From assembly GCF_004366715.1 (NCBI RefSeq), contig NZ_SOQZ01000006.1, forward strand, positions 1 to 64,000: 64,000 bases of DNA. The letters run 5' to 3'. Every line of letters begins with the position of its first letter. The stretch's first letter is position 1. The position numbers and the translations under genes were made by a program. Under the pieces are notes generated by a model. The model was not told where the DNA came from. It saw only the letters and a program-made list of their open reading frames with translations, and ran no database searches. This document shows, in pieces, positions 1 to 64,000 of the stretch. Source of the DNA: Meridianimaribacter flavus (GTDB lineage Bacteria > Bacteroidota > Bacteroidia > Flavobacteriales > Flavobacteriaceae).

Positions 1-95
1 TGCCATCAAGTGATTACTGGTTTGTAGTAGAGTACGACGAACCAATTGGTGGGCAGAGAAAAGAGTTTAAAGCTCACTTTACTTTGAAACGATAA
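1..95 (+). CDS. C-terminal end of a T9SS-secreted protein (gliding motility-associated C-terminal domain)
   Basis: Only the last 30 codons are inside the window; the open frame runs from base 3 to the TAA at 93-95. The residues end in WFVVEYDEP, then a glycine turn, and finish with KAHFTLKR. This is the typical finish of the CHU_C / type B sorting domain that sends large adhesins and enzymes through the type IX secretion system. A PorP/SprF gene follows 9 bp downstream, and that order (secreted giant protein, then PorP/SprF) is a recurrent pair in Flavobacteriaceae. The body and function of the protein cannot be seen. Confidence 0.8.
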   Translation, partial: PSSDYWFVVEYDEPIGGQRKEFKAHFTLKR

Positions 96-104
96 TTTAT
101 TGAT

Positions 105-1112
105 ATGAACTTAAAAAAGTATTGTTTAATAGCAATTTTAGCATTAGTTACAAAATTTGGAGTAGCCCAAGAAGGGCTTCCAGTTTACTCAGATTATTTA
201 ACGGATAATTATTATCTTATTCATCCTTCAATGGCTGGTGTTGCTAATTGTGCTAAAGTAAGATTAACAGCACGACAACAATGGTTTGGTCAAGATGATG
301 CCCCAAGTTTACAAACATTAAGTATTAATAGTAGAATTGGAGATTCTCCATCTGCAATTGGAGGTATTGTTTATAATGATAAGAATGGTTATCATTCTCA
401 AACTGGAGCCTATTTTACGTATGCTCACCACATTATGTTCTCTCGTAATGAGATAGACTTAAACATGCTGTCATTTGGTTTAAGTGCCGGATTAATTCAG
501 TATAAATTAGACGAAACTGCTTTTTTAGATGAAGGTTTTGACCCAATTATAGCAGGTATCGAGCAAAGTGCTACGAACTTTAATGTTGATTTTGGGTTCT
601 CATATCATTTATATGATTTTTATGCGCATGCAACTATAAAGAATTTACTTAAAAACGAGGGAATAAACTTTAATGAGCAAGGATTGAGTTATGATAACTT
701 AAGAACGTACTTATTTTCAGCTGGACATGTTTTTGGAAAATATGGTAGCGAATGGAGTTATGAGCCTTCTATAATGTTTATGTATCGTGATGCAACTGAA
801 GAGTCATCTATCGATATAAACGCTAAGGTTTATAAAGAAATGGACTTTGGTAAAGTTTGGGGTGGTTTATCTTACAGAAGAAGTTTAGATGGTGCAGAGT
901 TTTTAGATGGTTCTGGAGTGAGCAGTCAAAAACTACAATATATTACACCGTTTATAGGTGTTGATTATAACAACTTTGTATTTGCTTACACGTATTCTTA
1001 CCAAGCAAACTCTGTAGTGTTTAACAATGGAGGTTTTCACCAAATTACTTTAGGGTATAACTTTGGTTGTAAACGAGAAAGATATGAATGTAATTGCCCT
1101 GCAATTAACTAA
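105..1112 (+). CDS. PorP/SprF family type IX secretion membrane protein
   Basis: This 335-residue protein starts with a cleavable signal peptide (about residues 1-21, ending VAQ). It continues with the PorP/SprF opening in which the chain reads YSDYLTDNYYLIHPSMAG, then alternating beta-strand segments to a C-terminal strand. PorP/SprF proteins sit in the outer membrane and help anchor or export particular T9SS substrates. The partial sorting-domain gene 9 bp upstream is the likely cognate substrate and operon partner (inference from layout). Length is normal for the family. A strong hairpin terminator follows directly. Confidence 0.9.
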   Translation: MNLKKYCLIAILALVTKFGVAQEGLPVYSDYLTDNYYLIHPSMAGVANCAKVRLTARQQWFGQDDAPSLQTLSINSRIGDSPSAIGGIVYNDKNGYHSQTGAYFTYAHHIMFSRNEIDLNMLSFGLSAGLIQYKLDETAFLDEGFDPIIAGIEQSATNFNVDFGFSYHLYDFYAHATIKNLLKNEGINFNEQGLSYDNLRTYLFSAGHVFGKYGSEWSYEPSIMFMYRDATEESSIDINAKVYKEMDFGKVWGGLSYRRSLDGAEFLDGSGVSSQKLQYITPFIGVDYNNFVFAYTYSYQANSVVFNNGGFHQITLGYNFGCKRERYECNCPAIN

Positions 1113-1124
1113 ACATAAAAAAAT

Positions 1125-1156
1125 AAAAAAGTCTCGACAAAATCGAGACTTTTTTA
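1125..1156 (+). terminator. Rho-independent terminator after PorP/SprF
   Basis: Perfect 7-bp arms GTCTCGA (1131-1137) and TCGAGAC (1143-1149) enclose a 5-nt loop. An A-run lies before and a T-run after, so it can work in both directions between the convergent PorP and vWA genes. Confidence 0.85.
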
Positions 1157-1258
1157 TTTGTGTTAGTGATTGAGGTAGTTGTTGGAGCTCATCTTTGATA
1201 GCGACTACCGAAAGCACGTTGCATTGTAATCCTATAAGTTGCAATGCAAACACCATAA

Positions 1259-2413
1259 TTACCATTTATACTTTTTGGCTTTGGCTTGTGTTTTAATGGC
1301 TTTAATCATTGCACTTTCCAATCCGTTGTCATTTTCTTTTTGTTGTGATTGAATATACACTCTTCTTTTTTCGTTTAGGTCTTGTATGTTTTTTTGAATG
1401 TCTTCACGCTCTTGTTTTTTCTTAGTAACATAAGCCTTAATTTCAGATTTGGTTTTGCCTTTTAACTCAGCAGGTAAATCGGATTCTTTTAAATCGTCGA
1501 AACTAAAGTTTTTGTCGCTTAGAGCATCAACTAAATCCCAAGTTGAATTTAGATACAAATGAGAGCTTTTGCTTACAGTTCTGCTTACAGCATTGGCACT
1601 ACTGTAGCTTTCGGCATTAGTATCTTGTTCTCTTTGAAGTGCCATTTTTTCTTTACCGTAATTGCCATAAGCTACATAGGTGTTGTTAAGTTTTTGATTG
1701 AGTTTTAAAATATCGTCATCAAAAGGTGTGGCAACGTAGGTGGTTTTTATGTTGTGGTTTATTGCCATATAATCACCATGGGCTAAGTCTGCACCATCTT
1801 TCCAATATCCTGAAATACCTTGGTTATAATCTCCACAAAAAATAGTGTTTATAGTTACGTCTTTATCATGAGCTAATTTTGCAGCAGTTTTATAGTTAAC
1901 TCTACCTTGAGTAAAAGGTTCGTTTCCTGCAATAAAAATGAGCTTTAGGTCATCTGCATTTGAGCCCCATTTTAACTGATTTAATGAAGTTTGAATAACG
2001 TGTCCGCAGTATTCATTTCCACCATTGGTTGTTAGTGAGAATAGTTGCTTTGAGATTTCGTCTAAGTCGTTACTAAATGCTAAAACTTGTCTTATATAAC
2101 CTTCATCTCCATTAAGGTTGTCGTTTCCATACTCGTAAAGTGCAATTTGTAAGTTTGGTTTGTTGTCATCACACTTTGCATATGAAAGCTCATTAACAAT
2201 TTCCCAAAGTTGTGCTTTAGCCTGATCAATCAACCCATCCATACTGTTACTGGTGTCTAGTAGAAGTGCTACTTTTATAAATTGCTTACTAGGTTGATCG
2301 GTTACTTTATGTTCTGCAATTGCAAGATTGCTTTCTTTTTTAGTGTTGGCATTGCAGGAGGTAAATGCTACAATGCACAAGACTAATGCTACTGATTTTA
2401 AAATAGTTCTCAT
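1259..2413 (-). CDS. vWA-domain lipoprotein
   Basis: The 384-residue product begins with a lipoprotein signal ending FTSC, so Cys20 would be lipidated. A von Willebrand factor A domain follows, with the metal-binding MIDAS start DTSNS at residues 53-57. The C-terminal third (from about residue 300) is Lys/Glu/Gln-rich and probably a coiled coil. This suggests a cell-envelope protein with a metal-dependent binding domain; the ligand is unknown. It is transcribed away from the histidine kinase at 2625, with a 211-bp shared upstream region, and converges on the PorP terminator. The vWA and lipoprotein calls are firm, but no specific function can be given. Confidence 0.8.
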   Translation of the reverse strand: MRTILKSVALVLCIVAFTSCNANTKKESNLAIAEHKVTDQPSKQFIKVALLLDTSNSMDGLIDQAKAQLWEIVNELSYAKCDDNKPNLQIALYEYGNDNLNGDEGYIRQVLAFSNDLDEISKQLFSLTTNGGNEYCGHVIQTSLNQLKWGSNADDLKLIFIAGNEPFTQGRVNYKTAAKLAHDKDVTINTIFCGDYNQGISGYWKDGADLAHGDYMAINHNIKTTYVATPFDDDILKLNQKLNNTYVAYGNYGKEKMALQREQDTNAESYSSANAVSRTVSKSSHLYLNSTWDLVDALSDKNFSFDDLKESDLPAELKGKTKSEIKAYVTKKKQEREDIQKNIQDLNEKRRVYIQSQQKENDNGLESAMIKAIKTQAKAKKYKW

Positions 2414-2624
2414 TTTTTATCCGTTTTTATGATTAATGCTGTAAAGCTGGAATCAACTTTTTTACAGAAAAAACAACAATGAGTAAACACGTATTATAAA
2501 TGAGTAAAGAGCTTTTAAAATTGAGTGAAACTGTCATTTAAGAAGCGGATTTATGAACAAGTGAGCAGTTTTGATTTTAAATACTCAATTAAAGTATGTA
2601 TGTTTATTCAATTGAATTTTTTGA

Positions 2625-4793
2625 ATGAAAAAAATAGTAACATATTTAGTCATTATTCTATTTACTAGTTTTACCAGTTTTACGATAGCTCAGGTTAGTA
2701 AAAATAAGGTTGATGAACCAACTTTTTTAATAAGAGGCGAGGTACGTGAAAAAGCTTCGTTTGAGCCTATTGCACGAGTTAATATTGAAGTAAATGGAGG
2801 CGCATATACCATGACTGATGTTGATGGTAAATTTAGAATACATGTTAAAAAAGGTGACGAACTTGTTGTAAGGCATAAAGATTTTGAAACAGTTTACCAC
2901 ACTATTACTTCTGGTGATAGGATTATTATTGAAGTTGAGCAAGCAGTTTCTCCCTACCAAAAGAATTTAAATAAGCGAAAAAACAATTTAGTTACTTATA
3001 ACGCAATGATTGATTCGGCTTCATATTATTTAAAGAAAGATGCCGAAAAGGGGATTCAATTTGTTACTGAAGCATTAGAAAATAGTAATTCAGTAAAACA
3101 AAACGCAGAGGCTTATGAACTTCTTGCTGATATTTATAAAGAATGGAAACAGTACGATCTTGCAACTACCAATTACCGAATAAGCCTTCAAAATTTTGAA
3201 ACCAATGAGGCCAAATTAAAACTAGGTTTAGCCTATAGACTAAACAAGAACTATCAAGAAAGTTTAGAAACTTTTAATGCTATTAATAAAGCAGAATTAT
3301 CAAATTATCAGTTGGTAACATTGTATGAAGGGTTTGGAGATACGTATATGAATATCAAAAATTACAATGCTGCTATTGACAACTATAAAAACGGATTAAA
3401 CGTCGCTCAAAAGCACTTAATCACTCCAAAGGTTACAGATTTAAACTCTAAAATTGCACAAGCCTATAACGCAAGTGGGCAAGTTGATAAAGCACAAGGG
3501 TTTTTCTCTAATTCACTTAATCTTGCTTCACAGGAGAATATAAAACGATCGGTTGAAGAAAAAGTGGTAGTGGCAGAGTTCAATAATCTTAATCAAAATT
3601 ATACTGATGAAATTGAGCTTAGAAAACAAGCTTTAGAAGATATTGAAGACATTGCAAAAGATTCAATAATTGAAAATGAAAGTGCGATTACACCCCAAAA
3701 GCAAAACTATAAAATAGGAAATGCTTACTTTTTGAAAAAAGATTACGACAGTGCTATTACCTATTTTGAAAAGAGTATAAAAGAAGCTGACTCAAAAGAA
3801 GATTTAATTGTAAAAAAAGACGGATTAAGACGATTGTCTGATGTGTATGAAGACGCAGGCGATTATGACAAGGCAAAAGCTGCTTTTGAAGAATATACGC
3901 AAGCTGTAGACGAACTTTATATAAAAAAGGAACAGGAAATTTCCCAAATAGCACGTTTTAATAGAAACATTGCCGAAAAGCAAAACCGTATTAGTAGTTT
4001 GGAGAGTGACAGAGAACTTTCTGAAAGTAAATACCAACTTACTATTGAGCGTAACAAGCGTCAACAACTTATAATTTACTCATTAATTGGTGGTTTGGTA
4101 TTGCTGTTGGTAACGGCTTATTTTATGTTTAAGTACATCAAGCAACAACGATTAGCAAACAACTTACTCGCTTTAAAATCGTTGCGAAGTCAAATGAATC
4201 CGCATTTTATTTTTAATGCGCTAAACTCGGTAAATAGTTTTATAGCTTCAAATGATGAACGTACTGCTAACAAGTATTTATCAGATTTTTCACATCTTAT
4301 GAGAGCTGTTTTGGAGAATAGTGAAGAAGACTTTATTCCGTTAGAAAAAGAAATAGAATTGTTACAGCTATATACAAAGCTAGAGCATTTTAGATTTAAA
4401 GATAAGTTCGATTACAGTATCAATGTAGATGAAGCCATTAATGTTCACGATTATCAAATCCCTCCAATGTTATTGCAACCTTATATTGAAAATGCAGTAT
4501 GGCATGGACTAAGGTATAAAACCGAAAAAGGACATTTAAGTATAACAATTTCACCTAAAAGCAATGACGAAATCACTATTACAATAGCCGATGATGGTAT
4601 AGGACGTGAGCGTTCAAAAGCTTTAAAGACAGAGCATCAACAAAAACAAAACTCAAAAGGTATGGGTAATATTAAAAAGCGAGTTGCTATTTTAAATGCT
4701 ATGTACAAAGATAAAGTTGATGTTTTTATTGACGATTTTCAAGATGCTGAAGATGCAGGAACAAAAGTAGTTGTAACTTTAAAAAAAGATTGA
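2625..4793 (+). CDS. LytS-type sensor histidine kinase with carboxypeptidase-regulatory and TPR sensor region
   Basis: The 722-residue protein has a signal peptide (1-22) and a carboxypeptidase-regulatory-like beta domain (about 34-95). A TPR-rich region follows (about 130-430), then a coiled coil, one membrane helix (about 484-503) and a PF06580 kinase module. The phospho-acceptor is His527 in MNPHFIFN. The ATPase end shows an N-box (NAVWHG) and DDGIGRERS. The TPR part should face the periplasm with the kinase in the cytoplasm. The partner is the LytTR response regulator 45 bp downstream. The CarboxypepD-like domain at the sensor tip is unusual for LytS kinases and may bind envelope components (inference). 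Confidence 0.9.
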   Translation: MKKIVTYLVIILFTSFTSFTIAQVSKNKVDEPTFLIRGEVREKASFEPIARVNIEVNGGAYTMTDVDGKFRIHVKKGDELVVRHKDFETVYHTITSGDRIIIEVEQAVSPYQKNLNKRKNNLVTYNAMIDSASYYLKKDAEKGIQFVTEALENSNSVKQNAEAYELLADIYKEWKQYDLATTNYRISLQNFETNEAKLKLGLAYRLNKNYQESLETFNAINKAELSNYQLVTLYEGFGDTYMNIKNYNAAIDNYKNGLNVAQKHLITPKVTDLNSKIAQAYNASGQVDKAQGFFSNSLNLASQENIKRSVEEKVVVAEFNNLNQNYTDEIELRKQALEDIEDIAKDSIIENESAITPQKQNYKIGNAYFLKKDYDSAITYFEKSIKEADSKEDLIVKKDGLRRLSDVYEDAGDYDKAKAAFEEYTQAVDELYIKKEQEISQIARFNRNIAEKQNRISSLESDRELSESKYQLTIERNKRQQLIIYSLIGGLVLLLVTAYFMFKYIKQQRLANNLLALKSLRSQMNPHFIFNALNSVNSFIASNDERTANKYLSDFSHLMRAVLENSEEDFIPLEKEIELLQLYTKLEHFRFKDKFDYSINVDEAINVHDYQIPPMLLQPYIENAVWHGLRYKTEKGHLSITISPKSNDEITITIADDGIGRERSKALKTEHQQKQNSKGMGNIKKRVAILNAMYKDKVDVFIDDFQDAEDAGTKVVVTLKKD

Positions 4794-4838
4794 AATTAGA
4801 AGATTTACTTCTAATTTTAAACTTCCAACATATACAAT

Positions 4839-5573
4839 ATGAAACTAAAATCAATTATAGTAGAAGACGAAGAAACCAGTAGAGATATTTTAAAAAACTA
4901 CTTAAAAAAGTATTGCCCAAATGTAGACGTATTGGGTGAGGCAGCAAATGTTGATGAAGCTTTGGTACTCATAAGAAATAATGACTTGGATTTAGTGTTT
5001 CTTGATGTTGAAATGCCTTATGGTAATGCTTTTGACTTATTAGATAAAGTTGGTGATATAGATTTTGAAACCGTTTTTGTAACAGCATACAACCATTATG
5101 CAATTGAAGCTTTAAATGCTCATGCTTCGTATTATTTAATGAAGCCTATTTCAATAGATGAACTTATAAAAGCGGTAGATTATGTTACTGAAATTAAAAC
5201 TAAAGAAGACGCACTCCAAGACCAAGTTTTGGTTCCTAAAACAAATAGCGTCAATGGAAAAATAACCATTCCGCAACAAGATGGATTTGAAGTTTTGAAC
5301 ACAGCAGATATTTTATACTGTAAAGCTGATGATAACTATACCGAAATCTATTTGAATACTGATAAAAAGAAATTAGTGAGTAAAACTTTAAAGTATTTTG
5401 AAGATGCATTAAGTGATAGTAGTTTTGCTAGAGTGCATAAAAGCTATTTGGTAAATGTCAACGAGGTTACCAAATATGTAAAAGGAAAAGGAGGTAGCGT
5501 TATACTTAGTAACGGAAAGCAAATAATGGTTTCAGCATCTAAAAAGTCTGAATTGTTATCATATTTTAAATAA
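4839..5573 (+). CDS. LytTR family response regulator
   Basis: The 244-residue protein has a receiver domain (1-120) with acidic pocket E9/D10, the phospho-acceptor Asp56 in FLDVEMP, a switch Thr (VTAYN) and a conserved Lys (LMKPIS). A LytTR DNA-binding domain occupies roughly 135-244. It is the cognate partner of the histidine kinase immediately upstream and is probably co-transcribed. LytTR regulators of this AgrA/AlgR type bind direct repeats at promoters; the targets are not evident here. The gamma carbonic anhydrase gene begins 6 bp after its stop, suggesting a three-gene operon. Confidence 0.92.
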   Translation: MKLKSIIVEDEETSRDILKNYLKKYCPNVDVLGEAANVDEALVLIRNNDLDLVFLDVEMPYGNAFDLLDKVGDIDFETVFVTAYNHYAIEALNAHASYYLMKPISIDELIKAVDYVTEIKTKEDALQDQVLVPKTNSVNGKITIPQQDGFEVLNTADILYCKADDNYTEIYLNTDKKKLVSKTLKYFEDALSDSSFARVHKSYLVNVNEVTKYVKGKGGSVILSNGKQIMVSASKKSELLSYFK

Positions 5574-5579
5574 GAAGTT

Positions 5580-6098
5580 ATGCCAATCATAAAACCAGTA
5601 AAAGGAAAACAACCTCAAATACCAAGCGATTGCTACATCGCAGAAAACGCGACTATTGTTGGAGAAGTTACTATGGGTAATCAATGTAGTGTGTGGTTTA
5701 ATGCTGTTATACGTGGCGATGTTCATTTTATAAAAATGGGTAATAAAGTAAATGTGCAAGATGGAGCTGTAATACATGCAACCTACCAAAAGTCACCAAC
5801 CACTATAGGAAATAATGTGTCGATTGGTCATAATGCTATTGTTCATGGATGTACCATTCATGATAACGTACTTATTGGTATGGGAAGTATTGTTATGGAC
5901 GACTGTGTTGTGGAAAGCAATAGTATTATTGCAGCAGGAGCAGTAGTAACTCAAAACACTAGAGTAGAAGCAGGAAGCATTTATGCAGGCGTACCAGCTA
6001 AAAAAGTTAAAGACATTAGTAAAGAATTAATTTCAGGAGAAATTGATAGAATAGCCAATAATTATGTAAAGTATTCTAGTTGGTTTAAAGAAGATTAA
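5580..6098 (+). CDS. Gamma carbonic anhydrase family protein
   Basis: The 172-residue left-handed beta-helix protein is made of hexapeptide repeats. The three zinc-ligand positions of the family are present as His66, His84 and His89 (VIHAT, IGHNAIVHG). Length matches YrdA/PaaY-type bacterial gamma carbonic anhydrases. Proteins of this type are trimeric and cytosolic; some hydrate CO2 and others act as acyl-CoA thioesterases or have no known activity. It starts 6 bp after the LytTR regulator and its last codons overlap the end of the convergent murI by 4 bp. Family call is sure; enzymatic activity is inferred. Confidence 0.9.
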   Translation: MPIIKPVKGKQPQIPSDCYIAENATIVGEVTMGNQCSVWFNAVIRGDVHFIKMGNKVNVQDGAVIHATYQKSPTTIGNNVSIGHNAIVHGCTIHDNVLIGMGSIVMDDCVVESNSIIAAGAVVTQNTRVEAGSIYAGVPAKKVKDISKELISGEIDRIANNYVKYSSWFKED

Positions 6099-6874
6099 AA
6101 GTCTAATTGCTCAGCAGTATAATCACCATTTAAAAGTGTTTTCATAACACTTGTATCTGTATTACTATAAAACTCATAGTTAGTCGAAATAGGGATTTGA
6201 TTAAGTAACTGTTTGGTCTCTAAAATAAATTTTGTTTGTCGTGCAACAGCCTCACCAGAGTCTATAATTTTTACATGCTTAGGAAGGATCTCAAGCAGTA
6301 AAGGCATAAGATAAGGATAATGTGTACAACCTAAAACCAAGTAATCTATATTAGCTTCAATCATTGGCTGTAGGTAAGTTTTTAAAAGTGATTTCATAGC
6401 CTCTGATTGTATTTCACCTCGTTCAATAAGCTCTACGAGGCCATTTCCTACTTGTTCAATAATGGTTATGCCACTACTGTATAAGTTTGTGGTTTTATGA
6501 AATAACTCGCTTGAAAGTGTTCCTTTTGTAGCTAAAATACCTATAGCTTTTGTTTGTGTATTTAAAGATGCAGGTTTTATTGCAGGTTCAATACCAATAA
6601 AAGGTATTTGGTAGTTTTCTCTTAAAACTTTAATAGCATTTGTAGTAGCTGTATTGCAAGCTACTACAATTATTTTGCAGTTTTTTTTAAGTAAGTACTC
6701 AGTGTTTTTTATACTTAAATCTATAATTTCAGACTTGCTTTTTAAGCCATAAGGAGCATTTTTACTATCAGCTAGATATATAGTGTTTTCATTAGGCAAG
6801 AGCAAATTTATCTCTTTCCATATAGAGGTGCCACCAACACCAGAATCAAATATACCTATAGGTTGTGTACTCAT
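6095..6874 (-). CDS. murI: Glutamate racemase
   Basis: This 259-residue enzyme interconverts L- and D-glutamate for peptidoglycan. It shows the N-terminal FDSGVGG motif with Asp10, the first catalytic cysteine Cys73 in VACNTATTNA, and the second in LGCTHYP near residue 183. It is the last gene of a minus-strand envelope cluster (bamA, two ompH genes, murI). A terminator-like hairpin lies between it and the ompH genes, so it may depend on read-through or its own promoter. The 3' end overlaps the convergent carbonic anhydrase gene by 4 bp. Length is normal. Confidence 0.96.
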   Translation of the reverse strand: MSTQPIGIFDSGVGGTSIWKEINLLLPNENTIYLADSKNAPYGLKSKSEIIDLSIKNTEYLLKKNCKIIVVACNTATTNAIKVLRENYQIPFIGIEPAIKPASLNTQTKAIGILATKGTLSSELFHKTTNLYSSGITIIEQVGNGLVELIERGEIQSEAMKSLLKTYLQPMIEANIDYLVLGCTHYPYLMPLLLEILPKHVKIIDSGEAVARQTKFILETKQLLNQIPISTNYEFYSNTDTSVMKTLLNGDYTAEQLDF

Positions 6875-6880
6875 TATTAC

Positions 6881-6912
6881 AAAAATAAAAAAGCCGCTTT
6901 TATAAAAGCGGC
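6881..6912 (-). terminator. Hairpin terminator between ompH and murI
   Basis: Arms GCCGCTTT (6893-6900) and AAAGCGGC (6905-6912) enclose a 4-nt loop. Read on the minus strand, the stem is followed by a T-rich tract, so it would attenuate transcription from the bamA-ompH genes before murI. Confidence 0.75.
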
Positions 6913-6938
6913 TTTCTTTGTGTTTTTATTAGTGATTA

Positions 6939-7448
6939 TTAAAATCCTAACTCTTTCTTTACGTCAGGTAAAAGATTTTTTCCTTTAGATACTAATACGC
7001 CACCACCTTCACTAGCGTCTAGTACATAATCAAAACCTTGAGCAGCAGCAACTTTTTCAATAGCTTCCTTAGCTTTAGTAAAAATTGGTTTTAACAATGC
7101 AGCCTCTTTTTCAGCAAGATCTTTTTGAGCTTGCCCTTGGTACTGACGAATACCTTGCTCCATAGTTTGAACTTCTTCAGCTCTTTTCATGTTCTCTTCT
7201 TCAGTTTTAGTTTCAGCTTCAGCATTGTATTGCTTCATTTTGTTTTGAAGTTCTGTTGCCATTGTTTTTATCTCAGCCTCATAAGTTTTAGTAAGCTTTT
7301 CAATTTCAGCTTTAGCAGCTTTCATTTCTGGCATATCTTTAATTAACTCATTTGTGTTAATATGAGCAACTTTACTTTGCGCTACTGAAAAAGAAGTAGC
7401 TCCTAAAAAAAGTATAGCTGCAAATAAAAGGGTCTTAAATTGTTTCAT
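6939..7448 (-). CDS. OmpH/Skp family periplasmic chaperone (short paralog)
   Basis: The 169-residue protein has a signal peptide (about 1-23, ending SVAQ). It then has the OmpH opening strand KVAHINTNELI and a long central coiled coil rich in Lys, Glu and Ala, and closes with a short C-terminal strand region. Skp/OmpH chaperones form trimeric 'jellyfish' that hold unfolded outer-membrane proteins for the BAM machine, whose BamA gene is two genes upstream. It lies 36 bp after a longer ompH paralog and before a hairpin terminator. Size is typical for Skp. Confidence 0.92.
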   Translation of the reverse strand: MKQFKTLLFAAILFLGATSFSVAQSKVAHINTNELIKDMPEMKAAKAEIEKLTKTYEAEIKTMATELQNKMKQYNAEAETKTEEENMKRAEEVQTMEQGIRQYQGQAQKDLAEKEAALLKPIFTKAKEAIEKVAAAQGFDYVLDASEGGGVLVSKGKNLLPDVKKELGF

Positions 7449-7484
7449 TTTTAAAGTATTACGTGTTATAATTATTGTTTGCTT

Positions 7485-8492
7485 TTAGTTATTATCATTA
7501 TCACTAGGTACAGAGTCTTTTTCTTTTTTCTGTTCCTCTCGTTCTTTTTTAGCTTTTTCTCTATCGGCTATTATTTTTTTTCTTCTTTCTTCTAATGCCT
7601 TTTTTCTAGCTTCTCTATCTGCTATTTTTTGTTGTCTTTTCTCTTCGGCAATTTCAGCAGCTGTTTTACCAGTTGTATCTCCATCAGTCTTTACACCTTC
7701 TTTTTTACTGTTTTTAATACTATCGTTTTTAGCTTTTGCTTTAGCGCGTTCTTCTAGCATTTTTTCTCTTTTAGCTTGTGCTGCAGCTTTTATTGAATCT
7801 CTTCTAGCCATTTGCTCTGCTCTTCGATCTTCAATTGCTTTTTCACGAGCAGCTTTTTTCTCTTCTAGTGCTTTTTCTCTTGCTTCTAGCTCTTCATTTA
7901 TTTCAGGAACTACATCTTCATCTTCAGCAGCTCTTCGTTCAGCTTTGTTTTGAGCTTGAGTTCTTTTTGCAGAACGTGTAATACTTCTTATTACAAGTTC
8001 ACTAATATCAAAACGTTCAGCAGAATAAAGCATAACTACATCAGCTGATTTGTCAAATACAAAATCATACTTTCTATTAGCAGCTATTTCTTGTACAGCT
8101 GCAAAAATTTGATCTTGAATAGGCTGAATTAACTGTCGCTTTTGAATCATTAAATCACCATTTGGACCAAAACGTTTTTGTTGGTAATCTAATATTTCAT
8201 TTTCTTCAAAAGTAATATCTTCCAAACGTTCTTCATACAGTTCTTTTGTTAAAAGCACACGCTCATTATTAAGCTGAGTCTTTTTTTGCTCGATCACATT
8301 AAGACGTTGGTCAATTTCGGTTTTCCATTGTTGAACCTTTTTGTCTAGCTGTAACGTTGCATCTTGGTACTCAGGGACGTTTTGTAAAATATATTCGGTG
8401 TCTATATAGCCAATTCTAACACCACGTTGCGCATTAGAATTAAGGCTTATAAGACCTATAATTGCCAGTAAAAAAAGAACTTTATTTTTCAT
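7485..8492 (-). CDS. OmpH/Skp family protein with long charged C-terminal tail
   Basis: The 335-residue protein has a signal peptide (about 1-21), an OmpH domain starting VRIGYIDTEYILQNVPEY, and the usual coiled coil to about residue 175. It then carries roughly 150 residues of extremely charged Lys/Arg/Glu/Ala-rich sequence ending in an acidic/Asn tail. The OmpH part should be a periplasmic chaperone for outer-membrane proteins, consistent with bamA directly upstream. The tail, absent from classical Skp and from the paralog downstream, is predicted to be a long helix or coiled coil. Its role is unknown; it might reach peptidoglycan or extend the chaperone cavity. Confidence 0.9.
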   Translation of the reverse strand: MKNKVLFLLAIIGLISLNSNAQRGVRIGYIDTEYILQNVPEYQDATLQLDKKVQQWKTEIDQRLNVIEQKKTQLNNERVLLTKELYEERLEDITFEENEILDYQQKRFGPNGDLMIQKRQLIQPIQDQIFAAVQEIAANRKYDFVFDKSADVVMLYSAERFDISELVIRSITRSAKRTQAQNKAERRAAEDEDVVPEINEELEAREKALEEKKAAREKAIEDRRAEQMARRDSIKAAAQAKREKMLEERAKAKAKNDSIKNSKKEGVKTDGDTTGKTAAEIAEEKRQQKIADREARKKALEERRKKIIADREKAKKEREEQKKEKDSVPSDNDNN

Positions 8493-8661
8493 CTGTTATA
8501 TTTTTGATTTATTGAAAGCATCTATAAATTTAAAATGACAGATTTTATTTGTTATTCCGTCATTTAAACTAATATTATTCAAATTAACGAAATATATTCT
8601 TAAAAATTTTAACACTCTAGTTAAAACCTTCAAAAGGATATTAGAAAATATCGTGCCAAAG

Positions 8662-11244
8662 TTAAAATTGCTGTCCAATAATAAAGTGGGTTTCCCATCC
8701 ATTTTTAGTAGTTTCTCCTGGAAGAGCATCAAACCCGTGTCCGAAATCAATACCTAATAATCCAAATGCTGGCATAAATATTCTTAGACCAAAACCTGCA
8801 GATCTGTTAATGTTAAAAGGGTTATAATCTCTAAAGTTATCAAAAGAAGCACCACCTTCAATAAATCCTAATCCATAAATTTTAGCCTGTGCACCCAATG
8901 TGATTGGATAACGTATTTCCATAGAAAACTTATTGTAGATAGTTCCTCCATCAGTAGATGATAATGATTGGTTAGGGTAACCTCTAAGCTGAACAACTTC
9001 TCTTCCGTCTAAAGAGTAGTTACCTAAACCGTCTCCTCCTAAGAAGAAGCGTTCAAATGGAATAACACCTCTATCATTATTATATGCTCCTAAGAAACCA
9101 AATTCTAAACCAGACTTTATTACTAGTTTATCAACGATTCTTGTATACCAATCTCCTTTAAACTTTACTTTGTAAAACTCTAACCAATTATAACGCTGTT
9201 GGTCAATTTCGCTAATTCTAACTGAATCATCTTCATCAGTTGGATCTAAGCCATCTCTTTCTTCTTTTAAGGCTTTATAATCTACATTGTTAAACAAAGA
9301 ATATGGTAAAGATAGTTTAGCAGAAACTGCAAAATTTGAACCTCCCATTGGATATATTGGGTCAGCAGTTGTGTTATTTCTACTTAAACCAACAGTATAG
9401 GCTAAGTTGTTTGAATAACCGTCACCAAATGTAAATAATCCTGTGTTGTAATTTTTTAGGTTATAATGCTGAAAGCTGATTGCTTGAGATAAATGGAAAT
9501 AATCATCAGGGAATGTTAAACGTTTTGACAGACCCACTGAAACTCCTGTAATGTTAAAACGTCTGTCTTTATCAGCATCTCTTGTCACTGCATTATATAA
9601 AAACTGTTTAGTATGAGATATAGATGTTGATAACTGTAAAGGACGTTTACCACCTAACCAAGGCTCAGAAAATGAAAAACTATAGGTTTGGAAAAATCTA
9701 CTTGCTTGTAGTCTTAAAGCTAAACTTTGACCATCTCCCATTGGTACAGGTTTGTAGGCATCTTTTTTAAAGATATCTTTCATTGAGAAATTATTGAAAG
9801 ACAATCCTAAAGTACCAATGAAGCCTCCACCACCATAACCACCTTGTAGTTCTATTTGGCTTGATCCTCTCTCTACAACTTCATATTCAATATCAACAGT
9901 ACCATCTACAGTATTAAAATTTTTCATGTTAGGAACTAGTTGTTGAGCATCAAAAAATCCTAATTGACCAAGCTCTCTAATAGTTCTAATTACATTTTGC
10001 TTGCTGTAAAGTTGACCTGGCTTAGTTCTAAGTTCACGATAAACTACATGGTCGTTTGTTTTGTCGTTTCCAGATACTGAAACGTTATTAAAATATGCTG
10101 GTTTACCTTCAGAGATTCTAATTTCCATATCAATAACGTTACCATCAGCACTTACTTCAACAGGGTTTATTGTTGAGAATAGGTAACCATTATTTTGATA
10201 TAGGTTTGTTAAATCAATAGCATCAGGTTTAGTATCGTCAGCAATACGTTTTCTTAATTCAACACCATTGTATGTAGAACCTTCTTTTATCTTAAGCACA
10301 CTTGCTAATTGCTGGTCAGTATATACACTGTTACCAACAAAGGTTATTTTACCAAATTTGTACTGTTCTCCTTCTTCTACATTTATATTTAGAGAGATGG
10401 TTTTGTCATCATTAATAATTATAGAGTCAGATAGTATACGAGCATCTCTATAACCGTTTTCTTTATACTTATCTATAATACTCACAAGGTCTTCTTTGTA
10501 ATCTTCTTGAATGTATTTAGAACGTTTTAATATACGTATTGGGTTTTTTTGCTTAGTATTCTTCATGGCTTTTCTTAGCTTTTTATCAGCTATTTTTTCA
10601 TTGCCTATGAAGTTGATTTTTTTGATTTTTACCTTTTCACCTTTATCAATTTTTATTGACATATCAACTCTACTTTTTTGAATAGAGTCAATTACTTCTT
10701 TAGTGTTTACAGTAACTTTTGTGTTTAAGAAACCGTTTTTCTTGTATTTATTGGTAAGGTAATTTCTTGTTGTAGTAATTAAGTTTTCAGTAACCTTAGC
10801 ACCTTTGGTAAGCTTGTTTTCAGTAATAACAGCTTCTTTTTTAGATTTTTTAATACCATCAATAGTTACTTCGTTAAGCTCTGGTAAGTCTTCTAAGTTT
10901 ATTTCTAGATAAGCAGTGTTTCCTTCTAGTCTTACAAGGTAAATATCAATACTGCTAAACAAATTAGAACCCCATAACCTTTTAATAGCGTTACTTATTT
11001 TTTCACCAGGAATTACAATTTCATCACCTTTATTTAATCTTGAAAATGAAATAATGGTTTGAGAACCAAAACTAGTATTACCAGTTACGGTAATATCTCC
11101 AATTATGTACTTTTGACCTGTGTTGTAAGTTGGCTCTTGCGCTATTGCTACACTTGAAAAAAGAAAGAAAAGTGCAATAAAAAATATATTAGTAAAGGTT
11201 TTCAAGGGTAGTTTTTTAGCTAATTTGTTCACTTGTTTTTCCAA
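8662..11244 (-). CDS. bamA: BamA/Omp85 outer membrane protein assembly factor
   Basis: The product is about 860 residues: a signal peptide (hydrophobic stretch about 16-35, ending AIAQ), five POTRA repeats (about 45-430) and a C-terminal 16-strand barrel. The barrel includes the substrate-lid motif QLRGYPNQSL and ends in FIIGQQF. It folds and inserts outer-membrane proteins. Neighbours ompH, ompH and uppS fit envelope biogenesis. No ATG lies before the signal peptide. The start must be TTG (11244), GTG (11232) or TTG (11205); the first overlaps the end of uppS by 29 bp, and the GTG gives a conventional signal peptide. Confidence 0.95.
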   Translation of the reverse strand: MEKQVNKLAKKLPLKTFTNIFFIALFFLFSSVAIAQEPTYNTGQKYIIGDITVTGNTSFGSQTIISFSRLNKGDEIVIPGEKISNAIKRLWGSNLFSSIDIYLVRLEGNTAYLEINLEDLPELNEVTIDGIKKSKKEAVITENKLTKGAKVTENLITTTRNYLTNKYKKNGFLNTKVTVNTKEVIDSIQKSRVDMSIKIDKGEKVKIKKINFIGNEKIADKKLRKAMKNTKQKNPIRILKRSKYIQEDYKEDLVSIIDKYKENGYRDARILSDSIIINDDKTISLNINVEEGEQYKFGKITFVGNSVYTDQQLASVLKIKEGSTYNGVELRKRIADDTKPDAIDLTNLYQNNGYLFSTINPVEVSADGNVIDMEIRISEGKPAYFNNVSVSGNDKTNDHVVYRELRTKPGQLYSKQNVIRTIRELGQLGFFDAQQLVPNMKNFNTVDGTVDIEYEVVERGSSQIELQGGYGGGGFIGTLGLSFNNFSMKDIFKKDAYKPVPMGDGQSLALRLQASRFFQTYSFSFSEPWLGGKRPLQLSTSISHTKQFLYNAVTRDADKDRRFNITGVSVGLSKRLTFPDDYFHLSQAISFQHYNLKNYNTGLFTFGDGYSNNLAYTVGLSRNNTTADPIYPMGGSNFAVSAKLSLPYSLFNNVDYKALKEERDGLDPTDEDDSVRISEIDQQRYNWLEFYKVKFKGDWYTRIVDKLVIKSGLEFGFLGAYNNDRGVIPFERFFLGGDGLGNYSLDGREVVQLRGYPNQSLSSTDGGTIYNKFSMEIRYPITLGAQAKIYGLGFIEGGASFDNFRDYNPFNINRSAGFGLRIFMPAFGLLGIDFGHGFDALPGETTKNGWETHFIIGQQF

Positions 11245-11956
11245 ATCGTCGTTCTCTATTTTGATAATTAATCAAAGCTTCGTAAAAATCTTGTTTTTTA
11301 AAATCAGGCCAAAGTATATCGGTAAAATACAATTCGGCATAAGCAATTTGCCAAAGAAGAAAATTACTGATTCTTTGCTCACCGCTAGTTCGAATCAATA
11401 AATCTACGTCAGGTAAATTTTGCGTGTAAAGATGCTTATTTATAATTGATTCGTCAATATTTTCAGAAGAAATTATATTATTTTTAACTTTATTTGCTAA
11501 ATCTTTAATAACACTCGTTATTTCTTCTCTAGCGCCATAGCTAAGGGCTAGAGTTAATGTCATTCTAGAATTATTTTTGGTTTTTTCTATAACATCTAAC
11601 AGTTCGTTATGTGCTTTTTTTGGCAAATCATTAAGATTTCCGATAGCGTTTAGCTTTATGTTGTTGTCTTGAAGTGTTTTGATTTCCTTTTTTAAGGATT
11701 TTACTAATAACTTCATTAAGGTTTGAACCTCAACTTTTGGTCTGTTCCAGTTTTCAGTAGAAAAAGCATATAGGGTTAAGCAGTTTATGCCTAACTCAGC
11801 GCTGGCTTCAACAACTTCTCTTACAGATTTAGTACCGTTTTCATGACCAATTACTCTAAGCATTCCTTTTTGTTTTGCCCAACGACCATTACCGTCCATA
11901 ATTATGGCAACGTGCTTAGGAAGCTTATCTGTAAGTATTTTTTCTTTTAAACTCAT
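11216..11956 (-). CDS. uppS: Isoprenyl (undecaprenyl) diphosphate synthase
   Basis: The 246-residue cis-prenyltransferase makes the C55 lipid carrier for peptidoglycan and O-polysaccharide from farnesyl diphosphate and isopentenyl diphosphates. It shows IIMDGNGRWA with catalytic Asp21, and the C-terminal RTSGEQRISNFLLWQ motif. I chose the ATG at 11954-11956 because the conserved domain begins right after it and it lies 1 bp past the DUF6089 stop; a longer frame upstream would overlap that gene. The end overlaps the likely start region of bamA, implying translational coupling. Confidence 0.95.
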   Translation of the reverse strand: MSLKEKILTDKLPKHVAIIMDGNGRWAKQKGMLRVIGHENGTKSVREVVEASAELGINCLTLYAFSTENWNRPKVEVQTLMKLLVKSLKKEIKTLQDNNIKLNAIGNLNDLPKKAHNELLDVIEKTKNNSRMTLTLALSYGAREEITSVIKDLANKVKNNIISSENIDESIINKHLYTQNLPDVDLLIRTSGEQRISNFLLWQIAYAELYFTDILWPDFKKQDFYEALINYQNRERRFGKTSEQIS

Positions 11957-11957
11957 A

Positions 11958-12647
11958 CTAAAAATCGCAGTAACAAGGTCTTCTACCAAAAGTATATGTT
12001 AACGTAAAACCTGTAAAAACATACCAGTCGTTACTATTGGTGTTTCCAAAAGATAGTGGGTGTTCGTTGTCAAAATCAGGAACACTTCCATCTAACTCAT
12101 CAGAAAACGTATAGCGTGCGCCAATTTCAGCACCTAAAATAAGGTGATCTGTTAAGGTTGTTTTTACGCCCAAAACCATAGGTATACCAAAAGCCCAACT
12201 GTAAGTGCCTTCTCCAACTATTTCTCCATTATTGTCAAAATAAAAGTTGCTATGTCTTCCAGATGTAATTCCTGTATATAAATATGGTGTGGTTTTATTA
12301 TCGTATTCATGCAAATTAAAATCAAAAAACGTAAACTCCATTCCTGCTGAAATTTCAAATATATTATTATCAAAGGAATAATCGCGTTCTTGTCGTCTTG
12401 GGTCGTCAGATTTAGCATCGATACCTTCCAAACCAGCATAAATTACTGATACTCTCCATGAGTGTCTTGGGCTTCGGTTCCATTTTAAAATAGCTCCAAA
12501 AGCACTTTGGTTTGGTGAGATATAATTAGTTTTACCAACGTCTCCAATAAAATTACTTCCTCCTCCAAACACGCCAATTTCATAGATTTGAGATTGAGCC
12601 GTTTGCGAGAAAATAATACTAAATAAAATTATGGTTAAATACCTCAT
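11958..12647 (-). CDS. DUF6089 family outer-membrane beta-barrel protein
   Basis: The 229-residue protein has a signal peptide (about 1-19) followed by IYEIGVFGGGSNFIGDVG and a run of alternating aromatic/hydrophobic strands. This pattern fits a small 8-10-stranded outer-membrane barrel. It ends in a Cys-containing tail (RRPCYCDF) rather than the usual barrel-terminal Phe strand alone. DUF6089 has no assigned function to my knowledge. Its fixed place between nadK and uppS-bamA in the same transcription unit suggests a structural or BAM-related role (inference). The gap to uppS is 1 bp. Confidence 0.85.
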   Translation of the reverse strand: MRYLTIILFSIIFSQTAQSQIYEIGVFGGGSNFIGDVGKTNYISPNQSAFGAILKWNRSPRHSWRVSVIYAGLEGIDAKSDDPRRQERDYSFDNNIFEISAGMEFTFFDFNLHEYDNKTTPYLYTGITSGRHSNFYFDNNGEIVGEGTYSWAFGIPMVLGVKTTLTDHLILGAEIGARYTFSDELDGSVPDFDNEHPLSFGNTNSNDWYVFTGFTLTYTFGRRPCYCDF

Positions 12648-12735
12648 AAATTTTTAAAAGTTTGCAAATATAGTAAATTGATTAGCCTATAACAATTTGT
12701 ATTACAGATAAACAGTAATTATGAGGTTTTATTGT

Positions 12736-13614
12736 TTAATTACGCTTGTCTTCTCCCCAAAGCATCTTTTTTCTAAGTGTATCAATAAAGCTTTCATCAA
12801 GCAGTTCAACCATTTTTATTTTAAAGTCGGCTTTTTTTATGGTAACAATTGTTGAATTGTGCAGTGTGGCAATTCTTGAGTCTAACGAAATTAAATAATG
12901 GTCTTCTCTTCCGTCAATTTTTAATTGTATGTCAGTGGTGTCAGGTATAACAAAAGGTCTTGCGTTTAAATTATGTGGCGCAATAGGTGTTATTACCAAA
13001 TTGTTTGCTCCAGGTGTTATTACTGGTCCTCCACAACTTAGTGAATATCCAGTAGAGCCTGTAGGTGTTGAAATTATTAAACCATCAGCCCAATAAGATG
13101 TTAGGTATTCATCGTCTAAATGCGTTTCAACAGTAATCATAGAAGTTGTGTTTTTTCTACTTACTGCTATTTCATTTAATGCAAAATTAGTTTCCACTAA
13201 ATCTTTGTTTTCTGGTAAAGTGGTAACGCTTAGTAATGTTCTTTCAGAAATTTTATAGTTGCCATTTAATATTTCGTCAATGGCATGTTCAATTTCATTT
13301 GTTTGAATAGTAGCCAAAAAACCTAAGCGACCTGTATTAATACCTACTATTGGGATTGAAAGATCTCTTACATGGGTTATAGCACGTAAAATGGTTCCGT
13401 CACCACCAATACTTATTAAAAGATTGTAACTGTTATCTAAGGTTTTAAAAATCTTAAACGCTTTTATGTCTTTTTCGTTTTCTTCTTTTAGAATGTTGAA
13501 GAAATCCTTTTCAATATATACCTCAACTTCTTTTTTAGACAGAAAGCCAAACAAGGTTTCAATACTCGATTGCGTATTGTTATGATAATATTGACCGTAA
13601 ACAGCTATTTTCAT
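12736..13614 (-). CDS. nadK: NAD kinase
   Basis: The 292-residue cytosolic enzyme phosphorylates NAD to NADP using ATP. The family signature GGDGTILRA is present near residue 70, followed by GINTGRLGFLA. The glycine-rich TPTGSTGYSLSCGGP loop sits in the C-terminal domain. Length is normal. The stop of the upstream CBS-domain gene lies 3 bp before its start, so the two are co-translated. It belongs to the minus-strand run that continues into DUF6089, uppS and bamA. Confidence 0.96.
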   Translation of the reverse strand: MKIAVYGQYYHNNTQSSIETLFGFLSKKEVEVYIEKDFFNILKEENEKDIKAFKIFKTLDNSYNLLISIGGDGTILRAITHVRDLSIPIVGINTGRLGFLATIQTNEIEHAIDEILNGNYKISERTLLSVTTLPENKDLVETNFALNEIAVSRKNTTSMITVETHLDDEYLTSYWADGLIISTPTGSTGYSLSCGGPVITPGANNLVITPIAPHNLNARPFVIPDTTDIQLKIDGREDHYLISLDSRIATLHNSTIVTIKKADFKIKMVELLDESFIDTLRKKMLWGEDKRN

Positions 13615-13617
13615 TGA

Positions 13618-14274
13618 CTATATATTGAGGTATTTTTTTAAATATTCTGAACGCTCTTTAAGGTTTTCAATATAAGTGTCTTCTTCATGTCCAGAAACTA
13701 TATTGTAGCTGTACCTTCTAAAGGTTTGCATCACATCATTTAAGCCAGCGTTTCCAATTTTTAAAGTGATTTGAGCAACATCACTTTCAATTTTAGAAAT
13801 AAAAGCACCTAAAAGTTTAGCATCATTAGATTCAATAATTTGGCTTATTTCACTAAAAGAATAATCGTTTATGCCTTTTTCAATAATTAAAATTCCACCT
13901 GGTTCAGCAAAAAAAGGAGTTTCGTTAAACAAGCCGATAATGTCATTTAGTTCGTAATATCCTAAATAGGTGTTCTGCTCATTAAGTACTGGCATAATAT
14001 TGCACGAATTTTGAGCAAAAGCCTCTAAAACATCTAACCAAGTAGTAAAAGACCTAACAAAAAAACCTTCAATAGCATAGTTGAATTCTGATATTTCTTT
14101 ACTATTATCAAAACAATGTACATCAGTTTCAGAAACACAACCCAAATAAACACCATCATTTTCTACAGGAATATGAGAGTAGGTTAGTTCATTAAACAAT
14201 AACTTAAAATCACTCACTTTGTCATGAATGTTTAAAGGTTTAATATCGTTTATGATGTATTGTTGTAATGGCAT
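13618..14274 (-). CDS. CBS domain-containing protein
   Basis: This 218-residue protein consists of a pair of CBS motifs in the first about 130 residues, with strands of the type HIPVENDGVYLGCVSETD and IMPVLNEQNTYLGYYEL. An ACT-like regulatory region follows (about 140-218). CBS pairs bind adenine nucleotides and sense energy charge. The gene is the first of the nadK-uppS-bamA transcription unit and is divergent from pdxJ across 91 bp. A role in tuning NAD kinase by nucleotide binding is possible but is inference from the neighbouring position only. Confidence 0.82.
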   Translation of the reverse strand: MPLQQYIINDIKPLNIHDKVSDFKLLFNELTYSHIPVENDGVYLGCVSETDVHCFDNSKEISEFNYAIEGFFVRSFTTWLDVLEAFAQNSCNIMPVLNEQNTYLGYYELNDIIGLFNETPFFAEPGGILIIEKGINDYSFSEISQIIESNDAKLLGAFISKIESDVAQITLKIGNAGLNDVMQTFRRYSYNIVSGHEEDTYIENLKERSEYLKKYLNI

Positions 14275-14365
14275 TTTTGCAAATTTTCTTATTGCAAATT
14301 AATTAAAAATAACTACAAAAAGCACTAAGTAGTTTGTATTTTTGCTAGTCCAAAAAATAAAGTCA

Positions 14366-15079
14366 ATGACAAAGTTAAGTGTAAATATTAATAAGATTGC
14401 TACGTTACGAAATTCTAGAGGAGGCGATGTTCCTAATGTGGTTCAGTTTGCTAAAGACGTACAGCGTTTTGGCTCTCAAGGAGTAACAATTCACCCAAGA
14501 CCAGATGAAAGACATATTCGTTATCAAGATGTTTATGATTTAAAACCTGTGGTGCATACTGAGTATAATATTGAAGGAAACCCAATCCAAAAATTTATAG
14601 ATATCGTTTTAGAAGTAAAGCCTACACAAGTTACTTTGGTTCCTGATGCTGAAGATGCTATAACTTCAAATGCAGGTTGGGACACTATTAAGCACAAAGA
14701 GTTTTTAGTAGATGTTATCAAAGAATTTAAAAACAACGGAATACGAACATCAATTTTTGTAGACCCTGAGCTAAAGCAAATTGAAGGAGCTAAAGATACT
14801 GGTACTGATAGAATTGAGTTATATACCGAAGCTTTTGCGCATCAATATAGTTTAGGTAACGAACAAGCAATACAACCTTATACTGAATGTGCAGTTTTAG
14901 CAAATGAATTAAATTTAGGTATTAATGCAGGACACGATTTGTCATTAGAAAATATTAAGTTTTTTAAAGATAACATACCAAACCTTTTAGAGGTGTCTAT
15001 TGGACATGCATTAATTGCTGAAAGTCTTTATTTAGGAATAGAAAACGTGGTGCAAATGTATTTGCAAAGACTTAAGTAA
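14366..15079 (+). CDS. pdxJ: Pyridoxine 5'-phosphate synthase
   Basis: The 237-residue TIM-barrel enzyme condenses 1-deoxy-D-xylulose 5-phosphate with 3-amino-2-oxopropyl phosphate to form pyridoxine 5'-phosphate. It starts MTKLSVNINKIATLRNSRGG and shows the phosphate/active-site strand VTIHPRPDERHI and the closing segment INAGHDLSLEN. I start at the ATG at 14366. The frame is open from a TTG at 14342, but the family begins at the ATG. It opens the plus-strand run facing away from the CBS/nadK cluster. Confidence 0.96.
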   Translation: MTKLSVNINKIATLRNSRGGDVPNVVQFAKDVQRFGSQGVTIHPRPDERHIRYQDVYDLKPVVHTEYNIEGNPIQKFIDIVLEVKPTQVTLVPDAEDAITSNAGWDTIKHKEFLVDVIKEFKNNGIRTSIFVDPELKQIEGAKDTGTDRIELYTEAFAHQYSLGNEQAIQPYTECAVLANELNLGINAGHDLSLENIKFFKDNIPNLLEVSIGHALIAESLYLGIENVVQMYLQRLK

Positions 15080-15137
15080 TTATAACTTTTTTGTCGGTTT
15101 TAGCGTAGGCGAGACCTCTCATTATAAAAACGAAAAT

Positions 15138-15902
15138 ATGAAATTACACTCCAATATATTAGGTCAAGGAAAGCCCTTTGTTATTCTTCATGGATTTTTA
15201 GGAATGAGTGACAACTGGAAAACGCTTGGTAAAAAAATTAGCGAAGAAGGATTTGAAGTTCATCTTGTAGACCAACGAAATCATGGTCATAGTTTTCATG
15301 ATGACAATTTTGATTATGAAACCCTATCAGAAGATTTGCGTCATTATTTTGAAGCGCATAATCTTTCTGAAGCAATTGTGTTAGGGCATTCAATGGGAGG
15401 AAAAACAGCAATGCTATTTGCAACACAAAACCCCAATTTGGTCTCAAAATTAATAGTTGCAGATATTTCTCCTAGATTTTACCCAATACATCACGATGCT
15501 ATTTTAGAAGGATTAAGTAGTTTAGATTTTTCTGAAATTAAAAGTAGAGGAGCAGCCGATAAACAGCTAGCAAACTATGTGTCTGATTTTGGAACACGTC
15601 AGTTTTTACTTAAAAACTTATATTGGAAAGAAAAAGGTCAGTTGGCATTACGTATGAATCTTCAAGTGTTAAAAGAGAATGTTTCAGAAGTTGGCGAAGC
15701 ATTACCGCTTCATGCAAAGTTTGAAAAAGAGACGCTTTTTTTAAGAGGAGACAAGTCTGAATACATCGCTTTACAAGACGAAACTATCATAAAACAGCAT
15801 TTTTCTAATGTAAACATTGTAACGATTGCTAATGCGGGACATTGGTTGCATGCCGAAAACCCAGATGATTTTTTTAATGAAGTTATGCAATTCATCATTT
15901 AA
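15138..15902 (+). CDS. Alpha/beta-fold hydrolase (YbfF-like esterase)
   Basis: The 254-residue protein has the alpha/beta hydrolase fold. It has the oxyanion region HGFLGMSDNW (from residue 18), the nucleophile elbow GHSMGG with the catalytic Ser, and a C-terminal catalytic His in GHWLHAENP. This pattern matches the YbfF family of short-chain acyl esterases. There is no signal peptide, so it should be cytosolic. It lies 58 bp after pdxJ and 30 bp before a small membrane protein. Natural substrate is not predictable. Confidence 0.88.
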   Translation: MKLHSNILGQGKPFVILHGFLGMSDNWKTLGKKISEEGFEVHLVDQRNHGHSFHDDNFDYETLSEDLRHYFEAHNLSEAIVLGHSMGGKTAMLFATQNPNLVSKLIVADISPRFYPIHHDAILEGLSSLDFSEIKSRGAADKQLANYVSDFGTRQFLLKNLYWKEKGQLALRMNLQVLKENVSEVGEALPLHAKFEKETLFLRGDKSEYIALQDETIIKQHFSNVNIVTIANAGHWLHAENPDDFFNEVMQFII

Positions 15903-15932
15903 TATTTGTAACTTTAGTAAAAACATATAATT

Positions 15933-16286
15933 ATGAATCTCTTATTTAGATTATTATTAACTGCTGTGGCAGTTTTTGTCTTGGCATACTTTTTACCAGG
16001 AGTAGATTTAACAGGAAACCAATTTGTAACAGCACTTATTGTGGCTGTTGTTTTGGCGGTTTTAAACCTTTTGGTAAAGCCAATTTTGGTTATTCTAACT
16101 TTGCCAATAACAGTGGTGACCTTAGGCTTGTTTTTACTCATTATTAACGCGTTAATGGTGCTTTTAGCAGATAAACTCATTGATGGTTTCGCAGTAAATA
16201 GTATATGGACAGCCATTCTATTTAGTATACTTTTGTCGATACTTCAATCTATACTACATTCTATTTTAAAAGAAGATAAAAAATAG
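15933..16286 (+). CDS. Phage holin family (PF04020-type) small membrane protein
   Basis: This 117-residue protein is almost entirely hydrophobic with four predicted membrane helices (about 3-20, 25-48, 52-78 and 88-112) and a short charged C-terminus (LKEDKK). It matches the four-helix family named after phage holins but widespread in chromosomes without any phage context. No lysis gene lies nearby, so a phage role is unlikely. Function in bacteria is unknown. It ends before the trigger-factor promoter. Confidence 0.8.
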   Translation: MNLLFRLLLTAVAVFVLAYFLPGVDLTGNQFVTALIVAVVLAVLNLLVKPILVILTLPITVVTLGLFLLIINALMVLLADKLIDGFAVNSIWTAILFSILLSILQSILHSILKEDKK

Positions 16287-16310
16287 TCTGAATTTCAACA
16301 TCTTAAAAAC

Positions 16311-16341
16311 TTTGTTGGGTTGTAAAAAATATGTACTTTTG
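16311..16341 (+). promoter_or_regulatory. Bacteroidota-type promoter for tig
   Basis: A TTTG at 16311-16314 is followed after exactly 19 bp by TACTTTTG at 16334-16341, matching the TTG / TAnnTTTG consensus of the Bacteroidota primary sigma factor. The predicted start site is about 20 bp before the tig ATG. Confidence 0.75.
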
Positions 16342-16367
16342 CAACCCAATTTTTATTTGATTCTATA

Positions 16368-17690
16368 ATGAATATTACAAGAGAAAACATTGATGCATTA
16401 AATGCTGTTGTGAAAGTAGATATCGCTAAAGAAGATTACAGCGATAAGGTAGAAAAAATCCTTTCAGATTACCGTAAGTCGGCTAACATTCCTGGATTTA
16501 GAAAAGGACATGTGCCAATGACAATGGTGAAGAAGCAATACGGAAAAGCAGTTTTGGTAGATGAAGTTAACAAGCTTTTACAAGATTCTTTAAACAAGTA
16601 TTTAACTGAAGAAAAACTAGACGTTTTAGGTAACCCATTACCAAAACCGCAAGACGATTTGGATTGGGATGCTGATAATTTTTCTTTTGAGTTTGAATTA
16701 GGTTTAGCACCTGAGTTTGAAGTAAACTTAAAATCTAAAAAAGCAATTACACAATACAATATTGTTGCTAATGATAAAATGTTAGATGACCAAGTTGAGC
16801 ATATCAGAAAGCAGTATGGTAAATTAGTATCTCAAGATACTGTTGCTAAAGATTCTGAAATTACAGGTGTATTTGTAAACGAAGAGAAAGAAATCAACAA
16901 TACAGCAACTATTACTTTAGATAAGTTTAAAGGTAAAGCAACCGAAAAGAAATTTGTAGGTTCTAAAGTTGGTGATGTTATTACTTTAAAAACAAAAGGA
17001 TTGTTTAATGACGACCACGATTTAATGCACTTCTTAAAAGTATCTCATGATGATGCTCACGGATTGGACATTGAGGTAACATTTACAATCAACGAAATTA
17101 ATACTCGTGAGTTGGCTGATTTAGACCAAGAGTTATTTGATAAATTATTTGGTAAAGATGTAGTAACATCAGTAACTGAATTAAAAGAGAAAATAAAAGT
17201 AGATTCTGAAAAGCAATTTGCACAACAAGGTGATCAAAAATTACTTAACGATGTTACTGAGTATTTAGTTGAAAATACTAAGTTTGATTTACCAGCGTCT
17301 TTCTTGCAAAAATGGATGCAAACTGCAGGTGAAGAGCAAATGGATGCAGACCAAGCTAAAGAAGAGTATGAAAAGTCTGAAAAAAGCATGCGTTACCAAT
17401 TAATTGAAGGTAAACTTATTGAAAAGCACAACCTTCAAGTAACGTTTGACGATCTTAAAGCACACGCAAGAGAAATGATTAAAGTGCAAATGGCACAATT
17501 TGGTCAAATGGATCCATCAGATAAAGAATTAGATGATATTGCAGCTCGTATTTTATCAAATCAAGACGAGGTTAAACGCTTGTCTGAGCAGTTAATGAGT
17601 CAAAAACTGTTAAACCTTTACAAAGAAGAAGCAAATCTTAAAGTAAAAGAGATAACTTACGATGATTTTGTAAAAGAATTTTACAGTTAA
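16368..17690 (+). CDS. tig: Trigger factor
   Basis: The 440-residue ribosome-bound chaperone has an N-terminal ribosome-binding domain with the signature loop GFRKGHVPM (about residues 43-51). A middle FKBP-like region comes next (about 150-245), then a long helical C-terminal chaperone domain. The middle region diverges from classical FKBP proline isomerases, as is common in flavobacterial trigger factors, so isomerase activity is doubtful. Upstream is a clean promoter, and a terminator hairpin separates it from clpP. The tig-clpP-clpX order is the standard bacterial arrangement. Confidence 0.95.
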   Translation: MNITRENIDALNAVVKVDIAKEDYSDKVEKILSDYRKSANIPGFRKGHVPMTMVKKQYGKAVLVDEVNKLLQDSLNKYLTEEKLDVLGNPLPKPQDDLDWDADNFSFEFELGLAPEFEVNLKSKKAITQYNIVANDKMLDDQVEHIRKQYGKLVSQDTVAKDSEITGVFVNEEKEINNTATITLDKFKGKATEKKFVGSKVGDVITLKTKGLFNDDHDLMHFLKVSHDDAHGLDIEVTFTINEINTRELADLDQELFDKLFGKDVVTSVTELKEKIKVDSEKQFAQQGDQKLLNDVTEYLVENTKFDLPASFLQKWMQTAGEEQMDADQAKEEYEKSEKSMRYQLIEGKLIEKHNLQVTFDDLKAHAREMIKVQMAQFGQMDPSDKELDDIAARILSNQDEVKRLSEQLMSQKLLNLYKEEANLKVKEITYDDFVKEFYS

Positions 17691-17719
17691 GCATTACAGA
17701 ATAAATGATTATATTTATA

Positions 17720-17752
17720 GCGTAAAACTGTGAGGTTTTACGCTTTTTTTTT
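17720..17752 (+). terminator. Terminator between tig and clpP
   Basis: Nine-bp arms GCGTAAAAC (17720-17728) and GTTTTACGC (17735-17743) with a 6-nt loop are followed by nine T residues. clpP therefore probably needs read-through or its own promoter. Confidence 0.88.
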
Positions 17753-17777
17753 ACTAAATAATTTATTGAAAAAATAT

Positions 17778-18455
17778 ATGGATTTCGGAAAAGAATTTGA
17801 AAAATTCGCAATAAAAGACCAAGGTATTAGCAGCACATATTACAATAAGATAATTAGTAGTATGTATCCTACAAACTTAACGCCTAATATTATTGAAGAG
17901 CGTCAAATGAATATCGCAATTTTTGATGTGTTTTCTCGTTTAATGATGGATCGTATCATCTTTATGGGTACAGCTATCAACGATCAAGTAGCAAATATTA
18001 TTCAAGCGCAATTATTGTTCTTAGAAAGTACAGATGCTTCTAAAGACATTCAAATATATATCAATTCACCAGGAGGAAGCGTATATGCAGGTTTAGGTAT
18101 TTATGATACTATGCAGCTTATTAAACCAGATGTAGCTACAATATGTACAGGTATGGCAGCATCAATGGGAGCAGTATTATTATGTGCTGGTGAAAAGGGT
18201 AAGCGTAGCGGATTAACACACTCAAGAGTGATGATTCACCAACCATTAGGAGGTGCGCAAGGTCAAGCAAGTGATATTGAAATTACAGCGCGTGAGATTT
18301 TAACCTTAAAAGAAGAACTTTATAAAATTATTAGTAAGCATTCAGGTCAAGATTACGACAAAATTTACGAAGATAGTGATCGTGATTACTGGATGAAAGC
18401 TGATAAGGCTAAAGAGTATGGAATGATTGACGAAGTATTAGGTTCAACCAAATAA
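17778..18455 (+). CDS. clpP: ATP-dependent Clp protease proteolytic subunit
   Basis: The 225-residue serine peptidase forms the tetradecameric chamber that degrades unfolded proteins delivered by ClpX. The catalytic Ser lies in MAASMGAV and the His in [11 protein letters not shown]; the Asp follows in the handle region. I chose the ATG at 17778 ([11 protein letters not shown]). A longer frame starting GTG at 17730 would begin inside the upstream terminator hairpin. clpX follows after 34 bp. Length is slightly over the Escherichia coli protein, with a family-typical N-terminal propeptide. Confidence 0.96.
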
Positions 18456-18489
18456 TCATTTCATAATAGTTTAAGAAAATTAATAGCAC

Positions 18490-19722
18490 ATGGCAAAGGA
18501 AGAATTAGAATGTTCATTTTGTGGTAGGAAAAAGCCAGAAACCAATCTGTTAATAGCAGGATTGGATGCGCATATATGCGATAGGTGTATTGAGCAAGCT
18601 CATGGCATTGTACTAGAAGAATCTAAACAAAACAACAATGCTGAGTTATCATCTGAATTGATGTTGAAAAAACCTCAACAAATCAAGTCGTTTTTAGATG
18701 AATACATCATTGGACAAGAATATACCAAAAAAGTGATGTCTGTTGCAGTATACAACCATTACAAACGTTTATTGCAACCACCAAGTGACGATGATATTGA
18801 AATTCAAAAGTCAAATATCGTTATGGTTGGTCAAACAGGAACAGGAAAAACCTTAATGGCTAAAACAGTTGCAAAAATGCTAAATGTACCATTAGCAATT
18901 GTTGACGCTACAGTGTTAACCGAAGCAGGTTATGTTGGAGAAGATGTTGAAAGTATTTTAACACGATTATTGCAAGCTGCTGATTACAATCTAGAGAAAG
19001 CTGAAAAAGGTATTGTATTTATTGATGAAATAGATAAGATTGCTCGTAAAAGCGATAACCCATCAATAACTAGAGATGTTTCAGGAGAAGGTGTTCAGCA
19101 AGCTTTATTAAAGCTATTAGAAGGAACAGTTGTTAATGTGCCACCAAAAGGAGGTCGTAAGCATCCTGACCAAAAATTTATTGAAGTAAATACAGAACAC
19201 ATATTATTTATAGCAGGAGGAGCTTTTGATGGTATTGAAAAGAAGATTTCAAAGCGCCTCAACTTAGCTGCTATTGGTTATAAGGCAGTACAAGAAGGTG
19301 TAACTTTAGATTCTGATAATTTATTGCAATACATTATTCCAAAAGATTTAAAAGACTTTGGTTTAATCCCTGAAATTATAGGTCGTCTTCCAGTGCTTAC
19401 GTATATGGATCCTTTAGATGCTAAAACATTAAGAGCTATTTTAACTGAGCCTAAAAATGCCATTATTAAACAGTATAAAAAACTGTTTGAAATGGATGAA
19501 ATTGAATTTACAATTACTGATGGTGCTTTAGACTATATAGTTGAAAAAGCTATTGAGTATAAATTAGGAGCTCGTGGTTTAAGATCATTATGTGAAGAAA
19601 TTTTAACCGATGCAATGTTTGAGTTGCCAAGTGGTACAGAAAAGAAACTTAACGTTACAAAAAGTTATGCCGAAGATAAGCTCACCAAAACAACATTAAA
19701 GAAACTAAAAGCAGTTTCCTAA
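18490..19722 (+). CDS. clpX: ATP-dependent Clp protease ATP-binding subunit ClpX
   Basis: The 410-residue AAA+ unfoldase starts with the zinc-binding domain (CSFCG at residues 8-12 and ICDRC near 30). It carries Walker A GQTGTGKT and Walker [10 protein letters not shown], then sensor and C-terminal domains. It unfolds tagged substrates and feeds them into ClpP, encoded 34 bp upstream. Length and all motifs are intact. A GNRA-type tetraloop terminator ends the unit. Confidence 0.97.
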
Positions 19723-19729
19723 AAAATAA

Positions 19730-19757
19730 AAAGCCACTCGAAAGAGTGGTTTTTTTA
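19730..19757 (+). terminator. Terminator after clpX
   Basis: Arms CCACTC (19734-19739) and GAGTGG (19744-19749) close a GAAA tetraloop, with an A-rich upstream side and a T-run after. The remaining 254 bp to 20011 hold no gene. Only a weak 5-bp hairpin at 19913-19925 is visible. Confidence 0.88.
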
Positions 19758-20011
19758 TTCGGATTATTTGGTAATTAATAATTGCAATACAATTTTTTTA
19801 TCTATTTTGATATAATTGATCTTGCTTTGTGTGCTATTAGTTAATCAAAATTTTAAAAAGGGGTTTTTGATTATCGAGGTGTAAATATAACAGCATTAAT
19901 GTAAGATAAAAACTACTTTTAGTAGGTTTTGGATAAAGGTCTCTAAAAATTCGTTATGATGTTTTTAACATTGTCGTTTATCGGATTTATTCGCATCGAC
20001 TTACCGTTCGT

Positions 20012-21532
20012 CTAAGAAGTGCCATTCAAAGAAAGTAATTCGTCAATGTATTCTCTAGTGTTTGAAAGTCTAGGAACTTTGTGTTGGCCTCCTAACTTAT
20101 TATGTTGTTTTAACCAATCGTAAAATAAACTTTGACGCGCTACATGTATTTGCGGTTTATTAAGCGTCATGTTGTTGTAACGTTTAGCTTCGTAGTCAGA
20201 GTTTAATGCTTTAAGTGCATTGTCAAAGAGTTCGTTAAAGTAATCAATGTCTTTAGGAGGCGTTTTAAATTCAATTAGCCACTCATGAGCTCCTTTTTCT
20301 TTGCCTTTCATAAAAATAGGAGCAGCTGTATAATCAACAATTTCAGCTTTGGTTTTTCTACATACTTTTTTAAGTGCATCTTCTGCATTTTCAATAATTA
20401 ATTCTTCACCAAAGACATTAATATGATGTTTTGTCCTTCCGGAAACCTTAACTCTGTATGGATTTATAGAAGTAAATTTAACTGTATCACCAATTTTATA
20501 ACGCCATAATCCTGCATTGGTAGTAATAATAACTGCGTAGTTTTTGTCTTTTTCAACTTCGCTTAGCGGAATTATTTTTTCTTTAGGAGTTCCGTAAGTA
20601 TCCATTGGGATGAACTCATAAAAAATTCCGTAGTCTAGCATTAGTAGTAGCTCGCTTGAATTGTTTTGGTCCTGAATAGCAAAAAAGCCCTCAGAAGCAT
20701 TGTAGATTTCGTAGTATTTAAAATTTTTATTTGGAAGTATGCTTTTATATTGATCTCTATATGGTACAAAACTCACGCCTCCATGAAAATAAACTTCTAG
20801 ATTTGGCCAAATTTCAAAAATGTTCTTTTTCCCAGTGGTTTCTAAAATGTTGTTAAGTAGCACAAGCATCCATGAAGGAACACCAGCAAGACTTGTTACA
20901 TTTTCATTTATGGTTTCGTCAACAATGGCTTGCATTTTTACTTCCCAATCACTCATTAAAGATACTTTGCTACTTGGTGTACTGCTAAATTCAGCCCAAA
21001 AAGGCATGTTGTCAATTAATATAGCAGAAAGGTCGCCAAAAACAGTTCCGTTTTCTTTATAAAGTTCTTTACTACCTCCAAGTCTTAGACTTTTTCCTGT
21101 AAAAAGTTGAGATTCTTCGTTATTGTTGAGGTACATGCAAAGTAAATCTTTACTCGCAGCATAGTGGCAATCTTCTAAAGATTCGTAACTAACAGGTATA
21201 AATTTACTTTTAGCATTGGTAGTTCCGCTAGATTTAGCAAACCACTTTATAGGACTAGGCCAAAAAATATTATGCTCACCATTTCTGGAACGTTCAATAA
21301 CTTGATGATAATCCTCGTAGGTTGAAACCGGAATTCTTTCAGCAAAAGTGCTGTAATTTTTAATTGACTCAAAGTCGTATTTCTTCCCTATTTCGGTGTC
21401 TTTAGCCATAGTAACAAGTTCTAAAAGCAACTCGTTTTGGACTTCGTTAGGGTATTTTAAAAACAGTTCAATTTGATGAAATCGCTTTTTTAAAAACCAT
21501 GAAGCAATGGAATTTACTAAAGGAATTGGCAT
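20012..21532 (-). CDS. GH3 auxin-responsive promoter family protein
   Basis: The 506-residue protein belongs to the GH3 branch of acyl-adenylating enzymes. Near residue 105 it has the nucleotide-binding segment SSGTTNAKSKFIPVS, followed by the central YNASEGFFAIQDQ motif and the hinge region near GLWRYKIGDTVKF. Plant GH3 enzymes conjugate amino acids to auxin or jasmonate. Bacterial members are common in Bacteroidota, but their substrates are largely unknown. There is no signal peptide. It is divergent from the DUF2797 gene with only 42 bp between start codons. Confidence 0.9.
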   Translation of the reverse strand: MPIPLVNSIASWFLKKRFHQIELFLKYPNEVQNELLLELVTMAKDTEIGKKYDFESIKNYSTFAERIPVSTYEDYHQVIERSRNGEHNIFWPSPIKWFAKSSGTTNAKSKFIPVSYESLEDCHYAASKDLLCMYLNNNEESQLFTGKSLRLGGSKELYKENGTVFGDLSAILIDNMPFWAEFSSTPSSKVSLMSDWEVKMQAIVDETINENVTSLAGVPSWMLVLLNNILETTGKKNIFEIWPNLEVYFHGGVSFVPYRDQYKSILPNKNFKYYEIYNASEGFFAIQDQNNSSELLLMLDYGIFYEFIPMDTYGTPKEKIIPLSEVEKDKNYAVIITTNAGLWRYKIGDTVKFTSINPYRVKVSGRTKHHINVFGEELIIENAEDALKKVCRKTKAEIVDYTAAPIFMKGKEKGAHEWLIEFKTPPKDIDYFNELFDNALKALNSDYEAKRYNNMTLNKPQIHVARQSLFYDWLKQHNKLGGQHKVPRLSNTREYIDELLSLNGTS

Positions 21533-21574
21533 ATTTGCATTATATTTATTGAACTAAAAATAATACTTTTTTTT

Positions 21575-22366
21575 ATGACCTACCAAGGTGTGTTAACAAA
21601 AATGGAAAGCGAATATGCTAATCCTATTCAATATTATTTGGTATTTGAATCTGACTTTTTGAATATGAACCAGTTGTTGGATAAAACTATTACCATTCAA
21701 TTTATAAAATACCAATGTTTAAATTGTGGTTTAGATAAACCTATTTATAGACAAGGGTTTTGTAAAAGCTGTTTTTTTGATATTCCACAGGCTGCGGATT
21801 GGATTATGCGACCAGAATTAAGTACTGCACATTTAGATAAAGAAGATAGGGACTTGGAGTATGAGAAGAAAGTACAATTGCAACCACATATAGTGTATTT
21901 GGCAAACTCAAGTAATGTAAAGGTTGGAGTTACTAGAAAATCGCAAGTGCCAACACGATGGATTGATCAAGGCGCTCATGAAGCTATTGAAATCGTTGAA
22001 GTACCTAATCGTTATTTAGCAGGTATTACCGAAGTCGCTTTAAAGGATCATGTAAGTGATAAAACCAATTGGCGAACCATGTTGAAAAACGAAATAGTTG
22101 ATGAAAACTTAGTAGAATGGCGAGAGCGATTAAAACAATACATTCCTGATGAAGCCAAAGATTATTTCATCGAAAGTAATACTGAAACCAATTTAGATTT
22201 TCCTGTAATTAAATACCCTGAAAAGCCAAAGAGCTTAAATCTTTTAAAAGCTAAAAGCTATACAGGAACTTTAAAGGGTATAAAAGGACAGTATCTTATT
22301 TTTGAAGACCAAACCGTTTTCAATATAAGAAGTAATGAAGGGTTATTTGTAGGTATTAGCGTTTAA
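21575..22366 (+). CDS. DUF2797 domain-containing protein
   Basis: The 263-residue protein carries two CxxC pairs in its first third (CLNC and CKSC, about residues 48-66) that look like a zinc ribbon. A GIY-YIG-like stretch follows (HIVYLANSSNVKVGVTRKSQVPTRW), then a C-terminal beta-rich segment (about 215-263). DUF2797 proteins are conserved in Bacteroidota and actinobacteria, and their molecular role is not established. The GIY-YIG resemblance is what I see in the sequence; nuclease activity is unproven. It converges on rpsU with 11 bp between the stops. Confidence 0.85.
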   Translation: MTYQGVLTKMESEYANPIQYYLVFESDFLNMNQLLDKTITIQFIKYQCLNCGLDKPIYRQGFCKSCFFDIPQAADWIMRPELSTAHLDKEDRDLEYEKKVQLQPHIVYLANSSNVKVGVTRKSQVPTRWIDQGAHEAIEIVEVPNRYLAGITEVALKDHVSDKTNWRTMLKNEIVDENLVEWRERLKQYIPDEAKDYFIESNTETNLDFPVIKYPEKPKSLNLLKAKSYTGTLKGIKGQYLIFEDQTVFNIRSNEGLFVGISV

Positions 22367-22377
22367 GCTAGTATCTA

Positions 22378-22572
22378 CTAATATTCTTCTTGATCTCTTA
22401 AATGCTGAATGTAAGAGGCTTTTTGAATTTCGCGTCTGCGTTTTACAGAAGGCTTTGTAAAGAATTGACCATCTCTTAGGTTTTGCATAATCTTTACATT
22501 TCTGTGTTTACGCTTGTAGCGTTTTAAAGCACGCTCTATACTTTCTCCTTCTTTTAGTACAATTTTTATCAT
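22378..22572 (-). CDS. rpsU: 30S ribosomal protein S21
   Basis: The 64-residue basic protein matches bacterial S21 throughout: it starts MIKIVLKEGESIERALKRYK and continues with a Lys/Arg-rich helix. It binds the 30S platform near the anti-Shine-Dalgarno region. Length is normal for the phylum. It is transcribed as a single gene, 100 bp downstream of the AsmA gene on the same strand, and converges on DUF2797. Confidence 0.96.
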   Translation of the reverse strand: MIKIVLKEGESIERALKRYKRKHRNVKIMQNLRDGQFFTKPSVKRRREIQKASYIQHLRDQEEY

Positions 22573-22672
22573 TCTTTGTGTTTAAATGTGAACCTACAAC
22601 TTAACTTTTTTATTGAGTTACGCAAGAAAATACTTGTTTCTTTCAATAAAAATTAAAAAACACCTTAAAAAA

Positions 22673-25321
22673 CTACTGCTGTTTGGTACTGTCGGTTTTC
22701 TTTCGGTTTTTTATTAGTCCATTTAAAAGGCTCTTAACACCTTCTTTAACAGGGTCTTTTGTAGTGGTAGTGTCTGTTTTAGTAGCTGTTGAGTCTTTTG
22801 TTGTTTCGTTAGTGGTATTTTTATCACCACCTAAAAGATTTCCAAGTAAGTCATTCACTTTATCTTTTCCAGAGTTAAGTAATTTTTGCTTTTCAATCTC
22901 AATAAGTTGTTTTGTAAGATTAGAAACACCACTTGTTAAATCGGTAGAAACTTTCGGACTCGTATAAGAACCAGTAATGTTTGCAGTAACAGGAATAGTG
23001 ATTTTGTTAACCTCGTTGTCGTTTATTTTTCCAATAAGTCTGTTTACATCACTTCCTAAGTATTTTGCAGGTACATTAAATACTGCGTTATACGACATGG
23101 TTTTTTCAAAACTATGCGAACCAGAAACCTCAATACCTATATCTTGATAGGATAGTTTAAATGGCTTTACAGTGACATTCCCATTTTCAAATTTTAACTG
23201 TGCTTTAATGTCATTAAGGTTGAGTTTACTGAAGTCTACAAAGTTTAAAGCGCCTTCTAGCTTACTTAACAATTCGCCTTCTTTTGGGTCTATTTTAGTG
23301 GTCAGCAATTCTGCAAAAGCATCACCTGAAATTGAGCTTAATTTTGGCGAAAACTCGTTGTCAAGACTACCAGCTAAATTAATAGTAGTATTAAGTTTTC
23401 CTTGCAATGCTTTTGCAATTGGAGCTAAGCTTTGCAACAATTGTAAATCTTTAAATGATTTTGAAATGTCAAAACTATCTGCACCTAAACTAAGATTAAA
23501 AGTTGGTATATCAGCTTTGGTAGAAACGTTTCCAGTTACTGCCAAAATACCATCAAAAATGGATGAGGTTAGGTTTTGCAGTTTTGCTTCTTGGTCTTTT
23601 ATCACTAAAGCACCTTTTACATCTTTAAGGTTTAAGTTATCATAAACAACAGTTTTAGCATTAGCGTTTATGGTGCAATCTAAAAAGTCAGGTATTTTTA
23701 ATGATTCAGAAGCTGGAGTAGTTTTATTGGTGTCTTCTGTTTCAGAACTAGCAACCATAAAATCACTAACTGCAAAATAGTTAGAATTTACATTAAAGTT
23801 TCCTTGTAGTTTTTTGTCGCTTAGTAAAAATCCAATAAGGTTTTTAATAGTTCCTGTGGCATTTAGGTCGCTTTCTCCAGTTTTTGCATTAAAATTGTTA
23901 AGGCTTACAGTTCCTGGGTTAAAAGTAACATCGGCTTTTGAAATATGAATTGGATTTACAATATCTTCTGAAGAAAATATAAAATCTGAAACTGTTACCG
24001 AACCGTTGTTTTTTATACGTTCGTACTGGTTTTTTTCAATCGCTTCCATATCAAAAGCAGTATTTAGGTTTCCTTTTAAAATACCACTTAACTCATTTTC
24101 TAACTCAATTGGGTATGCTTTAGTAATGTTGCTCAGGTTTAAGGTTCCATCAAGATTAGCATTTACCAACATGTTTTTTGTAATGTTTTTTATAGTTGCC
24201 GAAGATTTAAACACGTCTTGATCTATTTTAAAATTCAAGGTGTTTATAGCTACAAAAGTATCATCAACATTTCCTGTTGTGTTTTTTATAGCTGTGTCAA
24301 TGGTAATGTTTTCAACACGTTTTGGCAAATCAGGATACTTAAACGATGCATTGTTAGATAAAATACTAATATCTAATGTTGGTATAGTGGTTTCTGAAAC
24401 CAAACCTTTAATAACACCAGAAACTTTAAAATCTCCAGAGGTTTCTACATCATCAATGTTTTTGGAGTAGGTTTCAGGTATTACTGCTAAGAAATCCTTG
24501 AATGACGATTGCGGATTTTCAAAAGTAATATCAATTTCTTGACCTTCGTCTACCATCTGAACATACCCTTTAAACTCAAGTGGTAACTGGTTAATGTAAC
24601 CTTTGTTGTCCTTAAATGTATACTTTTGGTTGTTGAGGTCTAAGCCAATTAAGGCATCTAACTTTATGTGGTTATTATTTAAGTATTTTGTGCTATCCAT
24701 ACTTAAACTCACATTGGCTTCGGTTTTAGTGTCTAATTCAGAAGCTTCAGCTGAAAATGTTCCTTTTCCGCTATGGTTAAGTTCAGTAACATAAATTTCG
24801 GTATTGGCACCTTCATCTAAATAAGTTAATGCACTACTGTTAATACTATAATCTTCAATGTCAAACGAAAAACTAGAGCTTTCAGTTGAAGAGTCAGTGT
24901 TATTTGTTGTGTCGTCTTTTTTGGCTAAATCGTAGTTTGTGTTTCCAAATTTATCGGTTTTTAATGTCAATAAAGCTTCATCGACAGTTATAGAGTTAAC
25001 CACAATTGGGTCTTCATCGGCTTTTTTGAAAAGTTCTTTTACTGACATGGTAAACGAAATATTCTTTGCAGTTGCAAAGGTTTCGTCTTTAAACGGTTCA
25101 AAATTGGTAATCACCAAATCATCAACATTTACATGGGCTTGCGGGAAACTCCTTATTAAGCTTAAGCTAACATCGCTAAACTCAACATGAGCATTTAAGT
25201 TTTGGTTGATAAAGTTTTTCACCATATCCTTTATTTGAGATTGAAACGCAAACGGAATGGCTAACAGGAGTAGAAATACTATAAGAATTACTATACCCAA
25301 TATTTTTAATGCTTTTTTCAT
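22673..25321 (-). CDS. AsmA family protein
   Basis: The 882-residue protein has one N-terminal membrane anchor (about residues 7-27) followed by a very long beta-rich repeat region. This is typical of AsmA/TamB/YhdP relatives, which form hydrophobic-groove bridges moving phospholipids between the membranes. The AsmA N-terminal domain is recognisable (SQIKDMVKNFINQNLNAHVE), as is the C-terminal AsmA-like part near residues 600-780. The last about 60 residues are Thr/Lys/Asp-rich and low in complexity. It stands alone, with 216 bp of upstream sequence. Confidence 0.88.
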   Translation of the reverse strand: MKKALKILGIVILIVFLLLLAIPFAFQSQIKDMVKNFINQNLNAHVEFSDVSLSLIRSFPQAHVNVDDLVITNFEPFKDETFATAKNISFTMSVKELFKKADEDPIVVNSITVDEALLTLKTDKFGNTNYDLAKKDDTTNNTDSSTESSSFSFDIEDYSINSSALTYLDEGANTEIYVTELNHSGKGTFSAEASELDTKTEANVSLSMDSTKYLNNNHIKLDALIGLDLNNQKYTFKDNKGYINQLPLEFKGYVQMVDEGQEIDITFENPQSSFKDFLAVIPETYSKNIDDVETSGDFKVSGVIKGLVSETTIPTLDISILSNNASFKYPDLPKRVENITIDTAIKNTTGNVDDTFVAINTLNFKIDQDVFKSSATIKNITKNMLVNANLDGTLNLSNITKAYPIELENELSGILKGNLNTAFDMEAIEKNQYERIKNNGSVTVSDFIFSSEDIVNPIHISKADVTFNPGTVSLNNFNAKTGESDLNATGTIKNLIGFLLSDKKLQGNFNVNSNYFAVSDFMVASSETEDTNKTTPASESLKIPDFLDCTINANAKTVVYDNLNLKDVKGALVIKDQEAKLQNLTSSIFDGILAVTGNVSTKADIPTFNLSLGADSFDISKSFKDLQLLQSLAPIAKALQGKLNTTINLAGSLDNEFSPKLSSISGDAFAELLTTKIDPKEGELLSKLEGALNFVDFSKLNLNDIKAQLKFENGNVTVKPFKLSYQDIGIEVSGSHSFEKTMSYNAVFNVPAKYLGSDVNRLIGKINDNEVNKITIPVTANITGSYTSPKVSTDLTSGVSNLTKQLIEIEKQKLLNSGKDKVNDLLGNLLGGDKNTTNETTKDSTATKTDTTTTKDPVKEGVKSLLNGLIKNRKKTDSTKQQ

Positions 25322-25537
25322 CAGATGATTTTTAGTGTTTGTTGTTGGTTATATGCAATGCCTCAATGTTATTATTGATAATTTGTAATCTATAAAAACT
25401 GGACATGTCATAAGTTGGTTTATGTAAGTATATACGTATAAAATAGCAGATTGGTTGATGCAAAGCAAATTTAACAATCTTTAAGTTAGACACGCGTAAA
25501 CTTAATAAGTCAAAAGGTTAAATAAACTTTAACATTT

Positions 25538-26242
25538 TTAGAGCAGTTGAAGTTCTTCATTGGTTTTAAGCTTAAACCTTCTTTTAAACAAGTATACTCC
25601 AAGGTATAAAAATGGAGTGTCAAATAAAGCGACGAGTACTTTAAACAAAAAGCCAGCAACCAATAAGCCTTTGAAGTTTTCCCAAGGAATAATATCAAAC
25701 GAACAAAGAAGCATTAATACTGTAAAAGTATCGACAAATTGAGAAAACCAAGTAGAAAAATTGTTTCTTAACCATAAGTGTCTGCCTTTAGTAAGGCGTT
25801 TCCAGAAATGATAAATTTGAATATCGATAAACTGAGCAAATAGATATGCCATCATACTAGCGCAGACAGCAATGGCAGAATTCCCGAATACTTTTGAGAA
25901 TAATGCATCGTCAACATAAGACCAAGAAGTAGCAGGAACAGAGTTGGCAGCAAAAATTATTAATAACGAAAATACCGAAGCAAAAATACCAGTAACTACA
26001 ACTTGGTTAGCTCTCTTTTTTCCATAGATTTCACTGATAAGGTCGGTAATTAAAAACGTAACAGGATAGGGTAAAATACCAACCGAAATTTCAAAAAGCT
26101 TTGTTCCAAAAACCGAAACATCTACAGGATACCAATAAAAAAACTTCTGAAAAATTAAATTAGAAACCACCAAGGAGGTTATAAACAAAGCAGCTAGGAG
26201 CAGGTAAATTCGTTGTGAAGCAAGTTTGTCTTTTAACGTCAT
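25538..26242 (-). CDS. Queuosine precursor transporter (VUT/YhhQ family)
   Basis: The 234-residue integral membrane protein has about six helices. It carries the family segment GILPYPVTFLITDLISEIYGKK in its first half (positions about 51-72) and an amphipathic middle with QFIDIQIYHFW. YhhQ-type proteins import queuosine precursors such as preQ0/preQ1 for tRNA modification. No queuosine genes are adjacent. Its 5' end lies 25 bp from the first palindromic repeat at 26268, so it borders the GIY-YIG repeat cassette. Confidence 0.88.
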   Translation of the reverse strand: MTLKDKLASQRIYLLLAALFITSLVVSNLIFQKFFYWYPVDVSVFGTKLFEISVGILPYPVTFLITDLISEIYGKKRANQVVVTGIFASVFSLLIIFAANSVPATSWSYVDDALFSKVFGNSAIAVCASMMAYLFAQFIDIQIYHFWKRLTKGRHLWLRNNFSTWFSQFVDTFTVLMLLCSFDIIPWENFKGLLVAGFLFKVLVALFDTPFLYLGVYLFKRRFKLKTNEELQLL

Positions 26243-26267
26243 TTTAAATTGGGATATTATGGTTTTT

Positions 26268-26312
26268 GTCAGTTCGAGTGTCTAGTCAGTAATGACTGGA
26301 TGTATCGAGAAC
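26268..26312 (+). repeat. Palindromic REP-like element, copy A
   Basis: A GTCA foot (26268-26271) is followed by outer arm GTTC (26272-26275), core GAGTG and inner arm TCTAGTCA (26281-26288). The loop GTAA comes next, then inner arm TGACTGGA (26293-26300), core TGTATCGA (26301-26308) and outer arm GAAC (26309-26312). The inner stem has one G-T pair. Three other copies share foot and cores but have different, compensating stems. Its last base is the first base of the GIY-YIG stop codon. Confidence 0.88.
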
Positions 26313-26608
26313 TAAGACTTATTAAACTTCTTTTTTGATAAATTAGGTAGCTTGTCATATTCATTATTAATTAAAGCCTCCTTTTTTGCTTTTGACCACT
26401 TTTTTATTTGTTTCTCTGTACTTATTGCTATATCAACATTTGTGAATTCAGCAAAATAAACTAAATCAATAGGTCTTCGCTTATAAGTATAGCTGTCTAA
26501 ATGTTTTCCATTTTTATGCTCATTAATTCTCTTTTCTAAATTAGAAGTTATACCTGTGTAATAGGTTTTGTCAGAACACATCAATATATAAACATAATAA
26601 ACCTTCAT
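26312..26608 (-). CDS. GIY-YIG nuclease family protein
   Basis: The 98-residue protein is a single GIY-YIG domain. It has VYI (residues 6-8) and YTG as the two signature strands, Arg in LEKRINEH, and the metal-binding Glu in STEKQIKKW, ending in a Lys-rich tail. Stand-alone GIY-YIG proteins of this size (YhbQ/UPF0213-like) occur in multiple copies in many flavobacterial genomes; their role is unsettled. Here the gene sits precisely between two inverted copies of a palindromic repeat. The hairpin of copy B lies 18 bp upstream of the ATG, and the TAG stop abuts copy A. Confidence 0.9.
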   Translation of the reverse strand: MKVYYVYILMCSDKTYYTGITSNLEKRINEHKNGKHLDSYTYKRRPIDLVYFAEFTNVDIAISTEKQIKKWSKAKKEALINNEYDKLPNLSKKKFNKS

Positions 26609-26626
26609 TTTAATCCTGTTAAATTA

Positions 26627-26671
26627 CTTCTCGATACATACCAAAGATTCCTTTGGTATACTCGAAGTGAC
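26627..26671 (-). repeat. Palindromic REP-like element, copy B
   Basis: Read on the minus strand it has foot GTCA, outer arm CTTC, core GAGTA, and inner arms TACCAAAG/CTTTGGTA (a perfect 8 bp) with a 4-nt loop. The core TGTATCGA and outer arm GAAG follow. Relative to copy A, both stems are changed on both sides so pairing is kept. It lies in the leader of the GIY-YIG gene. Confidence 0.88.
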
Positions 26672-26773
26672 ATCTCTTTCTAATGAACAAATGTTAATCA
26701 TTTTAAATTGTGAATAAATAGGTTTAGTAAATATAAACTATTAAAATTTCTTTTACTTATTTTGAAGCCTGTT

Positions 26774-27907
26774 ATGAGCAATACCAACAAAGTTTACATC
26801 GCATTAGGGAGCAATAAAGGAGATAGATTAAAACATCTGCAAGATGCTGTAGATCTTATTTTTAAGCAATTAGGAAAGGTAAATATTATTTCAAAAGTGT
26901 ACAATACACCTGCTTTAGGCTTTGAAAGCGACGACTTTTTAAACACATGTTTGCTTATTGAAACGCCTCTTGAAGCTCAAGATGTGTTACAGCAATTGTT
27001 GCAAATTGAAACACAATTAGGACGTCAGCGTACTGAAAATTCTGGATACGAAGCACGAACTATCGATTTGGATGTCTTGTTTTTTAATGACGAAATAATT
27101 GAAAGCAAAGACCTTGTTGTACCTCATAAAGAGCTGCATAAACGTAAGTTTGTGTTGCAGCCATTATTTGATATTGCGCCAAAATATCAACATCCTGTTT
27201 ATCAAAAAAGTATTACCGAATTACTGCAAGACTGTGACGATAAAAGTGCTATTGAGGCCATAAATATTTGGTTGAAAAATCCAATAAAGCAATACAAGTT
27301 GTCAGGTTACAACTATATTGCTGTTGAAGGAAATATTGGAGCAGGAAAAACCAGTTTGTCTACTCAAATTGCCCAAGATTTCAATGCTAAACTTATTTTA
27401 GAGCGTTTTGCTGATAATCCGTTTTTACCAAAGTTTTACGAAGATGCGCAACGCTATGCCTTTACTTTGGAAATGTCTTTTTTAGCAGATCGATACCAAC
27501 AAATAAGTGATGATCTTTCTCAGCTAGATCTCTTTAAAGATTTTATAGTTAGTGATTATGATATTTATAAATCGTTGATTTTTTCAAAAATCACATTACC
27601 TGAAGACGAATTTAAACTCTACCGAAAGTTGTTCTACTTAATGTATAAGGACATTGCAAAACCTGAATTGTATGTCTATTTGTATCAAAACACTCAACGC
27701 TTACAAGAAAACATAAAAAAGAGAGGTAGAGATTATGAGCAGAATATAGATAACGACTATCTCGAAAAAATTAATGCTGGATATTTAGAGTTTTTAAAAA
27801 ACCAAACTGAGCTCAACGTAAAGATTATTGATATTTCAGATAAGGATTTTGTGAGCAGTAGAGAGGATTATTTATGGGTTTTAGAGCAGATTTCTAATGG
27901 ATTGTAA
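26774..27907 (+). CDS. folK: Fused folK (HPPK) - deoxynucleoside kinase
   Basis: The 377-residue protein joins two enzymes. Residues 1-160 are HPPK (YIALGSNKGDRLKHL; later RTIDLDVLFFND), which pyrophosphorylates the pterin in folate synthesis. Residues about 175-377 are a deoxynucleoside kinase with P-loop VEGNIGAGKTSLS and the DRYQQISDDL region, which phosphorylates salvaged deoxynucleosides. Such fusions are known in Flavobacteriia. I start at ATG 26774, because an upstream in-frame TTG at 26762 adds nothing conserved. It overlaps the next gene by 11 bp. Folate and dTMP metabolism reappear at 47978 (DHFR) and 50081 (thyA). Confidence 0.93.
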   Translation: MSNTNKVYIALGSNKGDRLKHLQDAVDLIFKQLGKVNIISKVYNTPALGFESDDFLNTCLLIETPLEAQDVLQQLLQIETQLGRQRTENSGYEARTIDLDVLFFNDEIIESKDLVVPHKELHKRKFVLQPLFDIAPKYQHPVYQKSITELLQDCDDKSAIEAINIWLKNPIKQYKLSGYNYIAVEGNIGAGKTSLSTQIAQDFNAKLILERFADNPFLPKFYEDAQRYAFTLEMSFLADRYQQISDDLSQLDLFKDFIVSDYDIYKSLIFSKITLPEDEFKLYRKLFYLMYKDIAKPELYVYLYQNTQRLQENIKKRGRDYEQNIDNDYLEKINAGYLEFLKNQTELNVKIIDISDKDFVSSREDYLWVLEQISNGL

Positions 27908-28382
27908 GGTTATAACAGCAAAAGATGTTTTGGTTATTGGTATGAAGGCTTCGGTAACATTTCAAAGTATGTCTATGGAAATGAGTAAGCTAGCTAGAAC
28001 ATTTATGCCTAGGAAGAACGAAGTTTTAAATAGGATAGGAGAACATGCGTTTTCGATACAGGATTATAAACAGCAAGATTTAAAAGTAATAACACCTCAA
28101 GCTACTTTTGATAAATGGTTTGCAGTTGAAGTAGCTAATTTTAACAGTGTACCAAATGGTATGGAAACGTTAGTTTTAAAAGGAGGTGATTACTTAGTAA
28201 TTAACTACAAGGGAACATTAGCAAATTTCCCTAAAGTTTGGCAGTTTGTACTAAACGATTGGTTGCCAAAACATAATTACGAGTTGGACTACAGACCGCA
28301 TTTTGAAAAATTGCCAGCAAGTTACAATCCTATGAATATTGAAAATGAAGAAGAAGTATGGATTCCTATCAGGTTAAGGTAG
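27897..28382 (+). CDS. GyrI-like / AraC effector-binding domain protein
   Basis: This 161-residue protein looks like a stand-alone effector-binding domain of the GyrI/SOUL-like superfamily. It has paired beta-alpha-beta repeats with the segments KWFAVEVANFNSVPNGME, YLVINYKGTLANFPKVWQ and a C-terminal EEVWIPIRL. Such domains bind small hydrophobic ligands; without a DNA-binding part it is not a regulator by itself. It starts inside the last codons of folK-dNK (11-bp overlap), implying translational coupling. Substrate is unknown. Confidence 0.78.
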   Translation: MDCKVITAKDVLVIGMKASVTFQSMSMEMSKLARTFMPRKNEVLNRIGEHAFSIQDYKQQDLKVITPQATFDKWFAVEVANFNSVPNGMETLVLKGGDYLVINYKGTLANFPKVWQFVLNDWLPKHNYELDYRPHFEKLPASYNPMNIENEEEVWIPIRLR

Positions 28383-28411
28383 TGTTTTGGGTTTAGTAAT
28401 GCTTAGAGCCT

Positions 28412-29185
28412 TTATTCGTAGTATTCTATTTCTCTGTAGAAAGTTTTAACAAGCTCTTTTTTTACATAAAGTTTTTTTACTATCCAATTGTTGTGTTGGT
28501 CAAATGAATATTTATATGAAGTTGTTTTAATAAAACTTCCATTTTTATCATACTCTTTTTCCTTTGTGATCAAATTTTTTCTATTCCACTTATACTTGTA
28601 TTTGTTGTACTTGTATGAGCTGTCAGACTTAGTCCAATCCATTTCTACACATTTTTCATTTTTATCGTATAAGCTTTTAACTTTGAGATTTGTTTGACAA
28701 AAATCGGAGTCTATATCTTTTTTCGAATAAAAATATAGGCTGCTTATCAGTTTATGATTTTTATTATAAGTGTAAGCTTCAAAAAATTCATTTTCTTTTT
28801 CATTTTCAATAAATCGAAAACTTTTTTTTGCTAGCTGATTATTTTGGTAATCATAATTGGTAAAATATTTTAAAGAATCTTCGACGACAAAATTATTTTC
28901 AAGTTTTATTCTTCCGTTATCGTCATATTGATAATCTGTAATTAGAGTTTTGTAAGGTTTACCGTTAAAGTACGTGTTTCTAATATTTGATATTTTTTTC
29001 CCTTCCCTATTATATGTTGTTTGATTAATTTCTGATGTGAAAACATACTTTTTCCCATCGGAAGAAGTGTTTGTGTAAGTTTCAGTTTTAGTAATACTCT
29101 TGATTTTGATTTCAGAAGAATTGTTTTGAGAAAAACTAAAATTAATAAAAAGGGCGAGGTAAATAAAGAGAGATGTTTTTTTCAC
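28412..29185 (-). CDS. Exported hypothetical protein with YD-like repeats
   Basis: I do not recognise a named family. The 257-residue product has a signal peptide (about 1-19, ending SFSQ). Repeated strands of the form YQYDDNGRI, YDYQNNQLAKK, YTYNKNHKLIS and YKYSFDQHNNW recall the YD/RHS-type beta repeats found in secreted Bacteroidota proteins. It is very rich in Lys, Asn, Tyr and Ser, and its coding DNA is more AT-rich than its neighbours. No lipobox is visible. It converges on the GyrI-like gene and has 63 bp before the upstream RNA methyltransferase. Confidence 0.7.
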   Translation of the reverse strand: MKKTSLFIYLALFINFSFSQNNSSEIKIKSITKTETYTNTSSDGKKYVFTSEINQTTYNREGKKISNIRNTYFNGKPYKTLITDYQYDDNGRIKLENNFVVEDSLKYFTNYDYQNNQLAKKSFRFIENEKENEFFEAYTYNKNHKLISSLYFYSKKDIDSDFCQTNLKVKSLYDKNEKCVEMDWTKSDSSYKYNKYKYKWNRKNLITKEKEYDKNGSFIKTTSYKYSFDQHNNWIVKKLYVKKELVKTFYREIEYYE

Positions 29186-29248
29186 GGTAAATATTTTGTC
29201 AATTAAAAATTGAACTTAAAATCATATCAGATATTGTGTTTCGCAACT

Positions 29249-29785
29249 TTAATTTAGTTTTTTTAGCTTTGAAAACACATCCCAAACCACAACACCACAA
29301 CTCACCGAAATGTTTAAAGAGTGTTTGGTGCCATATTGAGGAATTTCAATAACAACATCACTTTTGCTAACCACATTTTGAGCAACACCTTTTACTTCGT
29401 TGCCAAAAACCAAAACGTAAGTAGTGTTAGCTTCAGGTTGAAAGGTGTTAAGCATAGTGGCATGTTCAGCTTGTTCAATAGCACAAACTTTTACCCCTTC
29501 AGATTGCAATTTTTCTATAAGTGAAAGCGTATCTTTAACATACTCCCATTGTACAGTATCTGTACTCCCTAAAGCGGTTTTATGGATGTCTTTATGTGGT
29601 GGAGTTGCTGTAATACCGCAGAGATATATTTTTTCAATTAAAAACGCGTCACTAGTTCTAAATACTGAGCCAATATTGTTTAAGCTTCGTATGTTGTCTA
29701 ACACAATAATGATAGGTGTTTTTTTACTGTCTTTAAATTCGTCTACACTTAGTCTGTCTAGTTCGCTATTTTTTAGTTTTCGCAT
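29249..29785 (-). CDS. TrmH/SpoU family RNA 2'-O-methyltransferase
   Basis: The 178-residue SPOUT methyltransferase has all three family motifs: NIGSVFRTSDAF (motif 1), VFGNEVKGV (motif 2), and IPQYGTKHSLNISVSCGVV (motif 3, the knotted SAM site). It transfers a methyl group to the 2'-OH of a ribose in tRNA or rRNA; which RNA is not clear from sequence. I start at the ATG 29783-29785, one codon inside a possible TTG start. It lacks the extra N-terminal RNA-binding domain of longer SpoU proteins. Confidence 0.92.
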   Translation of the reverse strand: MRKLKNSELDRLSVDEFKDSKKTPIIIVLDNIRSLNNIGSVFRTSDAFLIEKIYLCGITATPPHKDIHKTALGSTDTVQWEYVKDTLSLIEKLQSEGVKVCAIEQAEHATMLNTFQPEANTTYVLVFGNEVKGVAQNVVSKSDVVIEIPQYGTKHSLNISVSCGVVVWDVFSKLKKLN

Positions 29786-29941
29786 CAAAAATTTATGTTT
29801 TGTTTCCGCGTAAGCAAAAAACCTTCTATTTAGTTACACTTAACCTTGTTAAAATCTCGCTATAATTGTAAATAACTTATAGTTACAAGGTTTTAAAAAC
29901 CCTTAAAATATAAGTACATTAGCAATCCTTTAATTTTAGGT

Positions 29942-29986
29942 GTTTTCGATACAATTTTCAATGTTTTGAAAATCACTCAAACTGAC
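29942..29986 (-). repeat. Palindromic REP-like element, copy C
   Basis: On the minus strand it has foot GTCA, outer arm GTTT, core GAGTG, and inner arms ATTTTCAA/TTGAAAAT (a perfect 8 bp) with a 4-nt loop. The core TGTATCGA and outer arm AAAC follow. The TTC-to-TTT change in the outer arm is matched by GAA-to-AAA on the other side, a clear compensatory pair. It forms an inverted pair with copy D across 15 bp. Confidence 0.87.
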
Positions 29987-30001
29987 ATAAATTAAAAGAA
30001 C

Positions 30002-30045
30002 GTCAATTCGAGTGTTTTGAATGTAATTCAAAATGTATCGAGAAT
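30002..30045 (+). repeat. Palindromic REP-like element, copy D
   Basis: It has foot GTCA (30002-30005), outer arm ATTC, core GAGTG, and inner arms TTTTGAAT/ATTCAAAA (a perfect 8 bp) with a 3-nt loop. The core TGTATCGA (30034-30041) and outer arm GAAT follow. It ends 38 bp before the mutS start codon, so the hairpin would lie in the mutS promoter or leader. Confidence 0.88.
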
Positions 30046-30083
30046 TATACGAACAAAAATAACATTTAAAAACCATTTTACCA

Positions 30084-32696
30084 TTGGCAAAAAAAGCTAA
30101 AAAAGAAACGCCTTTGATGAAACAATACAACGCTATAAAGGCAAAATATCCTGATGCGTTGCTGTTGTTTAGAGTTGGTGATTTTTATGAAACTTTTGGA
30201 GAAGATGCTGTTAAGGCTGCAAAAATTCTGGACATTATCTTAACCAAACGAGGTGCAGGTAGTGAAAGCGAAATAGAATTAGCTGGTTTTCCGCATCACT
30301 CCATGAATACTTATTTGCCAAAACTGGTTAAGGCTGGAGAGCGTGTTGCTATTTGCGACCAGCTGGAAGATCCAAAACAAACCAAAACTATTGTAAAACG
30401 TGGTGTTACTGAACTTGTAACTCCTGGAGTAGCTCTAAACGATGATATTTTACACTCCAAGACCAATAACTTTTTGGCTGCTGTATGTTTTGGTCGAAAT
30501 AGTATTGGTGTATCGTTTTTAGATGTGTCAACAGGTGAGTTTTTAATTTCTCAAGGCAATACAGAGTATGTAGATAAACTACTTCAAAATTTTAAACCTA
30601 GCGAAGTGTTGGTCGCTAAGCCAAAACGTCAAGAGTTTAAAACAGTTTTTGGTGACAATTTTCATACGTTTTATTTAGAAGATTGGGTCTTTCAAGACGA
30701 TTATGCCAATGAAACACTGTTAAAGCATTTTGAAACCAAATCATTAAAAGGTTTTGGGGTACAAGATTTGTTTGAAGGTATTGTTGCTTCTGGAGCTGTG
30801 CTTCATTATTTAGGAGAAACTCAGCATCATAAATTACAGCATATTACATCCATTCAACGCATAACGCAAAACGAACATGTGTGGATGGATCGATTTACCA
30901 TAAAAAATCTAGAACTTTATCAGTCAACCAATGCTCAGACAGTAACTTTGGTAGATGTTATAGATAAAACTATTTCTCCAATGGGAGGACGTTTGTTAAA
31001 GCGTTGGTTAGCGTTGCCATTGGTGAATATTGATAAAATAAGGCAACGACATGAAGTAGTAAACTACTTTTTAAAAGAACCTGCTATACTTGCCAAAATA
31101 CAGTCGTATGTAAAACAAATAGGCGATGTAGAGCGATTGATATCTAAAGTGGCAACCACTAAAATTTCACCTAGAGAAGTGGTGCAGCTTAAAAATGCTC
31201 TTGAAGCCATTGTGCCTATAAAAGCAGTAACAATGCAAGCTGAAAATAAGGCATTGCAACATATAGGAAATCAATTGGAGGCCTGTGAAGAGTTGAGGCA
31301 ACGTATAAAGTCAACGCTTAATGAAGATGCTCCTGTAAATATTTTAAAAGGAAATACGATTTCTTCAGATTTTTCTTCAGAATTAAAAGAACTTAGAGAT
31401 TTATCTACGTCTGGGAAAGAATACCTAGATAACATGCTTGAGCGCGAAAGTGAACGCACAGGAATTACCTCTTTAAAAATAGCATCAAACAATGTATTTG
31501 GTTATTATATTGAGGTTAGAAATACGCATAAAGACAAAGTTCCTCAAGACTGGATACGTAAACAAACTTTAGTAAGTGCAGAACGCTACATTACAGAAGA
31601 GCTTAAAGAGTATGAAGCCAAAATATTAGGTGCTGAAGAACGTATTTTAGCAATAGAGCAACAATTGTTTGCCGAATTAGTAAGTTGGATAGGATTGTTT
31701 ATTCAACCGGTTCAAAAAAACGCAGCTTTAATCGCTCAGTTAGATTGTTTGTCTGGTTTTGCACAGTTAGCATCAGAAAACAATTACGTTCAGCCTCAAA
31801 TAGATGATACTTTTGCTTTAGACATAAAAAATGGAAGGCATCCTGTTATTGAAAAACAATTGCCTCATGGAGAACCTTACATTGCTAATGATGTGTTTTT
31901 GGATAGAGAAGATCAACAAATCATTATGATTACAGGGCCAAACATGTCAGGTAAATCAGCCATATTAAGGCAAACAGCTTTAATTGTTTTACTTGCTCAA
32001 ATAGGAAGTTTTGTACCTGCTGAATCAGCAAACATAGGATTGGTTGATAAAATATTTACACGAGTAGGAGCAAGTGATAATATCTCTATGGGAGAATCTA
32101 CTTTTATGGTAGAAATGAACGAGACGGCTTCTATCTTAAATAATATTTCTGAACGTAGTTTGGTATTATTAGATGAAATAGGTAGAGGAACTAGTACTTA
32201 CGATGGTATTTCAATTGCATGGGCAATAAGTGAGTATTTGCATGAACATCCTAGTAAAGCAAAAACATTATTTGCAACCCACTATCACGAGCTTAATGAA
32301 ATGACCGAAACTTTTGAACGCATTAAGAATTTTAATGTTTCGGTAAAAGAGTTGAAAGATAATGTATTGTTTTTAAGAAAACTAGTTGAAGGAGGTAGTG
32401 AACATAGTTTTGGAATACACGTTGCAAAAATGGCAGGAATGCCTCAGCAAGTCATTCATAGAGCAAATAAAATATTAAAGCAACTAGAAAAATCGCATTC
32501 TAGTGAAGAGTTAACTGATAAGGTGAAATCGTTGGATAACGAAATGCAGTTAAGCTTTTTTAATTTAGATGACCCTCTTTTAGAGCAGATTAAAGAAGAA
32601 ATTGTCAATACTGATATTGATACCTTAACACCTGTTGAGGCGCTTATGAAACTAAATGAGATAAAACGTATGTTGCTGAAAAAGAAGCGCGCATAA
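30084..32696 (+). CDS. mutS: DNA mismatch repair protein MutS
   Basis: The 870-residue protein recognises mismatches. The mismatch-wedge motif FYETFGEDA is near residue 37, the Walker A is [13 protein letters not shown] and the Walker [17 protein letters not shown]; clamp and connector domains lie between. The start appears to be TTG ([12 protein letters not shown]), because the conserved N-terminus begins there. The first in-frame ATG is residue 12, only about 25 residues before the wedge motif. A TTG start usually lowers translation. The inverted palindrome pair C/D lies just upstream. A promoter for the tRNA pair follows the gene. Confidence 0.96.
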
Positions 32697-32724
32697 AAAA
32701 GTTTCTTTTTTTTTGCAAAAAGGC

Positions 32725-32754
32725 TTTGAGTTTCTGAGAAAAGTTTTAAATTTG
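32725..32754 (+). promoter_or_regulatory. Promoter of the tRNA-Gly/tRNA-Leu unit
   Basis: TTTG at 32725-32728, an 18-bp spacer, then TAAATTTG at 32747-32754 matches the Bacteroidota consensus. It lies 45 bp before the first tRNA. Confidence 0.75.
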
Positions 32755-32798
32755 CCCTCGCAATTATAACAAACGTTCTTTTAAATAATTGCTATATT

Positions 32799-32870
32799 GC
32801 GAAAGTAGCTCAGGGGTAGAGCATCACCTTGCCAAGGTGAGGGTCGCGGGTTCAAATCCCGTCTTTCGCT
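32799..32870 (+). tRNA. tRNA-Gly (GCC)
   Basis: The cloverleaf has acceptor arms GCGAAAG/CTTTCGC (32799-32805 and 32863-32869) and discriminator T at 32870. The anticodon stem TCACC/GGTGA surrounds loop TTGCCAA, with anticodon GCC at 32831-32833, and the T-loop GGTTCAAATCC is intact. Length is 72 nt with no encoded CCA. Confidence 0.95.
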
Positions 32871-32893
32871 CTAAACCTTGAAAAAAATACCAT

Positions 32894-32977
32894 GCTGAAG
32901 TGGTGGAATTGGTAGACACGTTGGACTTAAAATCCAATGACCATTAGGTCGTGCGGGTTCAAGTCCCGCCTTCAGTA
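32894..32977 (+). tRNA. tRNA-Leu (TAA)
   Basis: This is an 84-nt type II tRNA with a long variable arm. The acceptor GCTGAAG pairs with CTTCAGT (first pair G-T), and the discriminator is A. The anticodon stem TTGGA/TCCAA holds loop CTTAAAA, with anticodon TAA at 32928-32930. The T-arm is GCGGGTTCAAGTCCCGC. No CCA is encoded. It lies 23 bp after tRNA-Gly and shares its promoter. Confidence 0.95.
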
Positions 32978-32978
32978 C

Positions 32979-33010
32979 AAAAAAAGCCTTACAGAAATGT
33001 AAGGCTTTTT
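32979..33010 (+). terminator. Terminator after tRNA-Leu (left copy of a 31-nt repeat)
   Basis: Eight-bp arms GCCTTACA/TGTAAGGC (32986-32993 and 32998-33005) close a GAAA tetraloop between an A7 and a T5 run. Bases 32979-33009 are identical to 40372-40402, at the far end of the accessory block. Confidence 0.9.
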
Positions 33011-33036
33011 GTATTTTAAAAAAAACAGTTCTTCTT

Positions 33037-33669
33037 TTAAACTGTAATATGATCCTGATCTTTAAATCTTTCATAAAGACTAGGATAATTTGATTTAAAT
33101 GTGTCCTTTATAAATTCTAATGGCACATCTTCAAAATGACCATAATCTTCAATGTAGGTCATAAATTTATGGTCGTCTTTATTGTATTCTTGCAACACTG
33201 CATCTTCGGTACCATTAAAATCTAAAACATCTACATTATAAATAGTACATAGTTCTTTATTAAACGCAGGCGAACATTTAACCCATTTACCATTATAAAA
33301 TACATCTACCAAACCATGAGGTGCCAGCTCGTTAGTGCCAATCACTTTTTCTAAGCGCTCTGTAGCAATGTGGTTAGATACTTTAGCTAAATGTAACCTT
33401 GCAGGAACATTAAAGGCGCGTAAACAAGCAATGTATAAAATGGCTTTATCAATACAATGTCCATCTGGTTTTTTTGCAATATTACTAGCTTTAAAATGTT
33501 CTTTAGTTAAACCAATATTAAAAGGTAAATAACGCCAACCATCTCTAACCTTTAGATACAATTGTTCTATAATATATTGTTGAGAAGTTAAATGTTTGAC
33601 GTCTTTTATAATATCTTTTATGATAGGACTGTCGTAATCGTAGTAATATGTTTTTTCGGTGTAATTCAT
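33037..33669 (-). CDS. Transglutaminase-like domain protein
   Basis: The 210-residue protein has a transglutaminase-like cysteine-protease fold. The probable nucleophile Cys lies in PDGHCIDKAILYIA, and a His in APHGLVDVFYNGKW. The usual third residue (Asp in a DPT-type motif) is replaced by CSPAFN, so the triad is altered and activity is uncertain. There is no signal peptide. Proteins of this subfamily are probably cytosolic peptidases or inactive binders. It is the outermost gene of the accessory block, converging on the tRNA terminator, and the peroxiredoxin-like gene is 9 bp upstream. Confidence 0.8.
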   Translation of the reverse strand: MNYTEKTYYYDYDSPIIKDIIKDVKHLTSQQYIIEQLYLKVRDGWRYLPFNIGLTKEHFKASNIAKKPDGHCIDKAILYIACLRAFNVPARLHLAKVSNHIATERLEKVIGTNELAPHGLVDVFYNGKWVKCSPAFNKELCTIYNVDVLDFNGTEDAVLQEYNKDDHKFMTYIEDYGHFEDVPLEFIKDTFKSNYPSLYERFKDQDHITV

Positions 33670-33678
33670 ATTACAAAT

Positions 33679-34197
33679 TTATAACATTTCGCCTCTTGCA
33701 GGATAACCTGAAGACACAATGTAATCTACAGCCTTTACAAATGACGGTAAATAAGGTCTTCCCCAAGGATTACTATTTATAGCAGAATAATAGACTTGAT
33801 TGTTATTATCTATTAAAAATAGTCCTGGTTCACTAAATGTGTCTGGTTCACCGTCTTTTACAGCTTTACTTAAATATAATCCCCAGTTTTTAGCAGTTTC
33901 TAAATCTAAGTTATAACCTAATTGTAATTCTGATAGTTCCCATTTTTGACGTGATAAGCGTGCTCTAGACTCAGAATCCATACTTACAGCAATAACGTTA
34001 ACGCCTCTTTCTTTAAATTCTGGTAATAACTCTTCTAACTGTTGTAAATATTTTTTGCACAATGGGCAATGTAAACCTCTATAAAAAACCACTAAAGTGA
34101 AATTTTCTGGTTGCTGATTGTTAATCTGCCATTCGTTACCATCTAATACTGGAAAAGTTAAATTTGGTGCTGTGTGCTTTGGTGTTGGTCTATTCAT
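33679..34197 (-). CDS. Peroxiredoxin-like (AhpC/TSA) protein
   Basis: The 172-residue thioredoxin-fold protein has a CPLC motif after the strand LVVFYRGLH, at about residues 44-47. It then has the downstream strand VNVIAVSMDS and the cis-Pro-type segment EPGLFLIDNNNQVYYS. The paired cysteines resemble the thiol-disulfide site of AhpC/TSA-like peroxiredoxins in redox-response clusters. It is probably cytosolic and may reduce peroxides or act as a disulfide reductase. It is 9 bp from the transglutaminase-like gene and 50 bp from the flavoprotein gene, all on the minus strand. Confidence 0.83.
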   Translation of the reverse strand: MNRPTPKHTAPNLTFPVLDGNEWQINNQQPENFTLVVFYRGLHCPLCKKYLQQLEELLPEFKERGVNVIAVSMDSESRARLSRQKWELSELQLGYNLDLETAKNWGLYLSKAVKDGEPDTFSEPGLFLIDNNNQVYYSAINSNPWGRPYLPSFVKAVDYIVSSGYPARGEML

Positions 34198-34247
34198 TTT
34201 ATATCTGTATTAGTTATGATTTATTAAACGTGAAAACTCTTAATGGA

Positions 34248-34841
34248 TTATAGTTTTTGAAGTAACTCTTCATTTATATGTTTTTCAAATCTTGCAAAGT
34301 CATTTTCAATATCTGGATTTTTCATCACATCGTAAGCAAAAAAAGTTTTTAAAGGCTCTAAACCAAACCATTTAAAGTTGAGATGCATTGGTAATAACAA
34401 GTCGTCTTCACTTTTACCAGCAAAAAAAGCTTCCTCAGGATTGTTAAAAGCCTCTTTAGGCGCATTTGCAGTTACAGACATCATATATTTGCCTTTTAAC
34501 AAACCACCTAAACCATAATTCTTTTTTGGTGCTTCAGAAGTACGACCATCACCTTGCGATAGTTTTCCCATCATACCTGCAGTAAATACATCATCCATAT
34601 ATTTTTTAAACGACCACGTAATCCCCATCCAGTTTAAAGGCGTTTGTAAAAATACCACATCTGCCCAAAGAAATTTTTCTACTTCCTCATCTACATTATA
34701 TTCATTTTGAGTTACGGTAGTTTTTATGTTTAAGTTAGCCTCTTTTAATTGAGCTGATAGCTTTTCAACAAAAGATTGATTTAATTTTCCTTCTGCAAAG
34801 GGATAATATTGATGACCATTAATAATTAAAATATTTTTCAT
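34248..34841 (-). CDS. NAD(P)H-dependent oxidoreductase (MdaB-like quinone reductase)
   Basis: The 197-residue flavodoxin-fold protein starts with strand MKNILIINGHQYYPFAEGKLN and has the FMN/FAD loop LQTPLNWMGITWSFKKYMD and a glycine-rich segment before MMSVTANAPKEAF. This matches the MdaB/KefF group that reduces quinones with two electrons and protects against redox-cycling compounds. It is divergent from an HxlR regulator. HxlR proteins typically sense electrophiles and control exactly such reductases, so regulation by the neighbour is likely (inference). Confidence 0.87.
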   Translation of the reverse strand: MKNILIINGHQYYPFAEGKLNQSFVEKLSAQLKEANLNIKTTVTQNEYNVDEEVEKFLWADVVFLQTPLNWMGITWSFKKYMDDVFTAGMMGKLSQGDGRTSEAPKKNYGLGGLLKGKYMMSVTANAPKEAFNNPEEAFFAGKSEDDLLLPMHLNFKWFGLEPLKTFFAYDVMKNPDIENDFARFEKHINEELLQKL

Positions 34842-34864
34842 TGTTATAAAATTTTAAATTAGTA

Positions 34865-34946
34865 TTGCAAAGAAACTAATAATAGTTTATTTTTGAAACC
34901 AATATAAAATAAACCACCTTAAATAGTGGTTACAAAATGGTAACTA
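34865..34946 (+). promoter_or_regulatory. hxlR promoter with dyad operators
   Basis: TTG at 34865-34867, a 20-bp spacer, and TATTTTTG at 34888-34895 form a good promoter for hxlR. Between it and the ATG lie two dyads: AACCAC/GTGGTT (34912-34917 and 34926-34931) and GTTAC/GTAAC separated by 6 bp (about 34929-34944). They are placed where a repressor would block the promoter. Autoregulation by HxlR is inferred. Confidence 0.55.
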
Positions 34947-35306
34947 ATGGGAAGAAAGGTAATTGACAATCCGAATGTATGTTCTTTAGTTCATGCGATG
35001 AACGTAATTGGAAATAAGTGGAAACCGATTTTAATTTACCTACTAGCAAACGGTAGTTTACGCTTTGGAAAACTCTTAATGTTTACACCTACCATATCAA
35101 AAAAAGTATTGACAGAACAATTACGAGAGCTTGAAGAAGATGGCATTATTATCAGAAAGAAATATGCCGAAATACCACCACGTGTAGAATATTCTTTATC
35201 TGAAAAAGGCAAAGCTTTACTACCAATTCTTAAAAGTTTGAGCCAATGGACTCAAGACAGCTATAATGAAATAGAGTTTGAGGCATGCAGAATTGTAACT
35301 TTATAA
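34947..35306 (+). CDS. HxlR family winged-helix transcriptional regulator
   Basis: The 119-residue winged helix-turn-helix protein has the HxlR signature: an N-terminal Cys (NVCSLVHAMNVIGNKWKPIL, about residues 9-28), recognition helix region TISKKVLTEQLRELEEDG and wing RKKYAEIPPRVEYSLSEKG. The N-terminal Cys is the redox/electrophile sensor position in relatives such as HypR and YodB. Divergent from the quinone-reductase-like gene, with two dyads in its own leader. The Crp/Fnr gene follows after 16 bp. Confidence 0.92.
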   Translation: MGRKVIDNPNVCSLVHAMNVIGNKWKPILIYLLANGSLRFGKLLMFTPTISKKVLTEQLRELEEDGIIIRKKYAEIPPRVEYSLSEKGKALLPILKSLSQWTQDSYNEIEFEACRIVTL

Positions 35307-35322
35307 TTTCTATTTTTGAAGT

Positions 35323-35895
35323 ATGCAAGACAAATACCAGCTCTTAAGGCAGCATTTTGAAGAAATTATAACACTTACAGATGAAGAGTGGAATTTTATT
35401 GCACCTCATTTTGAACATAAAAAACTTAAAAAGCATCAGTTTTTAATTCAAACAGGACAACCTGTAGATTGCGAATTTTGGATTATCAACGGACTTATAA
35501 AATCTTATGCTGTAGATGAAAAAGGTAGTGAGCACATTCTTCAGTTTGCAATGGAAGATTATTGGGTTAGCGACTACTACGCATTTCAGCATCAAATACC
35601 TGCCACAATTTTTGTAGATTGTATTGAAGATTCTGAGTTTTTCTGTCTGTCTTTAGAAAGTCGTGAAACCATTTGTCAAAAAATTCCAGCTATGGCAAAT
35701 TTCTTCCGAATAAAATCTAATTACGGATTTATTGGTTTGCAGCAACGTATCCTGTCTTTATTAACACAAACTGCCGAAGAACGTTACGACGCTTTATTAT
35801 TTAAACTGCCAAAATTAGTACAGCGTGTACCTAAAAAACTGATTGCAGCCTATTTAGGTGTATCCAGAGAAACCTTAAGCCGTTTTAAAGGTTAA
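35323..35895 (+). CDS. Crp/Fnr family transcriptional regulator
   Basis: The 190-residue protein has a cyclic-nucleotide-binding-type beta-roll (about 25-115, with GLIKSYAVDEKGSEHILQFA) and a dimerisation helix. The C-terminal helix-turn-helix reads VPKKLIAAYLGVSRETLSRFK. It lacks the FNR-type cysteine cluster. The roll does not show the full cAMP-binding loop, as in most Bacteroidota members, so the ligand is unknown. Three CRP-like direct repeats lie immediately downstream before the Hsp31-like gene and are the obvious candidate targets. Confidence 0.9.
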   Translation: MQDKYQLLRQHFEEIITLTDEEWNFIAPHFEHKKLKKHQFLIQTGQPVDCEFWIINGLIKSYAVDEKGSEHILQFAMEDYWVSDYYAFQHQIPATIFVDCIEDSEFFCLSLESRETICQKIPAMANFFRIKSNYGFIGLQQRILSLLTQTAEERYDALLFKLPKLVQRVPKKLIAAYLGVSRETLSRFKG

Positions 35896-35898
35896 AAA

Positions 35899-35967
35899 AG
35901 TGATATACATCACATTTTTTTGTTGCGATACATCACTTTAAAATCGTGACATACATCCTCGCACAAG
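35899..35967 (+). promoter_or_regulatory. Three tandem CRP-like boxes at 23-bp spacing
   Basis: The core ATACATC begins at 35905, 35928 and 35951, exactly 23 bp apart. Box 1 is a perfect dyad GTGAT-ATAC-ATCAC (35900-35913); box 2 keeps ATACATCAC; box 3 reads GTGAC then ATACATCC. They lie between the Crp/Fnr gene and the operon starting at 36020. Confidence 0.6.
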
Positions 35968-36019
35968 TAGTGCTTTTCATTGAATTTTGTACCAGAATTT
36001 TAAACCAAAAAACAAAACA

Positions 36020-36772
36020 ATGAAAACAAGATTTTATTTCTCAGCAATCGCTTTGCTTTTTAGCATTGCCTTAATAGCACAAAACAAACAAGATAAACCA
36101 AGCGTATTAATGGTGCTTTCAAGTCATCAAGAATTAGGTGATACAGGTAAAGACACTGGTTATTATTTAAGTGAAGTTACTCATGCTTACGAGGTTTTTG
36201 AAGCTAATAATTATGAAATCACCTTAGTAAGTCCAGAAGGCGGCAATCCACCAGTAGATGGTTTTGATCTTAAAGATGAAGTGAATAATAAATATTGGAA
36301 TGATGCAACATTTCAGAATAAACTTCAAAACACATTAAAAGTTTCAAAAGTAAAAGCTAAAGATTACGATGCCATTTATTATGCAGGTGGACATGGTACA
36401 ATGTGGGATTTTCCAAACAATAAAAAGCTAGCAAAAATTGCTGCAAAAATTTATGAAAACGATGGTATTGTAGCAGCTGTTTGTCATGGTCCTTCGGCTT
36501 TGGTGAATATTAAATTATCTAATGGTAATTATTTAGTCGATGGTAAAACGGTAAGCGTATTTACAAATGAAGAAGAAGCCAATGTAGAACTAGAAAACGT
36601 GGTACCATTTTCATTAGAAGACAAACTTATTGAACGTGGTGCAACTGTAGATAAAGCAGCTATGTGGCAAGAAAAAGTAAGCGTAGATGAACGTTTAGTA
36701 ACAGGTCAAAATCCTGCTTCTGCAAAATTAGCAGCAGAAAAAATTGTAGAACTTTTAGAGGATAAACACTAA
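36020..36772 (+). CDS. Exported DJ-1/PfpI (Hsp31-like) family protein
   Basis: The 250-residue protein has a signal peptide (about 1-20, ending LIAQ) followed by a DJ-1/PfpI domain. The conserved Glu lies in SPEGGNPPVDG and the nucleophile-elbow Cys in AAVCHGPSAL. The Hsp31-like group includes glutathione-independent glyoxalases and chaperones. The signal peptide places this one in the periplasm, which is unusual for the family. I start at ATG 36020, because the longer frame from 35987 adds a hydrophilic stretch that would spoil the signal. The MFS gene begins 2 bp after its stop. Confidence 0.9.
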   Translation: MKTRFYFSAIALLFSIALIAQNKQDKPSVLMVLSSHQELGDTGKDTGYYLSEVTHAYEVFEANNYEITLVSPEGGNPPVDGFDLKDEVNNKYWNDATFQNKLQNTLKVSKVKAKDYDAIYYAGGHGTMWDFPNNKKLAKIAAKIYENDGIVAAVCHGPSALVNIKLSNGNYLVDGKTVSVFTNEEEANVELENVVPFSLEDKLIERGATVDKAAMWQEKVSVDERLVTGQNPASAKLAAEKIVELLEDKH

Positions 36773-36774
36773 AA

Positions 36775-37980
36775 ATGGAAACGCAAACAGCAACTTTAAA
36801 AACTAAATCTAAACGTAAAAGTTTACCAGCTGCATTATGGGCATTAACCATAAGTGCATTTGGTATAGGAACTACAGAGTTTGTTATTGTTGGCTTACTG
36901 CCAACAGTAGCAAACGATTTAAACACCTCAATATCCTCTGCAGGTTTATTAGTAAGTCTATACGCAGTTGGTGTTGCAATTGGTGCGCCAGTATTAACTG
37001 CTTTAACAAGCCAGATCGCAAGAAAACGACTGCTAATTGCAATAATGCTATTGTTTATAATTGGTAACGGATTAGCAGCTATCGCGCCAAGTTTTATCTT
37101 ACTAATTTTAGCTAGAATATTAACTGGTTTTGCGCATGGAGTGTTCTTTTCAATAGGCTCAACAATTGCAGCTAGTTTAGTACCGGAAGATAAGCGTGCT
37201 TCTGCAATTTCTATAATGTTTGCAGGTTTAACTGTAGCAATTGTTACAGGTGTACCATTAGGAACCTATATAGGGCAAAATTTTGGATGGCGTGCCACCT
37301 TTGTAGGTGTAGCTATCTTAGGAATTATTGGTGCGGTAGCAAGCTACGTTTTGGTACCAGCGTCGATTAAAACATCAAAACCACTTCGTATTGTAGATCA
37401 GTTAAAAGTACTTAAAAATCGTTCTATTTTACTGGTGCTTTCTATCACAGCTTTAGGCTATGGTGGTACTTTTGTAACCTTTACTTATTTAGCACCATTA
37501 TTAGAAGAAGTTACTGGTTTTTCAGCAAATATGACGAGTATTTTATTACTAGTTTACGGTATTGCTATAGCGTTAGGAAATGTAATTGGCGGTAAAGTAT
37601 CTAATAAAAAACCTGGAAAAGCTTTAATGGTGATGTTTGCCTTACAAGCTATAGTATTATTAATACTTTATTTTACAGCATCTAGCCAAATATGGTCAGT
37701 GGTTACACTATTTTTTATGGGCATATTAGCCTTTTCTAACGTGCCAGCATTACAATTGTATGTGGTAAAAATGTCTGAAAAATATTTACCAGGAACCGAA
37801 GATGTTTCATCTGCTTTAAATATAGCAGCCTTTAATGTAGGTATTGCAATTGGCGCTTATGTTGGCGGACTTATTATTGAATCTTCACTTGGTGTTGGTG
37901 CAACACCTTGGGTAGGTAGTATATTAGTAATAGTCGGCTTTTTAATCACTTTAATTTTATACAAAAAAGAAAAACTTTAG
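36775..37980 (+). CDS. MFS transporter (DHA1/AraJ-like)
   Basis: The 401-residue protein has 12 predicted membrane helices. After a charged N-terminus it reads ALTISAFGIGTTEFVIVGLLP, typical of the DHA1 drug:H+ antiporter group (AraJ, YdhP). Motif-A-like loop SQIARKRLLIAIM follows helix 2 and GVPLGTYIGQ lies in helix 5. It probably exports small toxic compounds or sugar derivatives with proton exchange. It is embedded between the Hsp31-like gene (2-bp gap) and the aldo/keto reductase (4-bp gap), so it is one operon. Confidence 0.9.
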   Translation: METQTATLKTKSKRKSLPAALWALTISAFGIGTTEFVIVGLLPTVANDLNTSISSAGLLVSLYAVGVAIGAPVLTALTSQIARKRLLIAIMLLFIIGNGLAAIAPSFILLILARILTGFAHGVFFSIGSTIAASLVPEDKRASAISIMFAGLTVAIVTGVPLGTYIGQNFGWRATFVGVAILGIIGAVASYVLVPASIKTSKPLRIVDQLKVLKNRSILLVLSITALGYGGTFVTFTYLAPLLEEVTGFSANMTSILLLVYGIAIALGNVIGGKVSNKKPGKALMVMFALQAIVLLILYFTASSQIWSVVTLFFMGILAFSNVPALQLYVVKMSEKYLPGTEDVSSALNIAAFNVGIAIGAYVGGLIIESSLGVGATPWVGSILVIVGFLITLILYKKEKL

Positions 37981-37984
37981 AACA

Positions 37985-38923
37985 ATGAAAACTTTACAAT
38001 TTAGAAATAGCGACGAAATGCCAATTTTAGGTCTTGGAACCTTTAGATCAGAACCTAATGAGGTGTACACGTCTGTATACGAAGCTATAAAAATTGGATA
38101 TAGACATATTGATTGTGCATCAGTATATGGTAACGAAAAAGAAGTAGGAAACGCTATTGCAGATGCCATTAAAGAAGGTATTGTTACACGTGAAGACTTA
38201 TGGATTACTTCAAAATTATGGAGCGATTCTCATGGAAGAGAAAACGTTATTCCGGCGTTACAAAACACCTTAAACGATTTACAGTTAGAGTATTTAGATT
38301 TATACCTTATCCATTGGCCAGTTGCCTTTAAAAAAGGTGTCGAGTTTCCTAAAACAGCAGAAGAATTTATTCCGCTTGAAGACAAACCTCTTACAGACAC
38401 TTGGAAAGGTATGGAAGATGCTTTAGAGCAAGGTTTAACTAAGCATATTGGGATGAGTAATTTCAACCAAAATGATTTAACAGACATTATTGATCATGCT
38501 AAACATTTACCAGAAATGCTTCAGGTAGAAGTGCATCCGTTTTTACAACAAAACAAACTGTTAGAATTCGCTAAAGCACATCGCATTCACATGACGGCTT
38601 ATGCGCCAATTGGTTCTGGTGCAAATGAAGATGACGATTTAAATCTGTTGAAAAACAAGACTATTAACGACATCGCAACCGCTAATAACATGACAGCAGC
38701 TCAAGTACTTCTAGCTTGGGATATACAACGTGGTGTTTCGGTAATACCAAAATCGGTTAACCCAAAACGTCTTCAAGAAAATTTTGATACCATTCATTTT
38801 GAATTGAAAGAAGACGATATGAAACGTATTGAAGCTTTAGATAAACATCATCGCTTTATAGATGGTACATTTTGGGAAGTTGAAAACGGTCCTTATACCG
38901 CAGACAGTATTTGGAATGCTTAA
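37985..38923 (+). CDS. Aldo/keto reductase
   Basis: The 312-residue (alpha/beta)8 NADPH-dependent reductase has the full catalytic set. Asp and Tyr lie in YRHIDCASVYGNEKEVG, Lys in WITSKLW and His in LYLIHWP. The NADPH-binding Lys/Ser region is VSVIPKSVNPKRLQEN near the end. It reduces aldehydes and ketones, for example methylglyoxal-type electrophiles. This fits neighbours of the DJ-1 and glyoxalase folds. It starts 4 bp after the MFS stop and is followed by a long hairpin. Confidence 0.92.
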   Translation: MKTLQFRNSDEMPILGLGTFRSEPNEVYTSVYEAIKIGYRHIDCASVYGNEKEVGNAIADAIKEGIVTREDLWITSKLWSDSHGRENVIPALQNTLNDLQLEYLDLYLIHWPVAFKKGVEFPKTAEEFIPLEDKPLTDTWKGMEDALEQGLTKHIGMSNFNQNDLTDIIDHAKHLPEMLQVEVHPFLQQNKLLEFAKAHRIHMTAYAPIGSGANEDDDLNLLKNKTINDIATANNMTAAQVLLAWDIQRGVSVIPKSVNPKRLQENFDTIHFELKEDDMKRIEALDKHHRFIDGTFWEVENGPYTADSIWNA

Positions 38924-38929
38924 TAAAAC

Positions 38930-38961
38930 AACATCAGGTAGCTGTATAGTTACCTGATGTT
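38930..38961 (+). other. 13-bp hairpin between aldo/keto reductase and LLM genes
   Basis: AACATCAGGTAGC (38930-38942) pairs with 38949-38961 (one G-T pair) around a 6-nt loop. No T-run follows, so it is more likely an mRNA stabiliser or processing/attenuation site than a simple terminator. Confidence 0.6.
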
Positions 38962-38981
38962 ATTGAATTGAAAAAATTGCT

Positions 38982-39947
38982 ATGAAAAATTTTGATAAAC
39001 TATATACACCAGGTAAAATGACGCTTGGTATTGAATTTCCTTTAGATAACGATTGGTCTTTAGAAGGCGATAAAAAAAGAAAAGAAGACGGTAGACCATT
39101 TGGTGTGCCAGATATTAGTAAGCATTTACAGTACGTTAAACAAATTGATAAGGCTGGTTTTGCTGCTGTTTGGATTAGAGAAGTACCCGTTTACGATCCT
39201 AATTTTGGTGATGGCGCACAGTTGTTTGACACCTTAAGTTATTTAGGGTATTTATCTGCCGCAACTAAAAATGTGTTGTTAGGTACAGCTGCAATAGTTT
39301 CACCATTACATCAACCTATAAAACTAGCAAAAGCAACCGCTACGATAGAACATCTAAGTGATAGCCGACTTATTTTAGGCTTGGGTTTAGGTGATAGACC
39401 TGTTGAGTTTCCTATGTATGGCATAGATTATCAAGATCGACCAAAATTGTTTAGAGATCATCTTAATATTATGCAAGAGGCTTGGAAAACCAACAGCGAT
39501 TTATCTACCATATATCCGTTTTTAAATAAAGGTGTTGCCGTGTACCCAAAGCCAAAACATCAGATTCCGTTAGTTGTTGCAGGACATTCCGGACAAAGTC
39601 TCGAGTGGATTGCCAAAAATGCTAATGGTTGGTTTAATTACCCAAGAACACCAGAGGAAACCTATTTAAACCGTAAACGATGGTGCGAAGCATTGTACGA
39701 TACAGATCAGGCTTGCAAACCTTATATTTCGGCATTTCATTTAAATCTATTACAAGATGATAATGCGACTTTTAAACCACATCGTTTTGGTGGTGCAATT
39801 GGTATTAATCATTTAACCGAATTATTAAAAGCCTACGAAGAAGCAGGTGTTAATCACATGGCATTACATTTACGAAAATCAGACACACCTTTAGATGAAG
39901 CGATAAATAAAATTTCCGATATTGTTTTACCAAATTTCAATTCATAA
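38982..39947 (+). CDS. LLM class flavin-dependent oxidoreductase
   Basis: The 321-residue protein belongs to the luciferase-like monooxygenase family. It has the N-terminal TIM-barrel strands with GFAAVWIREVPV, the segment LLGTAAIVSPLHQPIKLAK, and flavin-phosphate-binding HLSDSRLILGLGLGDRP. It uses FMNH2 (or F420 in relatives) to oxidise an unknown substrate. It overlaps the following VOC gene by 1 bp, so these two are translationally coupled and may act on one compound. A hairpin separates it from the aldo/keto reductase. Confidence 0.9.
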   Translation: MKNFDKLYTPGKMTLGIEFPLDNDWSLEGDKKRKEDGRPFGVPDISKHLQYVKQIDKAGFAAVWIREVPVYDPNFGDGAQLFDTLSYLGYLSAATKNVLLGTAAIVSPLHQPIKLAKATATIEHLSDSRLILGLGLGDRPVEFPMYGIDYQDRPKLFRDHLNIMQEAWKTNSDLSTIYPFLNKGVAVYPKPKHQIPLVVAGHSGQSLEWIAKNANGWFNYPRTPEETYLNRKRWCEALYDTDQACKPYISAFHLNLLQDDNATFKPHRFGGAIGINHLTELLKAYEEAGVNHMALHLRKSDTPLDEAINKISDIVLPNFNS

Positions 39948-40333
39948 TGCAGTTACAGTCCGTTCATCATATTGCCATAATCTGTTCAAATTATGAAGCG
40001 TCAAAAGCTTTTTATACAGACATTCTTGGTTTTAGCATAAAAAATGAAGTCTATCGCAAAGACCGAGATTCTTACAAGTTAGATTTAGCATTAAATAATC
40101 AATATAAAATAGAGTTGTTTTCGTTTCCTAATCCACCAAAACGCGTATCGCAACCAGAAGCGGCAGGATTACGTCATATTGCTTTTGGTGTAAAAAACTT
40201 AGAGGAAAGTTTACAATACTTAGATTCAAAAAACATAACACACGAAGGTGTTAGAATAGATCCTTTTACCAACAAGAAATTCACGTTCTTTAATGATCCA
40301 GACAACTTACCTATTGAATTATATGAGTTATAA
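39947..40333 (+). CDS. VOC (glyoxalase/bleomycin-resistance fold) family protein
   Basis: The 128-residue protein has two beta-alpha-beta-beta-beta modules. It starts VHHIAIICSNYEASKAFYTDILGF and ends FFNDPDNLPIELYEL. The metal ligands of YaeR/glyoxalase-I-like proteins are visible as His in VHHIAI, a His in LRHIAFGV and the final Glu. It probably isomerises or binds a small aldehyde adduct. It ends the plus-strand run of the accessory block, just before the right copy of the 31-nt terminator repeat. Confidence 0.9.
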   Translation: MQLQSVHHIAIICSNYEASKAFYTDILGFSIKNEVYRKDRDSYKLDLALNNQYKIELFSFPNPPKRVSQPEAAGLRHIAFGVKNLEESLQYLDSKNITHEGVRIDPFTNKKFTFFNDPDNLPIELYEL

Positions 40334-40371
40334 ATTTTATATTGATAGTAGTTCTTAAAATAATGACAAAT

Positions 40372-40402
40372 AAAAAAAGCCTTACAGAAATGTAAGGCTT
40401 TT
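40372..40402 (+). terminator. Terminator (right copy of a 31-nt repeat)
   Basis: A7, GCCTTACA-GAAA-TGTAAGGC and T4 form a symmetrical hairpin at 40379-40398 that can stop both the VOC gene and the convergent lipoprotein gene. All 31 bases equal 32979-33009 after tRNA-Leu. Confidence 0.88.
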
Positions 40403-40424
40403 ATTTTTAAAGACATTAAAAGAA

Positions 40425-40730
40425 TTAGTGTCCTTTAACTGCTTCTTTTGCTTTGTCTGCTGCATCGTTTACAGCGTCTTTAGCACCTTCTTTAACTGAA
40501 TCAGCTGCTTCTTCTACTGCGTCAACAGCATCATCAATAGCTTCTTCTGTTGCATCAGCTGCATCGTCCATAGCTTCTCCAGCCTCTTCAACAGCTTCTT
40601 CAACTGCGTCACCTGTAGCTTCAGCTGCGTTTTCTATTGCATCTCCAGCTTCATCTGCTTTCTCTTTTGTTTCTCTACATGCTGTGAATGACAATCCAAG
40701 TGCCAAAACAAGTAATAATAATTTTTTCAT
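40425..40730 (-). CDS. Small Ala/Asp/Glu-rich repeat lipoprotein
   Basis: The 101-residue protein has a lipoprotein signal ending FTAC (Cys18). Beyond it lie about 80 residues of nearly perfect amphipathic helix built from Ala, Glu, Asp and few Lys, in units such as DAADATEEAIDDAVDAVEEA. The 11-residue-like periodicity resembles LEA/apolipoprotein-type helices and YtxH-like stress proteins. It should be anchored to a membrane as a long acidic helix. Function is unknown; desiccation or membrane-stress protection is a guess. There is 119 bp upstream. Confidence 0.82.
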   Translation of the reverse strand: MKKLLLLVLALGLSFTACRETKEKADEAGDAIENAAEATGDAVEEAVEEAGEAMDDAADATEEAIDDAVDAVEEAADSVKEGAKDAVNDAADKAKEAVKGH

Positions 40731-40849
40731 TGTTTAAAATAGTTTTAAGTGTTAAATATGTTACACGAAATTAATAACTTATAATGAATAATCAATGAAA
40801 AATTTTAACAAATATTAACATTTTTATTAAGATTATTCAAAATATTAGT

Positions 40850-42112
40850 CTATTTACGTATGTAATTGATTATTTGGATTACAGCACCTTTATTTTTTTT
40901 AATAAAGTTGAGATTTAGTGTGCCTTGTTGTAGTCTTTTGTCTTTATTTTCTATTAGCAACTGTAATTTATCTTCTAATTCATTGAAATTTTTGATAGAA
41001 ATCAACCCTCCATTGTCAATCATTTCATATGCTTCTGGGAAGTTTTTATAGTTACTTCCAATGATTATAGGGACACCAAAAACAGCAGGTTCTAAAATGT
41101 TATGAAGACCTGTGTTGCCCATTGCACCTCCAACATAAGCAATATCAGCATAAGCATAAATTTTACTTAATAGTCCAATAGTGTCTATCACAAATACCGA
41201 ATAGTTAGAAAGTAATTTGCCCTCTTTTTGTGAGAATAAAACGGTTTCAGTATTTAGGTTTTTAGTAATATTTTGAATTTGAGCAGCTTTGATATTGTGA
41301 GGTGCAATAATATATTTAACATCGAGATTTTGATTGTTATTTATGAACTTAATGAGTAACTCTTCATCTTCTGCCCATGAGCTGCCAATAACTACGCAGA
41401 GTTTGTCTTGTTTAAAGTTTGAGATAAAGTCTAAAGTGTTATCTTGATTAAGTTGATTGTTAACACGATCAAAGCGAGTATCACCTGCAACTGTTACATT
41501 TTTTAAACCAAGAGTGTTTGCTAGAGTTTTTGAACTTTTGTTTTGAACAAAAATGTGTTCAAATGTATGTAAAGCTTTTTTAGTTTTTGAACCATAAAAC
41601 TTAAAGTAAGATTGGTTTTTTCTAAATGTAGCCGAAATTAAAATAGCTCTTAATTTACGTTTGTTTAGAGCATTCAACATATTCGGCCAAATGTCGTATT
41701 TTACAAAAATGGTCAGTTCAGGTTTTACTAAATCTATAAACCGTTTTGCATTACTTTTTGTGTCTAAAGGTAAGTACACAACAAGATCAGCAACGTCGGC
41801 GTTTTTTCTTATTTCATAACCTGAAGGAGAAAAAAAAGATAATACGATTTTATGGTTGGGGTAAAGTGTTCTTAGTTCTTTAAAAACTGGTAAGCCTTGT
41901 TCAAATTCACCTAACGAAGCACAATGAAACCAAAGTGTATTGTCTTCTTTTTTAAGGTGTTGGTTTAGTTTTTTAAATGTTTCATTTCGACCTTTAACAC
42001 CTAGCCTTATTTTTTCATTAAATAAAGCTACAATTTGTAATATAAAACCTAAAAAATAAATACCAAGATTGTACAATATTCCCACGTAAATTATGTTTTT
42101 GCTAAAATACAT
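40850..42112 (-). CDS. waaA: 3-deoxy-D-manno-octulosonic acid (Kdo) transferase
   Basis: The 420-residue GT30 enzyme transfers Kdo from CMP-Kdo onto lipid A. It has an N-terminal membrane anchor (about 8-30), then the acceptor-domain motif LWFHCASLGEFEQGLPV with the catalytic Glu. In the C-terminal donor domain are VIGSSWAEDEELL and the FGVPIIIGSNYKNFPEA segment. It acts at the inner face of the cytoplasmic membrane. It stands alone on the minus strand, divergent from the sugar aminotransferase gene by 101 bp. The N-terminus may start slightly later than annotated. Confidence 0.94.
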   Translation of the reverse strand: MYFSKNIIYVGILYNLGIYFLGFILQIVALFNEKIRLGVKGRNETFKKLNQHLKKEDNTLWFHCASLGEFEQGLPVFKELRTLYPNHKIVLSFFSPSGYEIRKNADVADLVVYLPLDTKSNAKRFIDLVKPELTIFVKYDIWPNMLNALNKRKLRAILISATFRKNQSYFKFYGSKTKKALHTFEHIFVQNKSSKTLANTLGLKNVTVAGDTRFDRVNNQLNQDNTLDFISNFKQDKLCVVIGSSWAEDEELLIKFINNNQNLDVKYIIAPHNIKAAQIQNITKNLNTETVLFSQKEGKLLSNYSVFVIDTIGLLSKIYAYADIAYVGGAMGNTGLHNILEPAVFGVPIIIGSNYKNFPEAYEMIDNGGLISIKNFNELEDKLQLLIENKDKRLQQGTLNLNFIKKNKGAVIQIINYIRK

Positions 42113-42213
42113 TACTTTACACTAAATTCATTGGCTGTCGTTATTGAATTTTGTAAATTCGCTACTCGTCAAATGTTTTTTTGACACTTTCTACAACTCA
42201 TTACAAATTTCGA

Positions 42214-43350
42214 ATGAAAAAAATACAAATGGTTGACCTTAAGGGTCAATATGAAAAAATTAAAACTACAGTAGATCAATCTATATTAGAAGTTTTAGAT
42301 TCTACAGCATATATTAATGGGCCAAAGGTTCATGAGTTTCAAAGTAATTTAGAAAATTATTTAGGCGTAAAACATGTAATTCCTTGTGCTAATGGAACAG
42401 ATGCTTTGCAAATTGCAATGATGGGACTAGGATTACAACCAGGAGATGAGGTTATAACAGCTGATTTTACATTTGCGGCAACAGTTGAGGTTATTGCGTT
42501 ATTGCAGTTGACACCTGTTTTGGTAGATGTTGATGAGAAAAATTTTAATATCGATATTGAAGCTATTAAAAAAGCGATTACTCCTAAAACCAAAGCTATT
42601 GTTCCTGTGCATTTGTTTGGACAATGTGCAAATATGGAAGCGATTATGGAAATTGCTCAAGAACATAACCTTTATGTAATAGAAGATAATGCTCAAGCTA
42701 TTGGTGCAACCTATACTTACAGTAATGGTAAAAAAGCTAAGGTTGGTACAATAGGTCATGTGGCTTCAACTTCATTTTTTCCATCTAAAAATTTAGGATG
42801 TTATGGCGATGGAGGTGCAATTTTCACTAATGATGATGATTTAGCGCATACTATTAGAGGAATTGTAAATCATGGTATGTATGAGCGTTACCATCATGAT
42901 GTTGTAGGTGTTAACTCGCGTTTAGATTCTGTTCAAGCTGCAGTTTTAAATGCTAAATTACCAAACTTAGATACATATAATTCTGCAAGAATAAAAGCAG
43001 CTAATGCTTATGACAAAGCATTTGAAGGTCAAGAAAAAATTGTTACTCCTCATAGAGATGGAGCAGAAGATAATCACGTGTTTCATCAATATACATTGAG
43101 AGTTTTAGATACTGATAGAGATGCTTTGGTTAAACATTTAAATGAAAACGGAATACCATGTGGTGTGTATTATCCAATTCCGTTGCATTTACAAAAAGCG
43201 TATAAGGATTCTAGATATAATGAAGCCGATTTTAAAGTTACCAATCAATTGGTGAAAGAAGTGATTTCGTTACCAATGCACACCGAGCTTGATGATGAAC
43301 AAATAAGCTTTATTACAAATACAGTTATAAATTTCATAAACAACAATTAA
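42214..43350 (+). CDS. DegT/DnrJ/EryC1/StrS family aminotransferase
   Basis: The 378-residue PLP enzyme transfers an amino group to a nucleotide-linked keto-sugar. It begins MKKIQMVDLKGQY and has the PLP-pocket segments PCANGTDALQIAM and VIEDNAQAIGATY. The Schiff-base Lys lies in TSFFPSKNLGCYGDGGA. I chose ATG 42214; the frame is open from TTG 42181 but the family starts here. Its stop overlaps the galE start by 1 bp, suggesting joint use in surface polysaccharide synthesis. Sugar specificity cannot be told. Confidence 0.92.
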   Translation: MKKIQMVDLKGQYEKIKTTVDQSILEVLDSTAYINGPKVHEFQSNLENYLGVKHVIPCANGTDALQIAMMGLGLQPGDEVITADFTFAATVEVIALLQLTPVLVDVDEKNFNIDIEAIKKAITPKTKAIVPVHLFGQCANMEAIMEIAQEHNLYVIEDNAQAIGATYTYSNGKKAKVGTIGHVASTSFFPSKNLGCYGDGGAIFTNDDDLAHTIRGIVNHGMYERYHHDVVGVNSRLDSVQAAVLNAKLPNLDTYNSARIKAANAYDKAFEGQEKIVTPHRDGAEDNHVFHQYTLRVLDTDRDALVKHLNENGIPCGVYYPIPLHLQKAYKDSRYNEADFKVTNQLVKEVISLPMHTELDDEQISFITNTVINFINNN

Positions 43351-44369
43351 TGAAAGTATTAGTTACTGGAGGACTAGGATTTATAGGCTCGCATACTGTC
43401 GTTGAATTACAAAACAAAGGTTTTGAGGTTGTAATAATTGATGATCTTTCAAATTCCTCAATAGATGTGCTTGAAGGCATTACAGCAATTACAGGTAAAA
43501 CACCAATCTTTGAAAAACTAGATTTAAAAGATAAATTAAAAGTTGAAACATTTTTTAATGCTCACAAAGATATTGTAGGTGTAATTCATTTTGCAGCAAG
43601 TAAAGCGGTAGGCGAAAGTGTTGAGAAACCTCTGTTGTATTATGAAAACAACTTAAATACGCTTATTTACATGCTTAAGTCGGTTTTAGGTTTACAAGCA
43701 TCTAACTTTATTTTTAGTTCTTCATGTACAGTATACGGACAAGCTGATGCTATGCCGATACTTGAGAATGCACCAGTAAAACCAGCTGAATCTCCTTACG
43801 GAAACACAAAGCAAATAGGAGAGGAGATTATTAAAGATACCTGTAAGGTTAATGATAATTTCAATGCAATTTCCTTGCGATATTTTAATCCAGTTGGAGC
43901 GCACGAGAGTGCTAAAATAGGAGAGTTACCTCTTGGTGTTCCTCAAAATTTAGTGCCTTTTATTACTCAAACAGCTGCTGGACTTAGAGAGCAACTTTCG
44001 GTATTTGGAGATGACTATCCAACGCCTGACGGTACCTGTATACGAGACTATATTCATGTGGTTGATTTGGCAAAAGCTCATGTTATTGCGTTGCAACGCC
44101 TAATTGATAAAACCAATGCTTCTAACTACGAAGTCTTTAACATAGGAACAGGTAAAGGCAGTTCAGTGCTAGAAGTTATTAAGTCTTTTGAAAAGGTGTC
44201 TGGAGAAAAACTTAATTACAAGATTGCTCCTAGGCGTGCAGGTGATATTACAAAAGCTTATGCTGACACGTCAAAGTCTAATAATGAATTAGGTTGGAAA
44301 GCTGAACTAACTTTAGACGATGCTATGCGTTCTGCATGGAATTGGGAAAAAAAGATAAGAAACCTGTAA
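43350..44369 (+). CDS. galE: UDP-glucose 4-epimerase
   Basis: The 339-residue short-chain dehydrogenase-type epimerase has the NAD-binding motif GGLGFIGSHTVVEL at its start. The catalytic Ser lies in FSSSCTVYGQ, and the Tyr-Lys pair in SPYGNTKQIGEE. The substrate-binding LRYFNPVGAHESAKIGE is characteristic of GalE. It interconverts UDP-glucose and UDP-galactose for glycans. It is translationally coupled to the aminotransferase (TAATG overlap). Length is normal. Confidence 0.95.
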   Translation: MKVLVTGGLGFIGSHTVVELQNKGFEVVIIDDLSNSSIDVLEGITAITGKTPIFEKLDLKDKLKVETFFNAHKDIVGVIHFAASKAVGESVEKPLLYYENNLNTLIYMLKSVLGLQASNFIFSSSCTVYGQADAMPILENAPVKPAESPYGNTKQIGEEIIKDTCKVNDNFNAISLRYFNPVGAHESAKIGELPLGVPQNLVPFITQTAAGLREQLSVFGDDYPTPDGTCIRDYIHVVDLAKAHVIALQRLIDKTNASNYEVFNIGTGKGSSVLEVIKSFEKVSGEKLNYKIAPRRAGDITKAYADTSKSNNELGWKAELTLDDAMRSAWNWEKKIRNL

Positions 44370-44483
44370 TACGTGTGTTGTTATTGTTGTAAAGTTTAAC
44401 AGTAACTAAGTCAGTGTATTAACAATTTTTTAAGAGCGTTTCATTATTAAATTGAATAACTTTAAAAAGGCTAATTCAATCTA

Positions 44484-45731
44484 ATGAAATTTCATTTAAA
44501 AATAAAAAGGTTGCTTTTATCTATTGGTTTTACTTTGTTTATAACCAATTGTTTTTCAATGACTGCTATTGATGTTGCACAATTAAGTGACTCCTATAAT
44601 TTAAAGTATGGAGTTTTAGACTTTTTATATTTCTACGTTGCACTTATTGGTTTTTATGTTGCTATAATCCTCAATTTTACAAAGAATACTGATAGAGTTA
44701 GTACAAGTTTAATGAGTGGTTTTATTCTTGTTCATACTTTTTTTATATTGGATTTTGTGCTTTATAATACCAATTATCAGCTTAAATATGCACATACCTA
44801 TTTAATGTCTGCTTCTGTAGCTTTACTTTATGGTCCATTACTGTACTTTTACTTTAAAAGAATTAATAATCAACATAAGTTTAAAGCATTAGATGCTTTA
44901 CACCTCTTACCTACAGTGGTATTACTTTTCTTTTTATTCCCATTGTATAGTTTGCCTTTAGAAGAAAAAATGAAAATACAATTAGGGACAAGTAGTGTTT
45001 ACACTGAAAGTTCGTTTTTTTATATAGTTTTTATCCCAAAGTTAGTGTCGTTAATTATCTACGGATTTTTGATAAGTAAAAATCATTTAAAGAGTACAAA
45101 GTCTAAACTATACAAGAATTTAGAAGCAATCGCTTTTTGGAAGAAGGGAGTGTATAGAATGCATGTGCTTTTTGTAGTGTCTTATTTTATATATGGTATA
45201 TCAATTAGTGGCCTGTTTTTTAATGCATATAGTTTTATTTATCAAATTGTAGTGGTAGCTATGGCTTTAATGGTGCTTTATATTTCCTATATGGCTCAAG
45301 TGCAACCTAAAGTATTTAGTAAAGAAATAATTTTAAAGAATACTGAGTTTTTTTCAAAGTATCAAAAATCAGGATTAACAAAATCGTTGTCCAATGAATT
45401 GAAGCAAAATTTGATTACGCTTATGGTAGATCATAAAATATTTATGGATAACAGTCTAAACCTAGAAAGCCTTTCTGAGAAACTCGAAACATCTCGCCAT
45501 AATACATCTCAGATTATAAATGAGCATTTTAATATGAACTTTTTTGAGCTAATTAATAAATTTAGAGTTGAAGAAGCTATCCAAATGCTTAAGCTAAGCG
45601 ATAAGAATACTCAAATTATTGATGTTGCTTATGCTGTTGGTTATAATAATAAGGTTACATTTAATAAAGCATTCAAGAAAGAAACTTCTCTAACACCTTC
45701 ACAGTTTTTGAAATCAGTAAATGAAAAATGA
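44484..45731 (+). CDS. AraC family regulator with membrane-embedded N-terminus
   Basis: The 415-residue protein has a possible signal/anchor, then seven to eight membrane helices between about residues 45 and 275. It ends with an AraC-type DNA-binding domain (about 310-415; TSRHNTSQIINEHFNMNFFELIN and VAYAVGYNNKVTFNKAFKKE). Such multi-helix AraC regulators are common in Bacteroidota and should sense a membrane or periplasmic signal directly while binding DNA. No obvious target gene is adjacent; the neighbour downstream is a decayed outer-membrane-type gene. Its signal is unknown. Confidence 0.88.
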   Translation: MKFHLKIKRLLLSIGFTLFITNCFSMTAIDVAQLSDSYNLKYGVLDFLYFYVALIGFYVAIILNFTKNTDRVSTSLMSGFILVHTFFILDFVLYNTNYQLKYAHTYLMSASVALLYGPLLYFYFKRINNQHKFKALDALHLLPTVVLLFFLFPLYSLPLEEKMKIQLGTSSVYTESSFFYIVFIPKLVSLIIYGFLISKNHLKSTKSKLYKNLEAIAFWKKGVYRMHVLFVVSYFIYGISISGLFFNAYSFIYQIVVVAMALMVLYISYMAQVQPKVFSKEIILKNTEFFSKYQKSGLTKSLSNELKQNLITLMVDHKIFMDNSLNLESLSEKLETSRHNTSQIINEHFNMNFFELINKFRVEEAIQMLKLSDKNTQIIDVAYAVGYNNKVTFNKAFKKETSLTPSQFLKSVNEK

Positions 45732-45888
45732 GTAAACTATTATAGGCTTTACCTTTTTTTATCGACAAAATAGCTTCATTTGTGATGCAATTGCAAAGGT
45801 AGTTTGTATACATCAAACTAAAACTAAATTCTATAGTTTCATTAGGCTTTGTATTCATATTGTGAAAAAAATAGATTTGAATTAGCCT

Positions 45889-46200
45889 TTAAAAATATTT
45901 ATCACCTACCTTTTTGCAGTTGTATTTTTAATTATTTCAATAGTAATATAGTTATCAACGTCTCAAGGAAAAAGTATCAACTTAACCCTGACTTCTGTTA
46001 GTTAGGAATGAGTTAAGTTCTTTTATTGAGCATGTCTAACTCAATACAAGTTTTAGGTAAAATCTGAAAGATTAAGTAATTTCCTTGAGGCTTTTTATGA
46101 AAGACCAGTATTTTTTGAATTTTCAATAGATGCTGGTTTTTCCTACAAATATCATAACGATATGCGCATTAAATTATCATATTCGTATTTAATAAATTGA
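45889..46200 (+). pseudogene. Decayed outer-membrane beta-barrel-like gene remnant
   Basis: One frame across 45889-46200 reads like a broken small porin. It has a signal-like stretch LKIFITYLFAVVFLIIS without an ATG, then SQGKSINLTL, several stops, and finally a clean 47-codon stretch (from 46057) ending IDAGFSYKYHNDMRIKLSYS before TGA at 46198-46200. The strand pattern of the last part looks like the end of an outer-membrane barrel. The rest of 45732-46269 holds no gene I can support. Confidence 0.45.
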
Positions 46201-46269
46201 TTAACAATGATTTAACCTCAATTATTTTGAATTGGGATATAAGATGCCTTTCTTTGCCTTGAATGATAA

Positions 46270-46470
46270 ATGAATAAAATGAAATTGATAAGTATAAAAA
46301 GACAGACAAAACCCGAAGCACGATTCACTCCAAAAATGGGTTTATTACAAACAAATGTAACGTATATTAAAAAGCAATTTTTAAGTATTCCGTTTAAAAC
46401 CCTTCACAAATATAGAGAGACATACTATGGTGAAGTAAAAGATTGCGAAGACTGTATTTTAGCTAAATAA
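46270..46470 (+). CDS. Small conserved hypothetical protein
   Basis: The 66-residue basic protein has no signal peptide or membrane segment. It ends with a CxxC-like motif (VKDCEDCILAK) and contains the stretch PKMGLLQTNVTYIKKQF. I do not recognise a characterised family. Codon usage and the following terminator support it as a real gene. A second ATG at 46279 (MKLISIKR) is the more likely start if the first two residues are not translated. It converges on lspA. The two Cys might bind a metal, but this is speculation. Confidence 0.68.
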   Translation: MNKMKLISIKRQTKPEARFTPKMGLLQTNVTYIKKQFLSIPFKTLHKYRETYYGEVKDCEDCILAK

Positions 46471-46497
46471 AAAAAAGCCTCTTAATAGAGGCTTTTA
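46471..46497 (+). terminator. Bidirectional terminator between the small gene and lspA
   Basis: Arms GCCTCT (46477-46482) and AGAGGC (46487-46492) with loop TAAT are flanked by A-run and T-run, serving both convergent genes. Confidence 0.85.
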
Positions 46498-46502
46498 CTT
46501 TT

Positions 46503-47000
46503 TTATTCTACTGTTGTTTTTTTCTTAGTAAAAAAACTTCCTAAAAGTAATAATATCATCCCAGATGTAACTGATATATCGGCAAGATTGAAGATTCCGG
46601 TTCTAAATACTCCACCAAAATCTAAATGAAGAAAATCTATTACTTTGCCATAAGCAATACGGTCAAAAATATTAGCAATTCCACCTCCTGCAATACAACT
46701 TAGACCAATAATTGCTAATTTATCTAAATGTTTGTTTTTGAAAATATAAAAAACAAGATAGCTTAATACTAAAACGGGTAATAGTATTAAAAGTATAATA
46801 CGTAATGTGTCGTTTAGTTCGCTACCCATTCCTAAAAAGGCACCTGAGTTTTTTACATATTGAAGAATAAAAGTGTTACCAAAAACTTCAATGGTTTCAC
46901 CTAAATTCATTTTACTATCAACTATCAATTTAGATATTTGATCTACAGCAATGTTTACTACAATAAGTAGTATTATAGCTAAATTTCTAGATAGTTTCAT
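46503..47000 (-). CDS. lspA: Lipoprotein signal peptidase (signal peptidase II)
   Basis: The 165-residue inner-membrane aspartic protease removes lipoprotein signal peptides after lipid attachment. It has four helices, the motif VKNSGAFLG near residue 49, and the two catalytic aspartates in GGIANIFDRI and FNLADISV. It matures lipoproteins such as those at 1259 and 40425. It starts 3 bp after the fabD stop, so they are one operon. In many relatives lspA follows a DksA/TraR-type gene; here fabD precedes it. Confidence 0.95.
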   Translation of the reverse strand: MKLSRNLAIILLIVVNIAVDQISKLIVDSKMNLGETIEVFGNTFILQYVKNSGAFLGMGSELNDTLRIILLILLPVLVLSYLVFYIFKNKHLDKLAIIGLSCIAGGGIANIFDRIAYGKVIDFLHLDFGGVFRTGIFNLADISVTSGMILLLLGSFFTKKKTTVE

Positions 47001-47003
47001 AAG

Positions 47004-47897
47004 TTATGAGTTAGTCTCAAAAGTTGCTGAAACCGTTTCAGCTTCTCTATTTATTTTTTTAACTAAACCTTGTAATACTTTTCCAGGTCCAACTTCAGTA
47101 AATAATGTTGCACCATCAGTAATCATTTGTTGTACCGATTGTGTCCATCTTACTGGAGCTGTTAATTGAGAGATTAAATTGGTTTTAATGGCAGCTTCAT
47201 CAATTACTGCATTTGCTGTAACGTTTTGGTATATTGGGCAGTTTGGTTTTCCAAACATTGTATTTTCAATAGCGGCAGCAAGTTCTTCTCTTGCTGGTTC
47301 CATTAAAGGTGAGTGAAATGCTCCACCTACAGGCAATACTAATGCACGACGAGCTCCTTCTTCTTTTAAAGTTTCACAAGCTTTGTTAATAGCTTCAACT
47401 TCCCCTGAAATTACCAATTGTCCAGGGCAGTTATAATTAGCAGCAACTACAACACCTTCTGTCATTGCACATACTTTTTCAACTACATCATCATCCAATC
47501 CTAATACTGCAGCCATTGTGCTTGGTTGTAATTCGCAAGCTTTTTGCATTGCCAAAGCACGTTGCGATACCAGTTTTAAACCATCTTTAAAAGTTAAAGT
47601 ACCATTTGCTACCAAGGCCGAAAACTCTCCTAAAGAGTGGCCAGCAACCATATCAGGTTTAAAACTATCACCTAAGGTTTTAGCTAAAATTACTGAGTGT
47701 AAAAATATTGCAGGTTGAGTAACTTTTGTTTCTTTAAGGTCTTCTGCAGAACCTTCAAACATTATATCAGTTATAGAGAATCCAAGAATATCATTGGCTT
47801 GTTCAAAAAGTTCTTGAGCAAGAGGTGAATTTTCATATAAGTCTAATCCCATTCCAGTAAATTGGGCACCTTGACCAGGAAAAATGTATGCTTTCAT
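47004..47897 (-). CDS. fabD: Malonyl-CoA:ACP transacylase
   Basis: The 297-residue enzyme moves malonyl from CoA to acyl carrier protein for fatty-acid elongation. It shows PGQGAQFTGMG at the N-terminus, the nucleophile Ser in AGHSLGEFSALVA, and the active-site His in GGAFHSPLM. Length is standard. It heads the fabD-lspA unit. Upstream is a consensus -7 element with an adjacent perfect 10-bp inverted repeat. No other fab genes are nearby. Confidence 0.96.
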   Translation of the reverse strand: MKAYIFPGQGAQFTGMGLDLYENSPLAQELFEQANDILGFSITDIMFEGSAEDLKETKVTQPAIFLHSVILAKTLGDSFKPDMVAGHSLGEFSALVANGTLTFKDGLKLVSQRALAMQKACELQPSTMAAVLGLDDDVVEKVCAMTEGVVVAANYNCPGQLVISGEVEAINKACETLKEEGARRALVLPVGGAFHSPLMEPAREELAAAIENTMFGKPNCPIYQNVTANAVIDEAAIKTNLISQLTAPVRWTQSVQQMITDGATLFTEVGPGKVLQGLVKKINREAETVSATFETNS

Positions 47898-47916
47898 GTA
47901 TTAAAATTTTATGTTG

Positions 47917-47949
47917 CAAAAATAGGAATAATATCTTTAAAAGATATTA
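47917..47949 (-). promoter_or_regulatory. fabD promoter -7 element with palindromic operator candidate
   Basis: On the minus strand TATTTTTG (47917-47924) lies 20 bp before the ATG. Just upstream, TAATATCTTT and AAAGATATTA (47929-47938 and 47940-47949) form a perfect 10-bp inverted repeat with a 1-bp centre. It occupies the -33/-7 spacer, where no TTG is evident. Confidence 0.5.
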
Positions 47950-47977
47950 GCATTAATTTTGAGATAGGTATACTTTT

Positions 47978-48907
47978 TTACTGTCTTACATAGGTTATAA
48001 AAGAAAACGCATGATTGTGCTTTTCATCTTTTTCATGGCGTTCTCTATCTATTTCTTTCCAAGTGGTAGTATCTATTTCTGGAAAAAATGTATCAGCACC
48101 TTCAAAAGTGTCATGTACTCTTGTAAGTTCAATTTTATCAACAAGATTAATGGATTGTTTGTAAATTTCTCCGCCACCAATTATAAACGGTTGTGTGTCA
48201 CTTTTAGCCGCATCAATAGCGTCTTCTAAAGAATTAACTACAATTACTCCATCTGGTACTTTATAGTTGTTTTGTCTTGTAATTACTATATGTGTTCTGT
48301 TAGGAAGCGGTTTAGGAAAGCTTTCAAAAGTCTTACGACCCATTATAATATGATGACCAGAGGTTAAACTTTTAAAACGTTTAAGGTCGTTACTTAAGTG
48401 CCAAATAAGGTCATTGTCTTTTCCTATAGCATTATCTTCACCAGCAGCAACAATTATGGTAAGTTGACTAGCCTTGTTGCTTTTTTTAAGTTTTTGAACT
48501 TCATTATATGCTTGGGTTTTTGCCATATGTGTTTCTTCTTTCAAAAAACCTTGTTTTAGTTGTTCAATACGCTCTTGTTGTTTAGCAACCAATTTGTCTA
48601 ATTGCTGTTGTTCCCAGGCTGTTCCCATAAATTTTTGGGTTACAAACACATTGAAAAGGTGATATATAAAAAGAAACAACCAAATAAGTATTGCATATAC
48701 AAACCAGTCTATACCAAAAAAGGTAGTGTCTTTTCCAATACCTAAAACAGTATTTGCAACAATTAAAAACACAGCTCCAATTAAAAACACAACAAAGTGA
48801 GCATATAAGCGCTTTTTTTGTTTAATGCGTTTTTGAGCGTTTTGTATAAGCTCCAATTGTTCTTTATCTATTTGAGGTTTTTGTTTTTTCTTTCCGAACA
48901 TAATCAT
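47978..48907 (-). CDS. folA: 2TM domain - dihydrofolate reductase fusion
   Basis: The 309-residue protein has an N-terminal 2TM domain with helices at about 38-56 and 66-88, then a charged coiled-coil linker (to about 145). The rest is a complete dihydrofolate reductase (about 150-309: TIIVAAGEDNAIGKDNDLIWHLSNDLKRFK, then HIIMGRKTFESFPKPLPNR and IIGGGEIYKQ). Ordinary DHFR is a soluble protein of about 160 residues. This one should be tethered to the cytoplasmic membrane. thyA, which makes its substrate dihydrofolate, is 1.2 kb away. The fused layout is clear; why it is membrane-bound is unknown. Confidence 0.92.
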   Translation of the reverse strand: MIMFGKKKQKPQIDKEQLELIQNAQKRIKQKKRLYAHFVVFLIGAVFLIVANTVLGIGKDTTFFGIDWFVYAILIWLFLFIYHLFNVFVTQKFMGTAWEQQQLDKLVAKQQERIEQLKQGFLKEETHMAKTQAYNEVQKLKKSNKASQLTIIVAAGEDNAIGKDNDLIWHLSNDLKRFKSLTSGHHIIMGRKTFESFPKPLPNRTHIVITRQNNYKVPDGVIVVNSLEDAIDAAKSDTQPFIIGGGEIYKQSINLVDKIELTRVHDTFEGADTFFPEIDTTTWKEIDRERHEKDEKHNHAFSFITYVRQ

Positions 48908-49260
48908 GAAATAATTGAAAGGTAAATTTACGTCTTTTTTATAATATAGTTTTTAAGATTTTATAGGTCTATTTTTTAAAGTAATAGAGTTTAATTGATG
49001 TAAAAAGTCGCGAAATCGTTGTAACATAAGTGCAGGTAATTGAGGTATTTGAAAGTGCAAACGTTGTAGTGGTAAACGCTCTGAAAATCAAACGATAGCA
49101 ATGTTGAATATCTGCCAAAAAAGAATATGTTTTTTTTCTTACTTTAAATTAAAATGAACTCATTTTTAACGAAATGATAAATCGTGTCTCAAATGCAAAG
49201 AATTGTTTGTAGCTAGGATTTTCTTTTATAGCTTTGAAATAGAATTAAATACATTTAATT
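48908..49260. other. Intergenic region, 353 bp
   Basis: This region between the divergent DHFR-fusion and CBM48 genes has no open frame with coding character. Apart from the promoter at 49206-49236, I see nothing specific in it. Confidence 0.6.
49206..49236 (+). promoter_or_regulatory. Promoter of the CBM48 protein gene
   Basis: TTTG at 49206-49209, a 19-bp spacer, and TAGCTTTG at 49229-49236 fit the Bacteroidota consensus. The ATG is 24 bp further. Confidence 0.75.
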
Positions 49261-49560
49261 ATGGCTATTAAAAAACAATACTTAAAAAGCAAACCAGTAT
49301 GTAAAGTCACTTTTTCTGTACCTGCTGAAGAAGCTAAAAAAGTAACAGTAGTAGGAACCTTTAACGAATGGAAAGAGAAAAAAGATTTTCAGCTTAAAAA
49401 GTTAAAGAACGGGACTTTTAAAGGTACTGTAGATTTAGAAAAAGACAGCTCTTATGAATTTAGATATATTGTAGATGGTACATATACTAACGATGAAGCT
49501 GCAGATGCCTACGCATGGAATGACTATGCAGGAGCTGAAAACAGCGTTTTAAATTTATAA
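49261..49560 (+). CDS. Isoamylase early-set (CBM48-like) domain protein
   Basis: The 99-residue protein is a single immunoglobulin-like early-set domain. It has KVTFSVPAEEAKKVTVVGTFNEWKE at positions about 15-39 and then YEFRYIVDGTYTNDEAADAY, matching the glycogen-binding domain seen at the start of glycogen-branching and AMPK-beta proteins. There is no catalytic domain. It is probably a small cytosolic glycan-binding protein. It has its own strong promoter and terminator, so it is a single-gene unit. Confidence 0.88.
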   Translation: MAIKKQYLKSKPVCKVTFSVPAEEAKKVTVVGTFNEWKEKKDFQLKKLKNGTFKGTVDLEKDSSYEFRYIVDGTYTNDEAADAYAWNDYAGAENSVLNL

Positions 49561-49582
49561 TTTTGAAAAAACAGATTAGAAG

Positions 49583-49612
49583 AAAAGCTTTCAAAAATTG
49601 AAAGCTTTTTTT
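49583..49612 (+). terminator. Terminator after the CBM48 gene
   Basis: Eleven-bp arms AAAAGCTTTCA/TGAAAGCTTTT (49583-49593 and 49599-49609) with a 5-nt loop are followed by T residues. Confidence 0.85.
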
Positions 49613-49625
49613 GTTTTGTATAGTT

Positions 49626-50078
49626 TTATCTATTACTAAGATAAACAGGTATTGAATAAGGAATAATAACAGGTTTCCCTTTAATTTTACCAGGAGTCAT
49701 TTTTGGTAAACTATTAATAACTCTTACAGCCTCTTTTTCAAGTTTTGGGTGAGGACCTCTTGCTTTAGCTTCTATAATTTCCCCTTCTTTATTTAATTTG
49801 AAAATAATATAAACAGTATAATCACTTGTTGGCAGGTCAAGGCTTTTAAATACATCAAGATTGTAGTTTTTAGTGATGAATTTTGAAATTTTATCTGACA
49901 TGCATTTTTTTAGTTTTTTATTACTTCGTTTTCGCTCACAACCAGGATAAATAGGAATTTCATCAAGCACTATAATTTCAGATTCGTTTTCGCTCTCAGG
50001 TTTAGTGATTGAATCTTGAGCATTGCTTAGACTAGTAAGAAATAAAAAGCAAGTAAAAAAGACTAGTGTTTTAAGCAT
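49626..50078 (-). CDS. TonB C-terminal domain protein
   Basis: The 150-residue protein has a signal peptide (about 1-20, ending SNAQ) followed by a short acidic linker and a TonB C-terminal-like domain (about 45-150). That domain contains IPIYPGCERKRSNKKLKKC and the strand pattern YTVYIIFKLNKEGEI, ending VIIPYSIPVYL. True TonB proteins keep an uncleaved membrane anchor and Pro-rich region; both are missing. It may be a periplasmic partner rather than an energy transducer. It is 2 bp downstream of thyA on the same strand. Confidence 0.85.
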   Translation of the reverse strand: MLKTLVFFTCFLFLTSLSNAQDSITKPESENESEIIVLDEIPIYPGCERKRSNKKLKKCMSDKISKFITKNYNLDVFKSLDLPTSDYTVYIIFKLNKEGEIIEAKARGPHPKLEKEAVRVINSLPKMTPGKIKGKPVIIPYSIPVYLSNR

Positions 50079-50080
50079 GT

Positions 50081-50905
50081 TTATACAGCAACAGCACCTT
50101 TAATATGTGGGTGCGGATTATAATCCACTAAAGTGAAATCGTCAAAAGTAAAGCTAAAAATATCCTTTACTTCAGGATTCAAAATCATTTTTGGTAGTGG
50201 TCTTGGGTCTCTAGAAAGCTGCAATTCTAGTTGCTCGAAGTGGTTGCTGTAAATATGAGCATCACCAAAAGTGTGTATAAATTCTCCAGCTTCATAACCA
50301 CACACTTGAGCCATCATCATGGTAAACAATGCATAAGATGCAATATTGAAAGGAACGCCTAAAAATATGTCAGCACTACGTTGATAAAGTTGACAAGATA
50401 GCTTTCCGTTTGCTACGTAAAATTGAAAAAACGCATGGCAAGGAGGTAATGCAGCTTTACCGTTTGCAACATTTTCACTAAAGCTTTTAGAAGTGTCAGG
50501 TAGCACTGAAGGATTCCAAGCTGAAACTAACATTCTTCGGCTATTTGGGTTGGTTTTAAGTGTTTCAATCACTTCCTTTATTTGGTCAATTTCGTCACTA
50601 TTCCAGTTGCGCCATTGATGACCGTAAACAGGTCCTAAGTCTCCATTTTCGTCAGCCCATTCGTTCCAAATACGAACGCCATTTTCGGTTAAATAGTTAA
50701 TGTTTGTATCACCTTTTAAAAACCACAGTAACTCATGAATTATTGACTTAAGATGTAGTTTTTTAGTTGTTACCATTGGGAAACCTTCACTTAAATCAAA
50801 ACGCATTTGATAACCAAAAACACTTTTTGTTCCTGTTCCTGTTCTATCTCCTTTTTCGTTTCCGTGTTCTAAAACGTGTTTTACTAAATCTAAATACTGC
50901 TTCAT
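50081..50905 (-). CDS. thyA: Thymidylate synthase
   Basis: The 274-residue enzyme converts dUMP to dTMP, oxidising methylene-tetrahydrofolate to dihydrofolate. It begins [15 protein letters not shown] and has [13 protein letters not shown], the catalytic Cys in [12 protein letters not shown] and the dUMP-binding Arg/Ser segment [17 protein letters not shown] start at ATG 50905, because the frame is open further up but the extra 20 residues are not conserved. It is coupled to the TonB-like gene. The DHFR fusion at 47978 regenerates its folate. Confidence 0.97.
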
Positions 50906-50934
50906 AATTTCTGTGACTTTTCGAAAAATAAAAA

Positions 50935-50971
50935 TAGAAAAAAGGGTTAAATCACGATGACTCAACCCTTA
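50935..50971 (-). terminator. Terminator after the nucleoside transporter
   Basis: On the minus strand, AAGGGTT (50964-50970) pairs with AACCCTT (50942-50948) around a 15-nt loop and is followed by about six T residues. It lies between the CNT gene and thyA. Confidence 0.65.
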
Positions 50972-50998
50972 AATAATATTAAAAGTTATTAACTGTTT

Positions 50999-52528
50999 TT
51001 AACCTATAATCATACCAGCAATAGTTGCTGAAATCAATGATGCAATTGTACCTCCAATTAAAGCTTTCATCCCAAATTTAGATAAGGTTTTACGCTGTCC
51101 AGGAGCTAAAGAACCAATACCTCCAATTTGAATACCAATAGATGCAAAATTAGCAAAACCACATAGCATGTAAGTTGCCATGATTATTGATTTTTCGTAT
51201 GTTAAATGAATTGAGTTTCCTGCGTTTTTAAGGTCTGCTAATTGAATGTACCCAACAAATTCACTTGCAGCTAATTTAATACCTAGCAACTGTCCCATAA
51301 GCGCCATGTCTTCTTTGGCAACACCAATTAACCACATTAAGGGAGAGAAAATATAGCCCAAGATAAACTCTAATGATAAACTCTCATATCTAGTATTTTC
51401 AACAATCCAAGAGTTTAAACCAGTAAAATATCCTATTTTTCCAAATCCATAGTTAATCATAGCTATAAACGCTACAAACACCAAAAGCATAGCGCCAACA
51501 TTAACGGCAAGTTTTAAACCTTCGGTAGTTCCGTTAGCAATAGCGTCTAATATATTTGAACCAATTTTATCTTGAGATACAGAAACATCTGTATTTACCT
51601 CTTCAGTTTGAGGGTAGAGTATTTTTGAAATAACTATAGCACCTGGAGCAGCCATTACTGATGCCGCTAAAAGGTGTTTTGCGTAAAATAGTCTTAATTC
51701 AGGATCGTCACCACCAAGAAAACCAATGTAAGCTGCAAGTACAGCTCCAGCAACGGTAGCCATACCACCAATCATGACAAGTAGCATTTCGGACTTGTTC
51801 ATTTTTTCTAAGTAGGCTTTAATTAATAAAGGTGCTTCGGTTTGTCCTAAAAAGATATTTCCTGCAACACTTAAACTTTCAGCTCCTGAAATTCTTAGGG
51901 CTTTTGAAAGTAACCAAGCCATTGCCTTAACAACTTTTTGAATAATCCCTAGGTAAAATAAAACCGATGTAAGTGCCGAAAAGAAAATAATTGTTGGCAG
52001 TACTTGGAATGCAAAAATAAATCCAAAGGTATCCATATCAACCACTAAGCCTTCAAATAGAAACTTACTTCCTGCTCTTGTGAAATCTAATATTTGAACA
52101 AATATTTTTCCAATAAAGTCAAAAATAGTTTGGACAAATTCAACTTTTAATACACCAACAGCAATTAGTAATTGAAAAGCTAGACCAATGCCTACGATTC
52201 TCCAGTTAATGGCTTTTTTATTACTACTGAATAAAAAAGCAATAAAAACCAAACTTATCATACCTAATACACCTCTCCAAAGACTAGTGAAAGAAAACCC
52301 TTGACTAGGAATAATTGTACTTTCAGGTGTAGCGTCTTCAGTTGTAATAGCAGTGTTTTCGGTGTCTATTACTTCTTTAATTTCATTAATTGAATTTATA
52401 GAGTCTGTTACAATTTCTGTAACTTGTTCAATTGTATCTAATTGAGTTGCTGTTTCTGGGTTTTGTGATACGGTTAGGGTTGTAAAAAGAAAAAATAGGG
52501 CAACAAAAAACAAAAACTGCTTTCTCAT
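50999..52528 (-). CDS. NupC/CNT family concentrative nucleoside transporter
   Basis: The 509-residue protein has a signal-like N-terminus and a hydrophilic segment (about 22-75), then eight or more membrane helices. It carries the family motifs GNIFLGQTEAPLLIKAYLEKM, MATVAGAVLAAYIGFLG and LLGIKLAASEFVGYIQL (positions about 225-450). CNT proteins import nucleosides with H+ or Na+. The extra exported N-terminal segment of about 70 residues is not part of classical NupC. It lies 15 bp downstream of the bifunctional-nuclease gene. Confidence 0.92.
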   Translation of the reverse strand: MRKQFLFFVALFFLFTTLTVSQNPETATQLDTIEQVTEIVTDSINSINEIKEVIDTENTAITTEDATPESTIIPSQGFSFTSLWRGVLGMISLVFIAFLFSSNKKAINWRIVGIGLAFQLLIAVGVLKVEFVQTIFDFIGKIFVQILDFTRAGSKFLFEGLVVDMDTFGFIFAFQVLPTIIFFSALTSVLFYLGIIQKVVKAMAWLLSKALRISGAESLSVAGNIFLGQTEAPLLIKAYLEKMNKSEMLLVMIGGMATVAGAVLAAYIGFLGGDDPELRLFYAKHLLAASVMAAPGAIVISKILYPQTEEVNTDVSVSQDKIGSNILDAIANGTTEGLKLAVNVGAMLLVFVAFIAMINYGFGKIGYFTGLNSWIVENTRYESLSLEFILGYIFSPLMWLIGVAKEDMALMGQLLGIKLAASEFVGYIQLADLKNAGNSIHLTYEKSIIMATYMLCGFANFASIGIQIGGIGSLAPGQRKTLSKFGMKALIGGTIASLISATIAGMIIG

Positions 52529-52543
52529 AATTTAAAATAGGTA

Positions 52544-53152
52544 TTACTCTCGTTTTGAGATTTCGTCACGAATATTTGCTGCTTTTTCATAATCTTCATT
52601 ATTTACAGCTTCGTCTAAAAGTGAATGTAATTCTTCAATAGATTTATCTTTGTAGCTTTCATGAACGCTAGCTTCAATTTCTTCAGCAACTAATTCATCC
52701 ATTAAGATACTATCTTCTTCTTCGTCTTTTTTAGGATTTACTTTTAAGTAAATACCTGCTTTGTCTAAAATATTTTTGTAAGTAAAAATAGGAGCGTTAA
52801 AACGTAAAGCTAAAGCGATGGCATCACTGGTTCTTGCATCAATTATTTCCTCTATTTTATCACGTTCACAAATTAAACTTGAATAAAACACTCCATCTAC
52901 CAATTTGTGAATGATAACTTGCTTTACAACGATATCAAATCGGTCAGCAAAATTTTTAAAAAGGTCGTGTGTTAAGGGTCTAGGAGGTCGTATTTCTTTT
53001 TCTAAAGCAATGGCAATTGATTGTGCTTCAAAAGCACCAATAACTATTGGAAGTTTTCGGTCACCATCTACTTCGTTTAAAATCAAAGCGTAAGCGCCAT
53101 TTTGAGTTTGGCTGTACGATATGCCCTTTATGTTAAGACGAACTAAGCTCAT
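52544..53152 (-). CDS. Bifunctional nuclease (BFN) family protein with UVR motif
   Basis: The 202-residue protein has a BFN/DUF151 domain (1-135; SYSQTQNGAYALILNEVDGDRKLPIVIG, then ARTSDAIALALRFNAPIF). It ends with a UVR (UvrB/UvrC-like) motif (about 168-200; LLDEAVNNEDYEKAANIRDEI). Related plant proteins have DNase and RNase activity; bacterial roles are unsettled. It is cytosolic. It heads the unit with the nucleoside transporter (15-bp gap) and lies downstream of etfB-etfA. Confidence 0.9.
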   Translation of the reverse strand: MSLVRLNIKGISYSQTQNGAYALILNEVDGDRKLPIVIGAFEAQSIAIALEKEIRPPRPLTHDLFKNFADRFDIVVKQVIIHKLVDGVFYSSLICERDKIEEIIDARTSDAIALALRFNAPIFTYKNILDKAGIYLKVNPKKDEEEDSILMDELVAEEIEASVHESYKDKSIEELHSLLDEAVNNEDYEKAANIRDEISKRE

Positions 53153-53271
53153 AAATTTAAAAACACAAAGAACTGTTTAAATTAGGACTTTACCAAACTG
53201 AAATTAACAGATTTGGAGATTTAGACCAAATTCAAACAGTCCTTTAACAATACAATTTATAAAAAAATTAT

Positions 53272-54231
53272 TTATTGCTGAGCTTTAAATTCCTTTAATT
53301 TCTCTATTAATTTAGGTACAACTTCAAAGGCATCACCCACAATTCCGTAATCAGCAGCTTTAAAGAAAGGTGCTTCAGGATCTGTGTTGATAACTACTTT
53401 TACTTTTGATGCGTTGATACCTGCTAAATGCTGAATAGCTCCAGAAATTCCAACTGCAATATATAAGTTTGATGCTACTGGTTTTCCTGTTTGTCCTACG
53501 TGCTCACTGTGTGGTCTCCAACCTAAATCACTTACAGGTTTAGAGCATGCTGTAGCAGCACCAAGAACATCTGCTAATTCTTCTATCATTCCCCAGTTTT
53601 CTGGACCTTTTAATCCACGTCCACCAGATACTACAACTTCAGCATCTGCAATAGTAACTTGACCTGTAACTTTATCTACAGCATCAACTTGTACTTTTAT
53701 TTCTGGAATTGAAGCTGAAAAATCTTCAGCAGCTGCACTTGCAGTATTTTCTTTTAATCCGAAAGCATTTTTTGAAACAGCTACTAATTTAACATCAGAG
53801 TTAATTGTAGTCATGTTAAATGCTTTGTTTGTAAATGCAGTACGTTTTACTGTAAATGGCGAAGTGCTTGATGGCGCTTCAACCACGTTAGATGCAAAAC
53901 CTGCATTTAAATCTACTGCTAAAAGAGGTGCTAAATACTTGCTGTCTGCACTTGAGCTTACAATAACAACTTTGGCATCTTCTTTTTCTGTAGCTTGTTT
54001 TATAATGCTTGCATAGGCATTGGCATTAAATTTATCTAAACTAGCATCGTTAACTTTTAATACTTTGTCAACGCCATAGTTTCCTAAAGCTGATGTGTCA
54101 TCGGCATTTATAGTAACTGCAGTTACTGTTGTTCCCATTTGGTCTGCAACAGCTTTTGCATAAGAAGCAACTTCAAACGCTACTTTTTTAAATTTTCCTT
54201 GTTCTGATTCTGTATATACTAAAACTGACAT
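53272..54231 (-). CDS. etfA: Electron transfer flavoprotein alpha subunit
   Basis: The 319-residue FAD-binding subunit pairs with EtfB to carry electrons from acyl-CoA dehydrogenases to the respiratory chain. The C-terminal FAD domain is complete: VSGGRGLKGPENW, RPHSEHVGQTGKPVASNLY, then GISGAIQHLAG and the end segment DPEAPFFKAADYGIVGD. The N-terminal domain (1-185) is the divergent half. It starts 21 bp after etfB. Length is typical. Confidence 0.95.
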   Translation of the reverse strand: MSVLVYTESEQGKFKKVAFEVASYAKAVADQMGTTVTAVTINADDTSALGNYGVDKVLKVNDASLDKFNANAYASIIKQATEKEDAKVVIVSSSADSKYLAPLLAVDLNAGFASNVVEAPSSTSPFTVKRTAFTNKAFNMTTINSDVKLVAVSKNAFGLKENTASAAAEDFSASIPEIKVQVDAVDKVTGQVTIADAEVVVSGGRGLKGPENWGMIEELADVLGAATACSKPVSDLGWRPHSEHVGQTGKPVASNLYIAVGISGAIQHLAGINASKVKVVINTDPEAPFFKAADYGIVGDAFEVVPKLIEKLKEFKAQQ

Positions 54232-54252
54232 CTTTTCTTTTTTGTACGTTAA

Positions 54253-54999
54253 TTAAATGACTTTTGCTTCGTTGTGAAGTAGGTTTACTAATTCACCAAC
54301 ATTATCTGCATCTACTAAAGTAACAGCACCTTTTGGAGCTGGTTTTTCAAACTTAACTGAAGCTGTTTCAGCTGATGCATCAACAGGTTCTACAACGTTA
54401 AGAGGTTTTTTACGAGCCATCATAATACCTCTCATATTAGGAATACGTAAGTCACTTTCTTCAACAAGTCCTTTTTGACCACCAATTACTAATGGTAAAG
54501 TTGTAGACACAGTTTCTTTTCCTCCATCAATTTCTCTTACAGCTTTTGCGGAAGTTCCATCAACCTCAAGGCTAATACAGTTGTTTACAAAATTTGCGCT
54601 AGTTAATCCAGCTAACATTCCTGGAACCATACCTCCATTGTAGTCAATAGATTCACGACCAGCAATTACTAAATCGTAACCACCATTTTTTACAACATTT
54701 GCCAATTGCTTTGCGACTGCAAAACCGTCTGTAGCTTCAGTGTTAACTCTTATAGCTGTATCTGCTCCAATAGCTAAAGCCTTACGAAGTGTAGGCTCAG
54801 TTTCAGGACCACCAACATTTACAACATCTACGCTAGCACCTTGTTTTTCTTTAAACCACATAGCACGAGTTAATCCAAATTCGTCATTAGGATTGATTAC
54901 AAATTGTACACCATTTGTGTCAAATTTTGTGTCGCCATCCGTAAAATTAATTTTTGAAGTCGTATCAGGTACATGACTAATACATACTAATATTTTCAT
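54253..54999 (-). CDS. etfB: Electron transfer flavoprotein beta subunit
   Basis: The 248-residue AMP-binding subunit begins MKILVCISHVPDTTSKI. It has VINPNDEFGLTRAMW, the segment YDLVIAGRESIDYNGGMVPG and the signature region LPLVIGGQKGLVEESDLRIPNMRGIMMARKKP (positions about 168-200). With EtfA it forms the FAD/AMP heterodimer for fatty-acid beta-oxidation and related dehydrogenases. It heads the etfB-etfA unit, with 303 bp upstream to pdhB. Confidence 0.95.
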   Translation of the reverse strand: MKILVCISHVPDTTSKINFTDGDTKFDTNGVQFVINPNDEFGLTRAMWFKEKQGASVDVVNVGGPETEPTLRKALAIGADTAIRVNTEATDGFAVAKQLANVVKNGGYDLVIAGRESIDYNGGMVPGMLAGLTSANFVNNCISLEVDGTSAKAVREIDGGKETVSTTLPLVIGGQKGLVEESDLRIPNMRGIMMARKKPLNVVEPVDASAETASVKFEKPAPKGAVTLVDADNVGELVNLLHNEAKVI

Positions 55000-55302
55000 A
55001 TCGTTATTATTATGTTTTACACTAAAAATTTTTTGAGGTTACGAAGTTAATTATTTTAATTTGAATATTTACTATGCACGCATAATATTTTTTCCTTTTT
55101 AAAGATAATTTCAAGATCGATTGATGAAATTTTGAAAAAAGATGCACAAATTTTAAGAATTCTTTAAAACAAAATACGATTTGAGTGTTTTAAAATAGCA
55201 TCAATTTAAAAATGAAGACCCAATAAGAAACAATGTATTATTATAAGGTGTATTTTTTATGAAATATTCCTATTTTTGCTTTCCGATTTAAAGAGATAAT
55301 AA
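55000..55302. other. Intergenic region between divergent etfB and pdhB
   Basis: This 303-bp AT-rich divergent region has no open frame worth calling. A TATTTTTG (-7-like) at 55271-55278 lies 24 bp before the pdhB ATG, but no TTG sits at the right distance. No clear etfB promoter is visible. Confidence 0.55.
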
Positions 55303-56280
55303 ATGAAAACTATTCAATTTAGAGAAGCAGTTTGTGAAGCCATGAGCGAAGAAATGCGTCGTGATGAAAGCGTTTACTTAATGGGTGAAGAAGTTGCTGA
55401 ATATAATGGTGCATATAAAGCATCAAAAGGTATGTTGGACGAGTTTGGTCCTAAACGTGTTATTGACACACCAATTGCTGAGCTTGGTTTTGCAGGAATT
55501 GCAGTAGGCTCAACAATGACTGGTAATAGACCAATTGTAGAGTATATGACATTCAATTTCTCTTTAGTTGGTATTGACCAAATTATAAACAACGCAGCAA
55601 AAATCAGACAAATGTCTGGTGGACAATTTAAGTGTCCAATTGTATTTCGTGGACCTACAGCTTCTGCAGGACAGTTAGCTGCAACACACTCTCAAGCTTT
55701 TGAAAGCTGGTTTGCAAATACTCCAGGTTTAAAAGTTGTTGTGCCTTCAAACCCTTATGATGCAAAAGGATTATTAAAATCTGCTATTCGTGATGACGAT
55801 CCAGTAATTTTTATGGAAAGTGAGCAAATGTATGGTGATAAAGGCGAAGTTCCTGAAGGCGAATATTTAATTCCGTTAGGAGTTGCAGATATTAAACGCG
55901 AAGGAACTGATGTTACTATCGTTTCTTTCGGAAAAATCATCAAAGAAGCTTACAAAGCAGCTGATGAATTAGAAAAAGAAGGGATTTCTTGTGAAATTAT
56001 CGATTTGCGTACTGTACGTCCAATGGATAGAGCAGCAATTATAACTTCTGTAAAGAAAACAAACAGACTAGTAATTCTTGAAGAAGCATGGCCTTTTGGT
56101 AATGTGTCTACTGAAATTACATATTTAGTACAGTCTGAAGCGTTTGATTATTTAGATGCTCCAATTGTAAAAATTAACACAGCCGATACGCCTGCTCCTT
56201 ACTCTCCAGTACTTCTGGAAGAATGGTTACCTAACAGTAACGATGTAATAAAAGCAGTAAAAAAGGTAATGTATAAATAA
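55303..56280 (+). CDS. pdhB: Pyruvate dehydrogenase complex E1 component subunit beta
   Basis: The 325-residue transketolase-like subunit carries FREAVCEAMSEEMRRD at the start. It has the cofactor/contact segments LMGEEVAEYNGAYKASKGM and DTPIAELGFAGIAVG, and ends with the C-terminal domain ISCEIIDLRTVRPMD. Together with an alpha subunit (not in the window) it decarboxylates pyruvate with thiamine diphosphate. The E1 alpha and E2 genes are elsewhere, which is usual in this family. A hairpin terminator follows. Confidence 0.95.
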   Translation: MKTIQFREAVCEAMSEEMRRDESVYLMGEEVAEYNGAYKASKGMLDEFGPKRVIDTPIAELGFAGIAVGSTMTGNRPIVEYMTFNFSLVGIDQIINNAAKIRQMSGGQFKCPIVFRGPTASAGQLAATHSQAFESWFANTPGLKVVVPSNPYDAKGLLKSAIRDDDPVIFMESEQMYGDKGEVPEGEYLIPLGVADIKREGTDVTIVSFGKIIKEAYKAADELEKEGISCEIIDLRTVRPMDRAAIITSVKKTNRLVILEEAWPFGNVSTEITYLVQSEAFDYLDAPIVKINTADTPAPYSPVLLEEWLPNSNDVIKAVKKVMYK

Positions 56281-56302
56281 ATCGCATTTTTTTGCGTTAT
56301 AT

Positions 56303-56337
56303 AAACTTCATTGGCAGTATTGTTGATGAAGTTTTTT
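56303..56337 (+). terminator. Probable terminator after pdhB
   Basis: Nine-bp arms AAACTTCAT/ATGAAGTTT (56303-56311 and 56326-56334) with a 14-nt loop run into T residues directly before the next start codon. Confidence 0.55.
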
Positions 56338-56341
56338 GCTT

Positions 56342-58840
56342 ATGAAGATAAAATTAATAGCCCTATTTTTTTGCCTAGGAATTGCTAACGTATTGGCACA
56401 GACCAAAGTTAGTGGTCATGTAGTAGACGAAAACAACGACCCTGTTGCTTTTGCTAATGTACTTTTTAAAGGATCTACCGAAGGTACAATCACTAACGAA
56501 AATGGTAAATTTTATCTTGAATCTGAAACTACTTGGGATGCTCTCATCGTTTCTTTTTTAGGTTACGAAACTTTAGAGTTGCCACTTGCCAAAAGAGTAA
56601 ACTACGAGCTCAATTTGGTTTTAAAAGAAGAGGCTGATGCACTTGATGAGGTTGTAATTGTTACAGGAAAGCAATCTAAAAAAGCCGAAGAAAATCCAGC
56701 CATTGCCATTTTAAAGAAAATATGGGAACACAAGCGTAAAAACGGACTCAATCAGTTTAAGCAATACGAGTACGATAAATACGAAAAGGTTGAGTTTGAC
56801 TTAAACACTATTGATAGTGCACTTATAAAAAGCAAGCTGTTTAGAGGTATGGAGTTTGTTTTTGAAGAAGTAGACACCTCAAGAGTAACAGGAAAAACCT
56901 ACTTACCAATATTTATTAATGAAGCCGTAAGTAGAGTTTATGGCGATAATGTGCTAGACAAGGAGAAAGAAGATTTAAAAGGAAATAAAAACTCTGGTTT
57001 TAGCAACAATCAGGTGATTATCGATTTTGTAGACGACCTATATTCCGATTATAACATTTACGACAACTACCTTAAGTTTTTTGATAAAAGCTTTGTAAGC
57101 CCAATTTCTAAAACAGGAATTAACACTTACAACTACGTGCTTTCTGATAGTTCGTTTATTGATAACAAATGGTGTTACAACATTATTTACTATCCACGTA
57201 GAAAAAACGAACTCACTTTTAAAGGTGATTTTTGGGTTGCTGATACTACCTATGCTATCAAAGAAATTAATCTGCAAGCCTCTAAAAGTGCTAACATAAA
57301 CTGGGTAAAAGAAATTTATATAGAGCAAGAGTTTGAAGTCCTTAATGACTCGTTGTTTTTGATAAAGCGCGATTATTTTATGTCAGATTTTGCGCTGAAC
57401 AAAAAAGAAAAATCTCGTGGAATTTACGGTAAGCGTACCACCTTGTATGATAATTACGAGTTTGATAAACAAAAAAACGAAAAGTTCTATAGCGAAGAGG
57501 TTTACAACTACAATGAAGACGTTTACAATCGTGATGATTCCTTTTGGGAAGAAAACCGACTAGAGTCGCTCAACAAAGACGAAAAAGGTGTTTACAAAAT
57601 GTTAGACACTTTAAAAACCGTAAAAAAGTTTAAACGACTTTACAATATTGGTAGCGTGTTAGCTTCAGGTTACATTGAGTTTCCGAGTATTAATTTTGAT
57701 TATGGACCTATCTTTTCAACGTTTGGATATAATGAAGTAGAAGGTGTAAGGGTAAGAACAGGAGGACGTACCTATTTTGGACCAAACGACCTTTGGAGGC
57801 TCGAAGGGTTTTTGGCTTATGGTTTTAGAGACGATAAGTTTAAATATGGTATCTCAGGAAAATGGTTGGTAGATAAAAAGAATCGTATTATTCTCTCTGG
57901 TGGAAACCGAAGAGATGTAGAGCAAATAGGAGCGAGTTTAACCAATTCAACCGATGTTTTAGGACGTAGTTTTGCCTCATCAGCTGTGGTTGGTACAAGT
58001 CCTAACGATAAGCTGTCTAGTATTAATTTAACAACGCTTTCGTTAGAAATTGAGCCAGTAAAAAACCTTGTGTTTAGGCTAGGAGCTAACTATAGAACTT
58101 TAGAGTCGGCTTCAGAAACTTTTAGTCTCGATTATTTTGATGAAGAATCTCCTACAGGAATTTCATCCGAAATAAGACAATACGAAAGCACGCTTTCGGT
58201 ATCGTATTTCCCAAAACGAAAAATGACAGGTTTTGGTGTAGAACGCAGAAATGCCAATGATAATTACGCAAGTTTATTTGCTCAATTAAGCAAAGGAGAT
58301 CGTACTGTTTTTGGTAGCGATTTTGACTATACCAAATTGCAGTTTTCATACATACAACCATGGCAAGTTGGTGGTTTTGGTCGCTTAACCACAACTATTG
58401 AAGCAGGTAAAACCTTTGGCGAAGTTCCGCTTGGGTTGTTAAGTGTAGTTCCTGGTAACCAATCGTATTTTTCTATTTACAACACTTTCTCGCAGTTAGA
58501 TTTTTATGAGTTTGTAACTGATACCTATTCGTCATTACATTTAGAGCATAATTTTAACGGTCGATTATTTTCGCGTATACCATTTCTTAAAAAGTATAAT
58601 CTAAGAGCTATTGTTGGCGTACGTGGTGTTTGGGGAGAAATTTCACAAGAAAACCGCAACCTTAATGCTTCAGGTTTAATCTACAACGCACCTAGTGATG
58701 AGGTGTATTACGAATACAGCGTTGGTGTAGGTAATATTTTTAAAATACTACGTATAGACTTCAATTTTAGAGGAAATTATCTCGATACACCTGACGCACG
58801 AAAGTTTGGTGTTACAGGAAGCTTTGGGTTTTATTTTTAA
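56342..58840 (+). CDS. DUF5686 and carboxypeptidase-regulatory-like domain protein
   Basis: The 832-residue outer-membrane protein has a signal peptide (about 1-20) and a CarboxypepD-reg-like domain (about 22-95; VSGHVVDENNDPVAFANVLF). The long DUF5686 region follows (from about 120), and its last half alternates like a beta barrel. The same regulatory-like domain opens SusC transporters, but no plug or TonB-box follows here. Function is unknown. I start at ATG 56342; two codons upstream lie a TTG and the pdhB terminator. Confidence 0.88.
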   Translation: MKIKLIALFFCLGIANVLAQTKVSGHVVDENNDPVAFANVLFKGSTEGTITNENGKFYLESETTWDALIVSFLGYETLELPLAKRVNYELNLVLKEEADALDEVVIVTGKQSKKAEENPAIAILKKIWEHKRKNGLNQFKQYEYDKYEKVEFDLNTIDSALIKSKLFRGMEFVFEEVDTSRVTGKTYLPIFINEAVSRVYGDNVLDKEKEDLKGNKNSGFSNNQVIIDFVDDLYSDYNIYDNYLKFFDKSFVSPISKTGINTYNYVLSDSSFIDNKWCYNIIYYPRRKNELTFKGDFWVADTTYAIKEINLQASKSANINWVKEIYIEQEFEVLNDSLFLIKRDYFMSDFALNKKEKSRGIYGKRTTLYDNYEFDKQKNEKFYSEEVYNYNEDVYNRDDSFWEENRLESLNKDEKGVYKMLDTLKTVKKFKRLYNIGSVLASGYIEFPSINFDYGPIFSTFGYNEVEGVRVRTGGRTYFGPNDLWRLEGFLAYGFRDDKFKYGISGKWLVDKKNRIILSGGNRRDVEQIGASLTNSTDVLGRSFASSAVVGTSPNDKLSSINLTTLSLEIEPVKNLVFRLGANYRTLESASETFSLDYFDEESPTGISSEIRQYESTLSVSYFPKRKMTGFGVERRNANDNYASLFAQLSKGDRTVFGSDFDYTKLQFSYIQPWQVGGFGRLTTTIEAGKTFGEVPLGLLSVVPGNQSYFSIYNTFSQLDFYEFVTDTYSSLHLEHNFNGRLFSRIPFLKKYNLRAIVGVRGVWGEISQENRNLNASGLIYNAPSDEVYYEYSVGVGNIFKILRIDFNFRGNYLDTPDARKFGVTGSFGFYF

Positions 58841-58911
58841 GAGGTTCGTTTAGCGTGTTCGTGTTATGGCTAGTTGCGTTGGCAATAACTAATAATTACT
58901 TTTAGCCATTG

Positions 58912-60681
58912 TCAGCTGTTGTTTTTTTCGTTAAACGTATATTTTCCAAGTCTCAAAATACAGAAAAAAACTAAAGTCACAGCCTGTAAATTGTAATCAG
59001 AAAATTCTAAAAATGAATGAGCTATATTATTCCTCAAGTTTTTTCCTTTTCTAGTGAATGTATACTTAAACAATTCAATGTCCTTTTCTGTAAAGTACTT
59101 TTTTGTTGTTTGGTTTTCTAATAATTCCTCAAGTAATTGTTCTTTTAATTCTCCATTTTTAGAGGTAGATGTATTACCTCCAGACAATCTGATAAAGTCT
59201 CTTAATGCACCTTCGAATTTTAAAGTCAAAGAATCCATTGCTAAAATGAAGTTGTTGATTTTATTAGTATTCATTAAAACCGAGAGTTCAAATTGAGAAA
59301 AAAGATTATGGATTCCTGGTGCAAGCATTGTTAACCAGTTCGAGTTTTGGTCAATTTCATTATCGGTCATTCCTCGTTTGAATTTAGTACCATACCAAGT
59401 TTGAGATTCAAAAAAGTCATAGATTTTGTAATAATTGAGTTTACCTGTTAAAATTCCGTCTACAAAAACTTTTAGGAAGAGACTGAAACATTTAACTCCG
59501 TGGGAAATCGTATAACTCTGGATGACTTCTTTATCAATTTTTTCTGAATCCTTTAAATTCTTGAAGTTGCTGTTTATATCAAAAACACTTGTGCTAAATA
59601 AATTATGAATTGAGTTTTTAATACTTTTCTTGGCATTTTCTAGATTTTCAATTGGGTCAACTAGAATGTCTTCATTAATTGAGAAGAAAGCAAGTATTCC
59701 CTCTGTTGGCATATCCAATATGACTTTTGATTTCATATCGAGATAACTATTAAACATTTCTGTTTCCTTTTCTCCAAGTTGCCAACTTACTTTTCCGAGT
59801 TTTACCGTTTGCTTAAGGCGATTATACTCTTTAAGATTTTCTTCTGCTTCTTCCAGCTTACCTGCAAGTCTTAAATATTTTGCCTTTGTTCCAATTGTGG
59901 TATACTTTGCAAAGTCTGTATCCTCTTGATGCTGTTCTAGAATTAAGTCTTCGTTTTTGGCTAATAACTCATACAGTTCATTTAACGGAAGTTCTAGTAA
60001 ATTATAAAGTCGTATACCAGTTTCTAATTTTTGCTTATTTGAAAAATATGATACAGGATTTTCTTCTTCAATCCAACTTGGTAATTTTAAAGCAATATCA
60101 TTTAGTTCCTGTTTAGTAAGGATATTATTTTCTAGAATAGAATTTAAAATATTTGGTTTAAACCAATTTGGTAAGTCATTAACAAGCGTAATTGCGACTT
60201 CTTTGGCGACTTCTATTTTCTTCTTTGTTTTCTTTGATATATGTAAAATTGCAGAAAGAATTATGGGCAACTCACGAGCTTCCTCCGATTTGATTCTATT
60301 GATTGTAGCAACATAATTATCAATAGCTATTTCAGCATATTTATGATGCTTAATTTCTTGCCAGAGTAAATGAGAATATCTTGATTTTAGCCAAGTATTT
60401 TGTGTAAATTCTAATCGCTGTTTAAGATATTCTATGTCCTCCTTTTCTAAACCAATTGTTGTAATTTGACCTTGTGAATCTGTGACTTGAACGTTTGTCA
60501 CTAACTCGCCTTTATTTAGATTGTAATTGAGTGATTTTCTTTCTATAATAATTTTCTTTTCCCACTCTCCTTTGATTTTAGCGGTTGCTTTCAGTTCTCG
60601 ATGAATGTTCCATATACTTAATGAGTTCAAATTTTCAATTGAGGCATAAAAGTCTTTTAATTCATTTGGAATCTCATTCAT
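58912..60681 (-). CDS. DUF4209 (HEPN-like RNxxxH) protein
   Basis: The 589-residue cytosolic protein is mostly alpha-helical. It ends with the DUF4209 signature RNNIAH at residues 550-555 (KGKNLRNNIAHSFLEF), followed by a hydrophobic helix. The RN-x3-H pattern is the RNxxxHG motif of that domain and has the R-x4-H form of HEPN ribonucleases. Its last helices resemble HEPN folds. Such proteins occur in bacterial accessory genes; function is unproven. It is a lone gene inserted between core genes. Confidence 0.72.
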   Translation of the reverse strand: MNEIPNELKDFYASIENLNSLSIWNIHRELKATAKIKGEWEKKIIIERKSLNYNLNKGELVTNVQVTDSQGQITTIGLEKEDIEYLKQRLEFTQNTWLKSRYSHLLWQEIKHHKYAEIAIDNYVATINRIKSEEARELPIILSAILHISKKTKKKIEVAKEVAITLVNDLPNWFKPNILNSILENNILTKQELNDIALKLPSWIEEENPVSYFSNKQKLETGIRLYNLLELPLNELYELLAKNEDLILEQHQEDTDFAKYTTIGTKAKYLRLAGKLEEAEENLKEYNRLKQTVKLGKVSWQLGEKETEMFNSYLDMKSKVILDMPTEGILAFFSINEDILVDPIENLENAKKSIKNSIHNLFSTSVFDINSNFKNLKDSEKIDKEVIQSYTISHGVKCFSLFLKVFVDGILTGKLNYYKIYDFFESQTWYGTKFKRGMTDNEIDQNSNWLTMLAPGIHNLFSQFELSVLMNTNKINNFILAMDSLTLKFEGALRDFIRLSGGNTSTSKNGELKEQLLEELLENQTTKKYFTEKDIELFKYTFTRKGKNLRNNIAHSFLEFSDYNLQAVTLVFFCILRLGKYTFNEKNNS

Positions 60682-60788
60682 AGGTTTTGGTCAAACTAAT
60701 AGCTAATAATAAAAATATGGATTGACCTAATAATTCATATCCACTGTTAAATTACGGTTATTTTTTTGATAAAGTCAAGGGTAATTAA

Positions 60789-60819
60789 TTGCCATAACTC
60801 AAACATTACATTATATTTG
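60789..60819 (+). promoter_or_regulatory. Promoter of the inorganic pyrophosphatase gene
   Basis: TTG at 60789-60791, a 20-bp spacer, then TATATTTG at 60812-60819 match the Bacteroidota consensus. The ATG is 25 bp further. Confidence 0.75.
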
Positions 60820-60844
60820 CAGCCCGAAAAACAAATATAAAAAT

Positions 60845-61372
60845 ATGACAGCAGCAGGAAAATTGACCTTTGATGTACTAATAGAAATCCCTAAAGGAAG
60901 TAGAAATAAATACGAATACGATTTTGAACTAAAAAAAATTAGATTTGATCGTATGTTGTTTTCATCAATGATGTATCCTGGAGATTATGGGTTTATTCCT
61001 GAAACTTTAGCTTTAGATCAAGATCCTCTAGACGTTTTAGTATTAGGAACAGAGCCAACATTTCCAATGTGTGTTATGGAAGTAAAACCAATAGGTGTGT
61101 TTCACATGACAGATGAAAAAGGACCAGATGAAAAATTAATATGTGTGCCAATTTCTGACCCAATCTGGAATAAATACAACGATATTGAAGATTTAAACCC
61201 ACATAGAATTAAAGAAATTGAACACTTTTTTCAGGTTTACAAAGACTTAGAAGAAAAGAAAGTTGATGTTGGTGGTTGGGGAAATGCTAAAGAGGCATAC
61301 GAAATCCTTAACAAATGTGTGGAGCGCTACGAAAGCAGTGAGCACAAAGCAAACGGTAACTTTACAATATAA
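60845..61372 (+). CDS. ppa: Inorganic pyrophosphatase (family I, soluble)
   Basis: The 175-residue cytosolic enzyme hydrolyses pyrophosphate to phosphate, driving biosynthesis. The signature DQDPLDVLVLG holds the metal-binding aspartates, with GDYGFIPET just before. Tyr, Lys and Arg of the active site are in SRNKYEYDFE and elsewhere. Length is standard. It has its own promoter and terminator, and the membrane-bound pyrophosphatase hppA follows 115 bp on, so both enzymes that consume pyrophosphate are neighbours. Confidence 0.96.
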   Translation: MTAAGKLTFDVLIEIPKGSRNKYEYDFELKKIRFDRMLFSSMMYPGDYGFIPETLALDQDPLDVLVLGTEPTFPMCVMEVKPIGVFHMTDEKGPDEKLICVPISDPIWNKYNDIEDLNPHRIKEIEHFFQVYKDLEEKKVDVGGWGNAKEAYEILNKCVERYESSEHKANGNFTI

Positions 61373-61398
61373 AATAGCTTGTAACATAGCAATTTAGA

Positions 61399-61430
61399 GC
61401 CCTTACACTGCAGAAGTGTAAGGGCTTTTT
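61399..61430 (+). terminator. Terminator after ppa
   Basis: Eleven-bp arms GCCCTTACACT/AGTGTAAGGGC (61399-61409 and 61415-61425) around a 5-nt loop are followed by five T residues. Confidence 0.9.
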
Positions 61431-61487
61431 AATATTAATCCATTTTGTTACATTTGTTAAGATACAAACTAATCAAATTAATAAAAT

Positions 61488-63905
61488 ATGGAATCAAATA
61501 TGATTTTTGTGCCAATGATATTGGCAATTGTAGGATTACTGTTCATGTTCGTAAAGATGTCTTGGGTTAAAAAACAAGCACCTGGAAACGAAAGAATGCA
61601 AGGCATTTCAAAATCAATTAAAGAAGGTGCACTAGCCTTTTTAAATGCCGAATACAGATTGTTAGCAATATTCGTTGTTATTGCATCTGTAGCTCTTGGA
61701 GCAATATCTTACTTTGTTGATACTACACATTGGATTATAATAGTAGCTTTTATTATAGGAGCTATTTTTTCAGCTCTTGCAGGAAACATTGGTATGCGAG
61801 TTGCAACCGAAGCCAACGCACGTACTGCCGAAGCTGCAAAAACAAGCTTACCACAAGCGCTTAAAGTGTCGTTTGGTGGTGGAACAGTAATGGGACTAGG
61901 TGTTGCTGGTTTAGCAGTACTAGGACTTAGTTTACTGTTTTTTGTTTTTATGAAAATGTTTATTGTTGGCGAAGCTTCTTTTTATGATGAAATGACTATT
62001 GCTCTAGAGGCATTAGCAGGTTTTTCATTAGGAGCTGAATCTATTGCACTATTTGCACGTGTAGGTGGTGGAATTTACACTAAAGCTGCCGATGTTGGTG
62101 CAGATTTAGTTGGTAAAGTAGAAGCTGGTATTCCTGAAGATGATCCTCGTAATCCTGCAACTATTGCAGATAACGTAGGAGATAACGTTGGTGATGTAGC
62201 TGGTATGGGAGCCGATTTGTTTGGTAGTTATGTAGCAACAGTATTAGCAGCTATGGTGTTGGGTAATTACTTAATTAAAGATATGTCAGTCAATACACCT
62301 TTTACTGACGACTTTAATAATATGGGACCAATCTTGTTGCCAATTGTTATTGCAGGTGTAGGTATTTTAGCTTCAATTATAGGAACGTTTTTAGTGAAAA
62401 TTTCTGGTAATAATGCTAAAGAAGCTCAAGTTCAAAAAGCATTAGACACAGGAAACTGGGTAGCTATCATTATAACTTTAGCAGCTAGTTTTGGCTTAAT
62501 TAAATATATGTTACCTGAAACTATGAGCATGAAGTTCTTTGGTGAAGGTTATGTAGAGGTATCATCGATGAATGTATTTTGGTCAGCGTGTATAGGATTA
62601 GCTGTTGGAGCACTAATTTCGGTAGTTACTGCTTACTTTACATCATTAGGTAAAAAACCAGTTTTAGATATAGTACAAAACAGTTCAACAGGAGCAGCAA
62701 CAAACATTATTGCTGGTTTAGCTGTAGGGATGAAATCTACATTTGCATCAGTAATTTTATTTGCAGCTGCAATTTATGGATCGTATGAATTAGCAGGATT
62801 TTATGGTGTTGCTTTAGCAGCATCTGCTATGATGGCTACTACAGCTATGCAGTTAGCTATTGATGCTTTTGGACCAATTGCAGATAACGCAGGTGGTGTT
62901 GCTGAAATGAGCGAGCTAGATCCTGAAGTGCGTGAGCGTACAGATATTTTAGACTCAGTAGGAAATACAACTGCAGCTGTTGGTAAAGGATTTGCTATTG
63001 CTTCTGCTGCATTAACTGCATTAGCACTATTTGCTGCGTATGTAACGTTTACAGGAATTGATGGAATAAACATTTTTAAAGCTGATGTATTGGCAATGTT
63101 ATTTGTTGGAGGAATGATTCCTGTAATCTTCTCAGCTTTAGCAATGCAATCAGTAGGAAAAGCTGCAATGGAAATGGTGCATGAAGTGCGTCGTCAGTTT
63201 AAAGAAATTCCTGGAATTATGGAAGGTACAGGAACTCCTGAGTATGCAAAGTGTGTTGATATTTCTACACAAGCAGCATTAAAAGAAATGATTTTACCTG
63301 GTTTAATCACCATTATTACTCCTATACTAATTGGTTTAATTTTTGGAGCTGAACCATTAGGAGGTTATATGGCAGGAGTATGTGTTAGTGGTGTAATGTG
63401 GGCAATTTTCCAAAACAATGCTGGAGGAGCTTGGGATAACGCTAAAAAATCATTTGAAGCTGGAGTTGAAATTAATGGTGAAATGACTTATAAAGGAAGT
63501 GATGCGCATAAAGCTGCTGTAACTGGTGATACTGTTGGAGATCCTTTTAAAGATACATCAGGACCATCAATGAATATTTTAATTAAGCTAACATGTTTAG
63601 TAGGATTGGTTATTGCTCCAATTTTAGGAGGTCATACTGCTGAAACTGGTTTAGCAGGTAACGATGATATTACTAAAGAAATTACCGTTGAAATTAATGA
63701 TGATGGAACCACAGGGAATGCTGTAGCTGTTTTAACTAAAACAACAACTGTTAATGGAGAAACCACTACTGAAGAAAAAATTATTGAAGGTACTCTTGAA
63801 GAAGTTGAAGCTAAAGTAGAAGCAATGAACAATGATAAGACTGTTGATGATGTTGAGGTTAAAATTAAGAAAACAGTTACTGAAGAAATTGAAAAACAAA
63901 GTTAG
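61488..63905 (+). CDS. hppA: Membrane-bound (sodium-type) pyrophosphatase with C-terminal extension
   Basis: The 805-residue pump couples pyrophosphate hydrolysis to ion export. It has about 16 helices and the substrate motif [22 protein letters not shown], with the [19 protein letters not shown] segment (residues about 202-235). In [10 protein letters not shown] the position after GNTT is Ala, the K+-dependent type, which includes Na+ pumps. After the last helix there is an unusual acidic/Thr-rich tail of about 80 residues (from about 726). A TACATTTG at 61449-61456 may be its -7 element. Confidence 0.94.
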
Positions 63906-63928
63906 TTTTCAAAAGTTATACTACAAAA

Positions 63929-63957
63929 AAGCCACATCAATTTGATGTGGCTTTTTG
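63929..63957 (+). terminator. Terminator after hppA
   Basis: Arms GCCACATCA/TGATGTGGC (63931-63939 and 63943-63951) with a 3-nt loop are flanked by A and T runs, so it can serve the convergent gene to the right too. Confidence 0.88.
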
Positions 63958-63972
63958 TTTGTCTTTTATTCT

Positions 63973-64000
63973 TTAGAATAAACCGTTTATTTCGGCATCT
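63973..64000 (-). CDS. Possible C-terminal end of a minus-strand gene
   Basis: On the minus strand the last bases read as the codons DAEINGLF followed by TAA (63973-63975), directly upstream of the bidirectional terminator. Nothing more can be said because the gene lies outside the window. Confidence 0.35.

Follow-up and report, generated by a model that had tools for sequence, protein, structure and literature searches.

Does a short nuclease gene lying between two facing hairpin repeats form a single system with them, and if so, of what kind? The question is raised by a unit in the 64,000-nucleotide stretch of the Meridianimaribacter flavus genome that we analyzed (hereinafter the window), in which a gene coding for a 98-residue GIY-YIG nuclease is tightly enclosed by two palindromic elements. 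The original prediction had read it as a possible minimal mobile unit, analogous to the REP repeats and their RAYT transposases, in which the nuclease may act on its own palindromic ends.

A GIY-YIG gene between two inverted hairpins

The gene (26312..26608, minus strand) is framed by two 46-nt hairpins of a repeat type that we call type A. The left one, repeat A (26267..26312, plus strand; TGTCAGTTCGAGT...TGTATCGAGAAC), consists of a TGTCA tag, a GTTC arm, GAGT...TGTATCGA, a 9-bp inner hairpin and a GAAC arm; the right one, repeat B (26627..26672, minus strand; TGTCACTTCGAGT...TGTATCGAGAAG), has the same tag, GAGT...TGTATCGA and a 9-bp inner hairpin, with CTTC and GAAG as its arms. The first arm base (hereinafter S, and its partner in the closing arm S′) is thus G in repeat A and C in repeat B. 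Both tags face outward with the gene inside; its stop codon overlaps repeat A by one base (26312) and its ATG lies 18 nt from repeat B. The facing hairpins, the stop codon touching the one and the 18-bp distance from the other had all been predicted, and each of these elements is in its place; the GTCA expected at both outer ends is likewise present, the tag being in reality one base longer (YGTCA).

A second type A pair lies in the window between the ORFs at 29249-29788 and 30084-32696: a minus-strand member (29942..29987), whose arms are altered to GTTT/AAAC and still pair, is followed after 13 nt by a plus-strand member (30001..30045), whose S-S′ bases are A-T and pair as well. Farther on, a 67-aa ORF (32871-33074, minus strand) overlaps a tRNA-Leu on the opposite strand (32894-32978) and is probably no gene.

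The nuclease matches the Pfam families GIY-YIG (PF01541, e-value 8e-18) and T5orf172 (5e-4), and has no NCBIfam match at 0.001. An AF2 model from 20 alignment rows (pLDDT 83, pTM 0.73) retrieved in Foldseek the UPF0213 proteins 1zg2 and 1ywl as the nearest solved folds, then Slx1 and the N-domain of UvrC, with only 1zg2 below an E of 0.001. The two UPF0213 proteins are its nearest solved relatives by sequence too; they are described as hypothetical, with no repeat partner named, whereas the window protein has one by association. Invariant in the 20-row alignment are Y7, Y17, R27, H31, E65 and N89, which we take to be the catalytic-type residues. The 3.2-Mb M. flavus genome (99.99% complete) has four GIY-YIG matches, namely the window gene, another small one (L026, 42% identical) and two within frames of 605 and 457 aa.

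The repeat flanks the gene in close relatives

To follow the gene beyond the window, we fetched 79 related genes by protein sequence alone (the best 80 of 287, 79 of them distinct). A type A repeat lies within 250 bp upstream of 78/79 and downstream of 78/79, on both sides of 77/79 and on at least one side of all 79; in the same 884 kb, a loose form of the pattern has 538 copies and its backwards version 8. Since the genes were retrieved by their protein alone and 77 of them are flanked on both sides, the association of gene and repeat cannot be put down to chance. The arrangement seen in the window, with tags outward and the gene inside, recurs in 48 loci (49 if the gene start is set differently), the reverse order in 18 and a direct orientation in 11, and two lack one side. 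In these 48 canonical loci, the upstream copy is oriented like the gene and stops 16 nt (median) short of the ATG, while the downstream copy points the other way and begins 2 nt (median) past the stop codon. The S bases of the two flanking copies are opposite in 44/48.

Two further observations concern the coding side of such loci. Seven GIY-YIG proteins (L197, L201, L206, L239, L254, L256 and L271) have LDSAR/FDSAQ-like C-termini, as if the reading frame continued into the downstream repeat. At L063, L064, L089, L098, L137, L177 and L234, the gene stands in tandem with its repeats, as two or three copies whose scores are the same or almost the same.

Anatomy and folding of the repeat

The type A consensus, drawn from the 79 related loci with their 418 copies (402 distinct), is [T/C]GTCA-S-TTCGAGTG, a variable stem/loop and TGTATCGAGAA-S′; the copy search required TTCGAG and TATCGAGAA and left the tag free. 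Over the 402 distinct copies, the base frequencies in the tag are T 0.67/C 0.32, G 0.98, T 1.00, C 0.98 and A 0.95, with conservation setting in sharply at the Y of YGTCA and stopping at S′. S and S′ pair as G-C in 209/402 copies and as C-G in 172/402. The GAG and CGA next to the arms STTC and GAAS′ would, going by their sequence, place two G-A mismatches between pairs. Type A has no conserved 3′ tail, and its stem is composite with internal loops. Past the tag there is no conserved outer flank: the top 7-mers stem from neighboring repeats in the 79 loci and are AT-rich words in the M. flavus genome.

The inner stem varies freely in sequence and pairs all the same. Among 303 distinct variable inner stems, 2122/2418 cells pair, against a mean of 1368 and a maximum of 1407 when the partners were dealt among copies (200 rounds), which indicates that the hairpin is kept through compensatory change. 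Folded as single-stranded DNA, repeat B of the window has a z of -4.7 with 0/200 shuffles equally good, and repeat A a z of -1.9 with 8/200. Of neighboring repeats no more than 120 bp apart in the 79 loci, inverted ones have opposite S bases in 141/150 cases and direct ones the same S in 53/53; because inverted neighbors differ in S and direct neighbors agree, a repeat pair is made up of two distinguishable halves.

Genome-wide copies and co-occurrence with the gene

The strict form of the pattern, TTCGAGTN{10,40}TGTATCGAGAA, has 25 exact copies in the M. flavus genome, the window's two included, and its backwards version none. We assigned to subfamily A those genes that scored at least 140 bits, a threshold chosen once the scores had been seen; 16 of 120 genomes of the family have one, the copy in genome G121 containing an internal stop codon. 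Strict repeats occur in all 16 and in 33 of the 104 others (Fisher 1.1e-7), with median copy numbers of 7.5 and 0, and a loose repeat adjoins the gene in 16/16 loci. This co-occurrence in part restates the flanking, as the copies beside the gene were counted too, and only one strict copy is present in two of the 16 genomes.

The repeats also occur without the gene, as seen from the same 33/104 gene-free genomes with at least one strict copy; in 12 of them the number is at least five and reaches 22. The gene may have been lost from such genomes. Five genomes (G061, G084, G054, G107 and G112), with between 7 and 22 strict type A repeats, gave no subfamily profile match at an E of 1e-20; in these, the gene may have been lost or another enzyme may be present.

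Related subfamilies carry different repeats built alike

Lower-scoring GIY-YIG genes are mostly without a type A repeat, and many carry other repeats of a common plan, that is, a YGTCA tag, an arm, GAG...CGA and a hairpin. Type B (YGTCA-NNNYGAG-CGCAG-TCGARNNN) is found near proteins ending like LSECRNATHYKYK, type C has the form YGTCA-NNNTGAG-CYTG-TCGAAGNN, and the repeats near more distant GIY-YIG genes read TGTCATTCTGAG...GAAGAATC or CGTCATTGCGAG...GCAATC. For the one type B element that was folded, with a truncated tag, no significant structure resulted (z -0.7), and our literature search found no printed copy of the type B core.

These types were captured with a generic element composed of the tag, a four-base arm, GAG, 2-62 nt, CGA, an optional base and the reverse complement of the arm, so that the sharing of GAG and CGA is no independent evidence, both being built into the search pattern. 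Such an element lies within 300 bp of 163/218 genes and in 0/218 shuffled flanks, the count covering 218 of 226 gene-bearing loci after seven loci judged to duplicate others and L270 (41 bits, outside the bins) were dropped. By score band, it accompanies 91/95 genes at 140 or more, 44/60 at 100-140, 3/19 at 75-100 and 25/44 at 55-75. Near the 95 subfamily A genes there are 282 generic elements in 62 kb, versus 35 in the 535 kb more than 2 kb away from the genes of L060-L138.

Repeat type follows the phylogeny of the protein. On a tree of 117 of the 163 rows (45 of the 91 type A rows taken at random and all others; few columns), repeat type needs 24 changes against a shuffled mean of 64.7, and 0/200 shuffles were as low. 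A starred clade has 44/46 type A rows, and another (support 91, not starred) 26/27 type B rows; one type A label (L241) falls outside the A clade. Other labels cluster weakly: type C with six changes (7/500 shuffles as low) and T:TCC with six (55/500). Because relatedness alone could cluster labels on a tree, matching within a genome is the stronger test. Among the genomes fetched, seven combine an A gene with a B gene, and in every one of them the repeats near the A gene are exclusively of type A and those near the B gene exclusively of type B (7/7). In three more genomes, an A gene with A repeats is accompanied by a second gene that has neither A nor B repeats. Mixed loci exist as well, four subfamily A genes being also near a B (L094) or a C core (L064, L072 and L105).

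Insertion, empty sites and turnover

The left neighbor of the unit is presumably a yhhQ-like gene (25538..26242, minus strand), and the right neighbor presumably a fusion of folK and a deoxynucleoside kinase (26777..27907, plus strand; matches in 39/40 genomes). Of 29 other loci retrieved with the fusion gene, 11 have the two neighbors side by side. Between them in these 11 relatives there is neither a GIY-YIG gene nor a repeat. Relative to the empty sites L146 and L147, the window has 459 additional bp, and a 12-bp direct repeat, CATTTTAAATTG, stands on either side (26240..26251 and 26699..26710, both plus strand); 15 and 26 nt of other DNA separate its copies from the tags. Judged by these comparisons, the unit is a lineage-specific insertion.

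Sister sites were aligned further for five of nine joined sites (those with informative-looking matches) and for the L316 sites. At a site in genome G124, a gene-free repeat pair of 109 bp is absent from two genomes of the same genus and has a like pair in a third; besides the pair, the insert contains additional DNA (about 28 and 26 to 31 nt) and a direct repeat of 5 bp. Three of the five further sites (L318, L322 and L321) have an empty sister site, and by eye the sister has repeats of another type at the same place for L317, L320 and L322. On these alignments, then, repeat sites are turned over between sister species. The L321 site, in G124, is the same yhhQ/folK intergenic stretch as positions 26243-26776 of the window; in that genome, which belongs to another genus, it contains a type A pair, and in a sister (L379) it is empty, so that the stretch is possibly a shared hot spot. 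At L325 a type A pair appears by eye to lie inside a glycosyltransferase-like coding region, and the flanks of that site in G330 are about 100 bp apart, suggesting that it too is filled.

The unit is not everywhere recent. Among 65 of the 79 loci, compared by manual grouping of rows and with blastn, which may miss old synteny, 35 share both flanks with others (11 sets, one spanning Maribacter, Muricauda, Kordia and Cellulophaga) and 30 share one flank or none. Some units thus occupy old sites and others new ones, and several are, by the shared flanks, old and vertically inherited. The aligned inserts extend about 5 to 50 nt past the GTCA tags with ends that vary, and this inconstancy disfavors simple tag-to-tag transposition; a precise transposon ending at the tags is ruled out by junctions that are not flush with them. 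Equal-scoring gene copies within one genome are tandem and not dispersed among the lists examined, and a distant relative (G256) has two at opposite ends of a contig. No clean insertion of a single repeat could be established among the 79 loci, where the matches listed show mostly differences in array copy number. The notion of a minimal mobile unit thus stands by half: relatives lack the insertion and sister species gain and lose repeat pairs, but the ends beyond the tags are inconstant, the gene copies are tandem and several units are old.

A predicted nuclease with a cognate repeat, and its alternatives

The gene and the repeats are probably the two halves of a cognate nuclease/target system, RAYT/REP-like with a hydrolytic GIY-YIG enzyme, in which nicking would drive the spread of the repeats. 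From the observed association, co-diversification, structure and presence or absence of the unit and of pairs, we infer that the protein binds the repeat and cleaves it as a single strand, and that this cleavage drives spread. Under the proposed mechanism, the small GIY-YIG protein would recognize its own hairpin, most likely as single-stranded DNA, through the unpaired YGTCA tag and the internal GAG...CGA motif that most of the observed types share, while the arms and the core would determine specificity, and would nick at or near the tag. The gene sits within two inverted copies with different S bases (C and G), a REPIN-like pair of the kind that also stands alone elsewhere in the genome. 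Repeated nicking with repair or recombination may then spread, multiply and remove repeat pairs, the gene now and then being carried along. It is a prediction of this mechanism that each GIY-YIG subfamily should bind and cut its own repeat and not its neighbor's; nature would thereby offer a set of matched enzyme-target pairs, several within one genome, for asking how a 98-residue nuclease could read a hairpin.

All that we observed would also fit a role in the control of competence or recombination, whereby the nuclease would cut incoming single-stranded DNA at the repeats in natural transformation, with the repeats kept as marks and not spread by the enzyme. Ssn of Neisseria meningitidis is a site-specific nuclease of the GIY-YIG superfamily, defined as cutting single-stranded DNA only, that acts on the NTS repeat and controls competence and recombination in natural transformation. 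A 2025 description of the Ssn family is said to comprise GIY-YIG nucleases cutting single-stranded DNA at a repeated sequence in Neisseria, together with homologs of other specificities. A small GIY-YIG enzyme with genome-wide cognate repeats is what we find here too, and passages of a 2013 survey equate the CGTC-1 repeats of Neisseria with dRS3 repeats (PMC3733652). However, competence control alone leaves unexplained both the framing of the gene at a distance of few nucleotides in many loci and the gain and loss of repeats between sister species, and we regard it as unlikely.

The placement of the copies in the 48 canonical loci, close before the ATG and just past the stop codon, would suit hairpins that act in the mRNA to control the gene, perhaps with the nuclease autoregulating on its own message. 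Yet 23 of the 25 strict copies in the M. flavus genome lie outside the window unit, arrays of many copies in both orientations are seen, and positions 26000-27000 have no Rfam match to E 1; we consider regulation quite improbable. The same Rfam search rules out a known RNA family as the identity of the hairpins.

Homing endonucleases occur among GIY-YIG enzymes, which suggests the repeat as a double-stranded homing target. A homing gene interrupts its target, whereas the present gene has an intact repeat to its left and to its right, with more of them elsewhere, and the generic element is found beside GIY-YIG genes at 0/47 loci on viral contigs, making homing highly improbable. Phage carriage of subfamily A was also rejected: the 47 relatives on viral contigs reach at best 51% identity, and 23 phage records are all under 60%.

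The alternative offered with the original prediction, a RAYT (Y1 tyrosine transposase) elsewhere that mobilizes the repeats and a gene caught by chance, draws on the resemblance of the repeats to REPs, on their REPIN- or BIME-like pairing and on the presence of Y1 genes in 13 of 40 genomes searched. The M. flavus genome itself, at its 99.99% completeness, has no Y1 match at an E of 0.001. In relatives, neither type A nor the generic element occurs within 500 bp of the Y1 domain at any of 26 loci examined (0/26; 26 of 30 fetched, from 43 matches, with L039, L040 and L057 left out for broken frames and L059 for a contig end, and L047, with one stop, kept). With repeats on both sides of 77/79 GIY-YIG loci against 0/26 at Y1 loci, chance capture is ruled out, and RAYT-driven repeats are scarcely credible.

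Comparison with known systems

Considering these results, the predicted nuclease/target system looks like the Ssn kind as that family is described. Common to both are a small stand-alone GIY-YIG protein, a multi-copy cognate palindromic repeat (cognate by association only in our case) and homologs of different specificity. The type A repeat differs in that its hairpin is longer and composite and its inner stem varies with pairing preserved by covariation, and the gene differs in being framed by two inverted repeats of differing S base, with insertion of the unit and empty sites seen.

RAYT genes are, in passages of the paper describing them (PMC2817692), always flanked by two inverted REPs that co-evolve with them. 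Like the REPtrons, REPINs and BIMEs of that system, ours has an enzyme gene between two inverted tagged palindromes, inverted pairs and arrays, and enzyme-repeat co-evolution, as witnessed by the tree and the 7/7 matching within genomes; again, enzyme presence goes with repeat abundance (16/16 versus 33/104 genomes, own flanking copies counted). Unlike it, the enzyme is a GIY-YIG protein, with matches to GIY-YIG and T5orf172 only and none to the HUH transposases with a catalytic tyrosine (PF01797), and the tag is YGTCA and not GTAG. Of the original prediction, the REP/RAYT analogy with a GIY-YIG enzyme is therefore the part that is strongly supported, by the constant flanking, the co-diversification and the lack of an own Y1 transposase, and the mobile unit the part that was only half right. 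That the nuclease would act on its own palindromic ends agrees with all of these results.

Closest in tag are the CGTC-tagged REPs, which passages of the 2013 survey describe as apparently without a dedicated transposase and unassociated with transposase genes (PMC3733652). Their unpaired CGTC (TGTC, CCTC) motif at one end, the foot of the hairpin, recurs in type A (402 distinct copies); set against the descriptions in those passages, type A has the GAG/CGA internal motif and a long variable hairpin and lacks the stem of 8-9 bp with a loop of 4-5 nt and a CCA tail. A term search of the survey's text gave no occurrence of 'GIY', and a literature search over titles and abstract openings gave no link of GIY-YIG genes to REP-like repeats. 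On plasmids, for which we examined 12 of 30 records with a distant GIY-YIG match (one, Spirosoma, from Bacteroidota), the GIY-YIG genes of two records, one Rhizobium and one Shinella, each stand between perfect CGTC-tagged hairpins, with none in far parts (2/12), and by the same strict test the other ten have none. By eye and unscored, hairpins with other tags flank the gene in two Methylobacterium records, one Sinorhizobium and one Sphingomonas record.

YGTCA hairpins in Bacteroidota and CGTC hairpins at two alphaproteobacterial plasmid genes are thus tied to small GIY-YIG genes, to be set beside the apparently transposase-less CGTC repeats in those passages of the survey (PMC3733652). Tentatively, and with more doubt than confidence, we suggest that small GIY-YIG nucleases might be the missing mobilizers of tagged REPs for which no transposase is known (CGTC/TGTC). 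They would then constitute a second, chemically different kind of REP dispersal, in which hairpin pairs would be moved or seeded by a hydrolytic nuclease in place of a covalent tyrosine enzyme, and a readable code would link enzyme subfamily to hairpin type.
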